Positions 1-33,863 of a stretch of DNA of 33,863 nt are shown piece after piece. The notes beneath the pieces were generated by a model. The model was not told the DNA's origin and did no database searches. It saw nothing but the letters and a program-made list of their open reading frames with translations. The translations under genes and the position numbers were made by a program. How positions within the stretch are numbered: position 1 is the first letter of the stretch; each line of letters starts with the position of its first letter. Origin of the DNA: Candidatus Binatota bacterium. GTDB taxonomy: Bacteria > Desulfobacterota > Binatia > UBA1149 > CAITLU01. Location of the stretch: positions 1-33,863 of the forward strand of contig JAJRWY010000210.1 of the NCBI GenBank assembly GCA_024276575.1. The letters are read 5' to 3'.

Positions 1-131
1 CGCAGCGATGAGGCCCGCAGGCGTACTAACAGTACGTCGAGGGCCGAAAAGTGGTGAGACGCGAGCCGGCGAGCGGCGAACGGGCCGAGATTGCGGGCGA
101 TTGAGGCTCGTAGCAGAGGTTTCATGAATAA
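1..131. repeat. Structured repeat-like element at the left edge
   Basis: This GC-rich stretch does not read as a gene. It contains a nested inverted repeat: GGCCC (12-16) pairs with GGGCC (41-45), and inside it CGTACT (22-27) pairs with AGTACG (31-36) around a three-base AAC loop. Its right end, GAGGTTTCATGAATAA (116-131), occurs again in inverted orientation at 31729-31744. The word CGCAGGCGTA (16-25) recurs inverted in the gap at 7796-7805. These shared words suggest a dispersed extragenic repeat or the end of a mobile element that begins outside the window. I cannot see a transposase, so the class is unknown. Confidence 0.45.
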
Positions 132-412
132 TGCGGGTTAGCGGTGCTCAATAGAAGGTCTAGCTCCCCGGCTTCCTCTAAAGCGTAAAGGTCGTCACAG
201 CCACCGATGTGGCGGTCTCCGATGAATACCTGCGGCACCGTATGCCGACCCCCGCTACGCTCGCTCATCACCATGCGAGCCTTGGGCCGGAAAGTAACGT
301 CGATCTCTTCGTAGTCCACCCCCTTGGAATCGAGTAGCCGTTTGGCACTACGGCAAAATCCACAGAAACGCGTCGAATAGATAACGATGCGAGGCACGGC
401 CGAATGTTTCAA
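122..412 (-). CDS. grxC: Glutaredoxin (Grx3/GrxC-like)
   Basis: A 96-residue glutaredoxin, a cytoplasmic thiol-disulfide oxidoreductase that uses glutathione to reduce protein disulfides or ribonucleotide reductase. The thioredoxin-fold redox motif CGFC lies at residues 17-20, followed by the conserved TVPQVF cis-proline segment (about 58-63) and GGCDDL (about 70-75), which bind glutathione. Length matches single-domain Grx3 (about 83-95). The first codon used here is TTG; a GTG at 395-397 (Val6, giving MPRIVIY...) fits family N-termini better, and neither has a clear ribosome-binding site. It lies downstream of the glutamate dehydrogenase gene on the same strand, 135 bases away. The last two residues and the stop fall within a 16-base word repeated elsewhere in the window, so the C-terminus may have been set by a repeat insertion. 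Confidence 0.9.
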   Translation of the reverse strand: MKHSAVPRIVIYSTRFCGFCRSAKRLLDSKGVDYEEIDVTFRPKARMVMSERSGGRHTVPQVFIGDRHIGGCDDLYALEEAGELDLLLSTANPHYS

Positions 413-547
413 CGAACCGCGCGCAGTGTCGACCCGGCCTATCGCCCCGGCACGGTAACTTCCGGCCCAGCGGCGCCATTAGCGAAAGCTTGCCGGCAAG
501 TAACAGCGCCGGGGAAGCACTATCGATTAACGCTCTGCTACGAGCCG

Positions 548-1996
548 CTAGCGCAGCGCGAAGTTCAGGTAATAGTCGGCAATCTTCGAGATCGCGAGCA
601 AGAAAGCTGCCGTGCGCAGGTCGGGCACATCGGCGCGCTCGCACCACAGTGCGCGGATGTGCTGGTAGGCCTCACGCATGGTGTCTTCGAGACCCGAGCG
701 CACTAGGTTCAACTCGTCCTGGTCACGCCGCATGCTTTTCTCTATTGCCTCCGGGACTTCGTCCTTAAGAAGCTTCTTGAGCACCGCAAGCTCGCCTTCC
801 CAGCGCGCCGCCTGCATACGCCTCTCCATACGCCCGAAGCGTAGATGGGAGAGGTTCTTGGTCCATTCGAAGTAGGAGACGGTGACACCACCCGCGTTTA
901 GGTAGACATCCGGGATGATAAACTTGCCGGCCGCGCGTAAAATCTCGTCGGCTTCGTAGGTGACCGGCCCGTTGGCGGCTTCCGCGATCATCCGCGCGCG
1001 AATTCGCGGGGCGTTTCCGCTGTGAATCTGCGCCTCCAAAGCCGCCGGAATCAGGATGTCGCAATCGTTCTCCAAGGCCGTGTTGCCATCGCTTTGGAAC
1101 TCCGCAGAGTCGAAACCCTGTAAGCCTCCGTGTTCCTCGAGATGAGCCTTCACCGCGCGAATCGAAAGCCCCTCGTCGTTGAGCAAAGCACCGTCGCGCT
1201 CGATGACGGCGACGATCTTGGCGCCATCCTCTTCTTCGAGGAACTTGGCGGCATGAAAACCGACGTTGCCCAGGCCCTGCACTATCACCCTCTTGCCGCG
1301 CAGCCCTCCCTCGAGACCAGCCGCTGCGACATCCTCGGGATGGCGAAAGAACTCCTGCAGACCGTACTGCACACCCCGGCCGGTAGCCTCTACACGCCCC
1401 TCGATGCCCCCGGCCTGCCGGGGCTTACCGGTAACACAAGCCGATGCGTCGATATCGTCGGGATGAAGAGTGCGGTAGGTCTCGGCTATCCACGCCATCT
1501 CACGCGCACCGGTGCCGATGTCGGGTGCCGGAACGTTCAAGGCCGGCGACAAGTAGTCGCGCTTGTCTAGTTCGAGAGCGAAACGCTGGGTGATCAACTG
1601 CAAATCCTCACGCGAGTACTCGCGAGGATCGATGGCCAGAGCACCCTTGGAACCGCCAAACGGGACGTCGACGACCGCGCATTTGTAGCTCATCAGTGCG
1701 GCCAGCGCCTCGACCTCCTGCTGATTGGCGTAGGGTGCGTAGCGGATCCCGCCCTTTACAGGCAGGCGGTGTTCGCTATGGGTGGCGCGCCAGCCGCGGA
1801 ACAAACGCCAACCCTGGCCCAAACGGACCGAGAAGCGAACTTCATAGACGGAGTTGCAAAGGCGGATCTGCTCGGTCAATCCCGCGGGAAGATCCAGCAA
1901 GGCGGCGGCGCGATTGAACATCGCATCGACGCTCTGCAGGAAACTCGAATCCTTGTGGGCCACCGCCTCGTGGCCCGTCTTCTTATGGCCCGTCAT
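548..1996 (-). CDS. gdhA: Glutamate dehydrogenase (Glu/Leu/Phe/Val dehydrogenase family)
   Basis: NAD(P)-dependent oxidative deamination of glutamate to 2-oxoglutarate and ammonia, or the reverse. The N-terminal substrate domain shows LPVKGGIRY, then the catalytic-lysine segment MSYKCAVVDVPFGGSKGA, then PAPDIGTG with the catalytic aspartate. The segment TGKP...GGIEGRVEATGRGV is characteristic of glutamate dehydrogenases rather than leucine or phenylalanine dehydrogenases. The Rossmann motif GLGNVG follows in the C-terminal half. At 482 residues it is longer than the usual ~420, with extra residues at both ends. I chose the ATG at 1994-1996; a TTG four codons upstream is possible, and neither has a good Shine-Dalgarno. 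The FKBP gene ends only 18 bases upstream on the same strand, so co-transcription is likely. Cofactor preference (NAD or NADP) was not resolved. Confidence 0.92.
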   Translation of the reverse strand: MTGHKKTGHEAVAHKDSSFLQSVDAMFNRAAALLDLPAGLTEQIRLCNSVYEVRFSVRLGQGWRLFRGWRATHSEHRLPVKGGIRYAPYANQQEVEALAALMSYKCAVVDVPFGGSKGALAIDPREYSREDLQLITQRFALELDKRDYLSPALNVPAPDIGTGAREMAWIAETYRTLHPDDIDASACVTGKPRQAGGIEGRVEATGRGVQYGLQEFFRHPEDVAAAGLEGGLRGKRVIVQGLGNVGFHAAKFLEEEDGAKIVAVIERDGALLNDEGLSIRAVKAHLEEHGGLQGFDSAEFQSDGNTALENDCDILIPAALEAQIHSGNAPRIRARMIAEAANGPVTYEADEILRAAGKFIIPDVYLNAGGVTVSYFEWTKNLSHLRFGRMERRMQAARWEGELAVLKKLLKDEVPEAIEKSMRRDQDELNLVRSGLEDTMREAYQHIRALWCERADVPDLRTAAFLLAISKIADYYLNFALR

Positions 1997-2014
1997 CGCC
2001 AACGACAACCGTGC

Positions 2015-2542
2015 TCAGTTGACCTTGAGCAGTTCGACGTCAAATACCAGAGTGGCGTTGGGAGGGATCATCGCTCCAGCGCCACGCTCGCCGTAACCCA
2101 ACTGCGGAGGGATAGTGAAACGATACTTGGCGCCTTCCTTCATCAACTGCAGCCCTTCGGTCCAACCTTTGATCACCCGGTTGAGCGGAAAAGTCGCCGG
2201 TTCGCCGCGCTTGTAGGAACTGTCGAACTCGGTGCCGTCGGTCAGGGTTCCGCGATAATGCACGGTCACCTTGTCGCTCGCCGACGGTGAGGCTCCGCTA
2301 CCCTCATTGAGCACCTCATACTTCAGGCCGCTGGCTGTAGTCACTACCGTCGACGCCGCCGCTGCCGGCTTCGTAGACTTGACCGCCGCCGCTTTCGCTG
2401 CTGCCGAGTCCGCAGACTTCGCCGCTGCCGCATCAGCGGGTTTCACCGCCGCTTTCCCCGCAGCATCTTGTGCGTCCGCAGTGCCGGCGGCCGCAAAAAT
2501 CAAGCAACAAGCAAAGACCAGAACAGATGGGTAACGTTTCAT
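2015..2542 (-). CDS. Secreted FKBP-type peptidyl-prolyl cis-trans isomerase
   Basis: A 175-residue exported proline isomerase that probably helps proteins fold in the periplasm. A signal peptide covers about residues 1-24 (hydrophobic core [14 protein letters not shown], then TADAQ). An Ala/Lys-rich, probably disordered linker follows (about 25-65), then one FKBP domain (about 70-175) with [37 protein letters not shown] and [14 protein letters not shown]. These are the core strands and active-site loop of the family. The reading frame is open upstream to 2836, but the signal peptide and an AGGAAGAGG ribosome-binding site just ahead of the ATG fix the start at 2542. The gene is the first of a leftward run with glutamate dehydrogenase. 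The linker resembles the low-complexity spacers of MIP-like FKBPs. Confidence 0.93.
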
Positions 2543-2960
2543 ACCTCTTCCTTGTGATACCGGTGCTCCCGCAATCCCCGGCCGCTCCCGGCGGCCGGCA
2601 ACGCGGCACCCGCTAGAATAACAGTAGCCGTTACTATGCATGAATCCTGCATTAAACCCCATGATCACTCTCAAAGCGAGAAATCGTGAAATTGGAGACG
2701 GGTAGCTATTCGAGTGAACTCGAGGACGGATAGCAGATTCGAAAGCGCGCCTCGATACACCTGCCGCGACTCGGGTTTGATGGGTGCGGCTCGATACACC
2801 TGCCGCGACTCGGGACCGAACGCGAGAGCCTCGCACACCGGAATCTCACCGGCGTGGCCCTCACCGGCGCTGTACCTTCACGTGGCGAAAAGCTACTGTG
2901 GCGTTCGCGAACGCCGTCCCGGCCCCTTGTTGACGTACAGGACGCGCGAAGCGGCGATTG
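2543..2960. other. Divergent intergenic region between the FKBP and histidine kinase genes
   Basis: This 418-base gap should carry promoters for the leftward FKBP run and the rightward kinase/typA run. I see no convincing small gene in it. It contains a 25-base exact direct repeat (entry at 2751-2814) and a short dyad, CGAGTGAACTCG. I could not assign -35/-10 boxes with confidence. Confidence 0.5.
2751..2814. repeat. Two exact copies of a 25-bp direct repeat
   Basis: The 25-base unit beginning CTCGATACACCTGCCGCGAC occurs at 2751-2775 and, unchanged, at 2790-2814, a period of 39 bases. The copies sit about 150-210 bases ahead of the histidine kinase start and about 210-270 bases ahead of the FKBP start. 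Paired identical sites between divergent genes can be regulator sites, but a slipped duplication of a dispersed repeat is equally possible. Confidence 0.8.
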
Positions 2961-4403
2961 ATGAACGAACGAAAGCGGCTGCTATACCTCATCTTGGTGA
3001 TGTTGAACGTCGCTTTGATCGTCGGCGGAATCGCCATGTACGCGCTCTACAATGCGGCCATCAACGCCGAACGCGACCGCCTGCTCTCAACCGTACAAAG
3101 CCAGGCACACCTGATATCGTCAATCGCGCGCTTTACCGCCGCCCACGGCCAAGGCTATCCGGGCGGACCGGAAGCCGCGATACTCACTCAGATCCGCGAC
3201 GCCCACCGCAACTACAGGCAGTTCGGTGAAACCGGCGAGTTCACGCTCGCCCGCCGCCGCGGCAACGAAATCGTATGGTTGGTCAGCCATCGCCTCTCGG
3301 AACTCGAGCAACCGCCGCCGACCCCCATCGATTCAGGGCTCGCACAACCCATGGTTCTGGCGCTTTCGGGAAAGTGGGGAACCATCATCGGCCGCGACTA
3401 CAGAGGCGCCGAAGTGGTGGCCGCCTTCCAACCGCTGCCCGAGTTGGGGATCGGCATTGTCACCAAGATCGACTTGGCGGAAGTCAGGAAACCCTTCATT
3501 CGCGCTGCGTTGACCAACCTACCCGCAGCCTTGCTGGTGGTGTTGTTGGGCTCGGTAGTGTTCCTGAGCATCAGCAATCCGATGATACGCAGGCTCGAAG
3601 AACTCTACGAAACCGCCACTCGCGAGCTAAGCGACCGCAAGCGCGCCGAAGCCAAAATGGCGGAACTCCAACAACTCGCACAGCGGCGCGAGCGGCTGGC
3701 CGACATCGGCGCGATCACGGCAGAAATCGTCCACGATCTCGGCAGCCCGCTGTCGGGCCTTTCAATGCAGGCCCAGTTGCTGCGCCGGCGCATGGCGCGC
3801 GGAGATTACGACCGCGAGAAGATCGGGCAATCGGCGGATCGCATCGTGAACATCACCAACCGGCTCGACGCTCTGATCCGCGACTTCACCGGTTTCGCGC
3901 GCGACCAGACCTTGGAACTCGAAGAGTTCTCGCTCGATGAATTCCTCACCGAAATCATCGAGCTGTGGGAGCAGCAAGGCGCGCAGCAGGGCATCGAAAT
4001 TACCCTGGGAAAGATCGAGCGCCCCCTTAGGATCAAAGCCGACAAAGGAAAACTCCACCGCATCCTCGACAACCTGATAAAAAACGCTATCGAAGCCATT
4101 GGAGACAGTGGCGGAAAAGTGCTCATCGGTTTGGCTAAAGTTGAAGACGGACGCGTGGAAATATCGGTCGAAGACAATGGTCCGGGCGTAGCCGCTGACA
4201 TTGACGTATTCGGCTTGTTCAAGACCACCAAAGCCGAAGGGACGGGAGTCGGGTTGGCCATCGTCAAGCAGTTGGCGGAAGCCCACGGCGGCTTCGTCTC
4301 TTACGAGCCGGCTTCACCGCACGGGACCATCTTCCGCGTCGAGTTGCCGGTTGAAGGCCCTATCTCGCCGATCGTTCCCGGCAAGGGCGCAGGCAGCGCC
4401 TGA
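2961..4403 (+). CDS. Membrane sensor histidine kinase (orphan)
   Basis: A 480-residue inner-membrane two-component sensor kinase. A transmembrane helix lies at about residues 8-30, followed by a periplasmic sensor region of about 150 residues (type not recognised). A second helix ([16 protein letters not shown], about 192-207) leads into a charged, probably coiled-coil stretch. The dimerisation/phosphoacceptor segment [13 protein letters not shown] has phosphorylatable His258. The ATP-binding domain shows an N box ([11 protein letters not shown]), a G1 box (VEDNGPGV) and a G2 box ([12 protein letters not shown]). The ATG at 2961 directly follows an in-frame TTG; no strong ribosome-binding site is visible. 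No response regulator gene is adjacent. The typA gene starts 70 bases downstream on the same strand and may be co-transcribed. Signal and partner are unknown. Confidence 0.9.
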
Positions 4404-4473
4404 ATCCACACCGATGAACATAGATGAACCGGACTGCGGTAGCGCACACGCCCGGGCGGAGAAGTATTCAGAA

Positions 4474-6276
4474 ATGAGACAAGACGTTCGTAACGTCGCG
4501 ATAATCGCGCATGTCGATCATGGCAAAACCACTTTGGTCGACGCGCTATTGCACCAAAGCGGAATCTTTCGCGCCAATCAACAGGTGGCCGAACGGGTAA
4601 TGGACTCCTTCGATCTCGAGCGTGAACGCGGGATCACCATCTTGGCCAAGAACACCGCCATCGAATACCACGGCACCGTGATCAACATAGTAGACACGCC
4701 GGGACACGCCGACTTCGGCGGTGAAGTGGAGCGCACGCTGGCAATGGTCGACGGAGTCATGCTGCTCGTTGACGCTTCGGAAGGGCCGCTGCCACAGACC
4801 CGTTTCGTATTGCAAAAGGCCTTGTCCTTGGGCTTGGCACCGATAGTTTGTATCAACAAGATCGACCGCTCCGACGCCCGCAGCAACGAGGTGCTCGATG
4901 AAGTCTACGACCTGTTCATCGATCTCGGTGCCAACGACGCACAATTGGAGTTTCCGGTGGTCTACACCAACGCCAAAGCGGGCATAGCTTTAAAAAGCCT
5001 GGATGCCCAAGGCAGCGACCTGCGTCCCTTGCTCGACTTGATAGTAGGAGCGCTACCGGCCCCTGGCGGAGATCCTGAGGCCCCGCTGCGTTTCCAGTGC
5101 AACAACCTAGACTATGACGATTATATCGGGCGCCTGGCCATCGGACGCATCAAACAAGGCTGTATCCGCAAAGGATCCACACTAACGCTTTGCCATCCGG
5201 AGCAACCCGACCGCAACGTCAAATTGACGCGGATATACCGCTGGCACGGACTCGAGCGAAGACAGTGCGATGGCGCTGCGGCTGGAGACCTCGTAGCGAT
5301 CGCAGGCATCGAGGACATCAGCATCGGAGACACGCTATGCGACCTCGAACACGCCGACCCGCTTCCACCCATACGCGTAGATGAACCTACCATCGCGATG
5401 ATATTCGGGGCTAACACCGGGCCCTGGGCCGGCCGCGAAGGCCGTTTCGTCACCTCTAGGCAGATACGCGAGCGCCTGGTGCAAGAGCAGCGCCGTAACG
5501 TAAGCCTGCGCATCGACGATACCGACTCACCCGAGGCCATGCAGGTCACCGGCCGCGGAGAGCTGCAACTGGCGGTGCTGATAGAAACCATGCGTCGCGA
5601 AGGCTACGAGTTGCAGGTTTCCAAACCTCGTGTGGTGACCCGGGATATCGACGGAGCAGTCCATGAACCGATGGAAATGCTGGTAGTGGATGTCGCCGAG
5701 GATTACGTCGGCGTGGTCTCTCAACTCCTGGCTTTACGGCGCGGCAAGATGACCAAGATGAATCCCGCCGGGTCGGGGCGCTCGCGGCTGGAGTTTCGCA
5801 TTCCCTCGCGCGGCTTGATCGGCCTACGCTCGCGCTTTCTGAGCGAGACCCGCGGCACCGGTATCATCAACGCGTTGTTCGACGGCTGGGCACCGTGGCA
5901 AGGCGATATTCAAGCGCGCATAAACGGCGCGATGGTTGCCGACCGCGAAGGGACCGCCACACCCTACTCGGTTTTCCACATGCAGGAACGCGGAACGCTG
6001 TTCGTAGCCCCGGGCACCCGCGTTTACGAAGGTATGGTGGTGGGCGAGTACTCGCGCCGCAGTGAACTCAACGTCAACTTGTGCCGGGAAAAGAAGCTCA
6101 CCAACATCCGCGCCGCCGGCCGTGATGAAAACGTCGTCATCACCCCTCACGCCGAGATGGGCCTGGAAGCCGCGCTCGAGTGGATAGACGACGATGAGTT
6201 GGTCGAAATCACGCCGAAGTCCATACGGTTGAGAAAGCGCATCCTGAAACAGAACAAAAGACCTAGCCGGCGTTGA
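4474..6276 (+). CDS. typA: Ribosome-associated translational GTPase TypA/BipA
   Basis: A 600-residue translational GTPase of the EF-G superfamily that binds the ribosome and supports 50S assembly and growth under cold or stress. The G domain shows the P-loop AHVDHGKTT (about residues 12-20), the switch I segment ERGITI, the G3 box [13 protein letters not shown] and the G4 box NKID. A beta-barrel domain II, EF-G-like domains III and V, and the BipA-specific C-terminal region ([16 protein letters not shown], then [16 protein letters not shown]) follow. Length fits the family (about 600-610). The frame is open far upstream into the kinase gene, but family alignment and a GGAG at 4457-4460 support the ATG at 4474; an ATG at 4414 is the alternative. 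The 3' end overlaps the convergent phosphofructokinase gene by 14 bases. Confidence 0.97.
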
Positions 6277-7552
6277 TCAGACGCAACGGGACCGGTTCAC
6301 TCTCGGTCAGATACTCGAAACGAGCGCGGAATTCTTCGGCGTCGAGCCCCGCGGCAGCGGCGATCTCTAGTAGTCGGCTCTCGTCGCTGAAATCCTCCTT
6401 GCGTAGCCTGATCATGTAACGGCGGGCGATTGCGTAATGAGTAGATTCCAAGTCCACCACGCGGACCTTGGTGACGCCGCTATCGGGATCGATCAGGTCC
6501 GCAAAGGGTATCGGCACGAAATGCCCTCCTTGCATCGAGACCATCGCGCCATGGCCGCCCTCGAGCAGGTACTTGGCGGCGCAGTAGCCCAGATCACGCG
6601 TATACTCCATATCCGAAGGAATGGGGTCGGCGCAGCGCAACTCGTAGCCGATATCCTTACTCACCACCGTGGTATCTATGCCCAACTCGGCGAGCTTCGC
6701 TTTGACACGAGTCTTGAGTAATTGGCCGATGTCGACTTCGGAGATACGCACGTGCCCATGGGCGTCTCTTTCCACGTCGGCAAGGCCCTCGAGGTCGGCC
6801 GGATCGATACTCAAGACCACACCTTCTGCGATCACCGCAACGCCGTGGCGACGGCCCTCGGCACGGCGCTTGATGATCGCACCGGCCAGGGTATCAACGA
6901 AAACCGTCAACGGAGTGCCCTCGAGCCCGAACTCTTCGGGAATCAGCGTCAATGTCGCGCCCGCGCACTTACCGATACCCAGTGCCAAGTGCCCGGCCTT
7001 GCGCCCCATGGCCACGACGAAGTACCAACGCGAAGTCGTGAACGCGTCCGTCATCAGATTTTTCACAATTTCGGAACCGATATGGCGGGCCGTTCGGAAG
7101 CCAAAAGTGTCGATGTTGGGGGGCAGGTCGAGATCGTTGTCTATGGTCTTGGGCACATGGACCACGCGCAGGCTTTCGCCCGCTGCAGCCTCTACTTTCA
7201 TGGCGGAATACGCAGTGTCGTCTCCTCCGATGGTGATCAGATCGGTTACGCGCAAAGTTGCCAGGGTTGAAACCACACGCGACAAAGCCGCCGCATCCTT
7301 GGTGGGATTGGCCCGCGAAGTGCCGATCACTGATCCTCCCCGGAAATGCAAGCGGCTGACGTCGTCTATCTCCAAAGGCTCTACGCAATCAGTATCGCCC
7401 TTCATCAAGCGTTCGAAACCGTCACGCACGCCCAACACCGGCACACCCGCCAGGCGGCAACGAATCGTCGCCGCGGCGATAACGCTGTTGATGCCCGGCG
7501 CCGGCCCGCCGCCGACGATCAAGGCAATCTTTCTTCCCTTGTATTCTTCCAT
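6263..7552 (-). CDS. 6-phosphofructokinase, probably PPi-dependent
   Basis: A 429-residue phosphofructokinase that phosphorylates fructose 6-phosphate to the 1,6-bisphosphate in glycolysis. The N-terminus has the nucleotide-loop variant GGGPAPGIN (residues 14-22), then GGDD (109-112) and PKTIDND (134-140). In this family an Asp in the second acidic position of GGDD (Gly in ATP enzymes, GGDG) and a Lys in PKTIDND (Gly in ATP enzymes, PGTIDND) are the established markers of pyrophosphate use. That would make the reaction reversible. MGRKAGHLA, the fructose-6-phosphate-binding region, follows. The start is set by [16 protein letters not shown] and an AGAGG ribosome-binding site about 8 bases ahead; the frame runs on upstream without homologous sequence. 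ATP use is not excluded by sequence alone. Confidence 0.93.
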
Positions 7553-7933
7553 GGTCCGAACCTCTGCACCCCATGAATGGGCGATTCCGCTTCGTAAGAC
7601 ACGGTTTTGAACGAGCCACAAGGGCCACGGCCACGAAACGACCGGGCCGGCGCCCGCATACGAAAAGAATCGTCGAATCCCTACGGTCTTGCCCGTTGAA
7701 GACCCCTCTGCCGTCGCTACGTACCGGCCTTCGGCCCGGTCTCTTCACAGGCTCGATGTCTCGCCGCTCGCTGCCGGACCCCTACACCTCGCCACTACGC
7801 CTGCGGTTTCCCGCCTGGATCCCGGACCGAATATTGCCACATGCCTCGGTCCGTAGTTTTTCAACAGGCTGTATAGAGAAAACAATGGACAATGCAGGTG
7901 GCGGAAACAACGCGTGACCGCGCCGCGAAGAGA
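7553..7933. other. Gap of 381 bases with repeat-like sequence
   Basis: No convincing gene is present between the phosphofructokinase start and the end of the next leftward gene. Read on the minus strand it resembles the left-edge element, sharing CGCAGGCGTA (7796-7805 inverted) and words such as GAGCGGCGA and GGGCCGA. It also carries a hairpin followed by five T residues (entry at 7823-7861). I interpret it as extragenic repeat debris plus the phosphofructokinase promoter region. Confidence 0.45.
7823..7861 (+). terminator. Terminator-like hairpin with T tract, orphan orientation
   Basis: CGGACCGA (7823-7830) and TCGGTCCG (7846-7853) form a perfect 8-bp stem around a 15-base loop, followed after TAG by TTTTT (7857-7861). 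This is the shape of an intrinsic terminator on the plus strand, but no rightward gene lies immediately upstream; both flanking genes run leftward. It may belong to a repeat element rather than ending a transcript. Confidence 0.35.
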
Positions 7934-8491
7934 TCAAGGCCGCGCGTTCACCGCGACTACGGGGGTCCAGATGCCGAGTTGGCAACGCCAGCCGTCTTCG
8001 TGCGATTTCCAAATCGCCACGTAGCGGCCGCTGTCGCCAGACTCCCCGTCCGAACGCGACGGCATACCATAGGTGCCGATCTCATAGGCGACGTCGCCAA
8101 TGGTGACGACGTCGAGAGTTTCCAGCGACGGCGCCCCGGCACCGAGGCTGTGCTGGCCGGCGAAATACTCGATAATACTCGCACGTCCCTCCAAGGTAGC
8201 CGAGGAGCCCAAAGACAAGGAGGCATCGGGGGAGTAGAACTCGGCCATGGCCCGGGTGTCCCCGCGCCGGTAAGCCTCGCTCCAGGATCTGTTCGCAGAT
8301 TCTATGAAACTGCGGGCGGCTTCCGGATCGGCATCCACTGCTGCATGCCGCCTCGACTCGGAGGCGGCAGGGACGGCAGAAGCGGCCGGACCCGCAGACG
8401 CCGTGCGCGCCGACGACGCAGTCCGCTCCGCATACACGGACGCTCCCAGGAGCAACGGCACCAATGCCAAGACTAACGTAAAACCCTTCAT
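7934..8491 (-). CDS. Secreted SnoaL/DUF4440-like protein (NTF2 fold)
   Basis: A 185-residue exported protein. A signal peptide spans about residues 1-21 (FTLVLALVPLLLGASVYA), followed by an Ala/Ser-rich spacer (about 22-50). One small alpha/beta-barrel domain follows, with the hallmark pattern SWSEAYRRGDTRAMAEFYSPDASL and a late strand SGRYVAIWKSHEDGWRCQLGIW. This pattern is typical of DUF4440/SnoaL-like NTF2-fold proteins, which range from ketosteroid-isomerase-like enzymes to ligand-binding proteins, so the exact function cannot be given. The ATG at 8489-8491 has GGAG five bases ahead; an in-frame ATG five codons upstream exists but lies before the ribosome-binding site. It stands alone, flanked by gaps of 381 and 139 bases. 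Confidence 0.82.
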   Translation of the reverse strand: MKGFTLVLALVPLLLGASVYAERTASSARTASAGPAASAVPAASESRRHAAVDADPEAARSFIESANRSWSEAYRRGDTRAMAEFYSPDASLSLGSSATLEGRASIIEYFAGQHSLGAGAPSLETLDVVTIGDVAYEIGTYGMPSRSDGESGDSGRYVAIWKSHEDGWRCQLGIWTPVVAVNARP

Positions 8492-8630
8492 GCAACTCCG
8501 ATCCAACTGCCATGCTAACCCGGCGACACCGCGAGAGGTAGAGGATCAGCAGCAATAGCGTCACGCTCGGAATCGTCGAGCCAAGCCTTGCCGGTTTGAA
8601 CCGCCGCGGGCGCCGTGTTGGACTTCGGCG

Positions 8631-9560
8631 GTGGACTTCGCCCAGCAAGCCCAAAGGCCGCTACGGCTGAGTGTCATCGCTCCGGTACACGGGCAATCGT
8701 TGTCCGGGCTTCTGACTTTCGCCCGGCGGGCAGAGGAGTTGGGCTTCAACGGCATATGGATACCCGACCACCTGCTCAACGCCACCCAGCCTCGAGCCGG
8801 AGTTCTCGAATGCTGGACAGCGTTGTCCGCTTTGGCCGCGGTCACCGAGCGCAGCAGCATCGGTCCCTTGGTAATCAGCACCTGTTTTCGCCACCCACCG
8901 CTACTGGCCAAACAGGCCGCGACACTGGCAGCAGCCAGCCGGGGACGGCTCCGGCTAGGCCTGGGCTCCGGGGGCTTTAGCTATGAGGAAACATGCCGGC
9001 AGTTTGGATACCCCCGCTTGCGCACCAACGAACGGGTTGCACACTGCCGCGAGACCGTTCGCTGCCTGCGTAGTCTGACCTGCGAGGATCCGGCTTCTTT
9101 CAAGGGGCGCTTTGCTCAAGCCGATGGGGTGAGAATCCACCCCCGAACCACATTGCCGATACCAATAATTATCGCGGCACGCCGCCCCAAAATGCTGGCA
9201 CTAGCCGCCGCTGAAGCCGACGGTTGGAACTGCCCCTTGCCGCAGGAGTTCACGGCCGCTTTGAAACTCATCGAACTCGCCGGACGGCCGCGCGAGACCC
9301 TGCAATGCAGCGTGTTCGCAATCACCGTGGCCGGACGGGACGAAGACGATGCCGCCCGCCTCCTGCGCACGGCCGGACCAACAGCACACATGTTCGGCAA
9401 GGTCGAAGAGCACCATCTCTACGGCGGGCCGCAACAGGTGGCAGCGCGCATACGAGAACTTGCTAGCGCCGGAGCCGGCGAAATAACCATGGACTTACGA
9501 GGCGCGGCGCCCCTCGAAGCACTCGACTTGATCGCCGAAGAGGTCAGACCTTTGCTCTGA
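8631..9560 (+). CDS. Luciferase-like (LLM class) flavin- or F420-dependent oxidoreductase
   Basis: A 309-residue TIM-barrel oxidoreductase of the bacterial luciferase superfamily, which uses reduced flavin or coenzyme F420. The N-terminal strand LRLSVIAPV, then ARRAEELGFNGIWIPDHLL, GPLVISTCFRHPPLLAKQAATLA, RGRLRLGLGSG and IPIIIAARRPKMLALAA are the standard core segments. The C-terminal part has YGGPQQVAARIREL. The pattern is closer to the F420-type family than to luciferase itself, but the cofactor cannot be fixed by eye. The GTG at 8631 is the best-placed start; there is no clear ribosome-binding site and the true start could be a few codons later. The substrate is unknown and neighbours give no pathway hint. 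Confidence 0.88.
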   Translation: MDFAQQAQRPLRLSVIAPVHGQSLSGLLTFARRAEELGFNGIWIPDHLLNATQPRAGVLECWTALSALAAVTERSSIGPLVISTCFRHPPLLAKQAATLAAASRGRLRLGLGSGGFSYEETCRQFGYPRLRTNERVAHCRETVRCLRSLTCEDPASFKGRFAQADGVRIHPRTTLPIPIIIAARRPKMLALAAAEADGWNCPLPQEFTAALKLIELAGRPRETLQCSVFAITVAGRDEDDAARLLRTAGPTAHMFGKVEEHHLYGGPQQVAARIRELASAGAGEITMDLRGAAPLEALDLIAEEVRPLL

Positions 9561-9637
9561 CCTGCTCTATTCGTGGAAGCTCACGCGGGTCTCGCGCTCC
9601 CGTTGCCTGCCTGCGCGCACAAGCCGTGGTAGCTCTG

Positions 9638-10480
9638 TCACGAAGAGGCGGCGCCGGCTACGCGGACTTCCATTTGCGGAAAAGGAATCGCAATGCCAGC
9701 TTCGTCAAGATTGAGCTTCACGCTGTGGATCAAGGCTTGCTTTACCTGGAGGTAGTCGCTTGCTTGTACCCACAGGCGAATCTGCCAATCCACACTGGAA
9801 GCTCCAAGACCGCATAGCACCACCTCGGCTACGCGCCCATCGAGCCTACCGTCTACGGCTGCTGCACGTTCAAGCGTTTCGCGAGTGAGATCCATGTCGG
9901 CATCATAAGATACGCCAACAGACAGATCGATACGACGGGTGGAATGGTAACTGAAGTTTTCTATGACCGAACCGAATACCGTCGCGTTAGGCAAGACCAC
10001 ACGGCGGTTGTCGGCGGTGTTCATTATGGTGGAGAACAGGGCTATCTCTTCAACACTGCCTGCCTGACCTGCCGCACAGACGAAATCGCCGACCTTGAAG
10101 GGTCGAAAGACCAGAAGCATCACTCCCGCGGCGAAATTGGACAAGGTTGCCTGAAAGGCTAGGCCCAGCGCGAGTCCTGCCGCACCGATCAAGGCGGCAA
10201 AGGTAGTGACGTTTACCCCCAACGATCCGAGCGCGGCCATGAGGCCGAGTACGAGCACGCCCCAGCGGATCAACTTCGCCAGAAAGCGGCTGAGAGTCAC
10301 GTCGAACCGTGCACGCTCCAGGCCACGCGCGGCGCCATTGGATAGATAGCGCGCGGCCAACCACGCAGCGAACAGTAGCGCAAGAACCCCCGCCAGCTTC
10401 ACCGCATAAGCAGCCGCCAGCGGCAGCAAAGACTCCAGCACGCTCGAATCGATATTCAACCTCTCCACTTCATCCATCAT
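9638..10480 (-). CDS. Small-conductance mechanosensitive channel (MscS family)
   Basis: A 280-residue inner-membrane channel that opens under membrane tension and releases solutes during osmotic downshock. It has three transmembrane helices: about residues 24-46 (AYAVKLAGVLALLFAAWLAA), about 70-90, and the pore-lining TM3 with the Gly/Ala-packed sequence ALIGAAGLALGLAFQATLSN (about 95-114). TM3 runs into the FRPFKVGDFV beta domain entry that is diagnostic for MscS. A cytoplasmic alpha/beta vestibule follows to a C-terminus rich in beta strands. Length matches E. coli MscS (286). Two adjacent ATG codons start it, without a strong ribosome-binding site. It converges on the LLM oxidoreductase gene and diverges from the PLP-enzyme gene. 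Confidence 0.94.
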   Translation of the reverse strand: MMDEVERLNIDSSVLESLLPLAAAYAVKLAGVLALLFAAWLAARYLSNGAARGLERARFDVTLSRFLAKLIRWGVLVLGLMAALGSLGVNVTTFAALIGAAGLALGLAFQATLSNFAAGVMLLVFRPFKVGDFVCAAGQAGSVEEIALFSTIMNTADNRRVVLPNATVFGSVIENFSYHSTRRIDLSVGVSYDADMDLTRETLERAAAVDGRLDGRVAEVVLCGLGASSVDWQIRLWVQASDYLQVKQALIHSVKLNLDEAGIAIPFPQMEVRVAGAASS

Positions 10481-10545
10481 TCTACAGGGTCAAGTCGCGG
10501 CTTTCGACTTCTGGAGCGGCTGGCCCCCATCCCGGCTCCAACCCA

Positions 10546-10581
10546 GCCCGCGGCGTGGTTCCACCCCGGCCCGCGGCGTGG
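10546..10581. repeat. Short direct repeat in a divergent promoter region
   Basis: GCCCGCGGCGTGG occurs twice, at 10546-10558 and 10569-10581 (period 23), between the divergent MscS and PLP-lyase genes. A spacing of about two helical turns could suit a dimeric regulator, but the region is very GC-rich and chance duplication is plausible. Confidence 0.5.
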
Positions 10582-10728
10582 CAAGCCCGGACCCGGCGGA
10601 CCCCTCTTCCGGGCACTTGACCCCTTCCCGGCGCTCTGCGAGGAACATGGGCGAAGAGCCGGTGGTAAAAGCCGGAGGCAAGTGCCGGAGCGGACGACGA
10701 AACCGGACGAACGTGCAAAGGAGCGGAG

Positions 10729-11952
10729 ATGAAGATTCCCGAGACCGGACGGAGCAAAGACGAACTGATCGCCGAGATGAAGCAGCGCAAGCGCGCCGAT
10801 GCAGACTGGCGCGGGGGCAAGACCTGGTCGCTCATCTATCCAGCCGGAGAGGATATCGACGAAGTCCTGCGCGAGGCCAACAATCTATACCTCTTTGAAA
10901 ACGCGCTGAACCCCTTCCGCTTCCCTAGCCTGCGGGAGATGGAATCGGACGTCGTCTCGATGGCAGCCACCATGTTGAACGGCAGTCCCGGCGCCGGGGG
11001 CGCGATGACTTCGGGAGGAACCGAAAGTATAATTCTGGCGGTAAAAACCGCGCGCAACCGTGCCCGTGAAAACAAGGGCCTCGACAAGACCGAACTACTG
11101 GCCCCGGTTTCGGCACACCCGGCTTTCGCGAAAGCGGCCGAATTGCTCGACATGGAGCTGAAACAAGTGCCGCTGGATAAAGATCTGCGCTGCGACGTAG
11201 CCGCCGCGGCAGCCTTGATCAACGACAACACTGCACTGCTGGTAGGCTCGGCCCCAAACTATCCGCACGGCATCATCGATCCCATACCGGAGCTGGCCGG
11301 GCTCGCCGCCGAACACGATATCTCCTTCCACACCGACGCCTGCGTGGGTGGGTTCCTCCTGCCCTTCGTTGAGAAACTCGGCTATGAAGTCCCGCCTTTC
11401 GATTTCCGCGTACCTGGGGTCACGACCATGTCGGCCGACATTCACAAGTACGGTTACTGCACCAAAGGCGCTTCGGTGGTATTACACGCCGACCAAAGCA
11501 ACCTGCGCTTCCAGAGCTTCTACTACGACCGCTGGCCGGGCGGCGTCTACGGATCCATGGCAATGGCGGGAGCGCGGCCCGCGGCCCCCATCGCGGCGGC
11601 TTGGGCGGTGATGAACTATCTCGGCGAGCAAGGCTACATGAAGCAAGCCCAGCGCCTAAAACAGACCGCGCAACAGATTCGTGAGGGCATCGAATCGATT
11701 CCCGAACTGCATATATGGGGAGACCCTTTCATCAGCGTCATGGCGTTCGGATCGCAGTCGATCGACATCATGGCGGTGGGCGACGTCATGGACGATAAAG
11801 GCTGGCACTTGGATCGTCAAAGCGGCCCCAATGCTCTGCATATGATGATATCGCCCAATCACGACCGGGTCGCCGGCCGCTTCCTGCAAGACCTGCGAGA
11901 GGCGGTCAAGGCTCACGGAAAATCCAAGGGCAAAGAAGCACGCTATAGCTGA
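10729..11952 (+). CDS. PLP-dependent sphingosine-1-phosphate-lyase-like aldehyde lyase
   Basis: A 407-residue fold-type I PLP enzyme of the group II decarboxylase superfamily. The segment SADIHKYGYCTKGASVVL places the Schiff-base lysine at residue 240 and closely matches the sphingosine-1-phosphate lyase motif (SADTHKYG..PKG). Other core motifs are LNPFRFPSLREME near the N-terminus, TSGGTESIILAV (phosphate cup) and FHTDACVGGF (Asp pairing with the PLP ring nitrogen). S1P lyases cleave phosphorylated long-chain bases to a fatty aldehyde and phosphoethanolamine. The protein lacks the N-terminal membrane anchor of eukaryotic enzymes and is shorter. AGGAG lies six bases before the ATG. Related amino-acid decarboxylases or threonine-aldolase-like lyases are alternatives. 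No sphingolipid synthesis gene is visible nearby. Confidence 0.85.
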   Translation: MKIPETGRSKDELIAEMKQRKRADADWRGGKTWSLIYPAGEDIDEVLREANNLYLFENALNPFRFPSLREMESDVVSMAATMLNGSPGAGGAMTSGGTESIILAVKTARNRARENKGLDKTELLAPVSAHPAFAKAAELLDMELKQVPLDKDLRCDVAAAAALINDNTALLVGSAPNYPHGIIDPIPELAGLAAEHDISFHTDACVGGFLLPFVEKLGYEVPPFDFRVPGVTTMSADIHKYGYCTKGASVVLHADQSNLRFQSFYYDRWPGGVYGSMAMAGARPAAPIAAAWAVMNYLGEQGYMKQAQRLKQTAQQIREGIESIPELHIWGDPFISVMAFGSQSIDIMAVGDVMDDKGWHLDRQSGPNALHMMISPNHDRVAGRFLQDLREAVKAHGKSKGKEARYS

Positions 11953-12057
11953 GGCTCGAGTGACTCAGTGCTATGGCTAAGCTCCGCGCTCTCGTTTAGC
12001 ATTGGACAGCATGGACGATGGTCCAAACCACCAAGCGCAAGCGCCGGGGAGCAACAC

Positions 12058-13677
12058 ATGCATCGTATGCGTCACTTTATATTACTTGCCACAACCCTCT
12101 GTATTAGCATGCTTCTCGCCCAACCCGATGCTTCGGCCGAAGGGATCTCCGCCGGCAACGGATCCGTAATTGTCGACGGACAGAGTTTCAGTAGCTGGAG
12201 CGACTACTACGGCTCGGCCTACTTCGCCCAATCGGGGCGGCGTTGCGGCACGATCTCGGGGCGCTCCCGGGGAGCCAGGGCAGTATCGCCCTCGGACTGC
12301 ACTTACTCGCTCACCAACCCAACAGCCGACTATGCGGCATCCGTGGTCTACGAAATCCCCGTGGTGGTACACATCATCGAACACAGCAACGGAGACGGCC
12401 AGATCAGCGATGCACTGGTGCAAAGCCAGATCGACGTTTTGAACGAAGACTTCATGGCGCTGGCCGGAACCCCGGGACAGTTTGGAGCCAATGTCGCCGT
12501 TCACTTCTCATTAGCCACGCTGGACCCATCGAACAACCCGACCACGGGAATAACCCGGACGGTCAACGACCAGTGGCACAACGACAACGGTAACTATTGG
12601 GACACCTTGGCCTGGGACACCAATCGTTACATGAACGTTTACACCAACACCGCGTCCGGGAACCTCGGCTATGTCCCCGATCTTCCCCAAGGCGGCTTGG
12701 CCGGTTCCAACTGGGACCGTGTCGTAATCGCCTGGGCCGCTTTCGGGCGCAACGCTCCCGGCGGCCCCCCCTTCGACCAGGGCCGCACCCTGACTCATGA
12801 AGTCGGCCATTATCTCGGACTCGAACACACTTTCCTGGGGGGCTGCTCGGGGGATCCGACCCCGCCGGGATGCTATGCAAGCGGCGATTTGATCTGCGAC
12901 ACCGCAGCAGAGAAGAACTCGGCCAGCGGTTGCCCGGTCGGCCAAAGCAGTTGCAACACACCCGACCCTACCGACAACTACATGGACTACAGCGATGACA
13001 CCTGCATGGACCGCTTCACCACCGATCAGTTACGACGCATGCGCTGCAGCCTGTTGAACTACCGCCCGAACCTCTTCTCCGCCGGCGCTACTTTGACAAC
13101 CACCACGACATCGACCACCACGACGACGCTGCCGAGTTACTGCGCAGCGAGTCCGGCAAGCGGCTGCAAGACCGCCGCCGCTAATCGTGCCCAGATCAAG
13201 ATCGACGACAAGACGGGAGCTACCAAGGACAAGCTTCAGTGGAAGTGGAAGAAAGGCCAAGCCACGCTCAACTCCGAATTCCTCGATCCGACGCTCGGCG
13301 CGGGAGCGTCACAGATTTGCCTCTACGACTCATCCGCCAACCCGCAGCCGCTGTGGCAAGCGGCTGCGTTCGCCGGTGGTACTTGCGGTTCCGGCCCCTG
13401 CTGGAAAGCAAGCGGGAGCAAAGGCTTCAAATACAAAGACCGCGATGCGACCCCCGAGGGGATCACCTCGATAAAGCTCCGGTCGGGCAGCGACGGCAAG
13501 GCTCAAGTACAGGTCAAAGGCAAAGGAACGAACCTAGCTTTGCCAGCGCTGCCGGTGACGTTACCGGTAACCGTTCAGTACATAATCGATGACGGAGTGT
13601 CTTCTACCTGCTGGCAGACCATTTACTCGCAAGCCGCCAAAAACGATGCAAGCTCGTTTAAGGCCAAGGGGCCCTGA
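12058..13677 (+). CDS. Secreted M43-like zinc metalloprotease with Thr-rich linker
   Basis: A 539-residue exported protease. Signal peptide: MHRMRHFILLATTLCISMLLAQPDASA (about 1-27). The catalytic domain (about 90-340) contains the metzincin zinc site HEVGHYLGLEH (247-257), with three His ligands and catalytic Glu248, and a Met-turn NYMDYSDD (Met309). Several Cys flank these, as in M43 (pappalysin/cytophagalysin) enzymes. A linker of almost only Thr and Ser (about 345-358, ending in TTTTLP) leads to a ~180-residue C-terminal domain with IDDKTGATKDKLQWKWKKG, which I do not recognise as a named family. The GGGGAG seven bases upstream fixes the ATG at 12058 although the frame is open from 11968. 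It probably acts outside the cell; the substrate is unknown. The C-terminal domain may anchor it or bind a surface. Confidence 0.9.
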   Translation: MHRMRHFILLATTLCISMLLAQPDASAEGISAGNGSVIVDGQSFSSWSDYYGSAYFAQSGRRCGTISGRSRGARAVSPSDCTYSLTNPTADYAASVVYEIPVVVHIIEHSNGDGQISDALVQSQIDVLNEDFMALAGTPGQFGANVAVHFSLATLDPSNNPTTGITRTVNDQWHNDNGNYWDTLAWDTNRYMNVYTNTASGNLGYVPDLPQGGLAGSNWDRVVIAWAAFGRNAPGGPPFDQGRTLTHEVGHYLGLEHTFLGGCSGDPTPPGCYASGDLICDTAAEKNSASGCPVGQSSCNTPDPTDNYMDYSDDTCMDRFTTDQLRRMRCSLLNYRPNLFSAGATLTTTTTSTTTTTLPSYCAASPASGCKTAAANRAQIKIDDKTGATKDKLQWKWKKGQATLNSEFLDPTLGAGASQICLYDSSANPQPLWQAAAFAGGTCGSGPCWKASGSKGFKYKDRDATPEGITSIKLRSGSDGKAQVQVKGKGTNLALPALPVTLPVTVQYIIDDGVSSTCWQTIYSQAAKNDASSFKAKGP

Positions 13678-13786
13678 GCGGCTACGATGCAACGCCCGCG
13701 GCGTCTATTTCCCTAAGAAGTACGGCTCTCGCTTCTTACTTCCGTGGGCATTATACCTGAGCATTGAAGTCGATCTCAGGAATAAT

Positions 13787-14302
13787 ATGATCATACATGC
13801 GTCTTGCTTTACATTGCGCCCTTGGCGGCGAGGCGACGAGGCGGCGCTGGTAAAGCACGCCGATAATCGCAGGATCTGGAGAAACCTGCGTTCGAACTTC
13901 CCCCACCCCTACACTCGCGAGGATGCCGAGAACTGGATCGCCGAATGCCTGGAGTCCAAAGGCAGAGCACTACGACTAGCTATAGTAGTAGGGAATGAAC
14001 CGGTGGGGGCAGTAGGGGTAGAGTTCGGCGGCGGCAACGGCCGTAGCGGTGGCGAAATCGGCTACTGGCTCGGCGAGGAACTATGGGGCCGCGGTATCGC
14101 AACGGAAGCCGTAGGGTTGGCGGCCGCCTACGCAATGGACGAACTCGGCATCGAGCGGCTGGAAGCCGCCGTACTACAGTCCAACACCGCGTCGATTCGG
14201 GTGCTCGAGAAAAACGGCTTCACCGCTTTCGCCCGGTTACGCAAAGGAGCGGGACGGCCGGGCAAATCGGCGATCGAGATACATTACGTCAAAGAGCGAT
14301 GA
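13787..14302 (+). CDS. GNAT-family N-acetyltransferase (RimJ/RimL-like)
   Basis: A 171-residue acetyl-CoA-dependent acetyltransferase. It opens with FTLRPWRRGDEAALVKHADN, typical of the RimJ/RimL/ribosomal-protein acetyltransferase branch. The acetyl-CoA pyrophosphate-binding signature is WGRGIATEAVGLAAAYA (about 100-116), preceded by GEIGYWLGEE. It ends with LQSNTASIRVLEKNGF, the conserved C-terminal strand-helix of the fold. The AGGA six bases before the ATG at 13787 fixes the start; the open frame continues upstream into the protease 3' end without homology. The substrate may be a protein N-terminus or a small amine; it cannot be told from sequence. It sits between the protease and the sensory cluster, 50 bases before the latter. 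Confidence 0.92.
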   Translation: MIIHASCFTLRPWRRGDEAALVKHADNRRIWRNLRSNFPHPYTREDAENWIAECLESKGRALRLAIVVGNEPVGAVGVEFGGGNGRSGGEIGYWLGEELWGRGIATEAVGLAAAYAMDELGIERLEAAVLQSNTASIRVLEKNGFTAFARLRKGAGRPGKSAIEIHYVKER

Positions 14303-14351
14303 CGCGGAACTGTGCTGGATTCGACCACAGAACTCTTGATACACAAGGGTC

Positions 14352-15632
14352 TTGGCGCACGTTCGTTTCATATCCGTCACCGGCTTGGCGAAGTACCTGA
14401 TCGCCGGCGCACTGCTGTTGACATCCGCGGGGCTCTTCGCCGGCACTACGGCGACGGCGCGAACGACGGACTCCGCTGTTTCGGCGGGCAGCGACACGGC
14501 CAATTCGGCGTCGAAGCATAAGCGAACTCGTTCGCGCGGCACGCGTTCAGACAGTTCAGACACCGCAAGCCCCGCTACGAAAACTCAGCGCAAGCCGGCC
14601 CGTCTCGAAATATCGGCGGGAACGAAAGCCCCGCCCGAAGCCAAGAGCCCACCCGGGCCAGAAAGTAGCGATTCTGGCAAGGTGGAGACGCCTGGGCAGG
14701 AAACCGTCGCATTTTACTTCTACAGTCCCGATTGGCGGCCAGGGAATCTCAACCTTCTGACCGAGAGCATCGACTCCCTGATACACAGCGCCGGGATCGA
14801 CCTTTTCTTCCAGGCTTTCGCGCGTTACAGCGACTTTGTCGATCGAGTCGAGCAAGACCGGCCCCAGATCCTGATGGCACCGTCGTGGTTCGAAGAGAGC
14901 AACCTGACCGGTAGCACTCTCGAGCTGTTGGCGCGGCCGGTACGCGGGGGCAAGACATCGTACCGCAAAGCACTGATGACCAGTCCCAAGATAGACGCGA
15001 TCGAAGATCTCGCCCGCGGATCTATCGCAGCGACTGCCTACGCCATTGGCCCCGGCGGCGAGCGGTCGGTGCTCGAGGCCTTCAATCTCGACACTACCAC
15101 GGCCGCAGTGATCGCGGTGCCCAAAGACATCGACGCCTTACTCGCCTTGAGTTTCCAGCAAGTAGACGCCGCACTCGTGACCTCGGCCCAATTTGAAGCC
15201 CTGAGCCGCATCAGCCCGAACATAACCAAGGGGCTGAAGGTGCTGGCGTTCTCGCCGAATATCGCTTTCCCCGGAGTTTACGCCACACCCGAAGCGTCGG
15301 CAGCAACCAAGCGGCAGCTAAAACGAGTTCTGGCCAACTTGGCAACCAGCAAAGCGGGCCGCCGCGTACTGGAACTGCTTGGCTACGATGCATTGGCAAT
15401 CGTGGGCGGCTTACCCGCCCTAAGAGAGCCGCTCGAGACATCCGGCGATGCGGGAGCCAAAGCCACCGAACGTTCGGAACATCGAACGGAATCGGGAACC
15501 GGCACTGGACTCACAGGTGCCGCTACCGGCCCGGCGCCGGCTTCCGAATCGACAAGCACGAAAAGCACGCCGGCAGGGCAGGCTAAAGCCATGGACCGCA
15601 AGGCCACGCGGCTGGGAGTCCACGGCCGATGA
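14352..15632 (+). CDS. PhnD/SsuA-like periplasmic binding protein, first gene of sensory cluster
   Basis: A 426-residue exported solute-binding protein. A signal segment (YLIAGALLLTSAGLFAGTTATA, about 15-36) is followed by a Ser/Thr/Lys-rich disordered stretch to about residue 115. A periplasmic-binding fold of the PhnD/SsuA/transferrin type comes next: PQILMAPSWFEE, then AIEDLARGSIAATAYAIGPGG...VLEAFNLD (equivalent to the DL.GK.IA...GS pattern), then VDAALVTSAQFEAL, then YATPEASAATKRQLKRVLANL. The last ~60 residues are again low-complexity. The start used is TTG with AAGGG only two bases ahead, so the exact start is uncertain. Its TGA overlaps the ATG of the next gene (ATGA), which implies translational coupling. 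No ABC permease or ATPase is nearby, so a sensing role is more likely than import. Confidence 0.78.
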   Translation: MAHVRFISVTGLAKYLIAGALLLTSAGLFAGTTATARTTDSAVSAGSDTANSASKHKRTRSRGTRSDSSDTASPATKTQRKPARLEISAGTKAPPEAKSPPGPESSDSGKVETPGQETVAFYFYSPDWRPGNLNLLTESIDSLIHSAGIDLFFQAFARYSDFVDRVEQDRPQILMAPSWFEESNLTGSTLELLARPVRGGKTSYRKALMTSPKIDAIEDLARGSIAATAYAIGPGGERSVLEAFNLDTTTAAVIAVPKDIDALLALSFQQVDAALVTSAQFEALSRISPNITKGLKVLAFSPNIAFPGVYATPEASAATKRQLKRVLANLATSKAGRRVLELLGYDALAIVGGLPALREPLETSGDAGAKATERSEHRTESGTGTGLTGAATGPAPASESTSTKSTPAGQAKAMDRKATRLGVHGR

Positions 15633-16732
15633 ACACAGTGTTTCGACAAGAAAGTGCGGAACCTGGCCGCAACTACATACCGGAGCGGGCGATTGGAACT
15701 GGATTGCACATGAGCAAAGGATTCAAGCACAAAGGATGCCCGGCGCAGCGTCCGTGTGGAACTCGTTGGCGGGCGGCGGTAACTCTGGCAGCGCTCCTAT
15801 GCCTGTCTGCACCCGCCGCAGCGCAGGATTCATCGAGCAGCTCCGCTGCCGATGTAAGCCGCGAAAGCGGCAGCTTCGTCTTGATCGTGAAAAGCGGGAA
15901 CCTTCCTCAATACGACGCCCCGGTAGCAGCTTTCATCGAAAACTCTCCAGCGCCGGTTCGCCAGATCGAACTGCTACCCGAGGCCCAAGAGGCCTCGCGC
16001 ATGCTCCAAGAATTCATCGATAAGGCGCCCCCGCACGGCGTGTTCGCACTGGGCGCCCCGGCCGCCCAGCTCAGCCATAAGCTGATGCCGGATACGCCCA
16101 CCGTTTTCGCGATGGTTCTGAACTGGCAACGCTTCGGTCTGACCGGCGGGCCGGTGGCCGGGGTTTCCGCGGAAGTTCCGATTGCGGCGCGTCTCACCCG
16201 CTTCAAGCTGATGTTACCTCGTATAAAAAGGATCGGAGTAATCTATAGCCACGCGACCCCGCTACGAAGGATAGAGACCGCCCGCCGTGCGGCAACAGCC
16301 CTGGGCATAGACCTAGTAGAGGAGGCGGTAGTCTACGCCGACGAAGTCCCCGGTGCCTATCGTCGCATACGAACCGAAATAGACGCCTTGTGGATGACGC
16401 CCGATTCGATTGTGGTCTCGATCGAGAACTTCAACTACCTGGCCCAACGCACTCTGCACGATCGCATCGCCTTCCTGGCTTTTTCCGAGAACTTCGTCCG
16501 TGCCGGAGCCTTGTTGTCGATCTCTGCCGACCACGCGAGTGCCGGATCGCAAGCCGCCGTATTGCTCGAAAAGATGCTTGCCGATCCCACGCTGAGACCT
16601 GAGGTTCAGGACCCCATGGGCAGCTCTCTTGCGGTCAATCAGGCAGTGGCAGCGGCCATAGATATGCCACTCGACAACAACACGGTCTCAATGGCGGACG
16701 TGATTATAAAGACGGTAGGGGGAAAGCGATGA
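15629..16732 (+). CDS. ABC-type substrate-binding protein (PF04392-like)
   Basis: A 367-residue periplasmic binding protein. The signal-peptide core is RWRAAVTLAALLCLSAPAAAQ (about 46-66). The first lobe begins SFVLIVKSGNLPQYDAPVAAF and contains GVFALGAPAAQLSHKLMPDTPTVFAMVLN; the second lobe begins RIKRIGVIYSHATPLRRIETARRAATALGI. This layout (ask for a total from a hydrophobic strand, then IGVIYS) is that of the PF04392 ABC substrate-binding family. Two starts are possible: ATG 15629, overlapping the upstream stop with a GGGAG ten bases ahead, or ATG 15710, which gives a signal peptide of more usual length but a weak ribosome-binding site. Its own TGA again overlaps the next start (ATGA). PF04392 proteins beside TonB receptors and kinases, without permeases, suggest ligand sensing; the ligand is unknown. 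Confidence 0.82.
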   Translation: MNTVFRQESAEPGRNYIPERAIGTGLHMSKGFKHKGCPAQRPCGTRWRAAVTLAALLCLSAPAAAQDSSSSSAADVSRESGSFVLIVKSGNLPQYDAPVAAFIENSPAPVRQIELLPEAQEASRMLQEFIDKAPPHGVFALGAPAAQLSHKLMPDTPTVFAMVLNWQRFGLTGGPVAGVSAEVPIAARLTRFKLMLPRIKRIGVIYSHATPLRRIETARRAATALGIDLVEEAVVYADEVPGAYRRIRTEIDALWMTPDSIVVSIENFNYLAQRTLHDRIAFLAFSENFVRAGALLSISADHASAGSQAAVLLEKMLADPTLRPEVQDPMGSSLAVNQAVAAAIDMPLDNNTVSMADVIIKTVGGKR

Positions 16733-19122
16733 AAGCGGCAACAAAAACGAGGCTGAACCGCTTTGCTATCCTCCGGCATTCGACCGTCGGCCCGGCCCTA
16801 AACCGCCCACGGGTTGAGCCTGTAGCGGCCGGACGCAACCGTTTGCGGCCGTCGCCGGGATCGAGCGCCCTACGCCGAACCATCCTGCTGGGCCTGGCCC
16901 TGCTTCCACTGGCGGGACTAATCCCGGATTCCGATGCTTTCGCAGCCCGCAGCTTCCGGCCCGGCTCGACTCCACGTGCCGCGGCATCGCCGGCTTCCGT
17001 CTTCTTCGACGGCAGAACGTATAGCGGCGAAGATGGAGCTACTGAAGCCTGCACCGCTGGAGCCTTTACTACCGGGGCCTTCACCGCTCAGTACTCCGCC
17101 GCCGAAGCTCTTGCCGAGCACGCCGGCAGCCAAGCGGCTGAGGATGCACAAGAGGTCTGGCAACCCGGAACCGCCACCTATCTGGGTATCGCGCCGGATG
17201 CAGAAATCGACTTCTTCCGTGCCGAAAGCGCAGTCGTGACTTCGGTCTCCAAGCACGAGGAACCGCTATGGCATGCGGCGGCGGCGGTCTACGTCCTGAA
17301 GGGAGAAGATATCATCGCTGCAGGTGCAGAGGACCTTAGCGATGCTCTGCGCATGGTCCCCGGACTCGACGTGGCGGCCATAGACTTCAACCAGTCCGCA
17401 ATCTCGTCGCGCGGCTTCACCGGCATATTCGCCGATAAGATGCTGGTGCTGCTCGACGGACACCCCATCTACACGCCGCTGTTCGGTGGAACCGTCTGGT
17501 CGCAATGGTCTACTTTCCTGCCCGACGTCGACCGTATCGAAGTCGTGCGCGGCCCCGGCGGCACCTTGTGGGGGGCCAATGCCGTAAACGGCGTCATCAA
17601 TATCATCACCAAGAACGCGGAAGACACCCAGGGCGTACTGCTTAGAGCCTTTGCCGGCTCCAATAGCAGCGTACAAAGCGAAGCCCGCTACGGCGGTGGT
17701 GTTAACGACTTCCACTACCGATTCTACGCACGCTGGGGAAGCAGCCAAGGCTTCGGCGGCAACGGCGGCAACGACATCGCCGATCAACGTGACGAGGCGC
17801 GGCTCGGGTACCGCATGGACTGGGATCTCGGCAAGGGCCTGCGAATGACCAGTCTCGGCGAATACTACAACGGCCGGCTGGGCAACGATCCACGCTTCGA
17901 TCCCGGCAGCGCCTCCGCAACGACCCGGGACATGGGCGCCAAACACGAAACCGAGTCGTTCTCGGGATTCTGGCAGGTCGAGAAGGACTTCGCCGGCGGA
18001 TCATACGCTTTCTTGCGTGCCGGAGCCGATTATATTGACCGTAAGGTTCCATTCCTCGGCGACTTCTCTAACCGGCGCAAGACTTGGGACCTGGAGTTCC
18101 AGCACCGCTTTCGCCTCCATCGCACGGCTGTAGCGACATGGGGCGCCGACTTCCGCTCCAGCAAGCTCGACATCAACGACGGGTTCGTGAGTTTCGATAC
18201 CGAGACCGACACCCTGAATGTCGCGGGGGTCTTCGCCCAGGTGGAGCTTGCCCTGGGAGACCGGACCTTGTTGACCACCGGAGCCAGAGTGGGACACAAC
18301 ACCTTCAGTTCAACCAACTTCCAGCCTTCGGTACGCCTGTCATATCGCTTGGACGGTGATCAAACCCTATGGGCAGCCGTCTCCAGGGCCATCAACACGC
18401 AGGCCTTTACCGACATGTACCTGGACCTGTCCATGCCGGGAAGCTACCAAGGAGAAACGGCCGTTTTGCGTTTCACCGGTGATCCCGACTCGGGCGACGG
18501 CGAGTTATTATCCTACGAACTCGGCTACCGCCGCCATTTCGGTTCCGCTGCATCCTTCGACGCTACCGTATTCTACAACGACTACGACCAGATAGCGGGG
18601 TGGAACGGAATAAACCCGCCCGTTATTGGAGACGACGGCCAAGGTGGCACCGTGTTGCTGCACCCTCACGACAACCTTGGAGAAGCATCGGCCTACGGTG
18701 CGGAAAGCGTGCTGCGCTTCCAAGCAACTCCGTGGTGGAGCGGCGAATTCAACGTATCCTTCCTCGAATTCCGCCTAAATGGGCAAGACAACCCGGACGT
18801 ACCACAATGGAAGTTCAACTTACGCAACCGTTTCGAATTGTCCCCTGCCCTCGAGATCGTCCCCACTTTCCATTGGGTCGATTCCGTCGAGACCGACCCC
18901 GTCTTCCGCAGTGCGGCTGCCGAAAAACGAAGTCTTCGTATCTCCTCATACTTGCGCGCCGATCTCGCGCTAAATTTTGAGCCGGGCGACGGATGGCCGG
19001 CCATCAGCTTGGTCGGACGCAACTTGCTGGAGCGCTCACATCTGGAGAGTTACGAGGAACTGGTGCGCACACCCTCGCCCGTCACACGAAGCTGGTTCAT
19101 CAAACTGAGCAAAGAGTTCTGA
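16729..19122 (+). CDS. TonB-dependent outer-membrane receptor
   Basis: A 797-residue outer-membrane receptor for ligands moved with TonB/ExbBD energy. A plug domain (about 180-305) shows VYVLKGEDIIAAGAEDLSDALRMVPGLDV, MLVLLDGHPIYTPLF, VDRIEVVRGPGGTLWGANAVNGVINIITK, all classic. A 22-strand-type beta-barrel follows to a C-terminal Phe (IKLSKEF), the usual signal for barrel insertion. The N-terminus is odd: about 180 residues precede the plug, and the hydrophobic export segment (TILLGLALLPLAGLIP) starts only near residue 50. A TTG at 16843 could be the true start, but AGGGGG six bases before the ATG and the ATGA overlap with the upstream gene support 16729. A low-complexity stretch (TEACTAGAFTTGAFTAQ) follows the export segment. 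The ligand cannot be inferred; barrel sequences of this kind include siderophore, cobalamin and unknown-ligand receptors. Confidence 0.93.
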   Translation: MKAATKTRLNRFAILRHSTVGPALNRPRVEPVAAGRNRLRPSPGSSALRRTILLGLALLPLAGLIPDSDAFAARSFRPGSTPRAAASPASVFFDGRTYSGEDGATEACTAGAFTTGAFTAQYSAAEALAEHAGSQAAEDAQEVWQPGTATYLGIAPDAEIDFFRAESAVVTSVSKHEEPLWHAAAAVYVLKGEDIIAAGAEDLSDALRMVPGLDVAAIDFNQSAISSRGFTGIFADKMLVLLDGHPIYTPLFGGTVWSQWSTFLPDVDRIEVVRGPGGTLWGANAVNGVINIITKNAEDTQGVLLRAFAGSNSSVQSEARYGGGVNDFHYRFYARWGSSQGFGGNGGNDIADQRDEARLGYRMDWDLGKGLRMTSLGEYYNGRLGNDPRFDPGSASATTRDMGAKHETESFSGFWQVEKDFAGGSYAFLRAGADYIDRKVPFLGDFSNRRKTWDLEFQHRFRLHRTAVATWGADFRSSKLDINDGFVSFDTETDTLNVAGVFAQVELALGDRTLLTTGARVGHNTFSSTNFQPSVRLSYRLDGDQTLWAAVSRAINTQAFTDMYLDLSMPGSYQGETAVLRFTGDPDSGDGELLSYELGYRRHFGSAASFDATVFYNDYDQIAGWNGINPPVIGDDGQGGTVLLHPHDNLGEASAYGAESVLRFQATPWWSGEFNVSFLEFRLNGQDNPDVPQWKFNLRNRFELSPALEIVPTFHWVDSVETDPVFRSAAAEKRSLRISSYLRADLALNFEPGDGWPAISLVGRNLLERSHLESYEELVRTPSPVTRSWFIKLSKEF

Positions 19123-19137
19123 GAAGGTCCTGGGCGG

Positions 19138-20802
19138 GTGAAAAGCAGTAAGGTATTTCGAAACCTCTTGCGGGCTTTGCGGCCCGGAATAGGCTTGCAT
19201 CTAAAACTCGCCATCGGCGGCACTCTCACAGCTTTCTTGTGTATCTTGCTGGTATCGGGGCTGTTGATGTACCGGCAGTCGGGGCTTCTCAATGCTGAGG
19301 TCCGGCGCTCCGCAGCCCACGCTCGCAAGAGCCTGATCGAGCGCGGCGCACTGCTGGCCCAGAGCATGGGCGCAAGCATGGAGTCGGCCATTGCAGGCTA
19401 CGACTTCGGTTTCATCACCGACACCGTAAGAACCACGCAAGAGCGCAACCACGACCTCGCCTATATACTTCTTACCAATGCCGCCAAGGTCATCATCGTA
19501 CATAGCGATTCCAGCCAGGTGGGTGGCCGTGCAGACCAGATATACGAAGACGGCAAGCCACGCTACCTAGAGCGTGACGACGGTACGAGAATCGTGGAGA
19601 TCAGCCGCCCCTTACGCGTCGGAGGCCGGAATTGGGGCTGGCTGGTGCTCGGATTCGATCTCGGACCGATACAAAGCCAAGCCAACGCCGCCATCGAACG
19701 CGGGAACCGGGTAATGGCCAGATCAATGACGGTCACGATCCTCATCGGCGCGGGGGTGGTGTTGCTCAGTCTCGGCGCCTCCATCTTGATCAGCCGGCAG
19801 TTGCTCAAACCCCTGGTACAACTGGCCCGTGACGCCGAGGACATGGGCAGCGGCAAGCTCAGCCAGGAGATCGCCTCGGTCGGATCCGCCGACGAGATCG
19901 GAGTGCTCGCCCGCCAGTTCGAAAAAACCAGGCGCGCGCTGCAAGAGCACGTGGGCGAGCTTCTCGTTGCCAAACAGGAGGCAGAAGATGCCACCCTCGA
20001 GGAAAAGCGGCTTCGTGCCCAGATCGAAGAACACTCCCGCTTGCTCGAAAGCAAGGTGCGCGAACGCACCGCCGAATTGGAAGCTACCAACGAAAGGCTC
20101 ACCGAATACGACCGGCTCAAGTCGGAATTCCTGAGCAACGTGTCGCACGAGTTGAGAAGCCCGCTATCGGCGATCTCCTCGGCCGCCAAGATCATCAGCC
20201 GTTATTCTCAAGGCGATGAAGAGAGCACTCAGCGTTTCGGAAAAATCATAACGGAGGAGAGCACGCGGCTCTCCAGACTCATCGATGACCTGCTCGACCT
20301 TTCCAAGATAGAAGCCGGCAAGACTGATTGGAACATCCAGTATATCGGCGACCCTTCGCAGTTACTCGAGCGGGTCGTCGAGATCTACCGGCCGCTGTAT
20401 GAAGAAAGTGAGATCACACTCGAACTCAGCTACGAATCGCCGCTACCGGGCATACACGGAGACCGGGACCGGCTGATACAGGTGCTCACCAACCTGTGCA
20501 GCAACGCCTTGAAGTTCACTCCGGAAGGCGGCCTCGTGCGCTTGCGAGCCTGCAAGGTGCTACAGGGGGAAAAAGCGATGCTCGAGGTCAGTGTCAGCGA
20601 CAGCGGCCCCGGGATCCCCGCCGGTGAGAGAGAATCCGTCTTCGAACGCTTCCACCAAGGCGGCGGCCCCGACAAGCCTCGCGGAACCGGTTTGGGCTTG
20701 GCCATATGCCGAGAGGTGGTCCTGCACCACGGAGGTTCCATCCGGGCCGAAGCCGCTCCCGAAGGCGGAACCCGGATGGTTATCCACCTTCCCGCCGCCT
20801 GA
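19138..20802 (+). CDS. HAMP-containing sensor histidine kinase of the sensory cluster
   Basis: A 554-residue inner-membrane kinase. TM1 at about residues 21-43 (LKLAIGGTLTAFLCILLVSGLLMY without its ends), then a ~150-residue periplasmic domain with YDFGFITDTVRTTQERNHDLAYILLTN and GRNWGWLVLGFDL, which resembles a single-Cache sensor. TM2 lies at about 197-222 and runs into HAMP (PLVQLARDAEDMGSGKLSQEI). A coiled coil follows (EHSRLLESKVRERTAELEATNERL). The H box is FLSNVSHELRSPLSAI with phosphoacceptor His337; the N box NLCSNALKFTPEGG, G1 DSGPGIP and G2 GTGLGLAICREVV complete the ATPase. The start is GTG with AAGG about ten bases ahead. It lies 15 bases after the receptor gene. No response regulator is adjacent; hflK begins 97 bases downstream. 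Confidence 0.93.
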   Translation: MKSSKVFRNLLRALRPGIGLHLKLAIGGTLTAFLCILLVSGLLMYRQSGLLNAEVRRSAAHARKSLIERGALLAQSMGASMESAIAGYDFGFITDTVRTTQERNHDLAYILLTNAAKVIIVHSDSSQVGGRADQIYEDGKPRYLERDDGTRIVEISRPLRVGGRNWGWLVLGFDLGPIQSQANAAIERGNRVMARSMTVTILIGAGVVLLSLGASILISRQLLKPLVQLARDAEDMGSGKLSQEIASVGSADEIGVLARQFEKTRRALQEHVGELLVAKQEAEDATLEEKRLRAQIEEHSRLLESKVRERTAELEATNERLTEYDRLKSEFLSNVSHELRSPLSAISSAAKIISRYSQGDEESTQRFGKIITEESTRLSRLIDDLLDLSKIEAGKTDWNIQYIGDPSQLLERVVEIYRPLYEESEITLELSYESPLPGIHGDRDRLIQVLTNLCSNALKFTPEGGLVRLRACKVLQGEKAMLEVSVSDSGPGIPAGERESVFERFHQGGGPDKPRGTGLGLAICREVVLHHGGSIRAEAAPEGGTRMVIHLPAA

Positions 20803-20899
20803 CCGGCATAGTTCCGGCAAGCAGAAGTATCCGTCGCAGTTGACCTCGAGGTTGACTCCCGGTGTCTACGCTGCAACGCTCTGTCCTGCAGGTGAAATT

Positions 20900-21931
20900 A
20901 TGCCAATGGATCTAGGAAATGGCGCGCGGAGGCCTCCGTCTCCGGAACAAGCGCTCGAAGAGTTCATCAACAAATTGCGGGGTAGGTTTCCGGGCGGATG
21001 CGGATTCCTCATCGCCATAGTGGGCCTATTGATGTGGCTGGCTACCGGATACTACCAAGTAAACCCGAGCGAAGCCGGCGTGGTCTTGCGCTTCGGAAAA
21101 GCCGTCTACACCACGGAACCAGGGCCGCATTTCCACATTCCTTGGCCGGTAGAAACGGTGATCACTGTTCCGATCATGGCCGTGCTCAAAGAAGAAGTAG
21201 GCTTTCGCACCATCAGCGTCGGCCCGCCCGCGCGCTATCGCAATGTGGTTGAAGAAGCGCGCATGCTGACCTCCGACGGCAACATCGTAGACCTGGACTT
21301 CATCATTCAGTACCGCATAAAGGATCCCATTGCCTACTTGTTCAAGATAAGAAACCCCACCGAAACCTTGCGCGACTGCGCCGAATCGGCGATGCGCGAA
21401 GTGGTCGGACGCTCCACCATCAATAGCGCGCTTACCGAGGGAAGGCTCGATATACAGGTGCGTGCACAAGAACTCCTGCAACAGATGCTCGACGGATATG
21501 GGTCCGGACTGCAGGTAACCACGGTCAAGTTACAAGACGTCAAACCTCCGGAACCGGTGCAGGACGCCTTCAAGGACGTGATCAATGCGGAACAAGACAA
21601 AGAGCGCTTGATCAACGAGGCCCAGGGCTTCGCCAACGACATCTTACCGAAAGCGCGCGGCGTGGCGGCCGAGAGCCTCAACGAGGCTGAGGCGTACGCG
21701 GAATCCGTCGTCAAGAAGGCTCTGGGCGAGGCCGGACGCTTCGACCTCCTCTATGACGCCTATGTGACGGCACCTGACGTGACCCGGAAACGCTTGTACC
21801 TGGAAACCATGGAACAGATCCTCCCAGGCATAGACAAGATAATAATATCGGACTCCATATCCCAGAAAATACTGCCTTATCTCCCTCTGGACAGGAAAGC
21901 TTCGATAGGCAAGGGAGGCGACAGCAAATGA
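20900..21931 (+). CDS. hflK: FtsH protease activity modulator HflK
   Basis: A 343-residue SPFH/prohibitin-family membrane protein. With HflC it forms a large periplasm-facing cage around the membrane protease FtsH and limits its action. The N-terminal cytoplasmic tail (RRPPSPEQALEEFINKLRGRF) precedes one transmembrane helix (GFLIAIVGLLMWLATGYYQV, about 34-53), then the SPFH domain starting NPSEAGVVLRFGKAVYTTEPGPHFHIPWP. The segment DGNIVDLDFIIQYRIKDP and the long helical region with AQELLQQMLDGYGSGLQVTTVKLQDVKPPEPVQDAF are typical. AGGTGA six bases before the ATG at 20900 fixes the start. The stop overlaps the hflC start as ATGA. Confidence 0.97.
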   Translation: MPMDLGNGARRPPSPEQALEEFINKLRGRFPGGCGFLIAIVGLLMWLATGYYQVNPSEAGVVLRFGKAVYTTEPGPHFHIPWPVETVITVPIMAVLKEEVGFRTISVGPPARYRNVVEEARMLTSDGNIVDLDFIIQYRIKDPIAYLFKIRNPTETLRDCAESAMREVVGRSTINSALTEGRLDIQVRAQELLQQMLDGYGSGLQVTTVKLQDVKPPEPVQDAFKDVINAEQDKERLINEAQGFANDILPKARGVAAESLNEAEAYAESVVKKALGEAGRFDLLYDAYVTAPDVTRKRLYLETMEQILPGIDKIIISDSISQKILPYLPLDRKASIGKGGDSK

Positions 21932-22785
21932 ACCGTGCAGCATCGGTATTGGCCCTGGTCGCGATAGTCCTGGTAGTGCTCTATCGCATGGTCGCCTTTC
22001 AAGTTCCGGAGTGGGAAAGCGCCATCGTACTGCAACTCGATAAGCCGGTAAGAAACATTAATGAGCCCGGCTTGTACTGGAAGCTTCCATTGATACAGCG
22101 GGTAATTCTAGTTGAAAAACGCCTGCTCGAATACGATGCCGCTCCCCGCGAACTCATCACCCGGGACAAACAGCAATTACAGGTCGACAACTTCTCACGC
22201 TGGAAGATAGTCGATCCTTTGAAGTTCTATCAGACCGTGCGCAGCGAAGCCGAAGCGCAGTCGCGGCTCGACGACATCATCTACTCCAACTTGCGTGAAG
22301 CCATCGGCCGCACCAAGCAAAGCGAAGTAGTATCGGGTGACCGGAAACTCCTACTGGAACACGTCACCCAAGAATCGAACGAGCGTGCGGCGAGCTACGG
22401 AATCAAGGTAGTGGACGTGCGCATCAAGCGCACCGACTTGCCGGCCAAAAACGAACAGAACGTTTTTAGCCGCATGCGCACGGAACGCGAGCGCCAGGCC
22501 AAGAAGTTCCGTGCCGAAGGCGACGAGGAAGCTCGCAAGATTCGTTCACAAGCCGAACGCGAACGCCGCATATTGCTTGCCGAGGCGACGCGTAAAGCCG
22601 AACTCATACGCGGCAAGGGCGACGCCAAAGCGGTTCGTATCTATGCTGACTCCTACGAGCGTGACCCCGAGTTTTACGAGTTCACACGCACGCTCGAAGC
22701 CTACCGCAACACGCTGGGCGACAAGACCAGCTTAGTGCTGACACCTTCCACCGAGTTCTTGCGGCTGCTCGAATCATCTAAGTAG
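21928..22785 (+). CDS. hflC: FtsH protease activity modulator HflC
   Basis: A 285-residue SPFH-family partner of HflK. One N-terminal transmembrane helix (ASVLALVAIVLVVLYRMVAF, about 4-23), then the SPFH domain with ESAIVLQLDKPVRNINEPGLYWKLPLIQRVILVEKRLLEYD. The pattern DNFSRWKIVDPLKFYQTVRSE and a long, charged coiled-coil (SRMRTERERQAKKFRAEGDEEARKIRSQAERERRILLAEA) build the cage wall. It ends EFLRLLESSK, in line with family members. GGGAGG lies nine bases ahead of the ATG, inside the hflK 3' end, and the four-base overlap implies coupled translation and a fixed ratio of the two subunits. A long perfect hairpin follows about 50 bases downstream. Confidence 0.97.
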   Translation: MNRAASVLALVAIVLVVLYRMVAFQVPEWESAIVLQLDKPVRNINEPGLYWKLPLIQRVILVEKRLLEYDAAPRELITRDKQQLQVDNFSRWKIVDPLKFYQTVRSEAEAQSRLDDIIYSNLREAIGRTKQSEVVSGDRKLLLEHVTQESNERAASYGIKVVDVRIKRTDLPAKNEQNVFSRMRTERERQAKKFRAEGDEEARKIRSQAERERRILLAEATRKAELIRGKGDAKAVRIYADSYERDPEFYEFTRTLEAYRNTLGDKTSLVLTPSTEFLRLLESSK

Positions 22786-23135
22786 GATCTAAGTAGAGTA
22801 GTAAGCGGCGCGAAAGTACGGCCTATATCGAAACCGACAAGGCCCTCTCGGAGTGATCCGAGAGGGCCTTGTCGTAGCTGCTTCACGCAGTCCTTTTTCT
22901 TAGCACCACCGGCGAACAACCTGCGCTGTTCCTGAGAACTCTGCTACGAGCCTTGATCGTCTGCAATCCCGGCCCGTTCACCGACCGCCGGCTCGCAGCT
23001 CACCGTGTTCCGGCCCTCGCCTAGTAACACTTACGCCCACGGGCCTGAACGCTGCGCGCGGGCCCACCTAGCCGATCTCACAGGCGCCTGCGACTCTCGC
23101 AAGGAGATCTCATCAACGACGCATGCTAGGGGCGA
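22786..23135. other. Convergent intergenic region after hflC
   Basis: This 350-base gap separates hflC from the oppositely oriented Cys-rich gene. Apart from the perfect hairpin at 22835-22874 I see no gene, promoter or repeat that I can support. Confidence 0.5.
22835..22874 (+). terminator. Perfect 18-bp hairpin downstream of hflC
   Basis: Bases 22835-22852 are the exact reverse complement of 22857-22874, giving an 18-bp perfect stem capped by the tetraloop GTGA, a GNRA-type loop. It lies 50 bases after the hflC stop between convergent genes, where a terminator is expected. No T tract follows directly on either strand; a run of five T lies about 18 bases later on the plus strand. It may therefore stabilise the 3' end of the hflKC message or act as a bidirectional stop. 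Confidence 0.6.
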
Positions 23136-26100
23136 TCAGGGACATCCACCCACACCCGGTTCGTAACGGATCTCCGGGTTGTCGCGACAGAAGGTAGTAG
23201 CGATCCCCTGGTTACGCGCCCGTCCCGGGCCCGGCAAGCCGGCAACCGTATTGATGCCTCCGCTCGAGGTCGGCGGAATACAGAATATAGTAGCACCCAC
23301 CGGGTTATTGGGATCCGCAATACCCGTAGCCACGATCGGGTCGAGGAAACACGGCCTTCTCTTCTGTATCGTGCAATCGCCCGCACCGCCGGGAACACCC
23401 GTGCTGGTTTCGACGCAATCGCCATCGCTACTGCAGGTGAGAACCGGATCGCCGTTGGCACGCACCACCCCGTCGCAGAAGCCGTCGTCCGGTCCGGTAT
23501 TGCACTCGCCTTTGCCTCCGCCCACGTCTACACAAATACCGTCCGTACACTTGTTCGGCTGCGGAACCGCCGCGGAGCCACCACCCGTAGACGAACAGGT
23601 CGGCGGCTCACAGGCACCGCCGTCGATGATGCAATCTTCGTCGACGGTACACCTGACCGTCAAAGACCCGCTGCAGCGTCCGATCCCCGAGCAGGGGCCT
23701 GCATCGACATTCTGACAATCCGCAGTAGTCAAACATGACCTTGAATTGACCAGAGCGCACTTGCCTGCCTGCCCCGCACAATCGGCATCGGAATTACAAG
23801 GCACCGAAGTGTCGGAACTGCACATCTTGCAGGGGCATTTAAGGCCCGGGATCAAGCCACCGCATTCTGCGGTCGCCGTCATCACACTCTCGGCAGTACT
23901 TTGGGTCAACTCGATGCGAAGGCCGCTTCCGGAAACATTGGTGAGCGGGTCCGGGATGCAATCCAGGCTGTAACCCGCGCCGCCGGGACCATCGGTCCGC
24001 GTTGGGAAGGTCGTATTGTTGGCGTAGACATCACACGGAAGCCCTTCATAGCGCCCGCCGACGCAAACTCCGTTACGCACGCCGTCGCCCATGACATCGT
24101 CCATATTGCAGCTTCCAAGGTCACAATCTGCATTAACCGCACAAGAGACGTTAGTGTCTTTGAAACACCCCAAAGTGCCGAAACGGTCTATGCACGGTCC
24201 AAGACTACAATCGAGATCCGCCGAGCAGAAGAAACTACTGTCCGCGCTACACGTACCTCCGCATTTCGGACAAGGATCCGTGGTCGTATTGCCGCCCGTA
24301 GACACTATCGTACGAAGCTTAGCGGTGACCGAGCCGGCTCCGAGGTCGACATCAGCCGTACCGACGATATCCTCCGCAAAACGGTTGACGACGCAGGCCG
24401 GAACACCCGAAGTCGAAAGCGCAAAGGGCGCGCCAAAGTAACAATCGCAAGTAAGGAGGCAATCGCTGTCACTCTGACAAGACCGGGCCGACGGGAACTT
24501 ATCGTCGTTCACACAGACGTTGTCGACACATGGTCCGACGTTGCAATCATTTGCGTCAACCTCGAACGGCTGATCGCAGATCATCCGAATGTTCTCGTTG
24601 CAACGGCAATTCCCCGGCGAAGGATCTACCCCTACTATATTGCACTCGCCGCAAACCGGGCCGGTTCCGGGACATTCTAGAAAAGCACGGGTCAGCGTAT
24701 TGTCGTTGACATCAGCATTGTGAGAAAGACCGGTCCAGCCGCTGTCAAGAGAAGTTACCGTCAGGCAAACACCCAGCGACGGTTCACACTGGCCGACACG
24801 GCAATCTGCATTAGTAGTGCAAGCGTTGGTAGCGCCCGAAACAAGCAGCAACTCGCCGAAGCCCGGGCACTGATGCGAGCACTCGCAAGTACCCGCGTTG
24901 TTTACGCAAAGCTCATCCGAAGCGCATCCGGAGGTATCGGTGCCATCACAAGGCTCGCCGTTGGTAACGGGGTCGCGAACACCGTCGCCGCAAGACGGTA
25001 GCAGACAATTGGTACGGCAAGCATCCGGGGTGCTATCGGAGTTCGCGTTCCCGTCGTCGCACTCTTCACCGGAGGTAAGAACACCATTGCCACAGCCGGT
25101 GGGAGAACAGTTGCCGCCCTCAGCCACGGCATCATCGCAGCCGTCGTCGTTGGCCTGGTTGCCGTCGTCACAGATCTCGTCTCCACCACCCGGGCCGCTA
25201 TCGCAGGTGGCGCCGTCGTTGCACACGATGCCATCGCCGCAACTCGCGAACGCTAAGCAGTTTCCTAGCGCACCACTCGGACATGAATCGTTGTCGGACG
25301 TATTGCCGTCATCACAAACCTCACCGGCGCTGACATTGACAGTCCCGTCGCCACAAACTGCCACCGAGCAGTCCGCGTCGCATACGGCACTTTCCCCGCC
25401 GTTGCCGGCACCGTCACCATCGCAATCCTCGCCGCTGTCCACGATCCCGTCACCGCAACGAAAATTCTTGCAATCCTCCCGGCATGTGTCGGGAGTGGTG
25501 TTGGAGTTGTTGCCGGTACCGAGATCACACTCCTCATTGAGCAAGCCACCCTGAACGATCCCGTCGCCGCAGAACTCGACCTGGCATGGCTGGTCGGCAT
25601 CCAGTCCGCTACAGAAATCGGCGGATACGGTATTGCCGTCGTCGCACTCTTCGCTGTTGGCGGGGTCGGTCACTCCGTCGCCGCAGGACGGTAAAGTGCA
25701 ATCGCTGCGGCAAGCATCCGCCGCCGTATCGGAGTTAGCGGCACCGTTGTCGCACTCTTCGCTGCCGCCGTTGTTGACGATTCCATCGCCGCAAAACTCG
25801 ATAATACAATTGGCGTTACAGCCATCCCCGTCGTCGTTGTTGCCGTCGTCGCAGGCATCACCGCTACTTGGGTCGACGACACCGTCGCCGCAGCGTGGGA
25901 GCGTGCAATCGCTACGGCATGCATCGGGAGCGGTGTCGGAGTTATCGAGTCCGTTGTCACAAACCTCGTCACCTTCGAGACGGCCGTTTCCGCAAACCGG
26001 ATCGGAGGGGAATGCTACGTCGATGTAAAGCGGGGCGTGCTCGCGGTTCTGGTCGAACAAACACTCCTTCAGATCGAACACGCTAAAGGGCCCGCCGGTG

Positions 26101-26849
26101 TTGTCGGGGCAGTTGGTGCCGTATCCTAGGGGGTCCACGTCTACGGTGGCGCACACGACCGGAACGCCGGAGAGCAGATTCACATAGGCATTGCGGATGC
26201 GCACGTCGGTCTTATCGTCGCCGGTGCCGGGTCCGTAGGGTGGGATATCGGCGCGACAATCTACGGGGTCCTTGAACAGGAGCTTTTCTTGACGCAACAG
26301 GCAGGCATGGCGCGCTCGAATGTCGTCCCGGATCATCGCAAAGGCGCGATTCCCCACCCCGCGCAGGCAAGTACCGCGGGCGTCACGATAAAAACGGTCA
26401 AGCGGAGGAAACTCCTTGGTCAACAAATCGGTGATGGCCGCATCCGCACTGGTTTTGATGCACTGTTCTACGTCGCCGGTGTCAAAAGGGGCGCCGGTCG
26501 AATCCACGCAGGCCCCCGGGTAATCGAGCAGCACTAGGTTGATTCCCGCGCAACTGCGCGGCAACGCACGGGTCAGGCGCGACTGGACAAGGATCAGACG
26601 GTCACGCAGCTTTTTGTCGCCTTCGCCGGTAATGCAATTGACGCTGGGCGGGATCTCCCCCTTGATGATGCGCTTGATGCAACGCTGGCGCGCCTGCATG
26701 GTCTGGTCGAAATGCCGCCTGGAGGCCGCTGCAATGCGCGCCCGGCACCGGGTTTCACGCGAGAGAGCCTCGGCTCGCGGCGCCGCCGCCAATCCCGCAA
26801 AAAAGCTGAGCAGCACCAATAATCCCGTAATCTTAGCGATGTTCTTCAT
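23136..26849 (-). CDS. Large secreted Cys-rich protein with ten DUF4215-type repeats
   Basis: A 1237-residue exported protein. Signal peptide: KITGLLVLLSFFAGLAAAPRAEA (about 6-28). Residues ~30-280 form an N-terminal region with scattered Cys that I do not recognise. From about 283 to 662 there are ten units that start CGDG or CGNG and contain EECDDGN or CDNG and a closing DAC..DC, the DUF4215 (Myxococcus Cys-rich) pattern; the Asp/Asn/Gly acidic loops suggest calcium binding with disulfides. The last ~570 residues hold further modules of the type C.......C..DADC..G.C, closing on GVGGCP. There is no membrane anchor. The ATG has no clear ribosome-binding site. Such proteins are thought to be surface or extracellular; binding partner and role are unknown. 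It is flanked by long gaps and appears to be a single-gene unit. Confidence 0.88.
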   Translation of the reverse strand: MKNIAKITGLLVLLSFFAGLAAAPRAEALSRETRCRARIAAASRRHFDQTMQARQRCIKRIIKGEIPPSVNCITGEGDKKLRDRLILVQSRLTRALPRSCAGINLVLLDYPGACVDSTGAPFDTGDVEQCIKTSADAAITDLLTKEFPPLDRFYRDARGTCLRGVGNRAFAMIRDDIRARHACLLRQEKLLFKDPVDCRADIPPYGPGTGDDKTDVRIRNAYVNLLSGVPVVCATVDVDPLGYGTNCPDNTGGPFSVFDLKECLFDQNREHAPLYIDVAFPSDPVCGNGRLEGDEVCDNGLDNSDTAPDACRSDCTLPRCGDGVVDPSSGDACDDGNNDDGDGCNANCIIEFCGDGIVNNGGSEECDNGAANSDTAADACRSDCTLPSCGDGVTDPANSEECDDGNTVSADFCSGLDADQPCQVEFCGDGIVQGGLLNEECDLGTGNNSNTTPDTCREDCKNFRCGDGIVDSGEDCDGDGAGNGGESAVCDADCSVAVCGDGTVNVSAGEVCDDGNTSDNDSCPSGALGNCLAFASCGDGIVCNDGATCDSGPGGGDEICDDGNQANDDGCDDAVAEGGNCSPTGCGNGVLTSGEECDDGNANSDSTPDACRTNCLLPSCGDGVRDPVTNGEPCDGTDTSGCASDELCVNNAGTCECSHQCPGFGELLLVSGATNACTTNADCRVGQCEPSLGVCLTVTSLDSGWTGLSHNADVNDNTLTRAFLECPGTGPVCGECNIVGVDPSPGNCRCNENIRMICDQPFEVDANDCNVGPCVDNVCVNDDKFPSARSCQSDSDCLLTCDCYFGAPFALSTSGVPACVVNRFAEDIVGTADVDLGAGSVTAKLRTIVSTGGNTTTDPCPKCGGTCSADSSFFCSADLDCSLGPCIDRFGTLGCFKDTNVSCAVNADCDLGSCNMDDVMGDGVRNGVCVGGRYEGLPCDVYANNTTFPTRTDGPGGAGYSLDCIPDPLTNVSGSGLRIELTQSTAESVMTATAECGGLIPGLKCPCKMCSSDTSVPCNSDADCAGQAGKCALVNSRSCLTTADCQNVDAGPCSGIGRCSGSLTVRCTVDEDCIIDGGACEPPTCSSTGGGSAAVPQPNKCTDGICVDVGGGKGECNTGPDDGFCDGVVRANGDPVLTCSSDGDCVETSTGVPGGAGDCTIQKRRPCFLDPIVATGIADPNNPVGATIFCIPPTSSGGINTVAGLPGPGRARNQGIATTFCRDNPEIRYEPGVGGCP

Positions 26850-27657
26850 AGTCGTGTTATGTGTCGCTTTGCCCCCGCAAAGGGGACTGCCTGCATTTCA
26901 GTGGAACGTTCAGCCGAACGCCCGAATATGTCCTGTTTCGTCGTCTACTGTCAATGCGAAAGCTCTGATATTACGCGTGTTTCGCTACCCCCTACCCGAG
27001 CAAGCCGCCAAGCCTCGATGACGCCGCACCGCTTCCACGATGCCAATAGAGCACAGCACCGTCCTAAAGCCGCGATCCGGCGTCTATTTCTAGCACAGGG
27101 CGGGACCCTATAGGTAGTGCGGGATGTTCGCACCCGGCCAGACGCCCCCGAAACAAGCAGTTTTGCCCAAGCGGCACCTTCGGTATGTCCGCGCCCAGCC
27201 AGACACCGCCGAGAACATCGACACCATCGACACCAAGGTGGTTCCCGGGTTGATAGGACTACACCCAGACAAACGCCGGGCGAGCTTTACAAGCCGGCGG
27301 GCGTTTCCAGTATTGGTTCCGACCCGAATCTACCTGCATGCCGGCACCAGCCCCGAGAGAGCGCTTTTGACTCGACTGGGGCCAGGCAGTACGCAGCGTC
27401 TCGCAGCCTTGTAGATCGCCGGAGAACGGCGAATCCATCTACGAGAAGCGTCGAACGACGGCGCGTGTGGGGACGGCGGGCGGAGCGGGAAAGAGGTCAT
27501 GTGCGTAAGAGGGCTTGGCCATACCGAAGTCCCGCGGTCCGCGTCTTGGAGCCCGAGGCCGCAGGTGAAGCAAATGAAGCAGGTGAAGGCAGACGACTCA
27601 CGCTTTGAACCCTGGAGTCCGGAACGCGAGCGAACAAGAGTTTTGGAGACTTGATCG
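26850..27657. other. 808-base gap without a convincing gene
   Basis: Open frames here are short, Arg-rich and lack any recognisable motif or ribosome-binding site. The gap should hold divergent promoters for the Cys-rich protein and the racemase gene. It contains a degenerate direct repeat at 27121-27217 and small local repeats (ATCGACACC twice near 27217-27236; GAAGCAAATGAAGCAGGTGAAG near 27567-27588). I cannot assign an RNA gene. Confidence 0.5.
27121..27217. repeat. Degenerate ~35-bp direct repeat, period ~61
   Basis: Segment 27121-27155 (GGGATGTTCGCACCCGGCCA...) is similar over about 35 bases to 27182-27217 (GGTATGTCCGCGCCCAGCCA...), with roughly 80% identity by eye. This is most likely an old duplication in non-coding sequence. 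Confidence 0.5.
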
Positions 27658-28797
27658 ATGACAGCACTACAAGGAATCCGCGTATTGGAAATGGCGGGGT
27701 TGGCACCCGCGCCCTACGCTGGAATGATTCTCGCCGATTTTGGCGCAGAAGTAATACGTGTAGACCGTGCCCCGGCCACCGGCCTCGGCGCCGACCCGAC
27801 GCGCGACTACCTCGCGCGCGGCAAGCGCTCGATCGGACTGAACATGAAAGACCCCAGAGGCGTAGACGCGCTGCTGGCCCTAGTAGAGACCGCCGACGTG
27901 CTCATTGAGCCTTTTCGTCCGGGTGTAATGGAAAAGCTCGGCGCCGGCCCCGAAGTCGTGATGAAACGTAATCCCAGGATCATCTATGCGCGATTGACCG
28001 GTTGGGGCCAGCAAGGGCCTTACGCCGCAATGGCTGGCCACGATATAAATTATATCTCGTTGTCGGGCGTCCTGAGCCTGCTCGGGCGCAAAGGCGAAAA
28101 GCCCCTGCCCCCGGTCAACCTGCTCGGAGATTTCGCCGGCGGCGGAATGCTATGCGCAATGGGTATCGTAATCGCGTTGCTCGAACGGACGGGCTCGGGC
28201 AAGGGGCAGATCATCGATGCAGCAATGGTCGATGGCGCGGCCAACCTGGGCACCTTCCTCTACGGATTCCATGCCGCGGGGCTTTGGTCGAACGAACGCG
28301 GAACCAATATGCTCGACACCGGCGCCCCCTTCTACGACACCTACGAAACCAAAGACGGCAAGTACATGTCGGTGGGTGCCATTGAAAATCAATTCTACGC
28401 ACAGTTGATCGACGGACTAGGCCTAGACGCCGAAGAGCTACCACATCAGATGGACAGAGATGCTTGGGCGCAGACCGCCGCCAAGTTCAGCGAAGTGTTC
28501 CTCAGTAAAACCCGCGACGAGTGGTGCAAAGTCTTCGACGGAACCGACGCATGCGTGGCACCGGTGCTCGATCTCGACGAAGCCCCGGCGCACCCGCATA
28601 ACATTGCGCGCGCTACTTTCGCGCCGGGCATCGCCGGCACGCTGGTGCCTGAGGCGGCGCCCAAGCTCTCGCGCACACCGGGTAAAGGGGCCGCATCCGC
28701 ACCGGCACCAGGAACGGATACCGAGGAGCTTCTGCGAGAAACGGGGATGAGCGCCGAGGAACTCACCGAATTGAAGACCGCAGGCGTAGTCGGTTGA
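27658..28797 (+). CDS. Alpha-methylacyl-CoA racemase (CoA transferase family III fold)
   Basis: A 379-residue CaiB/BaiF-fold enzyme that inverts the 2-methyl stereocentre of branched acyl-CoAs before beta-oxidation. The catalytic residues known from the mycobacterial enzyme (His126, Asp156, Glu241) have exact counterparts here: His128 in GHDINYISLSG, Asp158 in NLLGDFAGGGM and Glu243 in GAIENQFYAQL, all offset by two. The absence of a CoA-thioester-forming Asp at the usual transferase position and these residues together favour racemase over CoA transferase. The N-terminus GIRVLEMAGLAPAPYAGMILADFGAEVIRVD is standard. GGAG nine bases ahead supports the ATG. It suggests breakdown of methyl-branched lipids or sterol side chains, but no beta-oxidation gene is in view. 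Confidence 0.94.
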   Translation: MTALQGIRVLEMAGLAPAPYAGMILADFGAEVIRVDRAPATGLGADPTRDYLARGKRSIGLNMKDPRGVDALLALVETADVLIEPFRPGVMEKLGAGPEVVMKRNPRIIYARLTGWGQQGPYAAMAGHDINYISLSGVLSLLGRKGEKPLPPVNLLGDFAGGGMLCAMGIVIALLERTGSGKGQIIDAAMVDGAANLGTFLYGFHAAGLWSNERGTNMLDTGAPFYDTYETKDGKYMSVGAIENQFYAQLIDGLGLDAEELPHQMDRDAWAQTAAKFSEVFLSKTRDEWCKVFDGTDACVAPVLDLDEAPAHPHNIARATFAPGIAGTLVPEAAPKLSRTPGKGAASAPAPGTDTEELLRETGMSAEELTELKTAGVVG

Positions 28798-28816
28798 AAC
28801 GTAACCGCTTGGAACA

Positions 28817-28896
28817 GAGCCGGTTGATGGCTCGGGTGGAGCCGGTTGATGGCTCAGGTGGCGCAGGTTGACGGATCGGGTGGCGCCGGTCGATAC
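28817..28896. repeat. 22-bp tandem repeat, about 3.6 copies
   Basis: Units at 28817-28838 and 28839-28860 (starting GAGCCGGTTGATGGCTC) differ at one base; 28861-28882 is a third, more diverged copy (GCGCAGGTTGACGGATCGGGTG), and 28883-28896 a partial fourth. The array lies in the 225-base gap between the convergent racemase and HAD genes. It looks like a minisatellite or slipped duplication; with convergent neighbours a promoter role is unlikely. Confidence 0.85.
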
Positions 28897-29022
28897 AGTC
28901 AAGACGGGTGTCTTTCATCGACTGCCATTGCGTTCGGCCGGAGAGGACCACGCAATGGGACCAAGTATCGACCAAGTATCTACGTGCACTGACGGCGGAG
29001 AGCGCGTGGTTGTCCCATCGCT

Positions 29023-29691
29023 TCAGATGATTCCCAACTCAGCGATATCGATCTCAGCGAAAGATCCTACGATCAGATCGGCATCGGCGTAAAGATCCCG
29101 GTCCATGGCGGGATCGGGCATCGCCAGCACTTGCATCCCGGCCGCCCGCCCCGCGGCAAGACCTGAGGGAGAGTCTTCAAGCACCAGGCAATCGCGCGGC
29201 TCGGCCCCGGCATGAGCCGCAGCCGCCAGAAAAATGTCGGGAGCGGGTTTGCCATGGCGGACTCTCGCGTCATCTCCGCACACCACCGCATCGAACAGCG
29301 AAAACCACTCCCGGTGCTGCTGGGTCTTTAGTTCGAAAAGACGCCGTTCACTGCTGGTACCTACTGCCTGTGACAACGCGGCCGCGTGAACACGGCGAGT
29401 GAACATCTCCGCCCCTTCGATCTCGCGCGATTGGGGGAACAAACGCTCCAGACCCCGTTTACGGCGCTCGAGATACTCTTCGGGACTCAAGGGTAGATCC
29501 AACGCTGCAACCAGATATTTGGCTGCATCCAAGGAAGGACGGCCTATCATGTGGCGCTTTACCGACCAGTCGAATACCTTCCCATACTCGCCGGCTATTT
29601 GCTGCGTCACCTCGGTGTAAAAAGGTTCGGTATCGAGGAGCACACCGTCGAGATCGTAGATCAGGCAAGAGGGCCGTCGAGACAATTTCAC
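29023..29691 (-). CDS. HAD-superfamily phosphatase (pseudouridine-5'-phosphatase / beta-phosphoglucomutase-like)
   Basis: A 222-residue cytoplasmic HAD hydrolase of subfamily IA. Motif I is DLDGVLLDTEP with nucleophile Asp13 and acid/base Asp15; motif II is the TSS of VGTSSERR; motif III is the Lys of HGKPAPDIFLAAA; motif IV is EDSPSGLAAG. The helical cap (about 20-85) contains the segment MIGRPSLDAAKYLVAALDLPLSPEEY, like pseudouridine-monophosphatase and sugar-phosphate phosphatases. A phosphoglucomutase would also have this layout, so the substrate is left open. The start is GTG with GAAGG seven bases ahead. It converges on the racemase gene. There is a 181-base gap upstream of it with no gene I can see. 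Confidence 0.9.
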   Translation of the reverse strand: MKLSRRPSCLIYDLDGVLLDTEPFYTEVTQQIAGEYGKVFDWSVKRHMIGRPSLDAAKYLVAALDLPLSPEEYLERRKRGLERLFPQSREIEGAEMFTRRVHAAALSQAVGTSSERRLFELKTQQHREWFSLFDAVVCGDDARVRHGKPAPDIFLAAAAHAGAEPRDCLVLEDSPSGLAAGRAAGMQVLAMPDPAMDRDLYADADLIVGSFAEIDIAELGII

Positions 29692-29872
29692 AACTGAACC
29701 TTCATCGCCGCCATCACCGCCAACGCAGCCACGCAGCCGTTTCTACCCCTCTCCACGGATGGTACCAAGGCAGGCGGAGCCTGCGGAGCGCAAGGCTCCC
29801 GGATCGAAGTGACCGGCGAGATAACGACAGCCGGCAACGTTTGCGAGAGGCCACGGCTTGACGGGCCGGCGA

Positions 29873-30229
29873 TCAAAGCAGATCCAGCAGTTTATCCGGA
29901 GGACGTGCGATCACCGCACGCGTCCCCACCACGACGACAGGCCTCTGCATGAACTCCGGATGTTCGACCAGCAGGCCGGCGACTTCCTCGCTGCTACCGA
30001 GGCACACCGGCGATATTCCCGCCTCCTTGAACTTGGCATCCCCACTACGCACCAAGTCAGCAGGGTCGCCACCAACCATCTCGATCAATCCCAGTAGCGA
30101 AGCCCTGTCGAGAGGCTTCTCGAGGTACTCGACCACTTCGAAATCAAGCTCACGCTGCTCGAGCAATTCCAAGGCCCCGCGACACTTACTGCAACGCGGG
30201 TTGTAATACAGGGTTATTCGTCCATCCAT
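29873..30229 (-). CDS. arsC: ArsC-family arsenate reductase-like protein with a CxxC site
   Basis: A 118-residue thioredoxin-fold protein of the ArsC/Spx family. The N-terminal active loop is NPRCSKCRGALELL with the nucleophilic Cys13. Three Arg known to bind arsenate in E. coli ArsC have counterparts in LVRSGDAKF, MQRPVVV and AVIARPP, which supports glutathione/glutaredoxin-dependent arsenate reduction. The usual Ser or Thr three residues after the nucleophile is Cys16, giving a CxxC like that of the regulator Spx. Its start overlaps the end of the upstream sulfatase-fold gene by 16 bases, so translation is probably coupled. No arsenite efflux or ArsR gene is nearby, which weakens a dedicated arsenic-resistance role. 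Confidence 0.85.
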   Translation of the reverse strand: MDGRITLYYNPRCSKCRGALELLEQRELDFEVVEYLEKPLDRASLLGLIEMVGGDPADLVRSGDAKFKEAGISPVCLGSSEEVAGLLVEHPEFMQRPVVVVGTRAVIARPPDKLLDLL

Positions 30230-31548
30230 TCCATATAGCCCAAAGCGCTAAGCTGCTTGCTCAGCGACGGCGGTAGATCGGCCAACGTTTCTTCGTTGTG
30301 AATACTCAGATGCTCATCCAGCCAACTATCGAGTTGGGCGAGCAGGCGGCCTCCCTGTGCACTTTGCACCATGGGATGCTGCTCCCCTGGGTCGTTTCGC
30401 AAATCGAAGTACTCACGGCGATTCAGCGTAATCCAATCGATCAGTTTCTCGTAATCCCCGGTCAACGAGCGCAAGTGCCCCAATCCCTTAGCGCCATCGC
30501 CGCGCGTCGCCGTTTCGCTCACCACACTTTGCGCAGGCAACTCCCCGCCGGAAAGCGCGGCAGCAAGCGATAGTCCCGGTAGCCGGCCACGGCCGGCCCC
30601 GAGTATGTCGAGAATAGTCGAGGGAATCGATGCCGAGGCAGCCACCGTCGAACTGACGCGGCGCGGAGTAGCTCCAGGCACCGCAATTATCAACGGGACA
30701 TGCAGCACCTCGCGATAGAGCGTACGTATGTGAAAACAACGCCCATGTTCGAGGAATTCCTCGCCGTGGTCGGACACGAACACTATCAGCGTGTTATCGT
30801 GAAGGCCCATGTCGTCGAGTGCCGCGAACAAGCGGCCCAGGCTCCGGTCGCCCCGGTGAATCGCAGCATCGTATTCGCCAAGATAGGGGCGCAGATCACT
30901 GCGGCCTCCGCCGCCCTTACATATCTCGGCGATACCCCGAAGAGCTTGCGCAGGCAGATCCAAAGCACGGCGGTCAACCGGCTCGGACTTATAAGGCTTG
31001 TGAGAATCGAAGCCGTGAAAGAACATGAAGAAGGGCCGGTCCCGGTTGGCTTCGAGCCACTTGCGGGCGGGCTCTAGATTATCTTCGAAACGCCTTCCGT
31101 GAGTACGGTAGATGTCAAAGCCACGATCGAAGCCGAACTTGCGCGACATGTGCGCTCCGCCGGTAAACGCCGCGGTCGCATAGCCGTTTCGTGAAAGTAC
31201 CGAGGCCAAAGTCGGGACCCCGGGAGGGAACTTCTTGTGGCCGCTCATCGACACCACTCCGTGTTCGGCCGGATAGAGCCCGGTAAACATGGAGGTATGC
31301 GAGGGCCGCGTCCACGACGACTGGCTGATCGCGTTCTCGAACAGGACTCCGCGCGCGGCCAGAGCGTCGATGTTAGGCGAGGTCGGACGCGAGTATCCGT
31401 AGGCTCCGAGGTGATCCGCACGTAAGGTGTCCATCGAGATAAGGATCACATTGCATCCCGGACACAGGGCCGCTTCGTGCTTGGCGCCCGGAGAGACGAC
31501 GAGGAACACCGCCGCCGCAATCAACGCAAGTATGGCCGCCAGACGCAT
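30214..31548 (-). CDS. Sulfatase-fold hydrolase with Thr at the formylglycine position
   Basis: A 444-residue alkaline-phosphatase/sulfatase superfamily enzyme. A hydrophobic N-terminus (AAILALIAAAVFLVV, about 4-18) exports or anchors it. Metal ligands are Asp40 in LISMDTLRADHLGAYGY and the VFVSDHGEEF segment. The nucleophile loop reads SWTRPSHTSMFTG: aligned on the trailing TG, the Cys/Ser that is oxidised to formylglycine in CxPxR sulfatases is Thr80, and the Arg is His84. It therefore probably does not depend on formylglycine and could be a phosphodiesterase or phosphatase-like enzyme. AAGGA five bases before the ATG at 31546-31548 chooses this start; an ATG two codons and a GTG 14 codons upstream are alternatives. 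It heads a two-gene unit with arsC. Confidence 0.87.
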   Translation of the reverse strand: MRLAAILALIAAAVFLVVSPGAKHEAALCPGCNVILISMDTLRADHLGAYGYSRPTSPNIDALAARGVLFENAISQSSWTRPSHTSMFTGLYPAEHGVVSMSGHKKFPPGVPTLASVLSRNGYATAAFTGGAHMSRKFGFDRGFDIYRTHGRRFEDNLEPARKWLEANRDRPFFMFFHGFDSHKPYKSEPVDRRALDLPAQALRGIAEICKGGGGRSDLRPYLGEYDAAIHRGDRSLGRLFAALDDMGLHDNTLIVFVSDHGEEFLEHGRCFHIRTLYREVLHVPLIIAVPGATPRRVSSTVAASASIPSTILDILGAGRGRLPGLSLAAALSGGELPAQSVVSETATRGDGAKGLGHLRSLTGDYEKLIDWITLNRREYFDLRNDPGEQHPMVQSAQGGRLLAQLDSWLDEHLSIHNEETLADLPPSLSKQLSALGYMEWMDE

Positions 31549-31728
31549 GAACATCCTTAGAGTGTTATCCTTGATCAGACAACAATTCACGGCGCAAACC
31601 GCTTCCGACTCGTGAACTATCGTCCAATCAAGGTTAACTCAGACCGCGGGAGATTTCACGATTCGGTCCTGTCTAGATATCCTGGTTTGCGACGGGCGCC
31701 AGCATCGCCTTGCTGAGGTTAAGCTGCC

Positions 31729-31744
31729 TTATTCATGAAACCTC
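31729..31744. repeat. 16-bp word shared with the left-edge element
   Basis: TTATTCATGAAACCTC here is the exact reverse complement of 116-131. It lies in the 224-base gap between the sulfatase-fold gene start and the LON-domain gene end. Nearby are two short hairpins: GGAGC/GCTCC (31751-31766) and CGGAGCC-TAC-GGCTCCG (31781-31797), the latter inside the LON-domain gene 3' end. A 16-base match by chance in 34 kb is unlikely, so a dispersed repeat end is suspected. Confidence 0.6.
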
Positions 31745-31772
31745 GTCGCGGGAGCCGGAACGCTCCTGGCCG

Positions 31773-32459
31773 CTAGTTCCCGGAGCCTACGGCTCCGTCG
31801 ATACCAAGCCTCAACTCGGCCGCCTTGAAATCGATCATGGTGCGCAGACGAAGATAGCGAGACTCGACAGTGGGACATTCGAGCAGGCTTTGCTTCTCGA
31901 TGGCGGAAAAAGGCAGCGCCGCGCTCAAGTAGTTTACGGCCGTAGCGGAATCGATACTCGTCTTGGCCTCACGCAAGGCCTCCGAGCTACCGCTTCCGCG
32001 GGCCGCATCTACGAAATGATCGAGAGCCTGCTCGAGTTCCTTGCTCCAACGCCGTACGTCTTCAATGAGCGGGGGCGCTTCATACAAGGCTTGGGCCTTG
32101 ACCATCCGGTAGGGCTTATCGACTGCGAGTTCCTCGTGAATCCGAAACTTAACGGTCCCCTGCAGAATTATCAGAGAGCGCCCGTCGGCGAAGGTTTCGT
32201 GTTCAGCCACGCGTCCGGCACAGCCGGTCAAAAACACCGGCGGGGCTTCCCCGGCGGCCGCACCCCCTGAAGTCCCCGCTGCGCCAATAGTGCCCGCCGC
32301 CTTGAGCAGCGTCATCCCGATTACACGGTCACCATCCAACGCGTCGGCGAGCATCTCGCGATAACGCGGTTCAAAGATGTGCAAAGGAAGCAGCGTGTCC
32401 GGGAATAAGACTACTTCGGTAAGCGGGAAGATACGTATTCTATCGGGTATCGGTACCAA
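31773..32459 (-). CDS. Stand-alone LON substrate-binding-domain protein (PF02190-like)
   Basis: A 228-residue protein that corresponds to the N-terminal domain of Lon protease without ATPase or peptidase. The opening IRIFPLTEVVLFPDTLLPLHIFEPRYREMLADAL is the standard beta-rich start of this domain; VGMTLL-like (VIGMTLL), CAGRVAEHETFADGRSLIILQGTVKFRI and YRMVKAQAL follow. A helical C-terminal part ends with FKAAELRLG. Such single-domain proteins are widespread and their role is unknown; binding of unfolded protein is assumed. The start used is TTG without a ribosome-binding site, so it may be wrong by a few codons. It lies 30 bases after the DUF2063 gene and probably belongs to the same transcript. 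Confidence 0.87.
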   Translation of the reverse strand: MVPIPDRIRIFPLTEVVLFPDTLLPLHIFEPRYREMLADALDGDRVIGMTLLKAAGTIGAAGTSGGAAAGEAPPVFLTGCAGRVAEHETFADGRSLIILQGTVKFRIHEELAVDKPYRMVKAQALYEAPPLIEDVRRWSKELEQALDHFVDAARGSGSSEALREAKTSIDSATAVNYLSAALPFSAIEKQSLLECPTVESRYLRLRTMIDFKAAELRLGIDGAVGSGN

Positions 32460-32489
32460 TACACAGTAACTTAGCAGCAGGTTCCCCGG

Positions 32490-33380
32490 TCACAAATCAA
32501 GTCCGCTGACGATCCCCGACTTGAGCACACGGGCAAAAAGCTCCGCGGCCGCGTTCTCTCCAAAGTCCGGGAAAGATTCGGACGCGGACGACAAAGCTTC
32601 ATCTATCGACGACCCGCCGCGCAACAAAGAAAGGATCGCAAACGACGCCTCGTCTAGTTCCTCGATGTAAATCGCAGCACCGAGCTTGTATGCTAGAAGC
32701 CACTGGGCACCGCGCCAGTCCGGCAGTTCGCTTGCACATGCAGAGTGCCTGGCCTTCCAGATCTCGTGAATGGAAAAATCACTGCGAAAGAGCAGGCAAG
32801 CCTCCCCGAAACGCAACGGCGCGTCGGACAGCCGCGGATGCGAGGCCAGCCAAGCCGCACCGGCATGAGCGTGCTCGCGTTGGTGGAAGAGTTCTTTGAA
32901 ACTCCATTCGAAGCGCGCAAGGTCGGCGAGAAAAGGCCAGGACTCCGCATACTCGCTGCCCCCCACTAAAGCCGCAAACTCGCCACCGTAATCCGAAAGG
33001 TTGTGCGAATGAGACCGGTGTTGCCCAATAAAACGCCGGCATAGAGAGAAGAAGTCTTCGTCGCCCAGGCACCACCACAACGCTTCATAAGTCTCGCCAA
33101 GTTGTTCACAAAGACGCACCACATAGCCGTTTCGGTACACGTCTAAAGCCGCCCCCACGGATAATGTGCCGGCCGGAACTATCTGCGAAGCGAAACTTCC
33201 ATCGGCCGGTCCCGTCGCAACGCCGGAGGCTCCGTCGGAGTCGAGACCCAAAACATTGTCGAGTATGCAAGCGGCGAACTCGCGCTCGACTGCCGCTAAA
33301 TCATTCACTTCGCTCGAGACGGAACTCTCAACCGCTAAGGCCTGGCATGAACCGGGTTTCGATTCCGAAGACAACATCAT
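32490..33380 (-). CDS. DUF2063 (PF09836) partner protein of the MNIO enzyme, BufC-like
   Basis: A 296-residue protein of the family annotated as putative DNA-binding (DUF2063/PF09836). The conserved part has LDVYRNGYVVRLCEQLGETYEALWWCLGDEDFF, then LSDYGGEFAALVG and WPFLADLARFEWSFKELFHQRE. In known MNIO pathways this protein binds the peptide substrate and presents it to the DUF692 enzyme, despite the older DNA-binding label. The start is the first of two ATG codons (33378-33380); its A is the last base of the DUF692 stop (TGATG overlap), and AGGGG lies five bases ahead. The N-terminal ~35 residues are Ser-rich and less conserved. The gene clearly forms one unit with the DUF692 gene. Confidence 0.87.
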   Translation of the reverse strand: MMLSSESKPGSCQALAVESSVSSEVNDLAAVEREFAACILDNVLGLDSDGASGVATGPADGSFASQIVPAGTLSVGAALDVYRNGYVVRLCEQLGETYEALWWCLGDEDFFSLCRRFIGQHRSHSHNLSDYGGEFAALVGGSEYAESWPFLADLARFEWSFKELFHQREHAHAGAAWLASHPRLSDAPLRFGEACLLFRSDFSIHEIWKARHSACASELPDWRGAQWLLAYKLGAAIYIEELDEASFAILSLLRGGSSIDEALSSASESFPDFGENAAAELFARVLKSGIVSGLDL

Positions 33381-33863
33381 CAGACCCCTACCGCCGTAAT
33401 CGCTTTGTCTCGATGAAGGTCGCGAACAACCGCAGCTTTGGCCGCTTCTTGTTCGAGCCTGGCAAAGTCGGGAATATCGTCGTCCCATTCGATCAGCACC
33501 GGGACCTCGGGCATACGTGCGATCACCCTATCGAAGAGCGTCCACACGCGCTCACAAACCGGACGCGAGTGAGTGTCGAACAAGTAATCCCCCATGTCGG
33601 TGTGTCCCGCGAGATGGATCTGCGCAACCGCTTCGGCCGGTATGGCGTCAAGAAACTCTTCGGGCGAAAAGCCGTGGTTGAAAGCATTCACGTAGACATT
33701 GTTGACGTCGAGCAGTAACCGGCAGCCGCTACGCTCAATCAACGCCACCAGAAAGTCCCACTCCGAGTACACAGAAGACTCGTAGCTCAGATAGGAGGAG
33801 ACGTTCTCGAGAATCAGCGGGCGTCCCAGAGCGTTTTGAACCAAGTCGACTTGCTCACTCACC
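33380..33863 (-). CDS. DUF692 multinuclear non-heme iron oxidase (MNIO, BufB-like), C-terminal part
   Basis: The last ~160 residues of a DUF692 TIM-barrel enzyme; the gene runs off the right edge, and family members are about 280 residues, so roughly 120 are missing. Metal-site segments visible are LILENVSSYL (Glu), LLLDVNNVYVNAFNHG (Asp, Asn, His), IHLAGH (two His) and VLIEWD (Glu). MNIO enzymes use two or three irons and O2 to modify Cys or Asp residues in ribosomal peptides (thiooxazoles, oxazolone-thioamides), for example in copper-binding bufferins. Coupling to a DUF2063 gene by TGATG supports that function. The precursor peptide gene is usually upstream and would be outside the window. 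Confidence 0.92.
   Translation of the reverse strand, partial: VSEQVDLVQNALGRPLILENVSSYLSYESSVYSEWDFLVALIERSGCRLLLDVNNVYVNAFNHGFSPEEFLDAIPAEAVAQIHLAGHTDMGDYLFDTHSRPVCERVWTLFDRVIARMPEVPVLIEWDDDIPDFARLEQEAAKAAVVRDLHRDKAITAVGV

Follow-up and report, generated by a model that had tools for sequence, protein, structure and literature searches.

A probable envelope-spanning sensory unit of two periplasmic binding proteins, a TonB-dependent receptor and a histidine kinase in Candidatus Binatota

The four-gene cluster

Four genes packed on one strand of the window (the whole stretch of 33,863 nucleotides analysed here, contig C153 of the 4.36 Mb genome G000, which is 94% complete in 321 contigs) probably encode an envelope-spanning, binding-protein-triggered signal-transduction unit and not an importer; we put the probability of this reading at roughly 0.7. 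The cluster is not considered a transporter because no translocation machinery is linked to it, either here or in close relatives. The TonB-dependent receptor would admit a scarce or bulky extracellular molecule to the periplasm, where one or both binding proteins, to judge from their folds, would capture it. Conserved co-occurrence, correlated divergence and precedent suggest that the binding proteins, once occupied, would engage the kinase through its Cache-like domain and change the HAMP/kinase activity; a response regulator whose gene lies elsewhere in the genome would then receive the signal from the kinase. The Cache domain could also bind ligand by itself. The genes of the cluster and its nearest neighbours are as follows.

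13790 to 14302, + strand: GNAT acetyltransferase (Pfam), in the upstream flank
14352 to 15632, + strand: SBP1, 426 aa, periplasmic binding protein of the PhnD/AioX/ArrX type (type II), putative TTG start
15629 to 16732, + strand: SBP2, 367 aa, PF04392 periplasmic binding protein (type I), long N-terminus, start tentative
16729 to 19122, + strand: TonB-dependent receptor (TBDR), TOL_0244-related, long N-terminus, start tentative
19138 to 20802, + strand: membrane histidine kinase with a transmembrane segment, Cache-like periplasmic domain, second transmembrane segment, HAMP, HisKA and HATPase_c
20900 to 22785, + strand: HflK-HflC pair (Band_7, Pfam), starting 97 bases 3' of the kinase

The initial annotation had described such a one-strand set joined by ATGA overlaps and a 15-base gap, and the open reading frame coordinates and Pfam matches agree with it: the overlaps lie at 15629–15632 (SBP1/SBP2) and 16729–16732 (SBP2/TBDR), and 15 bases separate the TBDR from the kinase. 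Pfam scanning of the cluster's neighbours in the window detected neither a permease or ABC ATPase nor a response regulator. The absence of all three, also part of that description, holds for these neighbours, while the lack of a response regulator is local, as the cluster includes one in many relatives.

The upstream flank also contains an M43 peptidase and a PLP enzyme (Pfam scan). The GNAT acetyltransferase, a gene for which is also found near the SBP1-kinase pair of genome G001, is likely a neighbour only. The HflK-HflC pair was considered as a component and not adopted, since it adjoins the cluster in just two relatives (G011 and G007, where open reading frame layout and an HMM search place HflKC-sized frames 3' of the kinase); it is likely a syntenic neighbour.

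Conservation of the arrangement

The order SBP1-SBP2-TBDR-kinase is conserved beyond this genome, a check that the initial annotation had proposed: it is found in five genomes from three other families of the same taxonomic order. Three of these genomes, G008, G010 and G012, share a genus; the others are G011 and G007, the last with two SBP2 genes. Identity to the window proteins in these relatives is 33–42% for SBP1, 41–46% for SBP2, 43–56% for the TBDR and 51–59% for the kinase, and the four-base overlap of SBP1 and SBP2 is seen again in relatives L028, L029, L030 and L032. In G002 the contig is cut at its start and TBDR-kinase is retained. Chance does not account for the four-gene arrangement, since other families of the order show the same gene order with proteins 33–59% identical. 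A fortuitous packing of genes with separate functions and no common mechanism might be argued from the different gene orders in different phyla, and from SBP2 genes that adjoin only a TBDR or nothing recognised; that the genes keep occurring together across several phyla, in varying order and with conserved overlaps, largely refutes it, and we regard it as very improbable.

In G001 and G003, both from the family to which the window genome belongs, SBP1 directly adjoins a kinase whose sensor domain is the same, with neither SBP2 nor TBDR beside it, and neither genome has an SBP2 match at 1e-20. Minimal SBP1-kinase pairs of the window's own family lie at L211 (6101–8784) and L212 (6160–9063), one in each of two genomes.

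Elsewhere in the phylum and beyond it, SBP1-SBP2, a TBDR and a kinase of the same sensor domain are combined in other gene orders, at L061 of Methylobacter marinus, L067 of Ca. Kuenenia hertensis and L157 of G158. The arrangement in Methylobacter marinus A45 is SBP1-SBP2-hybrid kinase (with receivers, Hpt and GGDEF)-TBDR, and that in Ca. Kuenenia hertensis is TBDR-SBP1-SBP2-kinase/REC/Hpt-REC-GGDEF-TBDR. At L061 and L067 the identity to the window proteins is 19–28% for SBP1, SBP2 and the N-terminal part of the kinase. The kinase of L067 (12902–15434) is present as two open reading frames (365 and 474 aa) 10 bases apart, with the break within the kinase core; this may be a frameshift, an assembly error or a genuine split. 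At three further loci (L213, L214 and L216) no kinase gene was recognised beside SBP1-SBP2.

SBP2 relatives in transport and signalling

SBP2 matches PF04392 (ABC_sub_bind) with 72 bits. In a phylum survey of 297 genomes, 84 contained an SBP2 relative at E ≤ 1e-20, and neighbourhoods were read at about 70 loci from the ranked list, comprising the top matches and selected weaker ones rather than every match, with gene calling that gave priority to profile hits. Among 56 free-standing SBP2 relatives of the same phylum scoring at least 200 bits, a signalling protein was encoded at most four genes away in 42, a TBDR in 42 and either in 52. A BPD_transp_2 permease adjoined none of the 56, and an ABC ATPase was nearby in one. 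Of 16 relatives below 200 bits, ten adjoined the BPD_transp_2 permease and six a signalling protein; part of the surveyed loci went into iterating the HMM, so that the 200-bit threshold is not independent and the tree is the better test. Two proteins are single-chain fusions of SBP2 with a permease.

A quick maximum-likelihood tree of 101 SBP2 domains places all 14 permease-linked rows behind one branch (SH-aLRT 97), and a single change suffices for the transport/signal state. The window SBP2 groups with other Binatia rows on the opposite side from the permease-linked branch. Support is weak for many of the deeper branches of this tree, and a larger starred group unites the permease-linked rows with three signal-labelled ones. 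The tree suggests that a large part of PF04392, a family whose members are now named as transporter parts, is sensory. The idea of a sensor rather than an importer, put forward for the window in the initial annotation, gains support from this tree and from the swapping of outputs in the linked membrane partner (see below). A linked permease and ATPase in relatives had been named as the contrary outcome, and the permease count for the close relatives of SBP2 is zero.

The alternative is an uptake system, in which the kinase has only a regulatory role and the receptor and binding proteins supply a permease and ATPase whose genes lie elsewhere. A TBDR with a binding protein is a typical import pairing, and at L213 (7970–13580) SBP1-SBP2-TBDR is followed by an APC-family amino-acid permease, which may also point to an amino-acid-like ligand. 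Dual roles are known as well: general background on binding-protein-triggered kinases includes binding proteins able to serve transport and signalling alike (PMC9602780). Against uptake stand the missing PF04392-type permease beside the close SBP2 relatives, the confinement of permease-linked members behind a single separate branch, and the retention of SBP1-kinase alone in G001 and G003. We consider the uptake system unlikely.

Broadening the signal-transduction reading, we give about even odds to a more general statement: that PF04392 includes a large and so far undescribed signalling branch which, with a TBDR (and in a rarer subtype an AioX-like binding protein in addition), would form an outer-membrane-to-cytoplasm sensory relay. 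In several phyla this relay would have become joined to kinases, chemoreceptors, phosphatases or c-di-GMP enzymes, and its ligand would be imported for sensing and not for uptake.

Some genomes contain several SBP2 genes (L166, L167, L162), each with at least one adjoining TBDR and most with no recognised adjoining kinase; G200 has seven SBP2 matches. In Gammaproteobacteria (L289, L290, L291, L292, L294 and L298), distant SBP2 relatives lie directly beside GGDEF/EAL proteins of 690–750 aa, and these relatives constitute one starred group in the SBP2 tree.

The kinase, its sensor domain and its outputs

Pfam assigns HAMP, HisKA and HATPase_c domains to the window kinase and finds no receiver domain in it, and sCache_3_2 remains sub-threshold at 20.6 bits against a cut-off of 28.4. 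An AlphaFold2 model of residues 1–216 (pLDDT 85) contains a long helix and a PAS-like sheet, and its best solved matches in Foldseek are the Cache-type sensor domains of WalK, DctB and CitA. The periplasmic part (about residues 45–185) is thus predicted to adopt a Cache fold, and this confident model and the Foldseek matches lend support to the Cache-like domain proposed earlier from the sequence alone.

Clear homology of the sensor domain is restricted to two-binding-protein loci, and the kinases of SBP2-only loci are weakly similar and Cache-like by weak Pfam matches. Distances between kinase sensor domains correlate with those between SBP1 proteins (r = 0.89, 11 loci) and between SBP2 proteins (r = 0.88, 9 loci), correlations that would fit co-evolution but are confounded by shared descent.

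Gene content links the binding proteins of relatives to other outputs, including response regulators, c-di-GMP enzymes, a chemotaxis receptor and a SpoIIE phosphatase. The membrane partners beside SBP2 carry HisKA, HisKA_3, MCP, SpoIIE or hybrid kinase-GGDEF outputs, mostly behind HAMP: an MCP with CheR and CheW at L161, SpoIIE at L186 and L215, and a hybrid kinase with GGDEF at L061. Linked regulators are of the REC-GGDEF (L067), REC-HD (L157, L177) and LuxR (L175) types. A shared sensory input would predict just such an exchange of outputs around an input partner that stays the same. Together with the minimal SBP1-kinase and SBP2-kinase pairs, this exchange opens the mechanism to direct tests by chimeras in laboratory strains. 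At L161 (7059–16650) and L164, TBDR-SBP2 is followed by CheR, CheW and MCP, possibly a binding-protein-triggered chemosensory input with an outer-membrane receptor.

A search for a distant orphan response regulator, as suggested in the initial annotation, found 34 receiver matches elsewhere in the window genome, several of them with no recognised adjoining kinase; because there are so many, no partner regulator can be named for the window kinase. Only two OmpR-type output domains were found in the genome; the first lies next to a kinase of its own, and a contig end truncates the second.

SBP1, its fold and ligand

SBP1 has a signal-peptide-like N-terminus and matches PF12974 (Phosphonate-bd) with 58 bits and ArrX with a profile E-value of 6e-5. 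Its predicted model has a mean pLDDT of only 65 and is confident just in the core; in Foldseek, ranks 1–9 are ArrX, AioX and BstB entries, the top names being ArrX, BstB/MCA1014 and AioX. AioX and ArrX are sensory binding proteins that act with a kinase in three-component arsenic sensors (PMC5908839). Arsenic and phosphonate were considered as SBP1 ligands and not adopted; neither is indicated, because SBP1 has zero cysteines and the serine-rich anion loop of ArrX is not conserved in the profile alignment.

Long conserved blocks are kept in the alignments of both SBP1 and SBP2 across relatives, and the SBP1 block VPKDIDAL is invariant in all six sequences aligned, including those from distant loci. 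This type of SBP1 is rare: in the phylum sample 8 of 345 genomes carry it, and in the class to which Methylobacter belongs 2 of 369 do. The window SBP1 has long N- and C-terminal extensions (14430–14700 and 15415–15632), which are of low confidence and missing from most relatives.

The receptor family and YfiR-type clusters

The receptor matches the Pfam plug (68 bits) and barrel (86 bits) and the TOL_0244 family NF053590 (412 bits, under the curated cut-off of 645). By motif resemblance, VVTSVSK near residue 170 is TonB-box-like, and it is conserved in Binatia relatives. TonB_C proteins are encoded in the window genome, and hmmscan at E ≤ 0.01 found no STN signalling domain in the receptor.

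A scan of the genome collection with the receptor alignment retained 80 loci, 77 of them distant. A YfiR/HmsC-like protein is present in 54 of the 77, comprising 46 with a kinase and eight with no called kinase (PF13689 was confirmed on five example loci), and SBP1 and SBP2 are both present in two, L061 and L067. No PF13689 match was found among the scanned window proteins. Across the wider TBDR family YfiR takes the place of binding proteins at most loci, which makes binding proteins one of several solutions.

The frequency with which a YfiR/HmsC-like protein replaces the binding proteins raises the question of whether SBP1 and SBP2 are ligand-independent or inhibitory kinase partners in the manner of YfiR, which would report the state of the envelope or receptor and not a solute. 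The departure of the SBP1 profile alignment from the ArrX loop fits this alternative. Both proteins nevertheless match binding-protein families well, with their long blocks kept, and the nearest solved folds of SBP1 are ligand-binding. We therefore judge a YfiR-like role somewhat less probable even than the uptake system.

Comparison with known systems

Literature searches, which covered open-access papers, found no named system of TBDR, binding protein and kinase. In the literature searched, the combination of a TBDR with two binding proteins of different folds is undescribed, and binding-protein-triggered kinases, PhnD-fold ones included, are already known. The remark in the initial annotation that no named system of this composition is known stands for the whole set, whereas the combination of SBP1 with a kinase has precedent in AioXSR/ArrX. 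As there, a PhnD-fold binding protein is encoded with a sensor kinase in the window, and the fold is among the nearest solved to SBP1. The window differs in adding a type I binding protein and a TBDR, in an SBP1 whose lack of cysteine speaks against arsenite chemistry of the AioX type, and in having no response regulator adjacent to the cluster, although relatives such as L157 have one.

In systems of the TorT-TorS and LuxP-LuxQ kind, a type I binding-protein fold is presented to a membrane kinase. The window pairs the same kind of fold with a membrane kinase, but with the PF04392 family, a Cache-like sensor, a linked TBDR and a second binding protein. TrpX-type ABC importers share the Pfam family of SBP2, but they have their own BPD_transp_2 permease and ABC ATPase and occupy a separate branch in the SBP2 tree. 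The clusters of TBDR, YfiR/HmsC-like protein and kinase resemble the window in grouping a related receptor, a periplasmic protein and a kinase, with two binding proteins in the window in the place of YfiR (PF13689). Signalling TBDRs of the FecA type are TonB-dependent receptors within a signalling locus. The window receptor differs from them in having no detected STN domain, and its signal would pass via the binding proteins and the kinase. If this holds, signalling would gain a dedicated route across both membranes, independent of sigma-factor relays, and there would be an explanation for the many cases of a TonB-dependent receptor or an "ABC transporter" binding protein with no transporter.
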